From: Phycisphaerae bacterium
GTDB lineage: Bacteria; Planctomycetota; Phycisphaerae; UBA1845; PWPN01
NCBI GenBank assembly: GCA_012729395.1
Contig: JAAYDF010000227.1
Coordinates: 1 to 48,778, forward strand
Length of the DNA stretch: 48,778 bases
Direction of reading: 5' to 3'
A model generated the notes under the pieces. The model did not search any database. It saw only the letters and a list, made by a program, of their open reading frames with translations, and was not told where the DNA came from. Position 1 is the first letter of the stretch. Each line of letters starts with the position of its first letter. Below are positions 1-48,778 of the stretch, piece by piece. The position numbers and the translations under genes are program-made.

Positions 1-209
1 ATTTCAGGGGCACTGGGTGGCACTGGTCTGTACCCAGACCAGTGGTTGTCCGCATTTGGCCACGGGTCGGAGTACCGACCCATGCCACCCTCGATGCTTC
101 GCCCTCGGAGCGATTTACGAATGTGCCGATGATGATGATCGGAGTACCAACCCATGCCACCCTCGATACTTCGCCTTTGGCAACTTGCCACTGAACGGCG
201 GATGCACCC
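1..209 (-). mobile_element. MITE-like hairpin element, left copy (cut by window start)
   Basis: This is the inverted counterpart of the element at 6524-6672. It ends at 199-209 with CGGATGCACCC, the same 11-base end as the other copy; its opposite end lies before base 1. It keeps the perfect hairpin CACTGGTCTG/CAGACCAGTG (21-30 and 35-44) and the hairpin GGGTCGG/CCGACCC (64-70 and 75-81). It also carries an internal partial duplication of the second hairpin arm and the following sequence (about 130-175), which makes it longer than the right copy. There is no coding capacity. It lies just upstream of the UPF0316 gene, so it could supply structured leader RNA. The repeat relationship is directly visible; calling it a MITE is inference. 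Confidence 0.75.
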
Positions 210-312
210 GTCGCAGGGGCCAGCACTTGCGGTCGTTTGCATCGTACGGGCCTTGCAGTAGGATTCAGAGAGGCCGGCGAGGGTGTTCCAGGAGAGGAGG
301 CACGGTTCGGCC

Positions 313-954
313 ATGACGTTGGGCTTCGGAGTCTTACCGGATGTGGGCGCGTGGCTGCCACTGCTGATCTTCTGTGCGCGGATTTGCGATGTCTCCATCG
401 GGACGGTTCGGCTTATCTGCGTGACCCGCGGGCGGCGCAAACTGGCGGTCGTCCTTGGCTTTTTCGAGATACTGATTTGGCTGTCGGCGGTCTCCGGCGT
501 ATTCGCCCATCTGGATCGTCTCATCAACGTGTTCGCCTACGCGGGCGGCTTCGCGACGGGTAACGCGGTGGGCATGTGGATTGAGGGCCGGCTGGCGATG
601 GGCATGCAGGTCGTGCAGCTCATCTCGCGTGGCGCGGCCCACGCGGTCGCCGAGCGGCTCCGGTTCGCCGACCTGGGTGTGACCACGCTGGTGGGCAGCG
701 GGGGAAGAGGGCCGGTCTCCGTTTGCCTGGTGATTGTGCCCCGACGCCAGACCCAGAACATTGTCCGCATGGCCAGGCAGATCGACCCCGATGTGCTGGT
801 AGCGGTCGAGGATGTTACAGAAGGGGCGGTGCCGGAGTATCGGACGTCCAACCCGGGCAAGCGACCATTTGCGAGTTTACCTCTTCTCGGTCGGCTGCGG
901 ATGCGCGATGTCTCGCATACCGTGACGGGCAACAGGGAGGACGGTGATTCTTGA
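313..954 (+). CDS. UPF0316 / DUF2179 family membrane protein
   Basis: A 213-residue predicted inner-membrane protein with about three hydrophobic helices in the first 100 residues. It opens with a segment typical of the UPF0316 family (FCARICDVSIGTVR, about residues 17-30), followed by a soluble C-terminal DUF2179-like domain (about 105-180). DUF2179 domains are small alpha/beta modules often fused to YitT-like membrane parts; the biochemical role is unknown. The ATG at 313 was chosen because a purine-rich GGAGAGGAGG lies upstream at about 290-299; a GTG at 283 is an in-frame alternative. The stop overlaps the TTG start of the following amidohydrolase (TTGA), so the two are probably co-translated. 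Confidence 0.8.
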   Translation: MTLGFGVLPDVGAWLPLLIFCARICDVSIGTVRLICVTRGRRKLAVVLGFFEILIWLSAVSGVFAHLDRLINVFAYAGGFATGNAVGMWIEGRLAMGMQVVQLISRGAAHAVAERLRFADLGVTTLVGSGGRGPVSVCLVIVPRRQTQNIVRMARQIDPDVLVAVEDVTEGAVPEYRTSNPGKRPFASLPLLGRLRMRDVSHTVTGNREDGDS

Positions 955-2357
955 ATTGGGACACCGTGATCGCGGGCGGCACCGTGGTTTCCGCGGAGGG
1001 CAAACAGCGCGCGGACGTCGCTATCCGCGGTGAGCGGATCGTCGCTGTAGCCAAGGGGTTGGCACGTCAGGCAAGCCCGGCCACCCGGATCGTTGACGTT
1101 GCCGGACGCTACGTTCTGCCCGGTGCCATCGACATGCACGTGCACCTCGATCTGGCGGTCTGCGATACGGTCACCTCTGACAACTTTGACAGCGGTACCC
1201 GTGCCGCCGCCCGTGGGGGGGTAACCACGATCATCGATTTTGCTACGCCCTACGGTGACGACACCCTGCACGATGCCTTCGACAACTGGATCAGGAAGGC
1301 CGACGGTGTGAGCCACATCGACTACGGCTTCCACATGTGCCTGACGCGTGGCGAACGGCATTTGCGGCAGGTGCCGGAGATGGTCCGGTTGGGCATCCCG
1401 ACGTTCAAGCAGTTCATGATTTACGCCCGCGAGGGCTGGCAATCGGACGACGGGCAGATCTTCGGGGCCCTGGAGATGATGCGGCAAGTCGGCGGCACAT
1501 TGCTGGTGCATGCGGAATCGTGTGCCGTGCTCGATCTGCTCGTCGCCCGGCAGCACCACCCGGCGGCGATGAAGCGTCATGGTGTGCTTCTGCACGCGAT
1601 GACGCGACCGAGCTTCATCGAGGCCGAGGCCATCCAACGGGCCATCAAGTGGGCCGAGGTGACCGGCGGTCGGCTATACATCGTGCACATGTCCACCGGT
1701 GAGGGGGCCGACCTGGTGCGCCATGCTCGCCGCCGCGGCATCGACGTCTGGTCGGAAACCTGTCCGCAGTACCTCGTGCTCGACGAGTCGGTGTTCCGCG
1801 GGAAGGATGGCCACCTGTACGCGACGAGCCCGCAGGTCAAGACCGAGGCCGATGGACTGCGGCTTTGGCAGGGGTTGCGCCGCGGCGAGGTCGCGGTCGT
1901 GTCCACGGATACGTGCAGTTTCACTCGGGCACAGAAAGATCGCTGGGGCGGCGACTGGACGAAATTGCCCAACGGCATGCCCGGTCTGGAGACGATGGTG
2001 CCGCTGATCTATACGCGCGGCGTGCTCGCCGCCCGGCTGACGCTGCGGCAGCTTGTGGCCGCCTGTTGCACCAACCCCGCCCGGCTGATGGGGCTCTATC
2101 CACGCAAAGGTGTGATCCAGCCGGGCAGCGATGCCGACCTGGCGATCATCCATCCCACCCACAAGATCAAGGTCGACTGGCGGAAGATGGAAACGCACTG
2201 TGACTGGAATCCCTACCAGGGCTGGTCGTTGGCAGGCTTCGCGGAGCACACCTTCAGCCGCGGGCGTCAGCTTGTCGAGAACTACCGCTTTATTGGGCAG
2301 GGCTGTGGTGGCCAGTACCTTCCGCGTGAGCCCGTCGCGCCGCGACTCCAGACTTGA
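951..2357 (+). CDS. hydA: Dihydropyrimidinase / D-hydantoinase-type cyclic amidohydrolase
   Basis: A 468-residue cytosolic metallo-amidohydrolase that should open cyclic ureides (dihydropyrimidines, hydantoins) to N-carbamoyl amino acids. All expected metal ligands are present at family-typical positions: HVH near residues 62-64, the lysine of FKQFMIY near 152 (carbamylated in this family), the histidine of VHAES near 187, the histidine of YIVHMST near 243, and the aspartate of STDTCSF near 319. It starts at a TTG that overlaps the preceding stop, with AGGGAGG about 11 bases upstream. No other pyrimidine catabolism gene lies nearby, so the physiological substrate is uncertain; phenylhydantoinase-like specificity is equally possible. 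The gene ends directly beside the REP-like repeat block. Confidence 0.9.
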   Translation: MNWDTVIAGGTVVSAEGKQRADVAIRGERIVAVAKGLARQASPATRIVDVAGRYVLPGAIDMHVHLDLAVCDTVTSDNFDSGTRAAARGGVTTIIDFATPYGDDTLHDAFDNWIRKADGVSHIDYGFHMCLTRGERHLRQVPEMVRLGIPTFKQFMIYAREGWQSDDGQIFGALEMMRQVGGTLLVHAESCAVLDLLVARQHHPAAMKRHGVLLHAMTRPSFIEAEAIQRAIKWAEVTGGRLYIVHMSTGEGADLVRHARRRGIDVWSETCPQYLVLDESVFRGKDGHLYATSPQVKTEADGLRLWQGLRRGEVAVVSTDTCSFTRAQKDRWGGDWTKLPNGMPGLETMVPLIYTRGVLAARLTLRQLVAACCTNPARLMGLYPRKGVIQPGSDADLAIIHPTHKIKVDWRKMETHCDWNPYQGWSLAGFAEHTFSRGRQLVENYRFIGQGCGGQYLPREPVAPRLQT

Positions 2358-2369
2358 CCGAGAAGGCCA

Positions 2370-3125
2370 GCAAGCCCCGAACGCAAGCGCCGGATTGCGT
2401 CAACGAGCCCGGATCTCGAGCGACGAATCACGCGAACGAGCCCGGAGCGCGAGCGAGGCATTAGGCCAACGAGCCCGGAACGCGAGTGACGGATTGCGCC
2501 AACGAGCCCGGAGCGCGAGCGACGGGATCAGTGGAGCGTCAGCGACGTGGCCAAACCGCGAGGTTGGTGATGCCGGGAATGGGTTGGCGGGGGGCGTGGT
2601 CGTCACGCTGCCCACCCCGCGCTTGCGCTTGGGGCTCGTTGGGAAGCGCTGGCCTGCGCTCGGGACTTGTTGAGGATGAGAACGCCGGAAAGCGCCAACG
2701 AGCCCGGAGCGCGAGCGACGGATTGCGCCAACGAGCCCGGAGCGCGAGCGACGGGATGGTGGAGCGTCAGCGACGTAGCCAAACCGCGAGGTTGGTGATG
2801 GCGGGAATGGGTTGGCGGGGGGCGTGGTTGTCACGCTGCCCACCCCGCGCTCGCGCTTGGGGCTCGTTGGGTGCGCCAACGAGCCCGCAGCGCGAGCGAC
2901 GGGATGGTGGAGCGTTAGCGACGTGGCCAAACCGCGAGGATGGCGATGGCGGGAACGGGTTGGCGGGGGGGCGTGGTCGTCACGCTGCCCACCCCGCGCT
3001 CGCGCTTGGGGCTCGTTGGGAAGCGCTGGCCTGCGCTCGGGACTTGTTGAGGATAAGAACGCGGGAAAGCGCCAACGAGCCCGGAGCGCGAGCGACGGGA
3101 TCAGTGGAGCGTCAGCGACGTAGCC
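2370..3125. repeat. REP/BIME-like repeat block A, on the 3' side of the RAYT gene
   Basis: This stretch has no gene. It consists of roughly 25-base units (AACGAGCCCGGAGCGCGAGC plus GACGG) and their inverse (GCTCGCGCTTGGGGCTCGTT). They are organised in composite blocks of about 115 bases at about 2531-2643, 2759-2871 and 2907-3020. Oppositely oriented units can fold together, for example 2848-2870 against 2876-2898 with a 5-base loop. A longer segment near 2641-2710 is nearly duplicated at 3019-3088. The block stops about 45 bases from the transposase gene. Open frames through this block are artefacts of the repeat. Confidence 0.85.
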
Positions 3126-3168
3126 AAGACATCGCAACGAACGTTCTCATGGAGTTGGAGGATCGCAC

Positions 3169-3657
3169 TCAAGGGACGTGCCGGTCCTGACCGTACACCA
3201 CGTAATCCATCGCCGCTGCGAGGCTGGCTTCGCTGTTGAGGTAGCGGGTGCTCCCGTGATGCGTCCACACTTGAGTGGCCATGCTCACCAAGCCGGCCTC
3301 GCGGAGGTGGCGGGTGCACCAGGATTTGAACTGATTCATCGCCACCTCTGGACGGTAGCTGGGGCAGGTGACGACGATGTGGACATGGTTGGTCCGGACA
3401 TTCAGGGCGTGTGCCGTCCATCCGCGGATGGTACAGTGTTCAAGGATGGTTCGCGTCACCAGCTCGCGAGCCTGCTGGTCGAGGTTGACGGGCGCGTGAT
3501 GCAGGGCCTGAGCGGTGGTTCGCATACGTTGTTGGTATGGAGGCAGGTATGGCGTTCCGGGGGCGTTATGGTCGAGATCGACGGAGCCGCGGGCGTCGCC
3601 GTGCAACCAGGTTCCGTAGCACGTCCACGTCAGGAAATAGGCCAGAGGTCTGGGCAT
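3169..3657 (-). CDS. REP-associated tyrosine transposase (RAYT, Y1/HUH family)
   Basis: A 162-residue Y1-transposase-fold protein, within the usual RAYT size. The HUH metal-binding motif is NHVHIVV at about residues 89-95, and the candidate nucleophilic tyrosine is in MDYVVYGQ near the C-terminus. The N-terminus (YFLTWTCYGTWLHGD) is typical of planctomycete and proteobacterial RAYTs. These enzymes nick and rejoin single-stranded DNA at REP palindromes and are usually single-copy, domesticated relatives of IS200/IS605 TnpA. REP-like blocks flank it on both sides (2370-3125 and 3731-4150), as expected for a gene with its cognate repeats. No clear ribosome binding site precedes the ATG. Activity is not provable from sequence. 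Confidence 0.9.
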   Translation of the reverse strand: MPRPLAYFLTWTCYGTWLHGDARGSVDLDHNAPGTPYLPPYQQRMRTTAQALHHAPVNLDQQARELVTRTILEHCTIRGWTAHALNVRTNHVHIVVTCPSYRPEVAMNQFKSWCTRHLREAGLVSMATQVWTHHGSTRYLNSEASLAAAMDYVVYGQDRHVP

Positions 3658-3730
3658 GTGAAGGAGGATACTCAGGCGTCAGCAGGAAGTACAGCGATAC
3701 TCGGTTCCGACCCACCGGGGGACGCAGGAA

Positions 3731-4150
3731 CCCCGCGCTCGCGCTTGGGGCTCGTAGGGGATGAGAACGCCGGAAAGCGCCAACGACCCCAGATCGCGAG
3801 CGACGGATTGCGCCAACGAGCCCGGAGCGCGAGCGACGGGATGGTGGAGCGTCAGCGACGTGGCCGAACCGCGAGGTTGGTGATGCCGGGAATGGGTTGG
3901 CGGGGGGCGTGGTTGTCACGCTGCCCACCCTGCGCTTGCGCTTGGGGCTCGTTGGGTGCGCCAACGAGCCCGGAGCGCGAGCGACGGGATGGTGGAGCGT
4001 CAGCGACGTGGCCAAACCGCGAGGATGGCGATGGCGGGAACGGGTTGGCGGGGGGGCGTGGTCGTCACGCTGCCCACCCCGCGCTCGCGCTTGGGGCTCG
4101 TTGGGAACCGCTCGCTCGCGATCTGGGCTCGTTGTGGCTGGCGCTCGGGG
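3731..4150. repeat. REP/BIME-like repeat block B, on the 5' side of the RAYT gene
   Basis: The same repeat family as at 2370-3125. Two further copies of the roughly 115-base composite block lie at about 3844-3956 and 3990-4105, with isolated REP-like units at 3734-3755, 3778-3800, 3811-3837 and about 4110-4150. Between the transposase start (3657) and 3731 there is unique sequence only. The block runs up to the stop codon of the rhomboid gene. Copies differ by a few substitutions (for example CCC AGATCG in place of CCC GGAGCG), so the array is not freshly duplicated throughout. Confidence 0.85.
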
Positions 4151-4158
4151 CCCGTGGG

Positions 4159-5130
4159 TCAGTCGGTTTGGCGGACGTCGCGGTGTCGGGCTGCGTCGAT
4201 GAGGATGGCCCGTTCTTCGGGCGAGAGACTCTCGATACCGCTCTGGGCCACTTTTGCGAGAACTTCGTCGAGCGCCTCGGCGCTGCGTAGCGGTTTAGAG
4301 GGTATATCGGAGAGCGAAGTCTCCTGCTGACGGAGCGGGAATTGGCCGTGACGCTGCGGCGGGTCGGGTGTGCCGGTGTTGGGCGCACGGAGTCGTAGCA
4401 GCGTGCGGGCACGAGCGATCATCGAGCGTGGGTCCGCGGCGGTACGGTGTCGACCGGAGATGGACACGCCGCCCGAGAAGCCCCAGGCCAGCCCGACGAT
4501 CAGCCCGGCCACATGGCACAGGTCGCCGCCGTAGTTGGCTCCCCGGCTGACGATGTTGTAGACGAACCAAGCGGAGTAAGCGACAACGAAGGTGCGGATG
4601 CGGACGGGAAGAAGGAAGTACACGTAGATCTCGGCCTCCGGGAAGAGGACCGCGGCCGCACCCAACAGGGTCAGCACACTTCCGGAAGCCCCGACGCCGA
4701 ATGTGAGCGGATCGAGGAAGCCGAGCAGGCCGGCGATCGTGAGCACGATGTTGCCCGCGATGCCGCCGATGGTGTAGGCAAGGAAGAACTGGCGTCGGCC
4801 CCAGCGACGCTCGAGGGCCGGCCCGAGGAAGTACAAGCCGAGCATGTTCAGCAGGATGTGGTTGAGATTGGCGTGCATGTAGGTGGCGGTGAAGAGACGC
4901 CACACCTGTCCATGCCACACGGCCTGGGCCTGCATTACGCCGAACTCGGTGATGCGCTGGGCCAAAGCCCTGTTCGGCGAGATGAACATCAGGTAGAAGA
5001 CCACCGCGTTGGCGATGATGATGCTGGTGGTCGTGCTCAAGGGCTCCATGCCGGGGCCTTGATAGACCGGCTGCCTGCGCGTCGGTGGGTCGGGGTCGTG
5101 GTGGGCGTACGGGCGATCCTGCCAGCTCAC
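4159..5130 (-). CDS. Rhomboid-family intramembrane serine protease
   Basis: A 323-residue integral membrane protease. About six transmembrane helices occupy residues 30-225. The catalytic serine is in GVGASGS near residue 145 and the catalytic histidine in CHVAGLIVG near 204, matching the GxSG and H dyad of active rhomboids. The loop-1 WR motif (VWRLFTATYMHANLNHILLN) is also present. A polar cytosolic tail of about 90 residues follows and contains an acidic segment (LSPEERAILIDAARHRD). The GTG at 5130 was chosen because AAGGAAGGAA lies just upstream; an in-frame extension to 5229 is possible but reads as non-conserved sequence. The substrate is unknown. The downstream flank is REP block B. 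Confidence 0.9.
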   Translation of the reverse strand: MSWQDRPYAHHDPDPPTRRQPVYQGPGMEPLSTTTSIIIANAVVFYLMFISPNRALAQRITEFGVMQAQAVWHGQVWRLFTATYMHANLNHILLNMLGLYFLGPALERRWGRRQFFLAYTIGGIAGNIVLTIAGLLGFLDPLTFGVGASGSVLTLLGAAAVLFPEAEIYVYFLLPVRIRTFVVAYSAWFVYNIVSRGANYGGDLCHVAGLIVGLAWGFSGGVSISGRHRTAADPRSMIARARTLLRLRAPNTGTPDPPQRHGQFPLRQQETSLSDIPSKPLRSAEALDEVLAKVAQSGIESLSPEERAILIDAARHRDVRQTD

Positions 5131-5320
5131 GTCAGGTTCCTTCCTTCGGGGTATCCATCCAATGCTGTCACGCCCACCAGCGAGACGCGGCTCGACCGAG
5201 CTCGCCGAGGTCCGGTGCCACACATTCACCGGCGAGATGAAGCTCGAGCGAGGTCGCTGAGGTCCGATGCCGCAACGACAACAGGGGAATCAGAGGGCGT
5301 TCAGGTGACGCCGCAGGCCC

Positions 5321-6406
5321 CTATTCCATTTTGGAGGACGGCACTGCCGCGGGCTGGGTAGCGGCCGCGCCGGCCTTGTCCGGGTAGTCGATCTTGGCCG
5401 TCTTGCGCAGCTCGGCGGCATATTCCTGCTCTTGCTTGACGACTTTGTCGCTCCTGATCTCCTCGCGAATTTCCTCACGAGCCTGATCCAGAGTAATGGT
5501 TGTCGCTTCACGGCGATCGGTCAGCTTGATGATGTGGTAACCGAACTGCGTTTCAACCACATCGCTGATTTCACCCTTCTTGAGGGCGAAGGCGGTGGCG
5601 GCGAAGGGCTCGACCATGGCCCCCTCGCGAGGGAAGAAGCCGAGATCGCCGCCCTGGGTCTTGGAGCCACAAGAGGAGTGCTGAGCGGCCAGGGCCGCGA
5701 AGTCAGCGCCGTCCTTGCGGGCCTCGATCAGAAGAGTGTCGGCCTTCTTGCGGGCTTCCGCCTTGGCTTCCGGCGACTCGGCGCCTTGTGTGCCGATCAG
5801 AATGTGGCTGGCCTTGACCATCTCGGGTTTCTTGTACTGCTCTTCGAGATTCTCGTCGTAGTGGGCGCGGATCTCGTCGTCGGTAACCTTCACGCTGTCC
5901 GGAAACTTCTTTTCAATCAGCTTGGCCTGCAGGTAGGTCTGGCGGAAGCCGGGTTCGCCTGCCCGCTTGGCCAGGAACTCGTCGAGGGACATATTCATGG
6001 CCGCCTTGATGCGCTCCGCGAAGTCCTCGCGAGAGATTTGCTCACGCTTCAGGTACAGCTCCAGCTCGCGGTTCAGTTCCTTCGCCAGATCCTCGTCCGT
6101 GACCTTGAGCTCAGCCTTCTCTACCTGCTCGTCGAGCAGCCAGCGATCCATGAGCATGTTCAGGATTTGGGGCCGGTAGTGTTGCCGGAACTGGGCAAGT
6201 TGCTGAGGCGGTACTTGGCGGCCCTGCAGTCCGGCCAACAGGACTTCCTCGATCTGGCTTTCCATGATCGCGTGACCATTGACCGTGACCGCCACGGTGT
6301 CGCCCGGTTGCGTCGCGGCGGCGGGTTTCGTCGTTTGGGCGGTTGCCGCCGAAATCGCCAACAGGGTGAACGTGGCGGCGCCGGCGAGGATGAACGGGCT
6401 TCTCAT
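5321..6406 (-). CDS. Exported parvulin-type peptidyl-prolyl isomerase (PpiC/SurA-like)
   Basis: A 361-residue protein with an N-terminal signal peptide (FILAGAATFTLLAISAATAQ), a SurA_N-like helical chaperone region (about residues 38-175) and a rotamase domain (about 193-292, from KASHILIGT to YHIIKLTDR). A charged helical tail ends in a low-complexity Ala/Pro segment. Parvulins catalyse cis-trans isomerisation of prolyl bonds and help secreted or outer-membrane proteins fold. AGAAAGG precedes the ATG by about 8 bases. The rhomboid gene lies about 190 bases downstream on the same strand, so co-transcription is possible. The rotamase domain contains two cysteines (SSCGS region and upstream), which is not unusual for exported members. 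Confidence 0.92.
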   Translation of the reverse strand: MRSPFILAGAATFTLLAISAATAQTTKPAAATQPGDTVAVTVNGHAIMESQIEEVLLAGLQGRQVPPQQLAQFRQHYRPQILNMLMDRWLLDEQVEKAELKVTDEDLAKELNRELELYLKREQISREDFAERIKAAMNMSLDEFLAKRAGEPGFRQTYLQAKLIEKKFPDSVKVTDDEIRAHYDENLEEQYKKPEMVKASHILIGTQGAESPEAKAEARKKADTLLIEARKDGADFAALAAQHSSCGSKTQGGDLGFFPREGAMVEPFAATAFALKKGEISDVVETQFGYHIIKLTDRREATTITLDQAREEIREEIRSDKVVKQEQEYAAELRKTAKIDYPDKAGAAATQPAAVPSSKME

Positions 6407-6523
6407 ACGAGACCTTTCTTGGTGGATGTTGCCTTCCGCCCCATACGCGGGGTACGGTAATCATTCATCATAGCCGCGATGCCGGCCGGTTGCACGCGCA
6501 GCGTGGGACTGCGCCGGTTTCAC

Positions 6524-6672
6524 GGGTGCATCCGCCGTTCAGTGGCAAGTTGCCAAAGGCGAAGTATCGAGGGTGGCATGGGTCGGTACTCCGACCCGTG
6601 GCCAAATGCGGACAGCCACTGGTCTGGGTACAGACCAGTGCCCCCCAGTGCCCTTGAAATTCGGATGCACCC
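6524..6672 (+). mobile_element. MITE-like hairpin element, complete copy
   Basis: A 149-base non-coding element with perfect 11-base terminal inverted repeats: GGGTGCATCCG at 6524-6534 and CGGATGCACCC at 6662-6672. It contains three perfect internal hairpins: TGGCAA/TTGCCA (6543-6555), GGGTCGG/CCGACCC with loop TACT (6580-6597), and CACTGGTCTG/CAGACCAGTG with loop GGTA (6617-6640). An inverted copy occurs at 1-209. It lies in the gap between the upstream end of the isomerase gene and the stop of the FtsK-like gene. No flanking target-site duplication is obvious. Confidence 0.8.
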
Positions 6673-6692
6673 CGGCTTCAGCGGGGACGCCG

Positions 6693-9600
6693 TTACGGGC
6701 GGCTGGTCAGGCGGAGGGCGGCCTGGGCGAGCCAATCGGCGGCAGGCAGGGCGTACGGCCGGAACTTTTCGATCAGGCCGAGTTCCTCGCTGAAGAAGAG
6801 GGCCCGGTACAAGCCGAGGCGGTTGGCTGCGGGCGAATCGATCAGGTTGCTCGAATCGGCGGCACTCATCTGGAACAACACACGGTTGTCGAACTCGCCA
6901 AGAGCCTGGCGGTCAAGCGTTCGATCCAGTGTGGCCGGGGTGTCTGCCCAGGCCAGGACATGGATACCCAGTGGCGGGCCCTCGCGGAGTAGATCGGCGA
7001 ACTGGCGGCCGGGATCGGGCGGGCGGTCCTCGTCCGAGCGGCCGAAGGAGAAGTCATCCTCCTTTCGCCGCAGAACCCTGTAACGCTGCAAGCCAAGGAC
7101 GACGAGATACACGGCGGGGGAATGGGCTGATTCATCGCTTTGGCGTCGATCGGCCTCGGCGGCCAACTCGGCGATAGCCTGGGGCACATCTCGGTAATCG
7201 ACACAGCGGCAGTCGTGCGGCAGGGCGTTCGTGACGCGGGCCAACGCTCCCGCCAAGGGCGAGTCGGCGGGTGTACCGTCGAGGATCACAAAACGGGCCT
7301 GATCCCGCGGGTGCCAAGCCCCAAGGCTGAACATCGCGGCTGCCAGGATACCCGTGGCCGACTCGTCGCGCTGTCCAACGAGTAGCAGATGGGCACCGCT
7401 TTGCCGGCGGAAGGCGACGGCGGTGGGCTCCTTAATCGCCACCGGCTCGCCCAGCCAAGCTTGTGGCGGCCCCACGTCGGTCGGCCAACCGGGAGCCTCC
7501 AGCAGGCGAGCCAGCGGGCGGTTGGCGGCCAAGTCGGCAGGAATATGGCCCTCAAAGATCGCGGGCGGCTCGCCGGCGGGTACCTTCCGGGCGACGGCCA
7601 ACTCGCGGACGCGGGCGAGGCATGCGTCCCGGTCTTCGTCGGGCAGCCAAGCAGTCTGGAATGGGTTGTTGCCCTGCACGAGTCCGCCGGCGTCGTTGTA
7701 GATGGCCTCCCCCGGGCGGCTGAGCAATCGGGCGGCCACATTGTCGTCGTCGAGGATGAGTTGCGAGTCGGCCTCGGAGCATTGCAGGGCGATGCGCACG
7801 GCCATCTGCCCGATGGTGCTACGAGCCAGGCCGCTGGTGCCGCCCAACGTCTGCGAACCAAGGATGACGTGTACGCCGAACGCCCGCCCTTGCCGCACCA
7901 GCCGGTCCATCAGAATCATTGCGTCCTGGGCGAGCTTGTCGTCCTCGGAGAAGAAGATCTGGAACTCGTCGACGATCAGCAATGTGCGCGGCATACGTTC
8001 GCCGGTCGCCTCGCGATAGCCGGCCAAGTCCTGCACGCCCGCCTGCCGAAACAGGTCGCCGCGCCGGGTCAGCTCCTGATCGAGCCGTTGCAGCACGCTG
8101 AGCCCGAACTCGCGGTCGCTCTCGATGGCCACCGCGCGGGCGTGGGGCAACCGATGGGTCACATACGTCTTGAACTCGACGCCCTTCTTGAAGTCTACCA
8201 GGTAGAATTCGACCTCATCGGGGCTGTACCACAGGGCGAGGTTGGTGATGATCACGTGGAGCAGAGTGGACTTGCCGGACCCGGTCTTGCCAGCAATGAG
8301 CACGTGCTGAGCGACGCCCTTGCCGAGGTCGAGTTGCTGCAAGCGGGTGGCCCCAGTCCGGCCGACAGGCACGCGCAGACCGGTGCGACTGCTGCCTGTC
8401 CACTCGGCTTCGGACGACGGGGTGATGGCCGAGAAGGGCACCTCGACGCGTTTGGCCTTAAGTGACGCCCGCCCGACCGCTTGCATGAGCCGGGTGAGTC
8501 GGTCCTCTACCGGCGGCTCATCGAGCTTTAGCGGAAACTGCCGGTAAATCTCATCCTGCCAGACGAAGCCTGCCCCGTTGTGCACCAAGTGCGTGCAGCG
8601 GGCTTGGAGATCCTCGATCTGCACGCCGGGCGGCAGCGATTGGCGGCTGTCGTGGGCGATCAAGGCATGCACGCCACAGCGGGCGCCGCTGGCCACGATG
8701 CTGCTGAGCCGCCGAGCGGCCTCCTCGGTGAAGTTCACGGGGAAGTCAGCGATGACCAGGAAGCGGTAGGGCTCGGCCAGCTCGCCGGCTTGCAGGTTGT
8801 ACGCGTCGATGGTCTCGAACTCGTTCCGCAGGTACTTCTGGATCACGTTCTCCATGTGCGTGGTCAGGTCGCTGAGTCGCTCCTCGATGTGGGCCGCGTC
8901 GGTCCAGATACGCCCACCGACCAGGCTCTCCTGATAATCCGCCAAGTGCATGAAGCCCGCGAAGTTCTCGCCGAGCCCGACAGGGTCCACAATCGTGAAG
9001 AGCACGCGTCCCGGCGGCAAGGTGGTCAGCAGGCGAGCCATGACCGCCTGCAAGGCCCGCAACGCTTCCTGTCGTCCGGATCGGCCCGTCTCCAGCAGCA
9101 GCGAGCAGCGATCCGGCAGAACCAGCGGAGCGGGCACTTCCAGGGGCCGTGCTGACTCAACGGGAAACGCCGCCCTGGCCTGGATGCTCTCCGCCAATTG
9201 CCCGAGATCCACGAGCAGTTTCCCGAAGCAAACCACCGGCGGGAAGCTGTCTCGCGGCTGCCAAGCCTCCCAGGAGGCATCGCGCCAGTCTTTGCCGAGA
9301 TCGCTACCGTACAAGGTCGCCTGGTCGATCAGTGCGCGGATGCGTTCGAGCCCCTGGTCCCAACGCGACTCTAGAGATGCCCGGGCCGCGGCATGGGCGG
9401 AATGGGCGTCGGCGATCTCCCGCTCGTGACGCTCCCGGGCGGTTGCGAGGTCATTCTCGTAGCGTTGCCGCAAATCCAGCCCGCCGTCCGGGTCGGCGCT
9501 CTCCATCTGCTGGAGCTGGCCCACCCGCCATCCGTCGATCTCTTCGCGCAGTCGCGTGTACTTCTCCTCCAAGTGCTGCAGCGAAGCCGTCCGCCGCCGC

Positions 9601-10703
9601 TCCACCTCGGCGGTCAGCGCGTCGAAGCGTTCCTTGAGTCTGCCGATCTCCACGTCGCGTCGGTGCAGGGCGGCCTCTTCCCGCTTCTGCAACTGCTGTT
9701 CGGTGTTGGTCAACCAGGCGTTCAATGCGACGCGGGCCGCGGCTAGATGGCTGCACAGCGGCAGGTAGGCGGCACGGATTTGCTCGCGGCTCTGTTGTCG
9801 GAGGTGCCGGCCCACGAGCAGCGTGCCCCCCAGGCAGACCGCCAACGTGGCAGGGCCCGTCCATGCGAGAGAGGGCACATACGGCACACGGAGCACGGAC
9901 AGAAGGATCGCGAGCCCGAGCCCGGCGACGCAGATCGCGGTTGTGTAGATCTGCGGCCGACCGCCGATGAACAGCCGCGGGGCACGCAGCGAGATCAGGT
10001 CATCCAGGTGAGACTGGGCCTGTTGCATATGGCTCTTGGCGGCGCGACCGGGGTCCTGCTCGCTATCTTCACTTGCCGGCGCATCGGGGATCGCGGGGGC
10101 GATCTGGTCATCAGCGGCGGGGGGTGTCTGCCCGTAGAGATTGAGCGCGGCGTCGGCCTGTTCGCGCAGTTGGTCGAGCTGTGCAAGCCGGGCCGGGACC
10201 AGCTTGCGGACTCGGGCGACCTCTTTGCGAAGCTTGCCGCGTGTGCTCTCGGCTAGCGTCTCGGCCAGCCAGACCTCATGCTCGAACTCGCGGCGGGCTT
10301 CGCCGGCCAGTGTGCGCACCTCTTCGCGGATCGCCTCGCGGGCGGCCTGGGTGCTCGATTCGAGATTCTGGCTGCCCGTGGTGAACTGCGAATCGATCTG
10401 CTGCAGCGATTCCTGTCGCCGTTTCTCCAGAGCCGCGAGGATGCTCCCCAGCCGCTCCTCGATCCGCCGCAGCGTCTGCTGGTATTTCTCCTCCGCATGG
10501 GCCAGGGCGGTTTCGTGCTGCCGCGATATCTGGGCTTCGACCGGGCGGACCGTCTCCGTGGACAGCTTGAGTACCTCGGCCAGAGCTCCCTTCTGAAGAG
10601 CCCGGGGATCGTCATCCCGCATGGCCGGTACGTTTCGCAGGTAGTCTTGTAGCAGGTCGGGCATAGCTGTCGTGTTTGAGTGCTTGCGGGCGGAGGCCTC
10701 CAT
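6693..10703 (-). CDS. FtsK/SpoIIIE-domain ATPase, EssC-like (type VII secretion-like)
   Basis: A 1336-residue membrane ATPase. A long coiled coil (about 40-190) and an acidic linker precede two adjacent membrane helices (about 250-305). A second coiled coil (about 325-480) is followed by an FtsK-like domain with Walker A GKTGSGKST near 805 and Walker B LLIVDEFQ near 906. A second ATPase-like module (about 1080-1336) has only a degenerate P-loop (VGQRDESATG near 1105), as seen in the later ATPase domains of some EssC/EccC proteins. No FtsK gamma DNA-binding domain is evident, which argues against a chromosome translocase. It is the last gene of an operon with WXG100-like proteins, starting 3 bases after the stop of the small helical gene. 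The likely role is to power export of those proteins; substrates are unknown. Confidence 0.88.
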   Translation of the reverse strand: MEASARKHSNTTAMPDLLQDYLRNVPAMRDDDPRALQKGALAEVLKLSTETVRPVEAQISRQHETALAHAEEKYQQTLRRIEERLGSILAALEKRRQESLQQIDSQFTTGSQNLESSTQAAREAIREEVRTLAGEARREFEHEVWLAETLAESTRGKLRKEVARVRKLVPARLAQLDQLREQADAALNLYGQTPPAADDQIAPAIPDAPASEDSEQDPGRAAKSHMQQAQSHLDDLISLRAPRLFIGGRPQIYTTAICVAGLGLAILLSVLRVPYVPSLAWTGPATLAVCLGGTLLVGRHLRQQSREQIRAAYLPLCSHLAAARVALNAWLTNTEQQLQKREEAALHRRDVEIGRLKERFDALTAEVERRRTASLQHLEEKYTRLREEIDGWRVGQLQQMESADPDGGLDLRQRYENDLATARERHEREIADAHSAHAAARASLESRWDQGLERIRALIDQATLYGSDLGKDWRDASWEAWQPRDSFPPVVCFGKLLVDLGQLAESIQARAAFPVESARPLEVPAPLVLPDRCSLLLETGRSGRQEALRALQAVMARLLTTLPPGRVLFTIVDPVGLGENFAGFMHLADYQESLVGGRIWTDAAHIEERLSDLTTHMENVIQKYLRNEFETIDAYNLQAGELAEPYRFLVIADFPVNFTEEAARRLSSIVASGARCGVHALIAHDSRQSLPPGVQIEDLQARCTHLVHNGAGFVWQDEIYRQFPLKLDEPPVEDRLTRLMQAVGRASLKAKRVEVPFSAITPSSEAEWTGSSRTGLRVPVGRTGATRLQQLDLGKGVAQHVLIAGKTGSGKSTLLHVIITNLALWYSPDEVEFYLVDFKKGVEFKTYVTHRLPHARAVAIESDREFGLSVLQRLDQELTRRGDLFRQAGVQDLAGYREATGERMPRTLLIVDEFQIFFSEDDKLAQDAMILMDRLVRQGRAFGVHVILGSQTLGGTSGLARSTIGQMAVRIALQCSEADSQLILDDDNVAARLLSRPGEAIYNDAGGLVQGNNPFQTAWLPDEDRDACLARVRELAVARKVPAGEPPAIFEGHIPADLAANRPLARLLEAPGWPTDVGPPQAWLGEPVAIKEPTAVAFRRQSGAHLLLVGQRDESATGILAAAMFSLGAWHPRDQARFVILDGTPADSPLAGALARVTNALPHDCRCVDYRDVPQAIAELAAEADRRQSDESAHSPAVYLVVLGLQRYRVLRRKEDDFSFGRSDEDRPPDPGRQFADLLREGPPLGIHVLAWADTPATLDRTLDRQALGEFDNRVLFQMSAADSSNLIDSPAANRLGLYRALFFSEELGLIEKFRPYALPAADWLAQAALRLTSRP

Positions 10704-10706
10704 CGT

Positions 10707-10940
10707 TCACAGAAAGACGTCACTGTCCCGGCCACAATCCTGCCGGATGCGGCCCAGGAGCATCTGCAGATGCCCCAAACCCTCCTCGACGGTTCGCAGT
10801 CGAGTGAGCAGGGGGGCGAGGTACTGGTCCTCGAAGGCCTGGCTGTTCGCGTCCCGCCAGACCTGACGCACCTCATTCCATTGAGCGAGCAGATCCTTGG
10901 TCGCCTGCTTGAGTCTGGCGTGGGCGGCATCGACGCTCAT
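10707..10940 (-). CDS. Small helical protein, divergent WXG100/ESAT-6-like
   Basis: A 77-residue all-helical protein. Its centre reads VWRDANSQAFEDQYLAPL (about 27-44). This matches the W-x-x-x(5)-F-x(3)-Y/F layout around the helix turn of WXG100 proteins, with WRD replacing WxG. The same WRD...F pattern appears in the 90-residue protein two genes upstream, suggesting the two are relatives or partners in a heterodimer. Its start overlaps the stop of the preceding gene (ATGA) and its stop is 3 bases from the ATPase start, so it is translationally coupled. The fold assignment is inference from pattern and context. It lacks a signal peptide, as ESX substrates do. Confidence 0.75.
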   Translation of the reverse strand: MSVDAAHARLKQATKDLLAQWNEVRQVWRDANSQAFEDQYLAPLLTRLRTVEEGLGHLQMLLGRIRQDCGRDSDVFL

Positions 10941-11617
10941 GGCTTCCCTCCACCGTCGGGCGACGGCCCAGATCCAGGCTCAGGCGTTATCGTATCCTGG
11001 GCCGGCGGGCTCTGCACCTTGTGATCAGGGGGCGGAGCGTCGATCGCCTGCCCTTCATCAGCCAAAGCACCCGCCGAGGCGGTCCACGCGGTCTGCCACC
11101 CCGCCTCAGGCAAACCAGCCATCTCCACGGGCGACACCGCGAGATAGGCATGCAGGGCAGCCATCATATTGTCCAGACGGGCGAGTATAACCGGCAGTTC
11201 ACCTTCCACCGCCTGGCTGAGACCCTGGGCAGCGCCCTTGTATGCGAAGGCTTCCTCCTCCAGTTTGCGGCCCCAACGTGCGACATTGGACAGCTTGCGC
11301 TGGGCCTCCTCCGAGCGACGTTGGGCTTTGGCCAGCGCTTTACGCTCGTCCACGCAGGAGTAATGACCGCCCAGAGGGGTCGTCTGGCTTTCCTGACGTC
11401 TCAGGATAAGGCGGGCTCGGTGGACCTCTTCGTCACGCCGACGGACCTGATCCTTCCAGTAGGTGTGCATCTCCTGGCCGAGCCAAATCCCCGAGCGACT
11501 CAAATCCGAGTCCGCCTCCGCCAGGGCGACACGCACCGCCTCCGCGAAGCGGCACAGCGAAACGCGCAACCGCCCCAGGGCGTCAATCGAGTCTACGCGG
11601 GCGTGGTCGTGGCTCAT
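10937..11617 (-). CDS. Coiled-coil protein of the type VII-like operon
   Basis: A 226-residue protein with no family I can name. It is mostly helical with strong charge periodicity (about residues 45-165), including WLGQEMHTYWKDQVRRRDEE and a Lys/Glu/Arg-rich segment. A hydrophobic region follows (about 150-172), then a proline-rich disordered tail (about 185-226). It has no signal peptide. The gene overlaps its neighbours on both sides by four bases (ATGA), placing it between the WXG100-like gene and the second small helical gene. The size and long helices would suit a chaperone, adaptor or LXG-like effector of the system, but no toxin domain is visible. Confidence 0.8.
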   Translation of the reverse strand: MSHDHARVDSIDALGRLRVSLCRFAEAVRVALAEADSDLSRSGIWLGQEMHTYWKDQVRRRDEEVHRARLILRRQESQTTPLGGHYSCVDERKALAKAQRRSEEAQRKLSNVARWGRKLEEEAFAYKGAAQGLSQAVEGELPVILARLDNMMAALHAYLAVSPVEMAGLPEAGWQTAWTASAGALADEGQAIDAPPPDHKVQSPPAQDTITPEPGSGPSPDGGGKP

Positions 11618-11886
11618 CGCTGCTGCAGGTACTCCTCAATGTGGCCGGCCTTCTTGGCCAGGAAGGCTACGTGTCGATCCGAGTATTCCAGGAATCGGCC
11701 CAGCACCTTCACCGCCTGCTGGAACTCCTCCGTGAACTTCCGCTGCTCCTGATCACGCCAGGTCTTCTCCAAAGTGAGCAGGCGGGCCTGCAAGCCACCC
11801 ATCAGGCCCTGCAACTCGGTATTGAAGCGAGTCAGATCGCGGGCAAAGCGTCGCAACTCGGCGGGATCGACATGGGCGCCAGGCAT
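11614..11886 (-). CDS. WXG100-family protein (ESAT-6-like)
   Basis: A 90-residue helical hairpin protein of normal WXG100 length. The turn carries TWRDQEQRKF (about residues 43-52), a WxD variant of the WxG motif followed by the conserved aromatic, and then a second helix ending in EEYLQQR. It has no signal peptide. WXG100 proteins are secreted as folded dimers by EssC/EccC-type ATPases, and one is encoded three genes downstream. The ATG at 11886 was chosen because GGAGG lies about 6 bases upstream; a TTG at 11898 is an alternative. The reading frame overlaps the end of the PhnD-like gene by about 55 bases, and its own stop overlaps the next start (ATGA). Confidence 0.85.
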   Translation of the reverse strand: MPGAHVDPAELRRFARDLTRFNTELQGLMGGLQARLLTLEKTWRDQEQRKFTEEFQQAVKVLGRFLEYSDRHVAFLAKKAGHIEEYLQQR

Positions 11887-12935
11887 GACCACCTCCAAGG
11901 TTGACTCTCGCGGGCTCGCCCGGCGGAACCGGTGGCCGCCGGGGTCGTCGGGGTCGTCGGGGTCGTCGGCTTCAGCAGACGCCAGATCTTGCCGACGGGT
12001 TCGTAGTCCCGGGCATCAACCGGCGGCGCGAAGCCCTTGTAGTTCAGAGCGGCCAGGGCCAGCCGGTGTTTCCTCGGTGCCTCATCGAAGAGAAACGTCC
12101 GCACCCGCTCCCGCAGCTGGGGATCGGTCTTGATCGAAACCACAAACGGTCCCCCGGGAATTCGGACCGTCTTGCCGATGATCCGCACCTGATCCTTGGA
12201 TGGACGCAGCAGAAGCAGGCTTCCACCCGTTTGCGTCCATTGGTTGTAGTCGTATTCGTCGATTACGCCGACCGCCTTGTCCTCGACCACCACGCTCTTG
12301 GCCACTTCAAGCGAGTTGATGTGGTAGGTCAGCATGCTCAGGCCCGGTAGCAGGCCGGGCGTCACCTCCGACCTGGGTACGCCCGCCTCGATCATCGCCC
12401 CGATGGCCGCGTCATTCAGACGGTCGCCCACCGGCAGGAAGTGGAACCGCAAAGACCGGGCGTTACTTAGCGTGTCGATGGTTGACTTGGGCGGCACGAT
12501 GATCAGGCCCTGGCGGTAGGGCTGGTTGTTAAGATTCAAAGGCACAGCCAGGATCTCGCCCGTGCCGGCGGATACGACCTCGGCGAATTCCCCGGGCTGT
12601 AACATCGCGAATTGGAGTCGGCCCGTGCCCATGTGCACGCGGATCTGGCGCGGGGTCATCAACTCGAACTGTACCGGTTCCTGCAAGTAGTGCGACAGGC
12701 CCAGGCGCAACGCCTCCCATTTGGGCAGCAGGAAGGGCGGCGAGAGATCCAGCGTGGTGACGCCGACACGGATCGGCGGCCCGCCCATGCCGAGCACGTT
12801 CAGTGGATCGACGGTCCGGGCGGTGTCCTGGCAGCCGCCAAACAGTGCGAGAAGCAGTAGCCCGGCGACTTGCGGTCCGCATCCGCGGACTGCGCGGGGA
12901 TGATTCACAGCTTGTGCACCTGGATCCGCCGACAT
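11832..12935 (-). CDS. PhnD-like periplasmic substrate-binding lipoprotein
   Basis: Up to 367 residues, of the phosphate/phosphite/phosphonate-binding (PhnD, PF12974-like) fold. A lipoprotein signal peptide ends in the lipobox LALFGGC (about residues 29-35). The mature part has the type II periplasmic-binding layout, including MTPRQIRVHMGTGRLQFAML and VGVIDEYDY. No ABC permease or ATPase accompanies it. It leads the type VII-like operon, so it may be a sensor or docking protein and not a transporter subunit. The tail contains a Thr-Thr-Pro repeat encoded by a 9-base tandem repeat (about 11940-11970), and the last 55 bases overlap the WXG100 gene. The start is uncertain: ATG at 12935 or GTG at 12908. 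Confidence 0.82.
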   Translation of the reverse strand: MSADPGAQAVNHPRAVRGCGPQVAGLLLLALFGGCQDTARTVDPLNVLGMGGPPIRVGVTTLDLSPPFLLPKWEALRLGLSHYLQEPVQFELMTPRQIRVHMGTGRLQFAMLQPGEFAEVVSAGTGEILAVPLNLNNQPYRQGLIIVPPKSTIDTLSNARSLRFHFLPVGDRLNDAAIGAMIEAGVPRSEVTPGLLPGLSMLTYHINSLEVAKSVVVEDKAVGVIDEYDYNQWTQTGGSLLLLRPSKDQVRIIGKTVRIPGGPFVVSIKTDPQLRERVRTFLFDEAPRKHRLALAALNYKGFAPPVDARDYEPVGKIWRLLKPTTPTTPTTPAATGSAGRARESQPWRWSCLAPMSIPPSCDALPAI

Positions 12936-12942
12936 GTTCCCA

Positions 12943-12948
12943 AGTATA
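12943..12948 (-). promoter_or_regulatory. Possible -10 element for the type VII-like operon
   Basis: On the minus strand the hexamer TATACT (five of six consensus bases) lies just before the first gene of the operon. The -35 region 17 bases upstream (TTTCAG) is weak. If used, transcription would start at about 12936. That would give an almost leaderless ATG at 12935 or a 28-base leader before the GTG at 12908. Confidence 0.3.
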
Positions 12949-13074
12949 GCTCGTACCGCCTGTTGCTGAAAGAGCGACCGGCGGATGATCGAGCGACTGC
13001 CGGTTGAAAGCGGTCCGCACGCTCACTAACATCCCCGCATAAGCCGACAGGCAGGCTCTGGGAGGGTCTTATAC

Positions 13075-14073
13075 ATGCGGCATGATCTCGGTAGGCGTGA
13101 TTTTCTCCGCCAGGTGGGGGCGGGTGTGGTTGGCGGGATGGTGGGGGCGGCGTACGCGAAGGAAGCGACGCCTTCGGTGGCCACGCGTCCTGCCATCCCC
13201 AGCATCGCCGACCTGCCGACACGCAAGCTCGGACGGGCGGGAATTCAGCTTCCGCCGCTCAGCTTCGGGAGCGCGGCCATGGGGCATGCGTTCTATGCTC
13301 AGGAACCGTTCGAGGAGGTTGCCTGCGCCGCCCTGGATGCCGGGGTTCGTTACTTCGACACCGCGGTGACCTACGACGTGGCCGAGGAACGCCTTGCTCC
13401 GATTCTCGCGAAGCGACGTAAGGAGATCATCCTGGCCGGCAAAAGCCGGGGCTCCACACGCGACGATGTGCTGCGCGATGTCGAGGGCAGCCTGAAGCGC
13501 ATGCGAGTTGATTACCTGGACGTTGGGCATTTGCACAATGTCGGGCAGTACGATCTGCAGGCTGTGTTGGGTAAGGGCGGCTCGCTCGAAGGCATGCTGA
13601 CCGCGAAGGAGCGCGGCCTTGTCCGGCATGTCGGGTGTACTGGGCATCTTCGGCCGCATCAGTTCATCCCGGTGCTGGAGACCGGCCACATCGAGGTCAT
13701 CATGGTGGCGATGAACTTCGTCGACCAGTTCACCTACGGGTTTGAGGAGAAGGTGCTGCCCACCGCCCGACGGTTCGAATGCGGGATCATCTGCATGAAA
13801 GTGTACGGCGGGGTGACCGGCGGGTGGGATGGCTACCGCAAACTGCGACCGGGCCGACTGACAGCCGACGAGCATCGCCAGAACGCGTTTGACTACGCGC
13901 TGAGCATTCCCGGCGTCGCGACGTGCGTGGTCGGGCTCAAATCGCTGGAGGAGTTGCGTCTGGCGATCGAGGCGGTACGCCGCTATCGGCCGCTGGAAGG
14001 GGCACGCCGTGAATCCGTATTCGCGCGGGGCGAGCAGTTGGCGGCCGAGTGGGGTTTCCACCTCGACAAGTGA
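13075..14073 (+). CDS. Tat-exported aldo/keto reductase
   Basis: A 332-residue protein with a twin-arginine signal (RRDFLRQVGAGVVGGMVGAA, about residues 7-26) and an aldo/keto reductase TIM barrel. The catalytic tetrad is visible: Asp in RYFDTA (about 99), Tyr in VTYDVAEERL (about 104), Lys in ILAGKSRG (about 123) and His in VGHLHNVG (about 148). It should reduce carbonyls with NADPH; folded export via Tat fits cofactor loading in the cytoplasm. GGGAGGG lies about 9 bases before the ATG. It is transcribed away from the type VII-like operon and stands alone. Exported AKR-fold proteins are common in Planctomycetes, and their substrates are largely undefined. Confidence 0.9.
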   Translation: MRHDLGRRDFLRQVGAGVVGGMVGAAYAKEATPSVATRPAIPSIADLPTRKLGRAGIQLPPLSFGSAAMGHAFYAQEPFEEVACAALDAGVRYFDTAVTYDVAEERLAPILAKRRKEIILAGKSRGSTRDDVLRDVEGSLKRMRVDYLDVGHLHNVGQYDLQAVLGKGGSLEGMLTAKERGLVRHVGCTGHLRPHQFIPVLETGHIEVIMVAMNFVDQFTYGFEEKVLPTARRFECGIICMKVYGGVTGGWDGYRKLRPGRLTADEHRQNAFDYALSIPGVATCVVGLKSLEELRLAIEAVRRYRPLEGARRESVFARGEQLAAEWGFHLDK

Positions 14074-14197
14074 GCGAAACATTCAACCACGTTCCATCGA
14101 GATACCCTCAAGCATTTTTCACTCTTCGCCCGATAATCGGATGGACGGGTGAAGTCCAAGCACTCGTCCGTGCGTTCTGAGCGAGGGTTGTCGTCCC

Positions 14198-14392
14198 GTG
14201 GATCGTCCAGCTTCACTGTGCCCGTACCTCAACGACAGCGATGCTCGCTGTGCGGGTCCGCTGACTCTGATCAATCTGCGGGAGGCGTTCCGGCTCTGTG
14301 TGGGAAATTATGAAGCCTGCAGAGTCTACCACCAGATTAGATTGGCCGAGCTCCGACGTCAGGCCGAGCTTCCGGTCGCCCAATCCGCCTGA
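14198..14392 (+). CDS. Four-cysteine small protein upstream of xerD
   Basis: A 64-residue protein with GTG start. Four cysteines are spaced C-x9-C-x15-C-x6-C (residues 8, 18, 34, 41) within CPYLNDSD, RCAG, FRLCVGNY and ACRVYHQI, which suggests a metal or Fe-S site. It is followed by a short basic helix. I do not recognise a named family, but the pattern of aromatic residues next to the cysteines looks conserved and not random. The gene ends 40 bases before the preferred XerD start. The earlier alternative XerD starts (14298, 14310) would overlap it, while the XerD start supported by catalytic residue numbering (14433) leaves it intact. Function is unknown. Confidence 0.6.
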   Translation: MDRPASLCPYLNDSDARCAGPLTLINLREAFRLCVGNYEACRVYHQIRLAELRRQAELPVAQSA

Positions 14393-14432
14393 GCCAGTCA
14401 TCCGCGTCGCACCGGTCACCGAGGGGCCGCGG

Positions 14433-15326
14433 GTGTCTTTGTCGGAGCTGGCCGAGCGGTTCCTCACCCACTTGTGGTCCGAGGCCGGGCTGGCGGAGAA
14501 CACCTTGGCCGCGTACCGCCACGATCTCGAGTCGTTCGGCGGTTTCTGTCGAGATCGGGCTATCGAGCTGCGCCGGCTCTCACCACTCGACGTACAGGCG
14601 TTCCTGATTTTTCTCCGGCAGGATCAAGGGCTGGCGGTCAGCTCGATCGCACGCCGACTTGTGGTGATCAAGCTCTTCTGCCGGTTCTGCCATCGGATCG
14701 GACACGTCGACCGGGACGTTGCCGCCTTGATTGAAACGCCCAAAAAGTGGTCGAATCTGCCGGTGGTACTCAACGAGCGGCAGGTGGACGCCCTCCTCGC
14801 CCTGCCGGACGAGGGGGACCTGTTGGCCTCGCGCGACCGGGCGATCCTCGAACTGTTCTATGCGACGGGGCTGCGGGTCAGCGAATTGGTCAACCTGCGG
14901 TTGGGCGACGTGCACCTGGACATCGGCTACCTGCGATGCATCGGGAAAGGAGACAAGGAGCGCGTTGTGCCGATCGGGCAGCAGGCCGTCGGTGCCATGC
15001 AGGCTTACCTTGCCGACCTCAGGCCGCAATTGATGACCGGGCGCCCGACGGACCGCGTTTTCCTCTCTCGGACCGGACGACCGCTGGACCGTACCAATTG
15101 CTGGCGCATGGTCGTGAAGTATGCCCGCCGGATGGGCGCGAGCGGGAAGCTCTCTCCGCACACCCTGCGACACAGTTTCGCCACGCACGTGCTGGCCGGC
15201 GGCGCCGACCTGAGGGTCGTACAGGAAATGCTCGGCCACGCCGACGTACGCACCACGCAGATCTACACCCACGTGGACTCCTCACGCCTCAAGGCGATCC
15301 ATCAGAAGTTCCACCCTCGCCAGTAG
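14433..15326 (+). CDS. xerD: Tyrosine recombinase XerD (chromosome dimer resolution)
   Basis: A 297-residue site-specific recombinase. From this start the catalytic residues fall at R148, K near 172, H243-x-x-R246, H near 269 and Y278. These are nearly the E. coli XerD numbers, and the total length equals that of XerD. The N-terminal SAM-like core-binding domain (about 8-92) precedes the catalytic domain with TLRHSFATHVLAGGADLRVV and LGHADVRTTQIYTH. XerC and XerD together resolve chromosome dimers at dif under FtsK control. The GTG at 14433 has GAGGGG about 7 bases upstream; starts at 14298 or 14310 would add a proline-rich extension. XerC versus XerD identity is inferred from the C-terminus. 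Confidence 0.9.
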   Translation: MSLSELAERFLTHLWSEAGLAENTLAAYRHDLESFGGFCRDRAIELRRLSPLDVQAFLIFLRQDQGLAVSSIARRLVVIKLFCRFCHRIGHVDRDVAALIETPKKWSNLPVVLNERQVDALLALPDEGDLLASRDRAILELFYATGLRVSELVNLRLGDVHLDIGYLRCIGKGDKERVVPIGQQAVGAMQAYLADLRPQLMTGRPTDRVFLSRTGRPLDRTNCWRMVVKYARRMGASGKLSPHTLRHSFATHVLAGGADLRVVQEMLGHADVRTTQIYTHVDSSRLKAIHQKFHPRQ

Positions 15327-15397
15327 CCGGCGGCGGGGCGACTATCGGGCTTGCCGCTTCCTGATCCAACCAGCTCTGCCGACTTGCCGCGATACGC

Positions 15398-18127
15398 TCA
15401 CAGCCCCGTGCAGAGCGGATCGCCGTCGATGTTCGTTCCTGAGAAGCACTGCCTGAAAATGGAACTGTCGGTTGCGTCGACATCCTGGTCGTTGTCCAGG
15501 TCCGCGGCGAGGCAGTCCGGATCGCCGATCACTTGGCCCGACCCGCCCAGGCATAACTGAAAGAGACCGTAGTCGCTGAGGTCTACGTCGCTGTCGTCGT
15601 CAAGGTCACCGGGGATCGGCGGTGGTCCGGCCACAGTCAGGGTTGCCGCTTCCGACGGGACGGTTCCGCACTCGGCTGTCGCGACGCAGACGTACTGCCC
15701 GGCATCGGTGCTGCGGACGTCGGCGATGGTCAGCGTCGCGGCCGTCACACCCGAGAACCGCCCGCCATTGGCGAGGTTGGCACCATCCTTTTGCCATTGA
15801 TAGCTGATTGTGTTTTCGCCTGCGGCCATGATGCTGAACTGCACCGTCGTCCCGCGCGTCACCGACGCCGAAGCCGGCTGCTGGGTCACACGGGTGGCGG
15901 CTCTGAGCGTGAGGTTCGCCGTCGCGGATGTGGCTGAACCGCACAGAGCGGTGACGACGCAGCGATAACTCGTGATCTCACTGGTGCTGACGTCGGAGAT
16001 GGTGAGCGCGGCCGTCGTGACACCGGAGAATCGCCCGCCGTTGCTGAGGTTGACGCTGTTTTGCTGCCATTGGTAGCTGAGGGTACCGCTGCCGGTGCCG
16101 GCCACTGTGAACTGAGCGGTGTTGCCGAGGCACACACGTTGACCGGCGGGATGCTGGGTAATTGCCGTGACTGCTCGCAGTGCGAGCGCCGCCTGGTTCG
16201 AGGTGGCGCTGCCCGCGCTGTTGGTCACCATGCAGCGGTAGTTGCCGATGTCGCTGGCTTGCGTATCGCTGACGGTGAGCGTGGCCGTGGTGACGCCGCT
16301 GTAGTGCCCGTCGTTGGCCAGGTCCGAGCCGTCCTTCTGCCATTGGTAGCTGAGCGTGCCGGCCCCCGTCGTGGCCGTGACGGAGAACGTCGCGCTCGTT
16401 GCCGGGCAGACAGTCTGGCTCGACGGGTGTTCGGTGATCGTCGGGGCTTGAACCGCCGTCGCCCGATACCCGCTGTCCGAGATGCTGAACCCGCTGCTGC
16501 CACTGCTGTTGGTCGCCTTGACCCAGTAGTAGTAGGTGGTCCCGGATACGGCGGTGGTATCGTCGTAGGATGTAACGGTTGGAGCGGCGAGTTGACTGGC
16601 TGATCCGCTGTTGTTCGTGGTTGCTCGCCACACTTGGTATCCGGTCGCGCCGGTGGAGGCGTTCCATGCGACCGCTACCCGATCGAGATACGTGCCGTCG
16701 CTGGCGGTTACGCCGGTCGGAGCATCCGGGATGGCCGGCTGCGTCAAGTCCTGGATCGTCCACCCGTAGGCGCTGTAGTAATGATCGAGAATCCAGGTGT
16801 AATCCTTGCCTTGCGTGTTGGCCCACCGTTGCGAACCCCACTGGCATAGGCCGCGCCCATGGCCGTTGAATGTCGCCCCGCAACAGACCGAGTCATGAAG
16901 ACAGACGCCGTCGCTGGGTTTGTTCTCGATGTAGCAGTCGCCGCACCCGGGGCTGTTGTTGTTCTCCGCCGAGTACTCCGCCCGCCCGATGGTGCGTGTG
17001 CTGCTGGCCAGATAAATGCCCGCCGTCGCGTCGACCGCCGTGTTGGTGGCCGTGTAGGTGTTGGTCCCATAGTTCTGGCAGCAACTGTTGTCGCAGATGT
17101 CGTAGAACGAAAGGGGGTTGTAGGTGTACCATCCCGAGTAGCTGCGGATGGCGATGGCCCCGGCCTTCAACGAGTTGCTGTGCCACGAAGCGTACCACTC
17201 CGCCGGCAGGACCCGCTTGACGTAGGTCTCCATGCTGATGATTTCGACCTCGGTGCATGTGCGGCAACTGCACGAACGCCCTAACCGCACACTGGTTGGT
17301 GCCGTTTGTTCTCTCGGCGCGAGTTCCGACTCCGCGGCGGGCGGCACTGCAGATGCCGGCGGCTCGTCCAGGTACGCAACCTTGATGTCGTGCAGCAGCA
17401 GCAACGGTAGCCTGCCAAGCATGCCCCGCTCGTCCTCGACTACCTCGTCCGCCCTCAACCGAATCCGAACCAGTACCGTATTCGCCGTCGCCAAAAAGAG
17501 GTTCGTTCGCTGGTACGCACCGTAACCATCCCTCGTCGCCGTCAAACCGAAAAGGCCGCACAGCTCGGCCTCGTTGCCCGGAACCGGTTGCCCGCCCGCC
17601 AAAGGCACGCTCAACGAGAAGAAGCCCCGGTCATCGGTCTCGGTCGCCAGCTCCAGGCCGCTCAACTCGATGTGCACGCCCGGTAGCGGTTTGCCCTTCA
17701 GGTCGTCGACGATGTAGCCGGCCAACCCCGCTATCCGATCCTCAGAGTGACCTGCCAGCAATTGTAGCGCATCGGTCGAGGCTTCGGCCGGCGGTGCGAG
17801 CGGATCCAGCCATACCACGTGATTCAGCGGGCCGTCCGGCGAAGGGGTGAGTCGGGCCCGCATGTCCTGGTAGCCCCACGCACTGACGCTCAGCGAATGG
17901 TCGCCGGCCGATAACAAGAGACACACCGTGCCCTTGGCACCCATGCGGGAGGAATACTCCTCTCCGTCTACCACAATCGACGCAGGCGTGACCGTCACCC
18001 CCGTCACGCTATCCCGGAACGCCAGCGAAACGTCCCCGGGCTGCGATGCCGTAGCCATGAGCGGACCGGCCAGGCAAACGAACAAGGCCACGCTATTCCG
18101 GGCGACCCGGTCGGCGATTGCCAGCAT
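15398..18127 (-). CDS. Secreted SpoIID/LytB-domain protein with Fn3, Ig-like and dockerin-like repeats
   Basis: A 909-residue exported multidomain protein. Order: signal peptide (about 8-28), a carboxypeptidase-regulatory-like beta domain (about 132-185), a SpoIID-like domain (about 290-455; EIISMETYVKRVLPAEW to CQWGSQRWANTQGKDY), an Fn3-like domain (about 466-545), and three Ig-like repeats of about 90 residues each containing the SYQW core. Two dockerin-like EF-hand motifs (DLDDDSDVDLSDYG and DLDNDQDVDATDSS) end it. SpoIID proteins cleave denuded glycan strands in peptidoglycan. The SpoIID part here is cysteine-rich, as expected outside the cytoplasm. AGGAAGGAG precedes the ATG by about 7 bases. 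It may act in the cell envelope or on foreign cell walls. Confidence 0.9.
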   Translation of the reverse strand: MLAIADRVARNSVALFVCLAGPLMATASQPGDVSLAFRDSVTGVTVTPASIVVDGEEYSSRMGAKGTVCLLLSAGDHSLSVSAWGYQDMRARLTPSPDGPLNHVVWLDPLAPPAEASTDALQLLAGHSEDRIAGLAGYIVDDLKGKPLPGVHIELSGLELATETDDRGFFSLSVPLAGGQPVPGNEAELCGLFGLTATRDGYGAYQRTNLFLATANTVLVRIRLRADEVVEDERGMLGRLPLLLLHDIKVAYLDEPPASAVPPAAESELAPREQTAPTSVRLGRSCSCRTCTEVEIISMETYVKRVLPAEWYASWHSNSLKAGAIAIRSYSGWYTYNPLSFYDICDNSCCQNYGTNTYTATNTAVDATAGIYLASSTRTIGRAEYSAENNNSPGCGDCYIENKPSDGVCLHDSVCCGATFNGHGRGLCQWGSQRWANTQGKDYTWILDHYYSAYGWTIQDLTQPAIPDAPTGVTASDGTYLDRVAVAWNASTGATGYQVWRATTNNSGSASQLAAPTVTSYDDTTAVSGTTYYYWVKATNSSGSSGFSISDSGYRATAVQAPTITEHPSSQTVCPATSATFSVTATTGAGTLSYQWQKDGSDLANDGHYSGVTTATLTVSDTQASDIGNYRCMVTNSAGSATSNQAALALRAVTAITQHPAGQRVCLGNTAQFTVAGTGSGTLSYQWQQNSVNLSNGGRFSGVTTAALTISDVSTSEITSYRCVVTALCGSATSATANLTLRAATRVTQQPASASVTRGTTVQFSIMAAGENTISYQWQKDGANLANGGRFSGVTAATLTIADVRSTDAGQYVCVATAECGTVPSEAATLTVAGPPPIPGDLDDDSDVDLSDYGLFQLCLGGSGQVIGDPDCLAADLDNDQDVDATDSSIFRQCFSGTNIDGDPLCTGL

Positions 18128-18395
18128 GTGTACTCCTTCCTGCGACTCTGAAGACGTCATCTTCATTCTGTCATTCTTGGCCGCCAGATGCAAATCCCCA
18201 GCTTCCAAGGTCGGTGCGAGTACACCAAGCAGAGCCGCGACCGTAAGGGAGCGGTTCCGGCGGTAGCGGTCGCCCCGTCCGCCGCGGCGGACAGGCTGTG
18301 GCGACCGGCGTGCTCACGATGATTTCTGCAGTTCATGGTGTGCGACGTTCGCGGACTTGAGCGAACACCTCGGTACCGGAGACGGCATGCACCAA

Positions 18396-19490
18396 TCAGC
18401 GACGCCACTCCGCCAAAATGCGCGCGATACGCCGGGCGGCCTGGCCATCCCACTTCTCAGGGCGATCTGCGGCACGTAGAGGTTGCTGGCGAATGCGACG
18501 GTAGCCAGCCAGCAGACGCGCAGGGTCCATGCCCACCAACTCGTTCGTGCCCCGTGTCAGCGTCACCGGCCGTTCGGTGTTCTCGCGGAGCGTCAAGCAG
18601 GGTACCCCCAAAATAGTGGTCTCCTCCTGCATTCCGCCGCTGTCGGTCAGCACCAAGGCCGCGTGGGCCATGAGCTTGAGGAAATCCAGGTAACCGACCG
18701 GCTCGATGAGCCGAAGGTTCTTCAATTCGCCGATTTGTCGGTCCAACCCGGCCTCGGTCAGGCGTGCGCGCGTGCGGGGGTGTACCGGGAATACCAAGGG
18801 CAGATCCCGCTGGATATCGGCGAACGCCTGAATCAACGGGGCCATGATCTCGGGATGATCGACCGCGGCCGGCCGGTGCATGGTGATGACCCCGTATGTG
18901 CCGGAGGCCAAACCCAGATCCGCCAGGATGTGCGAGTCTTCCGCTCGCGCCCGATTCCGCTCCAGCGTGTCGATCATCACGTTGCCGACGAAGTGGATGC
19001 GATCCGCGGGGGTGCCCTCGCGAGTCAGGTTGTCCAGGCCGCTGGGCTCACTGACGAACAGCAGGTCGCTGATGGCGTCGGTCAGGACGCGGTTGATCTC
19101 CTCGGGCATGGACCTGTCGAAACTCCGCAGGCCCGCCTCGACGTGGAAGACCGCCTTGCCGAGCTTGGACGCCACCAGGGCGCAGGCGATGGTCGAGTTG
19201 ACGTCGCCGACCACCAGCACCGCGTCGGCGCCGGTCTCCAGGAGCACCGGCTCGAATCGCTGCATGATCACCGCCGTCTGCTGGGCATGCGATCCGCTGC
19301 CGACCTCGAGATTCAGGTCCGGTCGCGGGATCTCCAGCTCCTCGAAGAACAGGCGACTCATCTTGTGGTCGTAGTGCTGTCCGGTGTGGACCAGCAGCGG
19401 CTCGATGCCGGGCTCTTCCCGGTAGGCGCGCATGAGTGGGGCGATCTTCATGAAGTTCGGACGGGCACCGCAGATGTTGATGAGTCTCAT
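18396..19490 (-). CDS. wecB: UDP-N-acetylglucosamine 2-epimerase (non-hydrolysing)
   Basis: A 364-residue cytosolic enzyme interconverting UDP-GlcNAc and UDP-ManNAc for surface polysaccharide synthesis. Family hallmarks are GARPNFMKIAPLMRA at the N-terminus, VHTGQHYD near residue 39, the active-site segment FHVEAGLRSFD near 115-125, MPEEINR near 128, and GVITMHRPAAVDH. The C-terminal DSGGMQEE and R-E-N-T-E-R-P substrate loop is intact. The start ATG at 19490 fits the family N-terminus; upstream in-frame sequence to 19562 looks non-coding. No ManNAc dehydrogenase or glycosyltransferase cluster adjoins it. The downstream neighbour is the SpoIID-type protein on the same strand, 268 bases away. 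Confidence 0.93.
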   Translation of the reverse strand: MRLINICGARPNFMKIAPLMRAYREEPGIEPLLVHTGQHYDHKMSRLFFEELEIPRPDLNLEVGSGSHAQQTAVIMQRFEPVLLETGADAVLVVGDVNSTIACALVASKLGKAVFHVEAGLRSFDRSMPEEINRVLTDAISDLLFVSEPSGLDNLTREGTPADRIHFVGNVMIDTLERNRARAEDSHILADLGLASGTYGVITMHRPAAVDHPEIMAPLIQAFADIQRDLPLVFPVHPRTRARLTEAGLDRQIGELKNLRLIEPVGYLDFLKLMAHAALVLTDSGGMQEETTILGVPCLTLRENTERPVTLTRGTNELVGMDPARLLAGYRRIRQQPLRAADRPEKWDGQAARRIARILAEWRR

Positions 19491-20202
19491 GGTCTCTATT
19501 TTCGGCGACTTGCGGGCATGCTCTGCATGCGTGGCTGGGCCGGCCGGCAGATTTCCGCTCAACTGTCACTTCGCCGGCGGCGTCTCGGATACGCACACCG
19601 CCAATGCCCCCCAGGTGACGCACTCTCGCCACCAAGACGTGGGCGCCTTATGGGGCATCACTGTCCCTCATGTGGCAGGACTCCCCGGACAGCAGGCCGG
19701 ACAACGAGTCGGCCGTGGGGCAACTGGGCCCCCATGAGTTTGTAAGTCTATATAGGATATAGCGATGCGCTCCTTGGCTACGGCCCGACGGGCGCGAACT
19801 CGCGAACCGCTGCCTGCGATGACGTTTGACATGTATGGAAGGGGCGAAACTGCAACAATGGGTATACCTTGAGCATGGGTCTGCCGATCAAACCAACTGG
19901 AGCCGTGCTCGACGTGGTCGAGAGGGCAAGACGGGGCCTAGGTCGCGGCCTGAGATCCAACCTCGGTGTGCGGAACCCCGGGTATCCGATTGACGTAGCA
20001 ACGGGAATCCCGGTCCTGAGCCGGACGGCTCTGGACGTTACCTGCCCGGCCCATGTCGCGGGGCGCGCGGTCGTGACCGGCGAGATGGCGCGGCCGCACG
20101 ACCGAAAAATACACGCACGGGGGGGGTGACAAGGCGGGGGGATGGGTACAATGGTCCATCTTGCGTTTGCATGACATGGCCAGGTAAGAGGAGATACAGG
20201 CG
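19491..20202. other. Intergenic stretch without a supported gene
   Basis: Divergent upstream region between wecB and the DUF1573 gene. It is partly less GC-rich near 19740-19860, where a run of TA steps occurs (TATATAGGATATAG, about 19748-19762). An open frame at 19869-20129 has no recognisable protein features. It probably holds promoters for both flanking genes. No tRNA or strong repeat was seen. Confidence 0.5.
20126..20152 (+). promoter_or_regulatory. Possible promoter for the DUF1573 gene
   Basis: A -10-like TACAAT (20147-20152) is preceded by GTGACA (20126-20131) with 15-16 bases between, shorter than ideal. Transcription would start about 44 bases before the ATG at 20203. The assignment is tentative. 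Confidence 0.3.
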
Positions 20203-22758
20203 ATGCGGTTTTGGGATGGAACGGACGTGATGGATGGAAATAGGATGCGGCGCGTTGGCGTGTGGGTTCTGGCTGTGGCCATGGCGGGGATGATGTCGGC
20301 CGGAGTGCTGGCCCAGCAGACGCCCGCCTCGGTGCCGACCGAAGGCGTGGGGCCGAAAGCCGTCTGCGACGAGCCGACCTTCGACTGCAAGGAAGTCTGG
20401 TCGGGTGACAAGGTTGAACACGCTTTTGTCATCCGTAACACGGGTGACGCGGCGCTCAACATCACTGAGGTGCGTGCGGGCTGTGGCTGTACGGCGACCC
20501 AATACGACAAGACGATTGAGCCGGGCCAGACGGGGAAAGTCACAGCGGTACTCTCAACCAAAGGCATCCGCACGAGGTTCAGTAAGCCCATCTATGTCGG
20601 CACCAACGATCCGCAGAACGCGAGGATCACGCTGACCCTGCAGGGTGTGGCCAAGCTACGCGTGGTTATGACGCCGCCAAACGGCGCGGACTTCGGACGG
20701 GTCGGCATCGATGACGTGGACCCGATCAAGGTGCGGCTGACGAACAGCACGGATGAGCCAATGAAAATCGACCTGCTGGACCCGACGGCCCAGCACGCGG
20801 TCTTCAAAGCCGCGGTCGAGGAAATCGAGGCGGGCAAGGTTTACGAGGTGACCATCACACCGCAACGGCCGTTCGCGGAAGGGGCCAACATCGCGTTGCT
20901 CAGTGTGCAAACAGGGTTGGAGGATGAGCCCCAGATACCCATTGCCTGCCGGCTTTTCTCCCCTGTCATTCTGGAGGTGGTCCCGGGGTCGATCATGCTG
21001 GGGGTACCTCCGAATCGGGACATGGAGCGCAAGATCCAGTTGCGGTACAACGGCGCGGGGGAGATGAAGATCCTTTCCGCCGTCGCATCGGATCCTTCGG
21101 TGCCGGTGGAAATCAAAGAGTTGACCGCGGGCAGGGTTTATGAAGCAACGGTGACGTTGCCGGCAGGATTGATCATTTCTCCGCAGCAGCCCCTCGAGAT
21201 CAAGATCGCGACAGACTGTGAGTCTCGACGGGAGGTGATCATTCCGATCTCCATGCGGGCGGGGGCGCAGCAGGGTGTTGTCGCGATGGTGGAGTCGCTT
21301 GTGGGCAAGTCGGCACCGACGGCAAGCGTGGCGTTGGCGACGGCTCCGGGCACGATCTCGCTGGGGGGAAGCGGGAAGGTCATGGCGATCAACTTCTGGG
21401 TGAGTTGGGGGCAGGATTCCTCGCGGCAACTCCCCATGATCAACCGGCTTGCCCAGACCTACGGGCGACGAGGGGTCGAGTTTGTCATGGTGAGTGGTGA
21501 TGACATGCGGACTCCGCAGGAGGTTGTCCAAAAAGCCAAACAATTGGGCGTGAACCTGCCAATCGGGGTTGACGCAAACCGATTGGTAAGCCGCCAGTAC
21601 GGAGTGGATCGCTGGCCGCTGCTTGTGTTGGTCGGCAAGAGCGGAACCATCGAGGCGGCGCATCGTGGCATTGGGCGGACTCCCGAGGCCGTGGCCGCCC
21701 TGGAGGCGAAGATCGAGAGCGAATTGGACACGCTGATCGCCGACAAAACGCGGGGCGAGTTCCCTGTGCCAGCGGTTCCGCCGAGTTCGACCACCGCCGG
21801 TGATCAGGCGGAGATTTTGCCGCCGGCCATCGCGGCTCCGTTGCTGGTGGTCGAGTCGCTGCGGCAGGATGTCGGCCTATACAAGCCGGGCGAGCAGGTG
21901 GAGTACATTCTGTACGTCAAGAACGTCGGGCAGAGGTTGCTGCAGGTCAGCAAGGTGACCGCATCGGAAGGCGTTGAGTTGGATAGCACGGAGATCGCGT
22001 CGCTGGAGACCGCGGTACAGGGTCGGCTGCGCGTGAAGTTCCAGGCCCCCAAGGAGCCGGGACCGTTCGGCAAAACGGTAACGATCGAGTCGAACGATGA
22101 GCGCCGGCCGTCGCCGACCATTGCCCTGGCGGGTACCGTTCGGCCGTATATCGAGGTTGATCCGCCGGCCGGGGTCGATTTCTCGCGGACGCCAAGGCTG
22201 CATTCCATGCCTCGCCTGGCGACGCTGGCGTACAACGGCGAGGGCGCGGTGAAGTACCTCAAGGTCGAGTCATCTTCGCCGCGGTTCAAGGCGAGTGTGG
22301 ACCCGATTCCGAACACGCCGTATGCCAAGGTGACGGTGCAGTCGGAACCTCCTTTTGAGCCAGGGGCCAACGAAGCGACGATCCGCATCACGACCGATTG
22401 TCCGCAGCAGTCGTTGGTGACGTTTCCGGTCAAGCTGTTCGTCCCCCCGCGGATCGAGGTCATGCCGGCCGAGTTGATTCTGCCCCAGGCTTCCCGTTTG
22501 CAGCAGGGTATGGTGCAGATCCTTAACAACGGGGAGCGGCCGTTAAGTGTTCTCGGGGTCGTGCGGAGCAACGATCGGATTCTCACGCAGTTCGCCCCAA
22601 GCGGTGACGGCATGTCTTACGAATTGCGCGTGACCGTGCCGGCGGGGTATAAGTCTCCGGACGGCGGCGACAAGATTACTGTCCGCACGGATGACAGCGA
22701 GCATCCGGAGATCGTGATACCGATCCGGTCGACGGCGGGGCCGGTCTCACAGCGATAG
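20203..22758 (+). CDS. Exported DUF1573 protein with embedded cysteine-less thioredoxin-like domain
   Basis: An 851-residue exported protein (signal region about 15-37). A DUF1573 domain follows (about 50-150) with the hallmark AGCGCTATQ, then ASPM/Hydin-like beta domains (about 150-370). A TlpA/thioredoxin-like fold (about 380-495) reads INFWVSWGQDSSRQLPMI where redox-active relatives have WCxxC, so both catalytic cysteines are absent. Further DUF1573-like beta domains fill 535-851. The ATG at 20203 has AGAGGAG upstream. It converges on a MauE/DoxX plus rhodanese pair, a neighbourhood typical of planctomycete exported redox or assembly functions. It probably acts as a periplasmic scaffold; the exact partner is unknown. 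Confidence 0.85.
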   Translation: MRFWDGTDVMDGNRMRRVGVWVLAVAMAGMMSAGVLAQQTPASVPTEGVGPKAVCDEPTFDCKEVWSGDKVEHAFVIRNTGDAALNITEVRAGCGCTATQYDKTIEPGQTGKVTAVLSTKGIRTRFSKPIYVGTNDPQNARITLTLQGVAKLRVVMTPPNGADFGRVGIDDVDPIKVRLTNSTDEPMKIDLLDPTAQHAVFKAAVEEIEAGKVYEVTITPQRPFAEGANIALLSVQTGLEDEPQIPIACRLFSPVILEVVPGSIMLGVPPNRDMERKIQLRYNGAGEMKILSAVASDPSVPVEIKELTAGRVYEATVTLPAGLIISPQQPLEIKIATDCESRREVIIPISMRAGAQQGVVAMVESLVGKSAPTASVALATAPGTISLGGSGKVMAINFWVSWGQDSSRQLPMINRLAQTYGRRGVEFVMVSGDDMRTPQEVVQKAKQLGVNLPIGVDANRLVSRQYGVDRWPLLVLVGKSGTIEAAHRGIGRTPEAVAALEAKIESELDTLIADKTRGEFPVPAVPPSSTTAGDQAEILPPAIAAPLLVVESLRQDVGLYKPGEQVEYILYVKNVGQRLLQVSKVTASEGVELDSTEIASLETAVQGRLRVKFQAPKEPGPFGKTVTIESNDERRPSPTIALAGTVRPYIEVDPPAGVDFSRTPRLHSMPRLATLAYNGEGAVKYLKVESSSPRFKASVDPIPNTPYAKVTVQSEPPFEPGANEATIRITTDCPQQSLVTFPVKLFVPPRIEVMPAELILPQASRLQQGMVQILNNGERPLSVLGVVRSNDRILTQFAPSGDGMSYELRVTVPAGYKSPDGGDKITVRTDDSEHPEIVIPIRSTAGPVSQR

Positions 22759-22816
22759 CCGACAGAGTCCGCGGTTGCGCGCGGCAAGCGATCGTCTGGG
22801 GGGGACCGGCGAATCA

Positions 22817-23350
22817 TCAAGCCGATGGTGCGGGTTCGCCGGCCCCCAACCGGAAGAGGTCGCCGCGCAGGCAGAGCTTGCGCGAACGTGACGCCAGGAC
22901 GATCAGGCTCAAGAGGGACATGCCGAGGTTCTTGGGGATCTTCTCACAGATCCACTCTTCGCCCGCGCCGCAGCCGCAATCGAACTTCACATCGCAGAAG
23001 GGGATGCCTTCCGCTTGGTGGATGCCGATCGCGCGGATGCTGACGATGATGGTGAATCCGATCAGCATGAGCAGAATGGACAAAGCCGCGCCGCGCAGAG
23101 CCACCCCCGCGATGAGCAACAGGCCGCACCAGACCTCGATCCAGGGCAGAGCGGCGGCGATGAGGTTGAGCAGCAGGGGCGGCTGCTCAGGGACCATGTG
23201 GTACTGCCGAACGAGTTTCAGGAAATCAACGGGGTCCACGACCTTGTTCCATCCCATGTAGATGAACAGCCCGCCCAGCATCAACCTTGCGAGGAGCAGT
23301 GGTACGCCGGTTTGATCTATGGTCCGTAATAAGCCGGGCTGAGCATTCAC
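22817..23350 (-). CDS. MauE/DoxX-family redox-associated membrane protein
   Basis: A 177-residue four-helix membrane protein of the DoxX/MauE superfamily. The first helix carries LARLMLGGLFIYMGWNKVVDP, typical of the family. A cysteine cluster after the third helix (FCDVKFDCGCGAGEEWICEK, about 118-137) resembles the C-G-C motif of MauE proteins, which work with thiol-disulfide partners during exported enzyme maturation. The C-terminal tail is short and basic. The rhodanese gene lies 95 bases upstream on the same strand, so the two probably form an operon. The last bases nearly meet the convergent DUF1573 gene (58-base gap). Electron transfer to the rhodanese domain is inference. Confidence 0.85.
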   Translation of the reverse strand: MNAQPGLLRTIDQTGVPLLLARLMLGGLFIYMGWNKVVDPVDFLKLVRQYHMVPEQPPLLLNLIAAALPWIEVWCGLLLIAGVALRGAALSILLMLIGFTIIVSIRAIGIHQAEGIPFCDVKFDCGCGAGEEWICEKIPKNLGMSLLSLIVLASRSRKLCLRGDLFRLGAGEPAPSA

Positions 23351-23445
23351 GAGCGGCCTCCTTCGTGCCGTCTGTTCTGTGAACCTTGATTCGCACCGGG
23401 GGATGTTCCAGCTCGCGGTGCGCGACGGTGTTCTTATCCGCGTGT

Positions 23446-24105
23446 TTACCGACGGCCCTGACCGATGTCACCGCTTCCGCGTTCGCCCCGCTCGGTGGGC
23501 AGGCCCTCGGCGATCCACATATCCATACCGCCCGCGTAGACGAACACGTGGCTGGGGTCGATGCCCCGGTTGAGCAATTCCGTTGCGGTGAAGCCGCTGT
23601 CTTCACACGCGCCGCCGTTGCAGTACACGATGATTTTCATCGCTGTTTGGCAGATGGGCAAAACCTCGTCGATGTAACGGTCAAGGCGGTAATGATCGAG
23701 CTGGTAGGCGTCTGGGATATGTCCGCTGACGTAGTTCTGGGTGTCGCGAGCGTCAACGAGGACATACAGGCCGCCCTCGTAGAGCGGATCTTGGAACAGG
23801 GCAACGACCTCGTCGTGGTTGGCCACCTGCAGACCCTGGCTGTGGATGTGGTCGATGGCTTTGGCGAGCTCGTCGGGAAGGGGGTCTGAGGGGGTCCCAT
23901 GGCTTGGCCGAGTGTCACCTGTACCGGCCGGCTGGGAGGCCACCGTTTGTGTGTAGCTGGGCTGTGAGGCTGGATCGTGCTTGGGGAAGTAGTCTCTCGC
24001 CAGGCGTACCCCGTCCACATGGAAGGCGTTGGCCGTTAGCCCGATCACCAAACCGGTCGCCGAGATGACGACGGTTTCAAGCAGAGCGTTTCTGGTCTTC
24101 TTCAT
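23446..24105 (-). CDS. Membrane-anchored rhodanese-domain protein
   Basis: A 219-residue protein with one N-terminal membrane helix (about 9-28), a Pro/Ser/Thr-rich linker (about 45-72) and a rhodanese domain (about 85-205). The active-site loop reads VYCNGGACEDS with the catalytic cysteine near 161. This differs from the CxxGxR loop of classical sulfurtransferases and has a second cysteine five residues later, as in planctomycete rhodanese-like proteins paired with MauE/DoxX. Other motifs are LVDARD and SGHIPDAYQL. It likely sits in the periplasm and handles persulfide or disulfide chemistry. The ATG at 24105 precedes a clean n-region (MKKTR). Confidence 0.85.
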   Translation of the reverse strand: MKKTRNALLETVVISATGLVIGLTANAFHVDGVRLARDYFPKHDPASQPSYTQTVASQPAGTGDTRPSHGTPSDPLPDELAKAIDHIHSQGLQVANHDEVVALFQDPLYEGGLYVLVDARDTQNYVSGHIPDAYQLDHYRLDRYIDEVLPICQTAMKIIVYCNGGACEDSGFTATELLNRGIDPSHVFVYAGGMDMWIAEGLPTERGERGSGDIGQGRR

Positions 24106-24440
24106 GTCAATATCGGTCGCCGCCGCAACCCCGGTCGGGTCCCCCGTCAGGTGGGTGCCGCCTCGTGACGCCTGCGAAACTCGCTGCAATTATACCCGCC
24201 AGGCGGCAGGGAAGGCAATCATCTCGCGCGGAGGAGACCCATCCAGGCGCATCCAGCGAACCGTGGCGGCTGGCGGGGATGGCACGCGCCGTCGTGTGCC
24301 GCTGCCGTGCCAGCAACGGCTCTCCCCCGAAAAACACTGCTCACAGAGCCGTGCCACACGGATGAGGCCTGCCCCCCAACAAAAGATGCACCCGACGCAT
24401 CCTGTCGCCAGGAGGATGAAAACCAGGGCTGGAAAAGGAG
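24106..24440. other. Divergent intergenic region
   Basis: Lies between the rhodanese gene and the PEP-CTERM gene, which diverge. I see no gene. The only strong signal is the promoter at 24441-24469 at its right edge. Confidence 0.5.
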
Positions 24441-24469
24441 TTGACACAGTGAATGCCCTCTTGTACTAT
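24441..24469 (+). promoter_or_regulatory. Strong sigma-70-type promoter for the PEP-CTERM gene
   Basis: A perfect -35 TTGACA (24441-24446), 17-base spacer, and -10 TACTAT (24464-24469, five of six consensus). Transcription should start near 24476, giving a leader of about 64 bases before the ATG at 24540. This is the clearest housekeeping-type promoter found in the window. Confidence 0.75.
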
Positions 24470-24539
24470 GGGTGTACATCGTCCGTTGTCGTTGGTGCCC
24501 GAAACAAGGTTCTTGTCAAATCACAGAGGTGGAAGACGC

Positions 24540-25721
24540 ATGATTCGCAAACTTTGGGGTCTACCGTTGATCGTGATCGTCTGCGCGTTATTGGCCGCTC
24601 CCGCCTTGGCCAGCCAGATGCTCTGGAATTTCCAGTCCGCGGAGGTGCCCGAGCTGCCGGTCGCCAACCCCGAGACCGTGGCGTTGGGCATGCGGACAGG
24701 CGCGACTTGGCCGACGGTCTTCTATCAGGCACAGGACAGCCAGCTTGTCGCCTCGTCGCTGACCCCGGCGGGCTGGTTGGGAAGTGTGGTTGCAACGGTG
24801 CCGGGCAGCGGTACGGTCGCCCTGCGCAGCCAAGCGGCTCCGGCCGGTCAGGTTGGCGTTGCCTGGCAACTGAACAACATGCTGGGAATGGTGCAATCGT
24901 CTCGGTATGGCTGGCAGAGCAACTCGCCCGGAACCATCACCAGTCCGATGTCTCAGGGGGCCAGTGCGGCGGACCTGGCTTATTTGTCCAATGGCCGGCC
25001 GGTGATGGCGTACGCGGACGGCGGCACCGTTCAACTCCGCGTCAATGACGGGCTGACGTGGAATAGCGACGTTGTCAGCGTGATGCCTGGCGGTAGCAGC
25101 AAGAGCTACGCCTCCATTGCGACTGACAGTCAGGATCGCTTGGGTGTCGCCTACGCTGAATCGGGCATGCTTCTCTTCGCAACCAAGGACATTGCCACGG
25201 GCCAGTGGTACGGTGCGGAGGTCCGCAGCGGATTCGCCCCGAGTCCGAGGGCTCGCATATCCATCGAGTTCGGTTTGAACGACCGCGTGGCTATCAGCGT
25301 CTTGGACAACACCGGGCTCAGCGTTTCCAGCTTCGACATCCAGACTGGGAAGTGGGGGACATCGTGGCTGGCCAGCGAGGTGTTTTCCCTCAGCGATCTG
25401 GTCTATGACAGTCAAGGTCGTCCTGCGCTCGCGTATGTCGCAGCCGGCCCCAGTAACCCTGAAATCCACTACGTCATCCACGACGGTAGCGGGTGGGTTG
25501 ACAGCGTGCTGCCGGCAGGCGTGGATGCGGCGAGCGGCCTGAATGTGACGCCCCTCTCCACCAGTATTGGTGTTGCCCTGGCGTTCGATGGCGAGGATCT
25601 CCCGGTGATCGCCTATAAGGCAAACGGCACGCTCGTACTGGCTTACGACCCTGTCGTTGTACCTGAGCCCGCATCTCTTGTCATGCTCTTGGTGGGATTG
25701 GTTCTGGTTCGGCGGCGATGA
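24540..25721 (+). CDS. PEP-CTERM-anchored propeller-like exported protein
   Basis: A 393-residue exported protein. The signal peptide (about 5-23, LPLIVIVCALLAAPALA) is followed by repeated beta units of the form D-S-Q-x-R/G-x-P/L-x-V-A-Y-A (for example DSQDRLGVAYAES and DSQGRPALAYVAA), suggesting a beta-propeller similar to sialidase/BNR folds. The C-terminus has the PEP-CTERM signature PEPASL, a hydrophobic helix and RRR, which directs exosortase-dependent sorting. AGAGGTGGAAG lies upstream of the ATG, and a strong promoter is at 24441-24469. The next gene encodes a related protein with a different ending. No catalytic residues are evident. Confidence 0.85.
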   Translation: MIRKLWGLPLIVIVCALLAAPALASQMLWNFQSAEVPELPVANPETVALGMRTGATWPTVFYQAQDSQLVASSLTPAGWLGSVVATVPGSGTVALRSQAAPAGQVGVAWQLNNMLGMVQSSRYGWQSNSPGTITSPMSQGASAADLAYLSNGRPVMAYADGGTVQLRVNDGLTWNSDVVSVMPGGSSKSYASIATDSQDRLGVAYAESGMLLFATKDIATGQWYGAEVRSGFAPSPRARISIEFGLNDRVAISVLDNTGLSVSSFDIQTGKWGTSWLASEVFSLSDLVYDSQGRPALAYVAAGPSNPEIHYVIHDGSGWVDSVLPAGVDAASGLNVTPLSTSIGVALAFDGEDLPVIAYKANGTLVLAYDPVVVPEPASLVMLLVGLVLVRRR

Positions 25722-25799
25722 TGTCGGCCCGGTGCCGACTTCCGCGCAGCGCCGCTGTGGCGCTTTGGGTCGGGGCCGGTTGCTGACGGAGGCGGGAAG

Positions 25800-27134
25800 A
25801 TGCTTGGTCGCGGTTTCATTGTGCCTTTGGCATGCGTGTCTATCCTGCTGGGTGCGACGGCAAGCATTGTTGTTGCCCAGTGGCCCTCGCTGACGATTGA
25901 ATCAGGGGCGAGCGACGTGTTTTTCGGCCGGCCGGCCGCGGCATTCGACCAGGACAATCATCTGCTCGTCGCGTACTATCACTTCGTGGACCGGGATCTG
26001 GGTGTGGCCGATCTGACGCCCTGCGGCCCGGTGAGCATCCGGCCGCGGATCTCGACAGGCAACATCGGCCGGGGTGCTTGCATCCTCGTCGATACGGCAA
26101 ACTCACGGCAGGCCGTCTTCTGGGGAACGGGCGATGGTCTTGTTGCTGGTGTTCGTTATGCAGTCTTCGCCAGTGGGCTGCATGGCGACGCGACCGCGGG
26201 AATCCCAACGATGCCGTCGCTGCCGCCTCCCGCCGGGGTGAAGGCCCGGCTGGATTCGCAGGATCGGCCCTACGTCCTGGCCCGTTATGCCAGTTCTCTC
26301 ATCCTGGCCCGCTTCAACATCGCCAGTGGCCAGTGGGGGGCCATGTCGTTGGGAACGCTTGACTTGGCGACGACGGGCACCACCAGGAGTGGCGCGGACT
26401 TGGCGGTCAATCCGGAGGGCGAGCCGGTGATTGCCTGTGTCAGCAGCGACAATCGCATTCTGGTGGGTACCTTCACGAGCGGCGGCGTGGCTTGGCGTTC
26501 ACACGCGGTGTCTGACTTGGCGACGGATTGCGATATTGCGCTGGCCTGTGATCCGGTTGGTGCGCCGCTGGTGATGTGCAAGCGAAGCGACGGTCTGCAT
26601 CTGCTGCGATTTCACGATCTGGGTGTGACCGATCAGCTCGTTGAGCCGACGCTTGCGGCGGGGTTCGGAACCCATTCGCTGGCGGTGGACGAGGTCGGGC
26701 GTGTGTTTCTGGCATGGCGGGATCTGACGACCGGGGCCGTGATGCTGACGGAAAGTAGCTTCGGTTGGCACACCTCGCTGGTCGATGCCGGGGTCACGAT
26801 GGGTAACGGCAGCTACCCGGCCATCGCGTTGAACCGACAAGGGCTCTGGGCGGTGGCCTATGTGAATGCGGAAAACGGCACGTTGAAGGTGGCAGGGCCC
26901 GGTGCACGGCTCCGCGCTCCAGGCGACTTCGACTGCGACGGCCACGTCGATCAAGTTGACGCCGCTCATCTGCGGGGTTGCTTGACGGGGCCGAATCTCG
27001 GCCCTCCGGATGCCAACTGCACCGATGCCAACCTCGATGCGGACAACGATGTCGACCTGGACGACTACGGTCTGTTGCAGCGGTGTCTGTCGGGGCCGAT
27101 CGACTGGGCAGATCCGGACTGCCTGCTGCCGTAA
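25800..27134 (+). CDS. Propeller-like exported protein with dockerin-like C-terminus
   Basis: A 444-residue exported protein. A signal peptide (about 8-27) precedes propeller-like repeats (about 45-370), including DSQDRPYVLARYASS, which resembles repeats in the upstream PEP-CTERM protein. Two dockerin-like EF-hand motifs end it (DFDCDGHVDQVDAAHLRG and DADNDVDLDDYGLLQ). Here the anchoring signal is dockerin-like, whereas the neighbour has PEP-CTERM, so the pair probably arose by duplication with a swap of the attachment module. GGAGGCGGGA precedes the ATG. It starts 78 bases after the preceding stop, so co-transcription from 24441 is likely. Confidence 0.85.
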   Translation: MLGRGFIVPLACVSILLGATASIVVAQWPSLTIESGASDVFFGRPAAAFDQDNHLLVAYYHFVDRDLGVADLTPCGPVSIRPRISTGNIGRGACILVDTANSRQAVFWGTGDGLVAGVRYAVFASGLHGDATAGIPTMPSLPPPAGVKARLDSQDRPYVLARYASSLILARFNIASGQWGAMSLGTLDLATTGTTRSGADLAVNPEGEPVIACVSSDNRILVGTFTSGGVAWRSHAVSDLATDCDIALACDPVGAPLVMCKRSDGLHLLRFHDLGVTDQLVEPTLAAGFGTHSLAVDEVGRVFLAWRDLTTGAVMLTESSFGWHTSLVDAGVTMGNGSYPAIALNRQGLWAVAYVNAENGTLKVAGPGARLRAPGDFDCDGHVDQVDAAHLRGCLTGPNLGPPDANCTDANLDADNDVDLDDYGLLQRCLSGPIDWADPDCLLP

Positions 27135-27179
27135 ACGCGAGCTTGCGGCTTTGGGGCACGATGATGGTCAGGCTCGGTT

Positions 27180-28559
27180 TCAGTAGATGAATGGGCTACG
27201 GGCCCGTCGGATCAAGATCGGCTGGTCCGTCAGCTTGACCTCTGACCCCTGCCGGACAACTCGCTGCCCGGTCAGACTCTGAACCTCCCACCACCCGGAG
27301 ATCAGAAACGCGGATGGGTCGTAGTCGTGGACCTTCCAGATAACGTAAGTTGGGTCTCCCTCGCCAGTGAGCATGTAGACCCCAGATGCTCGTGGCGTCA
27401 AGCGGGGTTGTCGCGCCAACCTTTGGAAGAGGGTTTGGCAGGCGCGGAAGGCGGTCTTCCGCTCGGGGGACTTGCCGGTTTCCGCCCGGCGTACCACCCC
27501 ATAGTTCCCCGGGGTGCCTTGCGTGTCTGTCGCGGGTTCGTCGCGCAGGCTGTGCAGGTAGAGCCGGTCGATCCCGATCGCTCGTCCGTGAAGCGCCCAT
27601 TTGATGAGGTCTTGGGCCTGTCGGCCTTCCTGATCGGCTTCGCTATCTGAGCCGTAGGCGGTGACCCAGACGGGCAAATCCAGGTTATGGTCGGCCAGAA
27701 CTTGCCGGACATGGGCGAGCTTGTCATCGAAAGCCGGCCGGCCGGGGTAGCGGCGCGGATAGCTTCGGAAGGCGACCACGTCGAAATAGGGGTAGCCGTC
27801 GCCCTGGAGTTCAGGATCAGCCAGGAGTCGATCGAAATAGGAGGCGTGGTTGTTCTCAGGTTGTTCGGCGGTGGCCATGCCTGGGCTGGTGAGATCTCCG
27901 AGTACCACGAGGGCCGTGCGATCGGAAGCCTTCACGGCGGCATGGAAAAGCTTGAGCCAGTAAGCGTATTCGGCGGGGGGGATCTGTTGGATGTTCTGCA
28001 GGAACTGGTAAGCGGGGACAGGTTGGCCGATCCCGCCGGTGTGGCGATGCCCGTAGCGGTCGACGAAGGTCCGTACGAAGGTGGAGAAGGCGGCATTGTG
28101 GTCGCGGGAGGGTACACCGAGGTGGATGGCCGTGCTGGCCGGGTCGGCCGTGGCCCATTGCGGAACGCTGGCAAACACCATCAGCAGCTCGGCCTGAGCC
28201 GAGTGCGCGCGACGTACCAGTTCGTCGGAAAAAGAGAAGTCGTACCGGCGCTTGGATTCCGGCTGAATGACGGCCCAGCTCATGCCGGCGTCGCGGATCA
28301 GGGGCACGCCGAGCTGTCGGATCAGCTCGAGGTCGATCTGCCGGTCGGCCTTGGTGGTCCCGGCCCCGGGCGAATCAGGGGCCAAGCCGTACGACTCCGG
28401 TGGGCCGAAGCGGGTGTTCACGCCCAACCAGGCCTTCTGCGATGAGTTTCCGCAGCCACTTATCGCTGCCGCGAACAGCAACGCGAATAACGGTCCCACT
28501 CTCACAGGGAAGACGCGACCGCTCCTGCCAAAACAATGGTTGAAGGTGCTCGTTATCAT
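27180..28559 (-). CDS. Glycosidase-fold lipoprotein lacking both catalytic glutamates
   Basis: A 459-residue lipoprotein (lipobox AAAISGC, about 31-37) with a TIM-barrel layout like GH39/GH5-type glycosidases. Where clan GH-A enzymes carry the acid/base in a WNEP-type strand end, this protein reads YQFLQNIQQIPPAEYAYW (about 184-201). Where the nucleophile normally appears in a WVTE-type motif, it reads PVWVTAYGSDSEAD (about 290-303). Both catalytic acids appear to be missing while the scaffold is kept. A beta-rich C-terminal domain follows (about 385-459). It may bind carbohydrate without cleaving it. Family assignment is by pattern and needs structural confirmation. It converges on the dockerin-type gene. 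Confidence 0.7.
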   Translation of the reverse strand: MITSTFNHCFGRSGRVFPVRVGPLFALLFAAAISGCGNSSQKAWLGVNTRFGPPESYGLAPDSPGAGTTKADRQIDLELIRQLGVPLIRDAGMSWAVIQPESKRRYDFSFSDELVRRAHSAQAELLMVFASVPQWATADPASTAIHLGVPSRDHNAAFSTFVRTFVDRYGHRHTGGIGQPVPAYQFLQNIQQIPPAEYAYWLKLFHAAVKASDRTALVVLGDLTSPGMATAEQPENNHASYFDRLLADPELQGDGYPYFDVVAFRSYPRRYPGRPAFDDKLAHVRQVLADHNLDLPVWVTAYGSDSEADQEGRQAQDLIKWALHGRAIGIDRLYLHSLRDEPATDTQGTPGNYGVVRRAETGKSPERKTAFRACQTLFQRLARQPRLTPRASGVYMLTGEGDPTYVIWKVHDYDPSAFLISGWWEVQSLTGQRVVRQGSEVKLTDQPILIRRARSPFIY

Positions 28560-28779
28560 ATCAGTTCCCTAGTGCCCTTTGAGGGGCTACAGAGCATTCA
28601 GTTGCCACCGTTGAAAGACCGCCCACGAATTGGGGTAGGCGGATATTCTGCGCATTTCCAGGCCGAGAGCAAGGGGCTGTTTCTTCCTGGCGGGGCAGGT
28701 GGGCATGTGCGGAGCTGAAGTGTCGTTGAACGCGATGCCGAGCACGGTGCCAGGCTGGAAGTCTTCACCCCGGAGATGC

Positions 28780-30480
28780 TCAATTGGCGGGGCGGAACTC
28801 GGGCGGGATGACCTCCGGGGGCAATGCCTGTTCGAGTGTCAGCATGGGTTTCGAGGCGAAAGGGCGGTAGAGGGGATCGCCGAGGAGCATCATCATCCAG
28901 GAATTCATGGTGTGGGTGTAGGCGAAGCACTCAGCCAGCGCGAACCGCCCGGTGAGCATCAAGCCGAAGAACTCGGACGGTTTAGGGAAGGCTTGGAGAT
29001 AGGGCTCGGCCACCGGTCCCAGGGTAGCGGTGATGCCGTCGTTGAGCAGGCCTCGGCACCAGCCGCTCTCGCCGGGTCGTTTGAGGCTGATGGCTTCGAA
29101 GCTGGCGATGTGGTAGCCGACGGCGCCAGGGACGAAGCTGAATGCCGGGATGTAGTGCCGCAGACTGTACCAGCCGCAGTAGAACATGGCGTCCGGGCAT
29201 TCGCCTTTCTGGAACAGGCGGCTCTGCACGTCGAGTTCGACCGGCAGGGTGGTATGTTCGTGCAGCAGGGCGGCCAAGCTGCGCAGATCGCGATCGTATA
29301 CCACCAGGCCCGTCTCTTTCTCGATACCGCGGGCGTCGATGTAGACCCGGCCGTTGGGGGGTTGTCGCTCGGCCTGGATCGCGTTGTCGATCATTCGTCG
29401 GGCGATCGAAGCCGCCGGGGCGTCGATGCGGCTGACGATGAGCGTGGGGCTGTTCTCCTGACCCGGCGGCAGGAAGATGCGCATGGCTGGATTAGTCCGC
29501 ACCTGCCAGCTCAGGGTATTGAGTATCCACCGATGTCGCGGGTAGTTGTCCCACCACAGGAGTGCGAGCTCACTGTCGACCGCGGCCTCGCTCTCGTCGG
29601 TTCGCAGGTGGTTGAGATCGTTCTGCAGGGTGGCGAGGTATCCGAGCAGGCCGCGATAGCGACGGATCTGGTCCCGTGCCTTGCCGCGCTCGGGAGCCGC
29701 AAGATTGCCGGCCATGGTGCGATCGGCGGCGTCCAGCGCGGTTCGGGTTTCCCGCCGCATGGCATCCACTTGCCGCTCGACCTGTTCTCTGTGCTCACCT
29801 TCCGGCAACTGGAGTTGCTCCAGAAGAGTCTCGGGCCCTTCGATCTGCTCCAGGATGCTGATGAGGGCACGGTTCTCGATATGTCCTTGGCCGCGTTCGA
29901 TCAGTTCGCGGACTCGTCGGTGAGCGGTGTTCCGCGCGCTCGCATATTCCTGCAGGATGGCCATGTAGTCTTCTTCGGTCGGTTGGCTGGCCGCGGGCTG
30001 GGAGGCGGGACTTTCGCCGCCGAGCGTGTGCAGCGACTGCGTTGCTCGTTTCAGGTCGCCGAGGGCTTCCTGAAACTGGACGAGCCAGCCAGGGCGGAGC
30101 TTCACTTCTTCGGGTGAGGTCTTGATCGCACTGATGCGGATCGGCAGACCGTAGAAGGTGACCAGGCAGCGCACTTTGTCGCGCAGGTCATACCGCAGCA
30201 GATACTCTCGAACCGGCCGCCGTATTGCGGTTTCGAAACGCTCCGGTGAGATTTCCTCGAACTCGGCCGGCACATGCACGGCGCAGAAGCGGTCGGGAGG
30301 GACGTTACGGGCCCGGGCGTAATGGCCCGCCAACTCACGAGAAGCCACGTCGCTGCCGTTGTAGATCAACAGCAGGTCGTCAGGCTTGAGCGGCTCCGCG
30401 GCACGAAGCGGGCCAAGCAAGCAGGCCAGCAGGACAACGCTCGCTCCGCATATGAGGGCAGTGTGGCTGTGTTCCCGCAT
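28780..30480 (-). CDS. TIGR03790 family exported protein
   Basis: A 566-residue exported protein (signal about 8-27) matching TIGR03790, a family of unknown function common in Planctomycetes and Myxococcota. Characteristic segments are LLIYNGSDVASRELAGHYARARNVPPDRF (about 38-66, in two parts), CLVTFYGLPIRI (about 112-123), YFDA/ YIDARGIEKETGL (about 385-398) and YCGWYSLRHY near 441. A coiled region of about 150 residues in the middle, with a Gln/Ala-rich patch at about 160-170, is an insertion. It is followed on the same strand by the glycosidase-like lipoprotein and preceded by the M55 peptidase 97 bases upstream, so the three could be one unit. Function is unknown. Confidence 0.88.
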   Translation of the reverse strand: MREHSHTALICGASVVLLACLLGPLRAAEPLKPDDLLLIYNGSDVASRELAGHYARARNVPPDRFCAVHVPAEFEEISPERFETAIRRPVREYLLRYDLRDKVRCLVTFYGLPIRISAIKTSPEEVKLRPGWLVQFQEALGDLKRATQSLHTLGGESPASQPAASQPTEEDYMAILQEYASARNTAHRRVRELIERGQGHIENRALISILEQIEGPETLLEQLQLPEGEHREQVERQVDAMRRETRTALDAADRTMAGNLAAPERGKARDQIRRYRGLLGYLATLQNDLNHLRTDESEAAVDSELALLWWDNYPRHRWILNTLSWQVRTNPAMRIFLPPGQENSPTLIVSRIDAPAASIARRMIDNAIQAERQPPNGRVYIDARGIEKETGLVVYDRDLRSLAALLHEHTTLPVELDVQSRLFQKGECPDAMFYCGWYSLRHYIPAFSFVPGAVGYHIASFEAISLKRPGESGWCRGLLNDGITATLGPVAEPYLQAFPKPSEFFGLMLTGRFALAECFAYTHTMNSWMMMLLGDPLYRPFASKPMLTLEQALPPEVIPPEFRPAN

Positions 30481-30577
30481 CTTCTCGAATCCGTGTTGAG
30501 CGATGCCGTGTTCGGCAGCGTTTCGCGGCGTCGGTTTCGGCCGCGGCGGGGAGCAGCTACGGCCTACTGCCCTCGGG

Positions 30578-31393
30578 TCAGGAGCGGGCCAGGCGATGCA
30601 GCGTCACGAAGTATTTCTGGGCCTCGATGGCGTCCACCGCTTGCACCTCGATCGTTTGCGCGTCCAGCCGTCGGACATGGGGTACCACGGCACAGGCGTT
30701 GACGTTTTCCCAGTTGCGGAAACGCAGGGTCAAGGTGAGCGGCAGCGTCGGCCGGTAGACCGCCAAGGCTTTCAGGTCGGCGAGCGACTTGGTGGCCGCG
30801 GCACGGATCTCGTCGTGTACCTGCTTGAGCGGACGCAGCCGGGCGGAGGTGGGTGTCCAACCCGTCTTCGTGGTGACCGTGAGGAAGCCGCCGGGTAGCT
30901 CGCTGCGGACCTGGGCGGCAAGTTTGTCATCGCCTGCGACCAGGGCGAGTGGAACATTGTAGTGCCCAGCATAAAGAGCGGCCCAGGCGGCCTCGCCGTG
31001 CGGCTTGCCGTTGATGGTCATCTCCAGGACGTTGCTGGACCACGTGTGGGCCAGCGTACCGTCGATGGTCATCGCTCGGGCGTGGTATCCGATCAGGAAG
31101 AACGCGTCGAAGCTCTCATCGAGGCCCTCGACCATGCTTCCCAGCGGTCCCCATCCGCTGATTAACTCGGCGGCGGGGTGGAGTTTGTTCAGATCAATGT
31201 TCGTGCCGTTGTTGTGCGAATCCTTGACGAGGATCCGCTTGGCCCCGCCGGCAAGCGCCCCTTCGACGGCCGCGTTGACTTCCTGGACCATCCACGCACA
31301 TGCCCGCTGGTAGTCCGGGCTGTCGGGGCCTTGGTGAGCTCTGCTCATCACGCCGCCGATGCCTTCAATGTCCGCTGAGATGAATACGTTCAC
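30578..31393 (-). CDS. M55 family D-aminopeptidase (DppA-like)
   Basis: A 271-residue zinc metallopeptidase of family M55. Metal and active-site segments are intact: SADIEGIGG (Asp8, Glu10), KDSHNNG near 57-62, GYHAR near 98-103 and the glutamate of HGEAAW near 133. DppA self-compartmentalises as a decamer and cleaves D-Ala peptides. In this organism it may recycle cell-wall peptides. The GTG start at 31393 has GAAGGAG about 9 bases upstream. It heads a possible unit with the TIGR03790 gene. No signal peptide is seen, so it acts in the cytoplasm. Confidence 0.92.
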   Translation of the reverse strand: MNVFISADIEGIGGVMSRAHQGPDSPDYQRACAWMVQEVNAAVEGALAGGAKRILVKDSHNNGTNIDLNKLHPAAELISGWGPLGSMVEGLDESFDAFFLIGYHARAMTIDGTLAHTWSSNVLEMTINGKPHGEAAWAALYAGHYNVPLALVAGDDKLAAQVRSELPGGFLTVTTKTGWTPTSARLRPLKQVHDEIRAAATKSLADLKALAVYRPTLPLTLTLRFRNWENVNACAVVPHVRRLDAQTIEVQAVDAIEAQKYFVTLHRLARS

Positions 31394-31952
31394 GGTTGCT
31401 GTCTCCTTCGCTAAACCTTATTCGGAGTGAATACGCGGTCCGCGCGCATATCTACTGTGTACTCCGTCCGTCGGTTCCCATGGGTCGCTTTTTGCTCGGT
31501 TGCATAACGCCACCGACCAAGCATGTTAGCCAGATTCCCGAGAAACTGCCAAAGCAGCGGTCGGCGACCATCGAATCCGGGTGTCGCACGCCGAGCGGAC
31601 AAAACGGGCGGGCAGAGCGAGTGGGCAGAGCGAGCGGGCAGAGCGAGCGGCGGGGTTTATCCCCGCCTTTTGCGTGGAGGCACCGGAGATGCAAGATCCA
31701 TCGCTTGCCTGAATGCTCGGGCGAGTTGGGCTCCGATCACGGACGCGCCGCCCTGGGAGCGGAGCGCCGGGATCAACCCGGCAGCTCGCCACTGGCCATT
31801 TTGTCCGCCATGGACGAGCTACGCTCGCAGCGAGTCATTTCGGTCTTCCAGTCGTATGCACGGGGGTTTATTGTTGCGCGGGGATCGGCTATAGGTGCCC
31901 CATTCGGAAGACACGGGCAAGCCGTTGTGGCACCGCCGGAGGGCTACTCGCG
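31394..31952. other. Non-coding region with repeats and hairpins before the EamA gene
   Basis: No supported gene. It holds three near-tandem copies of GGGCAGAGCGAGCG (about 31610-31650), a strong terminator-like hairpin (31649-31671) and another perfect hairpin GCCGGG/CCCGGC with loop ATCAA (31766-31782). An open frame runs through in the EamA phase back to 31713 but does not look protein-like. Confidence 0.6.
31649..31671 (+). terminator. Rho-independent terminator-like hairpin
   Basis: GGCGGGG (31649-31655), loop TTTAT, CCCCGCC (31661-31667), followed directly by TTTT. The polarity fits termination of plus-strand transcripts, yet no plus-strand gene lies just upstream. It may end antisense transcription from the M55 side or attenuate the leader of the EamA gene. 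Confidence 0.6.
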
Positions 31953-32906
31953 ATTCATCACAAACTGGACATCCCCGCCACCGCCGCTCTGCTCGGGGCG
32001 ACACTCGCGTGGGGCGTGACCCCGGTCATGCTCAAGTACCTCGCCCGTCCGGACCTTGTCCCGGACGGCTTCACCGCCAACGCGATTCGGTATCCGCTGT
32101 CGGCTTTGATCTACCTGCCGTGGTTCATCGTGGGCATTCGCACACGGCAGATGCGCGGGTTGTGGCTGATGGCCCTCATTCCCAGTGGGGCGAACCTGAT
32201 TATGCAGACGCTGTGGGCCTGGGCTCCGTATTACCTTGACGCGGGCCTCCTGGCTTTTCTGCTGCGTCTGTGCGTGGTATGGACGATCCTCGGTGCGTTG
32301 CTGCTGTTCAAGGATGAACGCCGCCTGGCCAGTAGCCCTGCCTTCGTAGCAGGAGCGGGTTTGGCGGTGTCCGGGTTTGTGGTCATGTCCTGGGGGGCGT
32401 TGCAGGCCGGCAGCGGGGCAAGCGTGACGGGTATCGCGATCATCTTTGGGTGCGGCATCTTCTGGGGCGTTTACAGCATCGCGGTGCGTGCGGTCATGGG
32501 CCGACTGCATCCCCTGGTGGTGTTCAGCGTGGTCAGCGCCTATACGTCGGTTGGTTTATTGGCGACGGCTCCCCTGGGCGAGCCGGCCGCTGTCCTTCAG
32601 TTACCTCCGGGAGCAATGGCCATCCTCGGGCTGTCCTCGCTCGTCGGTATCGCCCTGGCGCACGGCTTGTACTACATCGCCGTGCAGCGGATCGGCGTAG
32701 CCATCTGTTCGCTGATGCTCATTGCCGCGCCTTTCGTCTCCATCCTCACCTCATGGTGGGCGTTTGGCGAGACTTTCACAAGCAAGCAGTGGCTGGGCGG
32801 TTTGGTCCTGCTGGCGGGGGCAGCGCTGGCAGTGAACACGCAGAAGCACATCCGCCCGGCCGTCCCGCCGGATGCCGCGGACGTGGTTGTTGACCCATCA
32901 CGCTGA
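31953..32906 (+). CDS. EamA/DMT-family transporter
   Basis: A roughly 317-residue inner-membrane transporter with ten predicted helices in two EamA repeats, the usual DMT size. The first helix begins at AALLGATLAWGVTP and the tail is short and polar. In this frame the nearest ATG/GTG/TTG codons are either about 240 bases upstream (31713, through implausible sequence) or inside the first helix. The best-placed start is ATT at 31953, 9 bases after GGAGGG (31938-31943), with CTG at 31965 as an alternative. Non-canonical ATT starts are known (infC) but rare; a sequencing error is another explanation. The substrate is unknown (metabolite or drug efflux). Confidence 0.82.
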   Translation: MHHKLDIPATAALLGATLAWGVTPVMLKYLARPDLVPDGFTANAIRYPLSALIYLPWFIVGIRTRQMRGLWLMALIPSGANLIMQTLWAWAPYYLDAGLLAFLLRLCVVWTILGALLLFKDERRLASSPAFVAGAGLAVSGFVVMSWGALQAGSGASVTGIAIIFGCGIFWGVYSIAVRAVMGRLHPLVVFSVVSAYTSVGLLATAPLGEPAAVLQLPPGAMAILGLSSLVGIALAHGLYYIAVQRIGVAICSLMLIAAPFVSILTSWWAFGETFTSKQWLGGLVLLAGAALAVNTQKHIRPAVPPDAADVVVDPSR

Positions 32907-32907
32907 A

Positions 32908-33022
32908 CGGCCGCCCTTCGTAGCGGCCGCCCCCCGTGGCGGCCGGTGCGTGCTGGTCATCGTACACCGACCAAGCCGTCCGCCCTCTGTGTCATTCGTA
33001 ACGGCCGCCCCCCGTGGCGGCC
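32908..33022. repeat. GC-rich hairpin cluster after the EamA gene
   Basis: CGGCCGC/GCGGCCG (32908-32929) is followed by two identical copies of GGCCGCCCCCCGTGGCGGCC (32925-32944 and 33003-33022), each able to form a 7-base GGCCGCC/GGCGGCC stem. They may terminate the transporter transcript or represent another small repeat family. No T-tract follows. Confidence 0.6.
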
Positions 33023-33139
33023 AGCGAGCCTCCCATCTTCGCCGTGTTGTCGCACCAGAACCCGGTTACCACAGGCCATGAGACGCCCGCCGCCTTGCGG
33101 TGTGGCTGAACACGGACCTGGAAGGTATCATACCGCCCC

Positions 33140-35332
33140 ATGCATGGCCTTGGCATGATGAGAAAACCGAAGGAGCATCACAAGACGCCGGAAGGCTCGA
33201 CCTTCAAGCACTTTCGGCGGTTGTTAGGCTACGTCCGTCCGCACAAGCGCTATCTGGTGCCCGCGCTGGCGTGCGTTCTGTTGATGGCGATCACCTACTC
33301 GGCAAGCATTGGCTCCATTCTGCCGGTGCTGACGGTGATGGTGAAGCCGCAGGGGCTGCACGGCTGGGTTGACCAGTACATCGCAGAGAAGCGCCTGCGC
33401 TGCGAGCTGGGCATCTACGACGTGCTGCGGCACCGTCAGGTGGACGGGGTGCCCCCGGCGGCGGCGCTGATTCGCTCGGTGTCAGCCGGGTCGCCCCTGC
33501 TTGGCGAAAAGACGGACGCCCAGCCCGGGCTGCGCGAAGGCGACTTCATCCTGCGGGTCAACGACGTGGTCGGCGACGCCGTCACCACCTTCCATGCCTT
33601 GGCCGGTCCCGAGACGACCCTGGTCATCGAGTACCAGCCGGCCTTGGGCGGGCCGCCGGCCACCCTCCGAGTCCAGGCATCGCCGCTCGATACGCATCAC
33701 CGGGCGATGCGCGCCGCCGTCGACCTCATTCCCCGTGGTCGCACAGCCGAGGAACGCTGGTACACGCTCGCCTTCGTCCTGGGCTTGTTGCTCTGCGTCG
33801 TGGTCATCGGCAACGTCGCCCGCCTCTTCGCCGAGTACCTCACCGTGCTCGTCAACTGCCGGTCGATCATCGACCTGCGCCGCCAGATGTACGCCCACGT
33901 GCTCAACATGCCGCTCAGCCGCTTCAGCCGCAACACCACCAGCACGATGAGCATGTTCTCGCAGGACATGCAGGAAATCTTCCGCGGGCTCAACAACTTC
34001 TTCCAGAAGGTCGTGGCCGAGCCCTTCAAAGCCATCGGGGCGATCAGCTTGGCCTTCGCCCTGAACTGGCGGCTTACGCTGGTCATGCTGCTCGGCGCTC
34101 CGCTCGCGGCGATTCTGTTCCGCAAGATGGGCCGCAAGATCCGCCGGGCCAGTCGCAAGCTGCTCATCGGTTACGGCGTGATGCTGGGCCAGCTTGAGAG
34201 CACGCTGACCGGCCTGCGAATCGTCAAGGGCTACACCCGCGAGGATTACGAACGCAAGCGTCTTTTCAAGATCGATCGCCACCTGCTGCAGCAGGAGCTC
34301 CGGATGGGCTTCATCGAGGCCCTGACTTCACCGGCTGTCGAGGTGATCGGGTTTGCCGCCGCCGTCGGAGCGATTCTCTTCTTCGCCCGCAACATGCTTC
34401 AGCAGCCCGACCAGACGCCCGAGTTCATCACCATGCTCGTCTGCCTGGGGGCGATCTTCGACCCGATTCGCAAGCTGAGCACCGTGTACCCCAAGCTCCA
34501 GCGAGCCAACGCCGCCGCGCAGCGAATCTTCGATCTGATCGACAGCCCCAGCGAGTATGCCCAGGACGTCGGGCGGCCGGACATCCAGCCTATCCGGCAG
34601 CAACTCACCTTCGAGAACGTGACTTTCACTTACCCCGATGCGAACCAGCCGGCGGTGCGCGATTTCTCGCTCGATGTGGCCAAGGGCGAGGTCATCGCCC
34701 TGGTCGGCCCCAACGGCTCGGGCAAGACCACGGTGCTCAGCCTTCTGCCGCGATTCTTTCCGGTGGACAGCGGCCGCATTCTGATCGACGGTCAGGACAC
34801 GAGCCAGGTCACCTTGCGATCGCTGCGTCGGCAGTTCAGTATCATCACGCAGGAGTCGGTGATCTTCCCCGATACGGTACGAGCCAACATCGCCTACGGC
34901 CGGCCGGATGCCTCCGAGGAGGCCATCCGCTCCGCCGCCGAGCGGGCCTTCGCCGACGAGTTCATCCAGCAGATGCCGGAAGGCTATGACACTATTGTCG
35001 GCGAGCACGGTGCGACCCTCTCGGGCGGGCAGCGGCAACGGATCGCCATCGCCCGGGCCATTCTCCGCGATGCCCCCATCCTCATCTTCGACGAGGCCAC
35101 CAGCCAGGTCGACCCGGAGTCCGAGCTCAAGATCCACCAGGCCCTCGACGAGTTCCTGCTCAACCGCACCTCGTTCATCATCGCCCACCGCTTCAGCACG
35201 ATCCGCGGGGCGCACCGCATCGTGGTCATGGAAGACGGGCGGGCGTTGGCTATCGGCGCGCACGATCGTCTCTACGCCGACTGCCCGCTCTATCGCCGCC
35301 TCTACGAGACGCAGTTCCGCGACGAAGGTTGA
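33140..35332 (+). CDS. ABC exporter (MsbA-like half transporter) with PDZ-like insertion
   Basis: A 730-residue fused permease-ATPase. Helix 1 (about 40-62) and helix 2 (about 217-240) are separated by about 155 residues instead of a short loop. The insertion contains a PDZ-like segment (about 116-185), with GLREGDFILRVNDVVGD followed by TTLVIEYQ and ATLRVQ strands. The rest is a normal type IV exporter: Walker A GPNGSGKTT near 524, Q-loop IITQES, signature LSGGQRQ near 628, Walker B LIFDEATSQVD near 649 and H-loop AHR. Homologues flip lipids or export peptides. The insertion would lie on the periplasmic side, where it could bind peptide C-termini or a partner. The ABC1 kinase gene begins 52 bases later. 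Confidence 0.9.
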   Translation: MHGLGMMRKPKEHHKTPEGSTFKHFRRLLGYVRPHKRYLVPALACVLLMAITYSASIGSILPVLTVMVKPQGLHGWVDQYIAEKRLRCELGIYDVLRHRQVDGVPPAAALIRSVSAGSPLLGEKTDAQPGLREGDFILRVNDVVGDAVTTFHALAGPETTLVIEYQPALGGPPATLRVQASPLDTHHRAMRAAVDLIPRGRTAEERWYTLAFVLGLLLCVVVIGNVARLFAEYLTVLVNCRSIIDLRRQMYAHVLNMPLSRFSRNTTSTMSMFSQDMQEIFRGLNNFFQKVVAEPFKAIGAISLAFALNWRLTLVMLLGAPLAAILFRKMGRKIRRASRKLLIGYGVMLGQLESTLTGLRIVKGYTREDYERKRLFKIDRHLLQQELRMGFIEALTSPAVEVIGFAAAVGAILFFARNMLQQPDQTPEFITMLVCLGAIFDPIRKLSTVYPKLQRANAAAQRIFDLIDSPSEYAQDVGRPDIQPIRQQLTFENVTFTYPDANQPAVRDFSLDVAKGEVIALVGPNGSGKTTVLSLLPRFFPVDSGRILIDGQDTSQVTLRSLRRQFSIITQESVIFPDTVRANIAYGRPDASEEAIRSAAERAFADEFIQQMPEGYDTIVGEHGATLSGGQRQRIAIARAILRDAPILIFDEATSQVDPESELKIHQALDEFLLNRTSFIIAHRFSTIRGAHRIVVMEDGRALAIGAHDRLYADCPLYRRLYETQFRDEG

Positions 35333-35384
35333 CCCCGCGCCTGCCGCTTGCGGCCTCGCACCGCCCGCGGGTATCCTGTTGCCC

Positions 35385-37097
35385 GTGACTCTTAACCTGC
35401 CCAGAACGGTCCGCAGCATTCGCCGGGTGCAGAACATCGTTCGCGTGTTGACGCACCACGGGTTCGGCCATTTGGTCGATCGCCTGCGGTTGGAGCGGTA
35501 CATCCCGCTACCCAAGCGCTGGCGGCACGCCGTCCTGCCCGAGGAGAAGGACGCCGCTGAGATTAGCCTGGGCCGCCGGCTGGCCATGGTCCTCGAATCA
35601 CTCGGCCCGACGTTCATCAAGCTCGGGCAGACCCTGTCCACCCGGCCGGACCTCTTCCCGCCGGACATCATCGCCGAGCTGGTCCAGCTCCAGGATCGTG
35701 TGCCACCCTTCGACAGTGCCGAGGCCCGGCGGATCGTGACTGAGGCCCTCGGGACGCCGATCGAGGAATGCTTCAGCTCCTTCGACGCCGATCCATTCGC
35801 CAGCGGCTCCATCGCCCAAGTCCACCGGGCGGTGACCCGTGCCCAGGGCAGCCAGCTCTCCCAGCGAGTTGTGGTCAAGGTCAAACGCCCGGACATCGAG
35901 GATATCATCCGGCTGGACATGACCATCCTCCGCTGGATCGCCGATCTGGCGGAACGGCTCATACCCGAGTTGCAGCTCTATCGGCCCAAGCTCATCGTCG
36001 AGGAGTTCGAGCGGAACCTGCTGCGGGAGATGGACTTCATCAACGAGGCGGCGGTCATGACCCGCTTCGGCGAGTCCTTCAAGGATGATCCCAACTTCCG
36101 CATTCCTCGGGTCTACTGGGAGTACAGCGGCCCCAGCGTGCTGACGCTCCAAGAGCTGCAAGGTATCAGCGCCCAGCGGGTGCTCGAATCGCCCGACCTC
36201 GCGGTCGATCGCCGGGCCATCGCCGACAAGCTCGCCCGCTCTTTCGTGCGGCAGTTCTTCGAGATCGGGCTGTTCCACGGCGACCCGCACCCCGGGAACC
36301 TGCTGATCGAGCCGCCCGCCAGTATCGGGCTGATCGACTTCGGGCTGACCGGCCGGATCGACGACCAGATGCTCGGGCAACTGGTGCTCGCTCTGGTGGC
36401 CGCCTTCAACCGCGAGCCGGAGCTGATCGTCGAGATCCTCGCCGACATGGACTCCCTCGACGAGTACACCGACCGCCTGCGGCTTCGCAACGATTTCCTG
36501 CAGCTTATCGAGAAGTACTACGGCCTGCCGCTGCACCGCTTCGATACGCAGGTGCTGTTCTACGAAGTCACTGACCTGATCCGCCAGCACAACGTCACCT
36601 TGCCGCGCGAGTTCGTGCTCTTCGGCAAGGCCCTGGTGGCCGTCGGCGGGATCTGCCTGCAACTGGACCCCAATCTCAATCTGGTCGGCCTGATCCGTCC
36701 ACAGTTGCAGACCATCATCGCCAAGCGTCTGTCCCCCTCGCGGCTGCTCAAGTCCACCGCGGTCATGGGCTGGCACCTGGCCAACATCATCAAGAGCGCC
36801 CCCGGCCAGATGCGGGACATCTCCCGCCGCCTGTCCCGCGGTCGCTGGCAGGTCAACATTCGCCACCAGAACCTCGACGACCTCGCCCACGAACTCGACC
36901 GCTCCAGCAATCGCCTCGCCTTCGCCATTGTCATCGGCGCGGTCATCGTCGGCAGTTCCATGGTCGTCACCGCCGAGACCACCGAACCCATCCTCGGCAT
37001 CCCCCTGCGCTTCATGGGCTTCGCCGGCTACATCGTCGCCGGCATCATGGGCCTCGGCCTGGTCATCAACATCATCCGCAGCGGCAAGGTATCCTGA
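35385..37097 (+). CDS. ABC1/AarF/UbiB-family atypical kinase
   Basis: A 570-residue membrane-anchored ABC1 protein. The family-specific KxGQ motif lies in IKLGQTLSTRPDLFP near 78, the alanine-rich loop in ASGSIAQVHRA near 140, the catalytic HGDPHPGN near 298 and LIDFGLTGRID near 318. Two membrane helices close the protein (about 510-565). Members have ATPase activity and support quinone synthesis or lipid homeostasis. The GTG at 35385 is preferred; TTG at 35379 is two codons upstream. Tight linkage to the ABC exporter suggests a shared lipid or envelope role, by inference. No ubiquinone biosynthesis gene is nearby. Confidence 0.9.
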   Translation: MTLNLPRTVRSIRRVQNIVRVLTHHGFGHLVDRLRLERYIPLPKRWRHAVLPEEKDAAEISLGRRLAMVLESLGPTFIKLGQTLSTRPDLFPPDIIAELVQLQDRVPPFDSAEARRIVTEALGTPIEECFSSFDADPFASGSIAQVHRAVTRAQGSQLSQRVVVKVKRPDIEDIIRLDMTILRWIADLAERLIPELQLYRPKLIVEEFERNLLREMDFINEAAVMTRFGESFKDDPNFRIPRVYWEYSGPSVLTLQELQGISAQRVLESPDLAVDRRAIADKLARSFVRQFFEIGLFHGDPHPGNLLIEPPASIGLIDFGLTGRIDDQMLGQLVLALVAAFNREPELIVEILADMDSLDEYTDRLRLRNDFLQLIEKYYGLPLHRFDTQVLFYEVTDLIRQHNVTLPREFVLFGKALVAVGGICLQLDPNLNLVGLIRPQLQTIIAKRLSPSRLLKSTAVMGWHLANIIKSAPGQMRDISRRLSRGRWQVNIRHQNLDDLAHELDRSSNRLAFAIVIGAVIVGSSMVVTAETTEPILGIPLRFMGFAGYIVAGIMGLGLVINIIRSGKVS

Positions 37098-37361
37098 AGC
37101 GGATGCGGAGACGATCTGCGCGGTTGTGGTTCTGGGAAGGCATCTCACCGCCGCCCCCGTCTGCCGGTGCCGCTTGCGGCGCCGTCCCACATCGCCACCC
37201 GCCTCCGTTTAGCGGTGCCACTTGCGGCGCCGACCCAGGTCGCCTGACGCGAGCCGTCTTTCCTACCGCTTTCGGGTGGCGAGGTGGTACAATGGACATA
37301 GAGCGTCAAAGGAATACCCGGCGGTGGGTGGGGGCTGGCCGCCAGGGACAGAACGGATCGG

Positions 37362-37568
37362 ATGGTCATGAGCATCATTACTGAGCTTGAACGAGCCGTG
37401 CAGCAGCTCGCACCGGAGGAGTTGGCAAGGTTTCGCGAGTGGTTCGCGGCGTTTGATGCCGAGCAATGGGATCGCCAGATCGAGCGGGACGCGGCCGCCG
37501 GGCGACTGGATGCGCTGGCAGAGGAGGCCCTCGCTGATGTTCGCGAGGGTCACGGCAGGAACCTGTGA
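37362..37568 (+). CDS. Putative antitoxin of a type II toxin-antitoxin pair
   Basis: A 68-residue acidic helical protein (SIITELERAVQQLAPEEL at the N-terminus, then EEALADVREGHGRNL). Small size, charge and position directly before a RelE/ParE-like protein support an antitoxin role. The toxin start overlaps its stop (GTGA). It may begin at ATG 37362 or 37368. A TACAAT hexamer at about 37287 could serve as a -10 element, but its -35 is unclear. No DNA-binding fold is obvious, as in short antitoxins of this kind found widely in bacteria. Confidence 0.7.
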   Translation: MVMSIITELERAVQQLAPEELARFREWFAAFDAEQWDRQIERDAAAGRLDALAEEALADVREGHGRNL

Positions 37569-37822
37569 GACACCGCGCGAGCCGACGCTTCTGGCAGTGT
37601 TATGACGCCCTGCCTCTGGAAGTCCGGAGGCTTGCGGATGCCAATTATCAGCTACTCAAATCCGACGAAGCTTACCCCTCACTGCATTACAGGAAGGTGG
37701 GCCGTTTCCGATCACTACGCGTGGGATTGCACTACCGAGCTCTGGGCATCGATCTGGGCGAGGAGGTCGTATGGTTCTGGATCGGGCACCACGCGGAGTA
37801 CGACCGCTTGATCGGTGATTAG
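37565..37822 (+). CDS. RelE/ParE-superfamily toxin
   Basis: An 85-residue basic protein with the RelE/ParE/HigB arrangement: an N-terminal helical hairpin (FWQCYDALPLEVRRLADANY, about 9-28), then strands HYRKVGRFRSLRVGLHYRAL (about 41-60) and VVWFWIGHHAEYDRLI at the end. Such toxins usually cleave mRNA at the ribosome or inhibit gyrase. It starts at GTG overlapping the antitoxin stop (GTGA). Family-level identification is reasonable; HigB-like mRNA interferase versus ParE cannot be separated by reading. Confidence 0.75.
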   Translation: MRHRASRRFWQCYDALPLEVRRLADANYQLLKSDEAYPSLHYRKVGRFRSLRVGLHYRALGIDLGEEVVWFWIGHHAEYDRLIGD

Positions 37823-37842
37823 CGGCGGAACTGCCACCGACG

Positions 37843-37930
37843 CGAAGGCACCGAGCCCGAAGCAGAAGCGCCCGGGGCTCGCCAGGAGGCGTCCCGCTCG
37901 CTCGCGCTCGGGGCTCGTCCACGTCGGTCG
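37843..37930. repeat. REP-like unit, same family as the RAYT-flanking repeats
   Basis: GAGCCCGAAGCAGAAGCGCC and GCTCGCGCTCGGGGCTCGT occur in inverted orientation here, resembling units in the 2.4-4.1 kb blocks. It lies in the gap after the toxin-antitoxin pair. The rest of the gap up to 38126 holds no gene. Confidence 0.6.
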
Positions 37931-38126
37931 CCTCTTGGACAGCCCTCCGTACTCCTGCAGCCTGCGGGGTGGTATAGTAACCTGGACGGTTTGTGAGCAG
38001 TAGCCGGCGTCTCCCGCCACTTCCCGAGGCCGAGCAGCGAGAGGCCGCGGGTAATTGAGGCTGCGGCGCGGTATGCCGTCTGGCCGTCGCACACGGCCCG
38101 CTGGTACTACCTGATTGGAGGGGTTC

Positions 38127-38942
38127 ATGCCCATCGGTGACCGGCTGTTCTATCATCCAACGCGGAAGCGATACGATTCGCCCGCCGACTATCAGCTACA
38201 GCACGAGTCGGTTGAGTTTCGGGCTCGCGATGGGATTCGTCTGCATGGTTGGTTCTTCCCGGCCGTGGGAAAGGCCCAGGGCACCGTTCTCCATCTGCAC
38301 GGCAACGCGGGCAACATCACCGGGCACTTTCTACAGGTGTCATGGCTGCCGGCCGCGGGGTGGAACGTGCTCTGCTTCGACTACCGGGGTTACGGGCGTT
38401 CGCAGGGGCGAGTGTCTCGCGCGGGTACGGTGGCCGACGCCCACGCGGCTCTGGACTACTTGCTCGGTCGGCCGGGGGTGGATCCGCAGGGCATCGTCGT
38501 GTTTGGCCAGTCGCTGGGTGGTGCGGTCGGCGTCGTGCTGGCGGCGGAGCGGGCGGAGATTCGCGGCTTGGCGATCGACGGGGCGTTCGACGATTACCGT
38601 GGCATCGTCGCGTGGCATATTCGCCATCACCCGCTGCTTCTCGTGCTGGCCTGGTGGCTGCCTTCAACGCTGATCCGCCGCGGGCTTGACCCCATTGATG
38701 TTGTCGCACAGATCAGCCCGCGACCGCTCCTGATCCTGCAAGGCACGGCGGATCGGATCGTCCCCGCGCACATGGCCCGTCAACTCCACGCAGCGGCCGG
38801 CGAGCCGAAGGAACTCTGGCTCATCGAAGAGGCCGACCACTACCAGGCCCTGCAGGAGCGGCCGGAGGTGGCTCGTCCGCGGCTGCTCGCATTCTTCGGG
38901 CGGTGCCTTGCGGACACCCGCGACGCTGTACCGAGTGCCTGA
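38127..38942 (+). CDS. Alpha/beta hydrolase (serine aminopeptidase/BEM46-like)
   Basis: A 271-residue alpha/beta hydrolase. Motifs are DGIRLHGWFFP, oxyanion-region HLHGNAGN near 56, DYRGYGRSQG near 84, the nucleophile elbow GQSLGG near 129 (Ser), the acid GTADRIVP near 211, and the catalytic histidine in ADHYQAL near 237. No signal peptide is seen. GGAGGGG lies about 4 bases before the ATG. It is a paralogue-like relative of the lower-GC hydrolase at 44.4-45.3 kb. Specific substrate is unknown; esterase or thioesterase activity is likely. Confidence 0.88.
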   Translation: MPIGDRLFYHPTRKRYDSPADYQLQHESVEFRARDGIRLHGWFFPAVGKAQGTVLHLHGNAGNITGHFLQVSWLPAAGWNVLCFDYRGYGRSQGRVSRAGTVADAHAALDYLLGRPGVDPQGIVVFGQSLGGAVGVVLAAERAEIRGLAIDGAFDDYRGIVAWHIRHHPLLLVLAWWLPSTLIRRGLDPIDVVAQISPRPLLILQGTADRIVPAHMARQLHAAAGEPKELWLIEEADHYQALQERPEVARPRLLAFFGRCLADTRDAVPSA

Positions 38943-39017
38943 CGCTCAGGCGCAAAATGCGTTCGCGATTCGCCACCCCTTCCCCGACACCGGCACCGCG
39001 GGTAACTTGTGGCCGGT

Positions 39018-41189
39018 ATGAGCGCAACACGCCACGCATCCAAGCCTGTGACGACGCAGAGCACTTCGCCTGCGAGTCGGCCGTCTGCCGGCTGGATCGT
39101 CCTGGGTTTCGTGATCTTCACCTTGGGGCTCGTCGGGCTGGAATCGGTGGTCGCTCTGGCGGTGTTCGTGCTCGAAAGCGCGTGTGCCCTGGCGGTGCTG
39201 GCGGCGGCAGCCCTGGCGGGCGGATGGCTGGTGAGCCTGCTCGGGCTGAGCCAGGCGAGTCGGGCTGAACGCGTCGTGCTAGGTGCGTGCCTGGGTGTGG
39301 GGACGCTTTCACTGCTGGTGTTCGGGCTCGCGGCCGTGGGGGCGATGTCGCGAGGATCGGCGTTCGTCCTGGTCGGACTTGTCGCGGCGGCCGCATGTGC
39401 CCGCCTGCTTCATGAGCGAAGCCGATCCGCGAAGTCCGAATGGGCCTCCTCGTGCTCCGGCGGTGACCAGCAACAAGTTGCCTCGGTCCGATCTTCGGGT
39501 GACTCAGTCCGATCTTCTGTTGCCGCGACCGGGACTTGCGTTGCCGCGGATGGGGATTTCGTTGAGCCTGTCCATTCCTCCACGTGGCGTGGGCTGTGGC
39601 TGTTGGCGATTCCTTTTCTGGCGATGACCTGTCTGGCCGCGACGCTGCCGCCAGGTATTATATGGCAGGAGGAGGGCTTCGGCTACGATGTGCTCGAATA
39701 CCACCTGGCCGTGCCCAAGGCGTACCTGGAGCAGGGCCGCGTGTCTTTCATGCCGAACAATGTCTACGCCAGCTTTCCGCTCAACGCGGAGATGCTCTGG
39801 CTGTTGATGATGGCTCTCGGCGGCGACGCGGTAGACGCGGTATTCATGGTCCAGGGCGTCAACGTAGGCTTGGCCCTGCTGACCGTCGCCGCGGCATGGC
39901 TGGTGGGACTGACGTGGTCGCCTCGGGCGGGAGTGGCGGCAGGAGTGCTGGCGGCCACGTGCCCGTGGCTGACGTATCTTGCGGGGATCGCCTTCGTCGA
40001 GCCCGGGATGCTCGCGATGGGCATGGCCGCCTTGGCCGCGCTGCTGCGAACGGGGCAAACCAATCGCCGGGCGGTCGGCTATGCCGGGGCAGGGGGGCTG
40101 TTGGCCGGTTTGGCATGCGGATTCAAGTACACCGCCGTTCCGCTGATTGCCGCACCGCTGGTCCTGGTGCTACTGCTGGCCGGCCCCGCGAGTTGGGCCA
40201 GGCTGCGAGCTCTGGCCATCTACGGTGCCGCGTGCCTATTGGCATTCGCACCGTGGCTGGTCCGCAACCTTGTGGACACCGGCAATCCAGTGTTCCCCCT
40301 TGCATACTCTGTCTTCGGAGCCCGGCCGGGGCTGTGGGACGACGCGTTGCAGAGCCGCTGGGAACGTGCCCACGCCTCCGCGGAAGCTGAACGCACGGAG
40401 CGCCCATGGATCGGCCGGGTGTTCGACCGCACCCTCGGTGATCTGCGCACGGGGCCGCTGCTGTGGGCTTTGGCAGTGGTGGGAGCGGTAGGGCGACGCG
40501 ACCGGCGAACATGGGCCCTGATCGCGATGGCTGCCTGTCAGCTCGCGGTCTGGGGCGCCGCGACGCATCTGTTCGCCCGTTTTGCCGTTGTCCTGCTCTT
40601 GCCGCTGGTGGCTCTGGCGGCCGGCGGCATTCACCGGCCCTGGCTTGCGTCGCGCGGGTCGTTGCTGTGCGGCCTGCTGGTTCTCGCGGCGGCGGCCAAT
40701 CTTTACCACATCGGGACGCTCTATTATCATCACACTCGCGTCGGCCCGGCCAAGACTCCGATCACGGCCTACGGTCAGGTCGGCTGGTTCGTCGAGGGGC
40801 AATGGCCCGGCATGCAGCACGTGGGTTTGGTGAACGCTCTGCAAGGGCGGGCCAACGTGCTGTTGGTCGGCGAGGCCCGGAGTTACTACTTCCGCCGGCC
40901 TTGCGAGTATGCCGTGGTGTTCAACCATCACCCGCTCGGTGAAGCCGCCCGGCAGATCGCGGACGACCACCAACTGATGGATTGGCTCCGCGACCGCGGT
41001 ACGACGCACCTGTTGTTTCATTGGGATGAGCTGACGCGGCTTGGCCGAACTTACGGTTTGCCGAGGGGCCTCGACGACCGGTTGTTGCCGAGACTCGAGG
41101 CCGCAGGACTCAACGCCGTTGCGTCGGTCAGCTCCGGCGATGGGCAACCCCCATACGCCACGTTGTTTGAGGTGCCGGCTGATGAGTGA
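39018..41189 (+). CDS. Multi-spanning membrane protein, GT-C/ArnT-like glycosyltransferase
   Basis: A 723-residue protein with about 12-13 hydrophobic helices. A cytosolic-looking segment (about 130-195) with repeated Ser/Arg-Ser patches lies after the fourth helix. A predicted loop reads EEGFGYDVLEYHLAVPKAYLE (about 217-237, in part), which is like the loop 1 acid and YH motif of GT-C enzymes that use polyprenyl-phosphate sugars. A soluble C-terminal part (about 600-723) follows. The stop overlaps the PfkB start by 8 bases, so the two are translated together. The GT-C assignment rests on topology and the loop motif. An alternative start (TTG 39009) adds three residues. Confidence 0.7.
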   Translation: MSATRHASKPVTTQSTSPASRPSAGWIVLGFVIFTLGLVGLESVVALAVFVLESACALAVLAAAALAGGWLVSLLGLSQASRAERVVLGACLGVGTLSLLVFGLAAVGAMSRGSAFVLVGLVAAAACARLLHERSRSAKSEWASSCSGGDQQQVASVRSSGDSVRSSVAATGTCVAADGDFVEPVHSSTWRGLWLLAIPFLAMTCLAATLPPGIIWQEEGFGYDVLEYHLAVPKAYLEQGRVSFMPNNVYASFPLNAEMLWLLMMALGGDAVDAVFMVQGVNVGLALLTVAAAWLVGLTWSPRAGVAAGVLAATCPWLTYLAGIAFVEPGMLAMGMAALAALLRTGQTNRRAVGYAGAGGLLAGLACGFKYTAVPLIAAPLVLVLLLAGPASWARLRALAIYGAACLLAFAPWLVRNLVDTGNPVFPLAYSVFGARPGLWDDALQSRWERAHASAEAERTERPWIGRVFDRTLGDLRTGPLLWALAVVGAVGRRDRRTWALIAMAACQLAVWGAATHLFARFAVVLLLPLVALAAGGIHRPWLASRGSLLCGLLVLAAAANLYHIGTLYYHHTRVGPAKTPITAYGQVGWFVEGQWPGMQHVGLVNALQGRANVLLVGEARSYYFRRPCEYAVVFNHHPLGEAARQIADDHQLMDWLRDRGTTHLLFHWDELTRLGRTYGLPRGLDDRLLPRLEAAGLNAVASVSSGDGQPPYATLFEVPADE

Positions 41190-42141
41190 CATCCTGACCA
41201 TCGGGATCACGACCGTGGATGCGATCGGGCAGACCATCGACAGCTTCCCGCCGCCCGGCGGCTTGCGGCTGTTCGACAAACTGACCCTCACCACCGGCGG
41301 CAACGCCACCAACTGCTCCATCGCCTTGGCCAAGATGGGGGTGCCCTGCGACGTGATCCTCAAGGTCGGCAACGACGCCTTGGGCGACTTCGTTGTCAGT
41401 GAGCTGCATCGCTACGCTGTTGGAGCCGAGGGGGTCATCCGCGCCGACGGCGTGCACACCCCGTATACCTTCGTCTGCGTACTCAGCGATGGCCAGCGCA
41501 GCTTCTTCCATACCATGGGCACCAACGGCACACTGTGTTTCGACGATATCCGGCTGGACCTCGTCCGCAAGGCGAAGTTTTGCTTCGTGACCGGCACGAT
41601 GGTCATGGCTACCTTCGACGGCAAGCAGACGGCCCACCTCCTCGCCGAGGCACAGAAGGCCGGCGTCAAGACACTGCTCGACACGGTCTACCTGGACAAC
41701 GCATCGCGAGAAGCTTGGCAGGGCAACATCCATCCCGCGTTGCCGGTGCTGGATTACTTCATTCCCTCGCTGCCCGAGGCCCGAGCGATCACCGGCCTGG
41801 ACGAGCCGTCCGAGATGGCCCGGGCCTTTCAGGACCGTGGGTGCCGCAACGTGGTCATCAAGCTCGACTCGCGAGGCGCCTTCTGCCGCGAAGCCGGCGG
41901 GGCGGAGACCTTCGTGCCCGCTTATCAGGTGGGCAATGTCGTGGACACCACCGGGGCGGGGGACTGCTGGAGCGCGGGTTTCCTGGCGGGCCTCCAGGAG
42001 GGCCAGGATATGCCCTCCGCGGCCTTGCTCGGCAACGCCACCGCGGCCCATTGCATCCAGGCCCCGGGTGCCTCGACGGGCATCGTACCCCTTAGCCAGA
42101 TCCGCGATTTCCAGAAGACAACGCCTCAACGCCGCCTCTGA
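41182..42141 (+). CDS. PfkB-family carbohydrate/nucleoside kinase
   Basis: A 319-residue cytosolic kinase of the ribokinase fold. The N-terminal GGNATNCSIALAKMG (about 33-47) and the C-terminal anion-hole/catalytic motif DTTGAGDCWSAGFLAG (about 254-269, catalytic Asp in GAGD) are intact. It phosphorylates a hydroxymethyl group of a sugar or nucleoside; the substrate cannot be read from sequence. The ATG at 41182 lies within the last 8 bases of the membrane gene, so activity on a product or precursor of that glycosyltransferase-like protein is plausible. Confidence 0.92.
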   Translation: MSDILTIGITTVDAIGQTIDSFPPPGGLRLFDKLTLTTGGNATNCSIALAKMGVPCDVILKVGNDALGDFVVSELHRYAVGAEGVIRADGVHTPYTFVCVLSDGQRSFFHTMGTNGTLCFDDIRLDLVRKAKFCFVTGTMVMATFDGKQTAHLLAEAQKAGVKTLLDTVYLDNASREAWQGNIHPALPVLDYFIPSLPEARAITGLDEPSEMARAFQDRGCRNVVIKLDSRGAFCREAGGAETFVPAYQVGNVVDTTGAGDCWSAGFLAGLQEGQDMPSAALLGNATAAHCIQAPGASTGIVPLSQIRDFQKTTPQRRL

Positions 42142-42410
42142 CCGGCCGACCACCCGGCGAGCCGGGGCAACGCCGCCTTGCCGAAACCGCCCGCTCCCGC
42201 CCAAAAAACGCGCAAGAAAGGTTGCACGCCGGCCTTCCACGCGTTACACTGCCATCGCCGGGACACGGTTCCGGGGAGGGGGCGGCCTCTCCGACGCGAA
42301 CCGGCCATGTGATCGAGTTATCTTGATATGGGTGGCGACCGCTTGCCGAAGGAGGCGAGGCGGGATGTGGCTGCCCGAGTGTTGTAGTCACCAATCCAAG
42401 GAGTAGTACG

Positions 42411-42530
42411 ATGAAATGGATCATGAGTCTTGCTCTCGTTGCGGTTCTCTTCGCGGTTGGATGCAAGCAGGAAGCCGCTAAGGAAGCCGCTCCCGAGACC
42501 CCGGTCGAAAAGCCGGCCGAACAGCCGTAA
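42411..42530 (+). CDS. Small (39-residue) lipoprotein
   Basis: A 39-residue open frame missed by length cut-offs. It encodes a lipoprotein signal peptide (MKWIMSLALVAVLFAVGC, cysteine 18 in lipobox FAVGC) and a short polar tail rich in Glu, Lys, Ala and Pro (residues 19-39). AAGGAG lies about 9 bases upstream of the ATG. The form resembles entericidin-like or other tiny planctomycete lipoproteins. It stands alone between the PfkB and M42 genes, with a GC-rich hairpin pair downstream (42559-42629). Real expression is likely; function is unknown. Confidence 0.75.
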   Translation: MKWIMSLALVAVLFAVGCKQEAAKEAAPETPVEKPAEQP

Positions 42531-42558
42531 GGCTTCCCTGGACGCATAATCAGACGAC

Positions 42559-42629
42559 AATCACCCGAGACCTGTCGACGGTGATTCTTCGGCCGTGACG
42601 GACGCCGCGCTTGGCGTTCGCCACGGCCG
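42559..42629 (+). terminator. Tandem hairpins downstream of the small lipoprotein gene
   Basis: AATCACC/GGTGATT (42559-42565 with 42580-42586) is followed by the long stem CGGCCGTG/CACGGCCG (42590-42597 with 42622-42629), whose inside can pair further (GGACGCC with GGCGTTC). No T-run follows. It could terminate or stabilise the small-lipoprotein mRNA. The rest of the gap to 42882 shows no gene. Confidence 0.45.
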
Positions 42630-42882
42630 ACTGTGGTTGACGGCTCTCACTGTGGACCAATCTCTCCCACGCATCTCCTCGCCCCCAGAAAAATCGCCCA
42701 TCGCTTGCGGGGCTTGAGAAAGCACCGCCTGCCCGATAAGCTCACTACCGCTCGCGGATTTCACCTTGCGCCGCTCGCGGCCTTGCGTACGGGTCGCTTG
42801 TTGTTGTGCACCGGGGCAGGAGACCGGCCCTCCGCAGAAGCATCAGCCATCACGGCATGTACAGTCAACGAAAGGATTTCCT

Positions 42883-43947
42883 ATGCAGAAAGAGCAACTC
42901 GCGTTCCTGAACGCCATGTTGGAGACGCCCTCCGTATCGGGTTTCGAACAACCCGTGGCCCGCATCGTCCGCGAACGTATGAAAGACTGCGCCGACGAGA
43001 TCACCACCGACATTCACGGCAACACCATCGTGGCCCTCAATCCCAAGGGCAGTCCGCGAGTGATGCTGGCCGGCCATTACGACCAGATCGGGCTCATGGT
43101 CCAGTACATCACCGACGAAGGCTATCTGACCTTCACCACCGTCGGGGGCATCGACGCCACCGTCCTGCCCGGCTCGCGAGTCACAGTCCACACCCGCAAA
43201 GGCACCGTCGAAGGGATCATCGGGCGAAAGCCCATCCACCTCATGAAGCCTGAGGAACGCAACCAGGCGAAGATCGAACTCAACGAGCTGTGGATTGACA
43301 TCGGCGCCCGCGACAAGAAGGAGGCGGCCAAGTGGGTGTCGGTGTCCGATCCCGTCACGTACCGCTTAGGCGTGCAGCGGCTGGGTAACGATTTCATCGT
43401 GTCCCCCGGATTGGATGACAAGGTGGGCACGTATGTGGTCATGGAAGCTCTCCGGCTGGCGTCCGCCAAGAAAATGGCATGTGCGCTGTTTGCCGTCGGC
43501 ACGGTGCAGGAGGAGATCGGCCTGCGCGGGGCGCGAACCAGTTGCTTCGGGATTGATCCTCTCGTCGGGATCGCCGTCGACGTTTGTCATGCATCGGATA
43601 ATCCTGGCGTCGAGAAGAAAGTGGCCGGTGAGCGAGGTCTGGGCAAGGGGCCGGTCATCGAACGCGGAGCGAATATCAATCACGTGCTCTGCGACCTGCT
43701 CATCGACACGGCCGACAAGAAGAAGATCGCCTACCAGCTCAGTGCCGCACCGGGAGCCACCGGGACGGACGCCAACGCTATCCAGGTCTCACGCAGCAGC
43801 GTGGCCACCGCTCTGATCGGTATTCCCAACCGGTACATGCACACACCTGTCGAGATGTGCGCCCTCTCGGACCTGGACGCCAGCGCCAAGCTCATCGCCG
43901 AGGCCGTCGCCCGCATCACGGAGAAAACCAGCTTCATCCCGCAGTGA
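42883..43947 (+). CDS. M42 family glutamyl/leucyl aminopeptidase (FrvX/YsgG-like)
   Basis: A 354-residue dinuclear zinc aminopeptidase. Metal ligands and catalytic acids are visible: H in LAGHYDQIG near 67, D in GLDDKVGTY near 181, EE in VQEEIGLRGA near 212, D in VDVCHASD near 234, and H in NRYMHTPVEM near 324. M42 enzymes form tetrahedral dodecamers in the cytoplasm and trim peptides. The ATG at 42883 is chosen because GAAAGGA precedes it by about 7 bases and the protein start MQKEQLAFLNAMLETPSVSG matches the family. Longer in-frame versions add unrelated sequence. It has no operon partner. Confidence 0.93.
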   Translation: MQKEQLAFLNAMLETPSVSGFEQPVARIVRERMKDCADEITTDIHGNTIVALNPKGSPRVMLAGHYDQIGLMVQYITDEGYLTFTTVGGIDATVLPGSRVTVHTRKGTVEGIIGRKPIHLMKPEERNQAKIELNELWIDIGARDKKEAAKWVSVSDPVTYRLGVQRLGNDFIVSPGLDDKVGTYVVMEALRLASAKKMACALFAVGTVQEEIGLRGARTSCFGIDPLVGIAVDVCHASDNPGVEKKVAGERGLGKGPVIERGANINHVLCDLLIDTADKKKIAYQLSAAPGATGTDANAIQVSRSSVATALIGIPNRYMHTPVEMCALSDLDASAKLIAEAVARITEKTSFIPQ

Positions 43948-44414
43948 GCAGGGAAGCAACGAGTTGACGCGGTCCCCAGCGGCCCGCGAATCGGCAGAAT
44001 CTATGCCCCCTTGCGGGATTAGTCCCCTTGCGGGATCAATCCAGATTGTCACGGATGGCGGACAATGTCAATAGCCTGGCACTTGTTCTGGCTAGGGGTG
44101 GTGGAGTGCAATAAACTGGGATAATTCAAGCGGCCTCGCGAACCACTCAGACTACCGACTCATTGGATGGCCTTGCCATGAGCGCAGCCATACGAAGAGA
44201 GAAGAGCCTGGACCGCTGCAGCGTTAACTGGCTGATAGGAAATGTGATTCCGCGAGGGCCGGCGGCGTGGCCCCGGGGGTGGGAGGGGGCCGGCCGGCTA
44301 TGCAATCAATCCCACCATTCCGGCGGGTGAGATGCCGATGAAGCGTCTCAAGCGGCCGTGTGCTCGCTTTAGGAAAGAATGTGACGCAAGGTAGGAATCT
44401 CGTGTTCGGATCAC
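43948..44414. other. Intergenic region before the lower-GC hydrolase
   Basis: No gene seen. It holds two near copies of CCCCTTGCGGGAT (about 44008-44037) and interspersed repeat copy 1 (44232-44284). Base composition drops compared with the rest of the window from here onward. Confidence 0.5.
44232..44284 (+). repeat. Interspersed repeat, copy 1
   Basis: CTGATAGGAAATGTGATTCC then CGCGAGGGCCGGCGGCGTGG and CCCCGGGGGTGGG. The same sequence recurs at 45448 and 46855. This copy departs from the others after GGGTGGG. It lies in the gap between the M42 and hydrolase genes. Confidence 0.85.
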
Positions 44415-45281
44415 TTATATAGTGTCGAGAAACGCCGACAATACTCGATAATACGCCTCCCTTGGCGGATCGTTATGATCGCCGCCGGGGATTGGCAGAA
44501 ATTGCTTCGGCTCGTTGGCGGAATCGAACAAACGACGACCGATTGCATAAGGAATTGTTCGATCATCCGTGCCGTGGCTCTGCAACAACGGGCCGTGATA
44601 ATTCTCAATCTTGGCCTTTGAATCAAATCGCGTTTCCATCAGCCACCGCATCGGGAGCAAGGGAAACATGGTTTGAGCCACATCAGGGATCGAGGTGAAT
44701 GTACTCTCTAGTATCAGAGCACGCGCGCCGTCGGTCGCGGCCAAATCAACCGCAACGCCCCCGCCTAGTGACCGACCCAGCAATACGATTTGACGTTCGG
44801 GGATTCCCTCGCGGCGCGCCAGCCATAATCGTGCCGCACGGGCGTCATCTAATATGCCCGTTTCGGTCGGTTGACCTTCGCTGCGGCCGTAACCTCGATA
44901 ATCGAAAACCAGGACCGACGAGCCAACGCGATCTCGAATTTGCCGGGCCGCACTGGCCCAATAAGCCACGTTGCCGCCGTTGCCGTGACAATAGAGAATG
45001 GTCGCCCGCCGGTTTTCGCAGGGAAAATACCAGCCGTGCAATTGCGTGCCGTCAGACGAAGTGAAACTGGCATCCTCGAACATCGCGTCGGCCGGTCGCC
45101 AATTCCCGTCAGGATAGCGAGCGGGCTGAAAAACGACCGACCGTTCCATTTGTGCCAGCGAACTGCATCCGCTCGCCATAACGAGGCCGAACGCTATCGC
45201 CAGTACGGCAAATCGTCTTTGTATCGACACAGACCAGCCTGAAGAGGACACCGAATTAGCATCTGTTTCGGAAGGAATCAT
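44415..45281 (-). CDS. Lipoprotein alpha/beta hydrolase, lower-GC insertion
   Basis: A roughly 288-residue alpha/beta hydrolase with a lipobox (LVMASGC) after an N-terminal hydrophobic stretch. Motifs are DGTQLHGWYFP, YCHGNGGNVAYW, DYRGYGRSEG, nucleophile elbow GRSLGG, GTDDRTIP and the C-terminal histidine in GGDHNDPP. Base composition is visibly lower in GC than neighbouring genes. A 26-base inverted repeat lies just upstream (45290-45357) and a foreign repeat follows. Together these suggest acquisition from another planctomycete or similar bacterium. The ATG at 45281 avoids the hairpin; earlier (45302) or later (GTG) starts are possible. It is related to the hydrolase at 38127. Confidence 0.82.
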   Translation of the reverse strand: MIPSETDANSVSSSGWSVSIQRRFAVLAIAFGLVMASGCSSLAQMERSVVFQPARYPDGNWRPADAMFEDASFTSSDGTQLHGWYFPCENRRATILYCHGNGGNVAYWASAARQIRDRVGSSVLVFDYRGYGRSEGQPTETGILDDARAARLWLARREGIPERQIVLLGRSLGGGVAVDLAATDGARALILESTFTSIPDVAQTMFPLLPMRWLMETRFDSKAKIENYHGPLLQSHGTDDRTIPYAIGRRLFDSANEPKQFLPIPGGDHNDPPREAYYRVLSAFLDTI

Positions 45282-45289
45282 TGAAGATG

Positions 45290-45357
45290 GTAGGGTAGGC
45301 ATCGCCCACGATATTCTCGGTAGAAAGAATGATTGTCGTGGGCGGTGCCCACCCTAC
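45290..45357. repeat. Imperfect inverted repeat upstream of the hydrolase
   Basis: Arms GTAGGGTAGGCATCGCCCAC (45290 onward) and GTGGGCGGTGCCCACCCTAC (ending 45357) can pair over about 26 bases with a few mismatches. From memory, closely similar GGGTGGGCACCGCCCAC palindromes are common in other planctomycete genomes; this was not checked. Confidence 0.6.
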
Positions 45358-45447
45358 AGTCTTTTCCACAGAAGATACAAGTTACTTATTTCGGATGGAG
45401 TGTATCGGGATCGGCCATTCCATTCAAGAGCACTTCTCCGAGGTAAA

Positions 45448-45507
45448 CTGATAGGAAATGTGATTCCGCGAGGGCCGGCGGCGTGGCCCCGGGGGTGGGG
45501 GGTTTCC
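45448..45507 (+). repeat. Interspersed repeat, copy 2
   Basis: Begins CTGATAGGAAATGTGATTCC and ends GGGGGTGGGGGGTTTCC; over this span it agrees with the copies at 44232 and 46855. It marks the left edge of the glycosyltransferase fragment that begins at about 45509. Confidence 0.85.
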
Positions 45508-45508
45508 G

Positions 45509-46186
45509 AATTGCCCCCTCCGCCGCCCGCAGGATGTGCGGGAGATGGAGCGGAATTGGCACTGGCCGGTGGCCCACGGCGAAGGCGATCCGGACCTGTC
45601 CTGGGGCGAGGCGATGTTCTACCCCGGCGTGCAGTATTTCAATGCCCGCTCGCGGAATATCAAGGTGGTGTTTGTTAACCAGTTCGGGTTCGAGCGGAGC
45701 GTGTGCGGCGAGAAGATGCCGGCCGAGATGCAGTTCATGGACATTCGCCGGGGCAGCGACGTCGAATTCGGCCAATCCATCTACGAGCCCTTTGGAATCG
45801 CCCAGTTGGAGCCTTTGACCTTCGGAGCAATCTGCGTGCTGACCCGGGTGTCCGGTTGTGCGGGGTTCGTGGATAACGTGACCGAGGGCGAAAAGGTACC
45901 CAACGTGCTGATCGCGGATTACATGGCACTGCCCGAGCAACGCAGCGAATCGGAGTTACTGTCGCTGGCCCGTCCGGAGCGCGAGCGGTATGAGGATCGG
46001 ATGGCCGAGCAAGTGGCACAGCGGCTGCTGCGAGTCCTGCCCCAGAAGCCGGCGGATATCAAACGACTGCTGACCAAGGGCTACGAGTTGGCCAGCCAGA
46101 TGAGCTGGGAGGTGGTCGCCAGCCAACTGGTCCTGCCCGGCATCGAGGCCATCTGCCGACGATATCAGAATATCAAGATCGCGTAG
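45509..46186 (+). pseudogene. C-terminal fragment of a glycosyltransferase (N-terminal part lost)
   Basis: About 220 residues resembling the C-terminal half of a GT4/GT5-type glycosyltransferase (glycogen-synthase-like), with DIRRGSDVEFGQSIYEPFGI and QLEPLTFGAICVLTRVSG matching the EPFG/E-x7-E donor-binding region. The N-terminal acceptor domain is missing. The open frame continues only into the repeat at 45448-45507, which is not part of the protein. The first internal initiation codon is GTG 45536, so the remnant may be untranslated or yield a non-functional piece. It is a relic broken at the repeat. Confidence 0.75.
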
Positions 46187-46802
46187 CGGATTTGCCCGCG
46201 TTCTGCTGCTTGCGGACCAGCTCGAAAGCGTATTTGATCTGCTCAAAAACCTGCTGCTCGACGCCTGTGCCGCATTCCGGGCAGCGCGGTTGGGTGATAC
46301 CGAACAGGAAGTAACCACATTGGGTGCAATGCCAGGCTGTCGGTCCGGATTTACCCCCGGTGCTCAGCGCCATGATCATCGGAAACGCCATCACCAAGAG
46401 GTATATCAGCCCCATCCAGGCGAAAGGCTTTTCGGCCCGCCCCGGTCCCCACTGCAGTGCTATCACCAGCCCGAAAAACAGCAGACAAATGCCGATCTGA
46501 GCGACACCGAGGGCCAGCGCCCAGATATTCTGGACTCTAGCAAGAAAGATTATGGTCACTCCCAACAGCAGCAGAACCGGGCCGGATATGCACACGGTCT
46601 CCACATCGACCGCCGGTATCAGCAGCCAGGCAACCCAACTGGCCAGGACACTGACTGTCATCACCCGCTTGAGCCATCGAGACCGTCGCCCGGGAGGCAC
46701 ACGGCACTCCGGATCGAGGCCGGCCGGCGCACCGCAGAAATGGCAGCGTTCCTGTCGAGTGGATAGAGCTGATTGGCATATTGGACATTGCCGCAGTTCC
46801 AT
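46173..46802 (-). CDS. Membrane protein with N- and C-terminal zinc ribbons
   Basis: A 209-residue protein: an N-terminal zinc ribbon (CPIC...CHFC, about 6-23), about four membrane helices (about 48-160), and a C-terminal ribbon HCTQCGYFLFGITQPRCPECG (about 159-179) of a kind frequent in Planctomycetes. The 3' end overlaps the convergent glycosyltransferase fragment by 14 bases. The ATG at 46802 begins MELRQCPIC. Its role is unknown; small ribbon-membrane proteins may be assembly or sensing factors. Confidence 0.75.
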   Translation of the reverse strand: MELRQCPICQSALSTRQERCHFCGAPAGLDPECRVPPGRRSRWLKRVMTVSVLASWVAWLLIPAVDVETVCISGPVLLLLGVTIIFLARVQNIWALALGVAQIGICLLFFGLVIALQWGPGRAEKPFAWMGLIYLLVMAFPMIMALSTGGKSGPTAWHCTQCGYFLFGITQPRCPECGTGVEQQVFEQIKYAFELVRKQQNAGKSATRS

Positions 46803-46854
46803 GCCTTCATGCTATCGCGGAACCGACGGGCTGGAAACCCGGCAGACACTCAGA

Positions 46855-46914
46855 CTGATAGGAAATTCGATTCCGCGAGGGCCGGCGGCGTGGCCCCGGG
46901 GGTGGGGGGTTTCC
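46855..46914 (+). repeat. Interspersed repeat, copy 3
   Basis: CTGATAGGAAATTCGATTCC onward matches copies 1 and 2 except for a two-base swap (TC for GT), through GGGGGTGGGGGGTTTCC. It lies in the gap after the zinc-ribbon gene start. Confidence 0.85.
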
Positions 46915-46920
46915 ATTGGA

Positions 46921-46937
46921 GCCCCCATCAAGGGGGC
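46921..46937 (+). terminator. Perfect hairpin beside repeat copy 3
   Basis: GCCCCC (46921-46926), loop ATCAA, GGGGGC (46932-46937). Only TTG follows, not a T-run, so a terminator role is uncertain. It sits in the gap before the final membrane gene. Confidence 0.4.
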
Positions 46938-47093
46938 TTGTCGAATTGGCACACCGCCCAAGTAGTCACGCACTGGCCCCCCGGCAACCTGGTCGCATTG
47001 TCGCTTGGCCGACGCAGAGGTATCATCATGCAAGTAGGCCCAAGAGCCTTTGCGTAGCCCGCAGTGGCCTGGATGAGAACGCGGAGCAACGAG

Positions 47094-48323
47094 ATGCCCA
47101 CAATGCACAGGTCGTCGCTGGGATTCATGGTTGCAGCGATTGCACCGGTTCTGCTGTTTCCCGTCGAAGTGCACGCCAACGTCATCAGCATCTTCAATCA
47201 GAAGCTGCTCATGCACCTGTTTGCCGGCAATGCCGTCATTGGCCTGATTGAGGGGGCGTTGATTGCCAGGGTCTTCAAGATCAAGGCGGGGAAGATCATT
47301 CTCCTCATGATCGCCGCCAACTACTTCTCCACCTGGGCAGGCGCACTCGGACTGTCATGGCTCGGCTCGCGTTTTGAGTCGCCGCTCGCTCGGCTCGTAA
47401 CGCTTGATACGCTTCAACTCTTCATCTGGAGCCTGATCCTTGCCGCGTTCGTCGGCAGCGTGGTTCTCGAATGGCCCTTCTGCATGATCGCGATGTGGCG
47501 GACGCCCAGTCGCCTTTCTCGTTCCTTGTTCGCTTGCGCTCTCGCTCAAGTGGTCTCCTATGCTCTGGTCTTGGTGCTGAATCCTCCGTTCGGCCATTTC
47601 TCCGGATCGCCCGGTACGGAACCCCGAGTCAGTGTCGCCCCTGTTGCGTCGTTTGCCGATGCCCCGAACACGTTCGTCTACTTCATCTCGGCGGCGGATG
47701 GTGACCTTTGCCGCATTCGCCCCGACGGGTCGTCACGCGCTCGGGTCGCGGGTCTGCCCATGAGGCACCCCGACATGAAGCTATTCGCGAAGCCCACGGC
47801 CGATCCCGCCTCTTGGTCGCTGTGCCTGGAGAAGCAGTATGGCTGGGACGAGTACCCATCGGGCGACTGCGTTGACACAGGCGTAACCGTGCGCGGCTTC
47901 ACTCCGCCCGAACGAGATCGCGACCCGTACGAAGTTGGCAGGAAGCTTGGTAAGCGGGCAACCGACTTTCGCCCTGAGGACCAAAGGCTGACAAATGTGT
48001 TCACCGCCAGCCTCGGCGACACGTGGTTGGGTGTGGAGGCCTCAGAGACGCGCGGCGCGGACCAACCCATTCACCTTCAATTCGACCGTCTCATTCTCCG
48101 CTGGGACACGCGCAATGCCACCGTTCTGCCGAGCGGCCAGATCGTTTACCAACTCGGCAGCCAGCTTGTTCTTCTCGACGCGAACCAGCGGAAGATCGGT
48201 CTGATCGCACTCGGACGCGGCCCGGTGCTCTTCGTTGATGAACTGCTGACGAGCCGGAGTGCTCCGGCAAGTGGACCAGCTACCTCCGCACCGGCCGGCC
48301 AATCGTCGTCCAGGCCCCGATAG
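47094..48323 (+). CDS. Membrane protein with C-terminal soluble sensor-like domain
   Basis: A 409-residue protein. About four or five membrane helices lie in the first 175 residues, including LFAGNAVIGLIEGALIARVF. A soluble domain follows (about 195-390) with WD40/TolB-like elements (FISAADGDLCRIRPDGS; VYQLGSQLVLLD). The C-terminal tail is Ser/Ala/Pro-rich. I do not recognise a family. ATG 47094 (MPTMHRSS) is preferred, because upstream sequence reads unlike protein. There is no operon partner; it is followed by the tRNA relic. Confidence 0.65.
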   Translation: MPTMHRSSLGFMVAAIAPVLLFPVEVHANVISIFNQKLLMHLFAGNAVIGLIEGALIARVFKIKAGKIILLMIAANYFSTWAGALGLSWLGSRFESPLARLVTLDTLQLFIWSLILAAFVGSVVLEWPFCMIAMWRTPSRLSRSLFACALAQVVSYALVLVLNPPFGHFSGSPGTEPRVSVAPVASFADAPNTFVYFISAADGDLCRIRPDGSSRARVAGLPMRHPDMKLFAKPTADPASWSLCLEKQYGWDEYPSGDCVDTGVTVRGFTPPERDRDPYEVGRKLGKRATDFRPEDQRLTNVFTASLGDTWLGVEASETRGADQPIHLQFDRLILRWDTRNATVLPSGQIVYQLGSQLVLLDANQRKIGLIALGRGPVLFVDELLTSRSAPASGPATSAPAGQSSSRPR

Positions 48324-48365
48324 CCAGCAAATGAACCTGGGGTTCTCCCGTCGAAATAGACCACG

Positions 48366-48438
48366 CTGGCCCGGCAGGGCTCGGAGCTGCGACCTTCGCA
48401 TCCAAAGTGCGACGGGCTACCCGCTGTACCACGGGCCA
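48366..48438 (-). tRNA. tRNA-Gln(UUG)-like gene, degenerate
   Basis: A 73-base cloverleaf on the minus strand fits every segment length: 7-base acceptor TGGCCCG/CGGGCCA, D-loop AGCGGGTA, anticodon stem TCGCA/TGCGA with loop CTTTGGA (anticodon TTG = Gln), variable loop of 5, T-loop of 7. Gln identity traits are present (U1-A72, G73). But D-stem pairs 11-24 and 12-23 are mismatched, T-stem 53-61 is C-C instead of the invariant G-C, and T55 is C. CCA is not encoded. It is most likely a decaying tRNA or an integration-site remnant. Confidence 0.6.
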
Positions 48439-48778
48439 GTCATACGGATGGCGGCGGAGTCGAACCCCATGCATGTCACCCGCCTCCGTGCCGGGGGACC
48501 AAAGGGACCAAAGAGGACATCACTCATTTCGTCTCTTCTCTGTCGGTTTCCTTTGCCGGCCGGGGTTTTTACGGTCTGATGCGGCGATGTTTCACGAGCA
48601 ACGCTGAAACGCCTCAAGATGCTTTCCGGGACGGCAGTTGCGACCGCCTTGATCTCGACGGCAACTGCGTCATCGCCAACAACTGGGCCAACCGCAAGGA
48701 CGCGACCCGGTGCTGAGCTTGTCGGGCAAAGCAAAAGGCTGTGCACACTGAGAGAGTACTGGCCAGGGGGGGGGGGGG
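48439..48778. other. Contig-end region with possible gene remnant
   Basis: An open frame at 48579-48716 (45 residues) is strongly GC3-biased in its last 28 codons and encodes CDRLDLDGNC and NWANRKDATRC, as though it were the C-terminus of a cysteine-containing exported protein. The upstream part lacks such bias and no clear start or ribosome site exists, so it could be a remnant. A T-arm-like sequence (GGGGTTCGACTCC, minus strand near 48460) is not part of a foldable tRNA. The window ends in 13 G (48766-48778), probably artificial. Confidence 0.3.

Follow-up and report, generated by a model that had tools for sequence, protein, structure and literature searches.

Type VII secretion has been studied as a Gram-positive and mycobacterial process, and the types T7SSa-j are listed in Gram-positives only (Garrett et al. 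2024, PMC11217815). Closer to the locus considered here are ATPases of three domains, of which only the middle one is active, that occur with a WXG partner in hosts including planctomycetes and verrucomicrobia, and that were called mobile T7SS in a table footnote (footnote 6) of Zhang et al. 2012 (PMC3482391). A further form was described by Bell et al. 2024 (PMC11090510), in which CoCoNuT-associated EssC-like ATPases without transmembrane (TM) helices are accompanied by two WXG100 proteins and a coiled-coil nuclease. In the case of Helicobacter pylori, a WXG100 secretion cluster has been named in a pan-genome paper that cites HP0062 and HP0066 (PMC4978471); this cluster includes an HNH/EndoVII-type nuclease gene, and no TM-anchored ATPase is described there. 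A planctomycete locus of this general type was proposed, in an earlier sequence-only reading, to be possibly undescribed, a wording that is too strong given the planctomycete ATPase/WXG combinations in the Zhang footnote and the soluble relatives of Bell et al. The kind is already known, and the planctomycete cassette is a distinct variant of it.

The window, meaning the whole stretch of DNA analysed, spans positions 1-48,778 (48,778 nt, forward-strand coordinates) of contig JAAYDF010000227.1 from Phycisphaerae bacterium assembly GCA_012729395.1 (genome label G000). Five minus-strand genes had been singled out in it, and all of the ORFs lie at the positions first assigned to them. The first, a PhnD-like putative lipoprotein gene (11832..12935; PF12974, E 4.8e-22), overlaps by 55 nt the gene for the 90-aa protein W90 (11614..11886), which starts with the ATG at 11886 and is preceded by GGAGG. 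ATGA overlaps join W90 to C226 (10937..11617) and C226 to W77 (10707..10940), and a 3-nt gap then precedes the ATPase gene (6693..10703). The last part of the PhnD-like gene (window 11832-11970, minus strand) encodes a low-complexity PTTPTTPTTP stretch, beyond which the gene continues through W90 coding sequence in a different frame.

A recurrence of the same five-gene order in other Planctomycetota, for which a search had been suggested as a check, was borne out for four of the genes. The order W90-C226-W77-ATPase is found in 29 of 41 planctomycete loci, the window included, and in 53 of the 80 loci of a second collection, where most of the other 27 are truncated by contig ends, 22 of them having less than 1.8 kb of contig before the ATPase. 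Such recurrence of four genes in the same order across the phylum means that the cassette is more than a chance arrangement. The PhnD-like gene had been cast as the leader of the system; since none of the 120 other loci has a significant relative of it alongside, it is an incidental, unconserved neighbour, and what is conserved is a unit of four genes instead of five.

W90 belongs to the WXG100 family by its match to PF06013 (29.3 bits, above the cut-off), with WRD replacing WxG. Its profile finds the solved structures of HP0062 (3fx7, E 2.6e-12; 2gts, 9.9e-12), EsxB (6e-10) and EsxA (1.5e-5), making the HP0062 protein of the H. pylori cluster its closest solved structure in a profile search of the PDB. 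Orthologues share 43-77% identity (33 rows), are always 90 aa long, end in YLxxR, and are more conserved than the ATPase. The turn carries WxD in 33/33 sequences and WxG in none (0/33). The second and shorter protein, W77, matches WXG100 models weakly (PF06013, E 0.038; TIGR03930, E 5.8e-4) and aligns with W90 by hhalign at a probability of 89.5 (E 1.9e-6), with WxD in 30/30 rows and W28 and D30 invariant. The WRD...F pattern that had drawn attention to both proteins is one string in each, TWRDQEQRKF in W90 and VWRDANSQAF in W77. Thus, as judged from these profiles, W90 and W77 are two homologous short WXG100-type proteins with a WxD turn, as had been suspected, and the hairpin fold is assigned to them by homology. 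A second WXG100 match in the same genome (contig C77) lies within a 701-aa helical protein, scores below the cut-off, and was not taken as a paralogue.

The hairpin of C226, by contrast with those of the two shorter proteins, is assigned by prediction. The AlphaFold2 model consists of a long antiparallel hairpin of two helices of about 70 residues each (9-77 and 89-160; pLDDT about 98 across the hairpin), followed by a disordered tail, and the protein is otherwise recognised by its conservation in the cassette. No Pfam family was matched, no nuclease or toxin domain was found in the Pfam search or in the model, and a Foldseek comparison with the PDB returned only generic coiled coils, none with E < 0.001. 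Homology of C226 to W90 or W77 was considered and rejected (hhalign probability 3.8 and 0.9, respectively). In some Phycisphaerae, long C226 homologues (L078, L080, L081, L085 and L094) carry a C-terminal Imm33-like domain (PF24719, above the cut-off, E down to 1.4e-14), which suggests that the C-terminus is the part of the protein that varies with function.

The 1336-aa ATPase matches Pfam FtsK_SpoIIIE (E 1.5e-34), and its best NCBIfam model is EccCa, at 124 bits against a cut-off of 509 (127 bits at the second ATPase domain), and EssC gives 101 against 778; both scores are far below the curated cut-offs. The chain begins with an N-terminal coiled-coil region, continues through two TM helices predicted from hydropathy (residues 255-273 and 279-297; 9813..9941) and a second coiled-coil region, and ends in three ATPase domains, D1, D2 and D3, all features being on the minus strand. 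Coiled-coil-like charged helical stretches stand on both sides of the hydrophobic helices. Among 71 orthologues, 64 have two such helices before D1, 4 have three and 3 have one. In an alignment of 14 orthologues, D1 (8484..9236) is without a P-loop, its lysine being absent, yet it is strongly conserved (DPVGLG, RIWTE, HMENVIQKYLRN), D2 is active and D3 (6696..7526) is degenerate, the last assignment drawing also on motif counts and on structural comparison with EccC/EssC. D2 (7638..8405) contains the Walker A motif GKTGSGKS (residues 805-812; 8268-8291), present as GKTGSGKS or GRTGSGKS in 71/71 orthologues, and the Walker B motif LLIVDEFQ (residues 908-915; 7959-7982), for which VDEFQ or IDEFQ are the common forms. 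The intact Walker motifs, paired membrane helices and coiled coils noted earlier were all recovered, and the protein is best described, on alignment and model, as a predicted three-domain EssC-like ATPase in which only D2 is active, D1 being a pseudo-ATPase and D3 likewise degenerate.

The structural model of ATPase residues 478-1336 (mean pLDDT 84.6) forms three tandem alpha/beta ATPase-like units, and the long multi-domain alignments obtained with VIA-align (461 to 725 residues) were to EccC/EssC. On one domain, FtsK motors (Z 27) and EccC/EssC (Z 25) score alike, so that the fold alone does not separate them. In a profile search of the PDB, the best matches of the ATPase were to T. curvata EccC, EccC5 and YukB, and FtsK scored far below them. 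No FtsK gamma domain was matched in the Pfam search, a separate FtsK is encoded on contig C142 of the same genome, and both observations, together with the position of the protein in the tree described below, indicate that it is not the chromosomal FtsK translocase, in agreement with the first proposal.

That proposal went further, and held the locus to be a reduced canonical T7SS derived from EccC/EssC, in which the PhnD-like lipoprotein would belong to the envelope part. The WXG100 family match of W90 and the EccC/EssC-like character of the ATPase speak for this derivation, and like T7SSa-j the cassette pairs an ATPase of EccC/EssC type with a WXG100 protein. The differences are more extensive: the ATPase falls in a separate clade and far short of the curated EccC/EssC cut-offs, the small proteins have WxD for WxG, the host is diderm and the lipoprotein is unconserved. 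EssB and YukD were not found in the genome of the window by searches that did match a positive control, and the absence of a YukD homologue had been correctly anticipated. EssB was found in 0 of 20 genomes, and a YukD-family match in 2 of 20; that in G353 (L184, contig C2) was rejected as a T7SS part, as it lies in an apparent JAB/E1-type ubiquitin-like cluster. A search for EccB gave no match, but control genomes were equally silent. The derivation of the cassette from EccC/EssC by loss of parts is thus largely refuted, and we regard it as very improbable.

Searches of plasmids identified multi-domain ATPase relatives in Rhodococcus, Deinococcus, Caballeronia and Helicobacter. The Caballeronia locus has the order vWA, WXG100, coiled-coil protein, two small genes, FtsK, CARF, vWA, PP2C and kinase, and that of Helicobacter the order WXG-like gene, coiled coil with a WHH/colicin-DNase domain, SMI1/KNR4, small gene and FtsK, such that the two share the cassette order WXG100, coiled-coil protein, small gene(s) and FtsK. 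The W90 profile recognises the WXG-like proteins beside these relatives, with E-values of 1.4e-25 for Caballeronia, 2.4e-17 for Helicobacter, 4e-15 for Rhodococcus and 8e-10 for Deinococcus. A profile of the planctomycete D2 scores the TerY-P-type plasmid relatives at 154-270 bits, the best EccC/EssC domain at 75-98 and the FtsK of the same genome at 60. In the tree, the cassette ATPases and four of the five plasmid relatives are joined (support 92/88), with T7SS ATPases and FtsK outside; the Deinococcus relative lies outside the cassette clade, on a long branch. By these comparisons the ATPase appears to group with the TerY-P/CoCoNuT-type three-domain EssC-like ATPases, apart from EccC/EssC and FtsK. 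Under the same hydropathy rule, no TM helices were predicted in the Caballeronia and Deinococcus ATPases, and single weak candidates in the other relatives. The best match in phages, from an unannotated record, aligns at 28% identity over 73% of the query. The three-domain FtsK ATPase of the Rhodococcus plasmid (L186, 7495-11463) carries a TerD domain (PF02342, E 4.4e-19) fused at its N-terminus, and a WXG100-like gene and further TerD genes are found nearby.

The locus can accordingly be compared with both published three-domain forms. With the module of Zhang et al. it shares the three ATPase domains, the middle one active, and a WXG partner, and with that of Bell et al. the ATPase layout, the N-terminal coiled coil, a pair of WXG100-like proteins (W90 and W77) and a coiled-coil protein in the operon. 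Domain layout, partners and TerY-P-type grouping of the ATPase make it very probable that the locus belongs to the three-domain EssC-like ATPase/WXG100 family known from TerY-P and CoCoNuT-type loci, as a form anchored in the membrane. Whereas the CoCoNuT/TerY-P form has a nuclease and reportedly no TM helices, the cassette has two predicted TM helices and, in place of a coiled-coil nuclease, the hairpin and tail of C226, and it has no vWA, kinase or phosphatase neighbours. Unlike the mobile module of Zhang et al., the cassette occurs in single copy, clusters by host family, is sometimes dispersed, and includes two further helical proteins as well as TM helices.

The pattern of inheritance bears out this last difference. 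The ATPase is present at orthologue strength in 62 of 392 genomes of the planctomycete phylum, the remaining genomes giving matches no stronger than the FtsK level, and W90 in 60; both occur together in 59 genomes, the ATPase only in 3 and W90 only in 1 (Fisher p 3e-65). W90 has one full-length copy per genome, and was present in 29 of 29 ATPase-bearing genomes tested, linked or unlinked, as was C226 in 17 of 20, again including unlinked cases. For instance, W90, C226 and W77 lie together, apart from the ATPase, in G251, G152 and G307, whereas W90, C226 and the ATPase are at separate sites, yet all present, in G024, G137, G105 and G356. Host families cluster in the ATPase tree, with 15 changes against a minimum of 14 and a shuffled mean of 28.7. 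The cassette is single-copy and looks to be vertically inherited with the host family. MAGs are the source of most loci, and misbinning may account for the single ones assigned to Alphaproteobacteria, Anaerolineae and Kuenenia. In one genome, G076, two ATPase loci (L061 and L068) occur with one W90. Flanking genes were considered as cargo and rejected, none recurring in more than 5 loci.

As to function, the best explanation overall, which we hold to be somewhat better than an even prospect, is a machine of the inner membrane by which the cassette's own hairpin complex would be exported or assembled. The ATPase would form an inner-membrane ring, the proteins W90, W77 and C226 would form a helical bundle docking on it, and ATP hydrolysis by D2 would move or assemble the bundle across that membrane, much as EccC/EssC act on WXG100 complexes. 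Export taken by itself is an even call. No outer-membrane partner and no separate cargo were found, and, because relatives are reported without TM helices, the ancestral role may have been something other than export. Scattering of the genes, as seen in some genomes, would be unusual for a dedicated secretion operon and counts against this explanation, as does the long-branched position of the Deinococcus relative outside the clade.

Some weight can be given to a mechanism without export, whereby the three hairpin proteins stay in the cytoplasm and serve as adaptors or regulators for a translocase or remodelling ATPase that is anchored in the membrane and acts on another target, for example DNA, the division site or the envelope. 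Each genome has one W90 and no WXG-domain effectors, W90 shows stronger conservation than the ATPase, no cargo genes recur nearby and inheritance looks vertical; moreover, YxxxD/E near the W90 C-terminus is found in 0/33 sequences, and thus the mycobacterial-type export signal is missing, a point that also weighs against the preferred explanation. A mechanism of this sort is nevertheless rather unlikely in our estimation, as the nearest functionally studied homologues of the ATPase are those of T7SS, T7SS secrete paired WXG100-type proteins, and in carrying its ATPase domains in tandem on a single polypeptide the protein looks like EccC/EssC rather than FtsK.

A module for toxin delivery or phage defence, comparable to the relatives associated with TerY-P/CoCoNuT, is suggested by the gene order shared with the loci of Caballeronia and Helicobacter, in which conflict-type parts are fused to the coiled-coil gene or follow it, and by the Imm33-like domain on some C226 homologues. 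Against such a role, the C226 of the window has no nuclease domain, no immunity gene, vWA, kinase or phosphatase lies next to the cassette, neighbours do not recur, multiple copies are absent and host families cluster; we consider it improbable. Given that C226 is a bare hairpin with a disordered tail, or in some Phycisphaerae carries an Imm33-like domain, as opposed to the nuclease fusion and immunity-type gene of Helicobacter, the cassette would most likely act as a fixed envelope or surface machine and not in toxin delivery. One possible history, advanced tentatively and with the odds somewhat against it, is that ancestors of the Planctomycetota, and possibly of other PVC bacteria, acquired a mobile WXG100/EssC-like module for toxin delivery or defence, which then shed its warhead, came to be anchored in the membrane and settled into a fixed machine of the diderm inner membrane, inherited vertically. 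The cassette would in that case be a type VII-like apparatus that has been 'disarmed' and serves a housekeeping role.

In the open literature searched, where planctomycete and type VII matches beyond Zhang et al. were weighed by title, no description was found of a membrane-anchored, nuclease-free, single-copy four-gene form. The same holds for its separate traits, namely the two predicted TM helices in most orthologues, the WxD turn of W90 and W77, the lack of a nuclease domain in C226 and of an immunity gene next to it, and inheritance as a single copy along with the host family. The published view is of mobile systems, whereas those of Planctomycetota seem to be present in single copy and passed on vertically, with ATPases that look like membrane proteins, and a single-copy EssC-like/WXG100 set is present in about 16% of the sampled planctomycete genomes. 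A system of four genes allows one to ask what is the minimum for WXG100 handling in a two-membrane cell, and bears on how a conflict module may turn into a stable cellular one. Elsewhere in the window, positions 15401-18208 (minus strand) encode a single 936-aa protein that combines a SpoIID domain with several immunoglobulin-like domains, and positions 20203-22755 (plus strand) an 851-aa protein with DUF1573/HYDIN-type Ig-like and redoxin domains.
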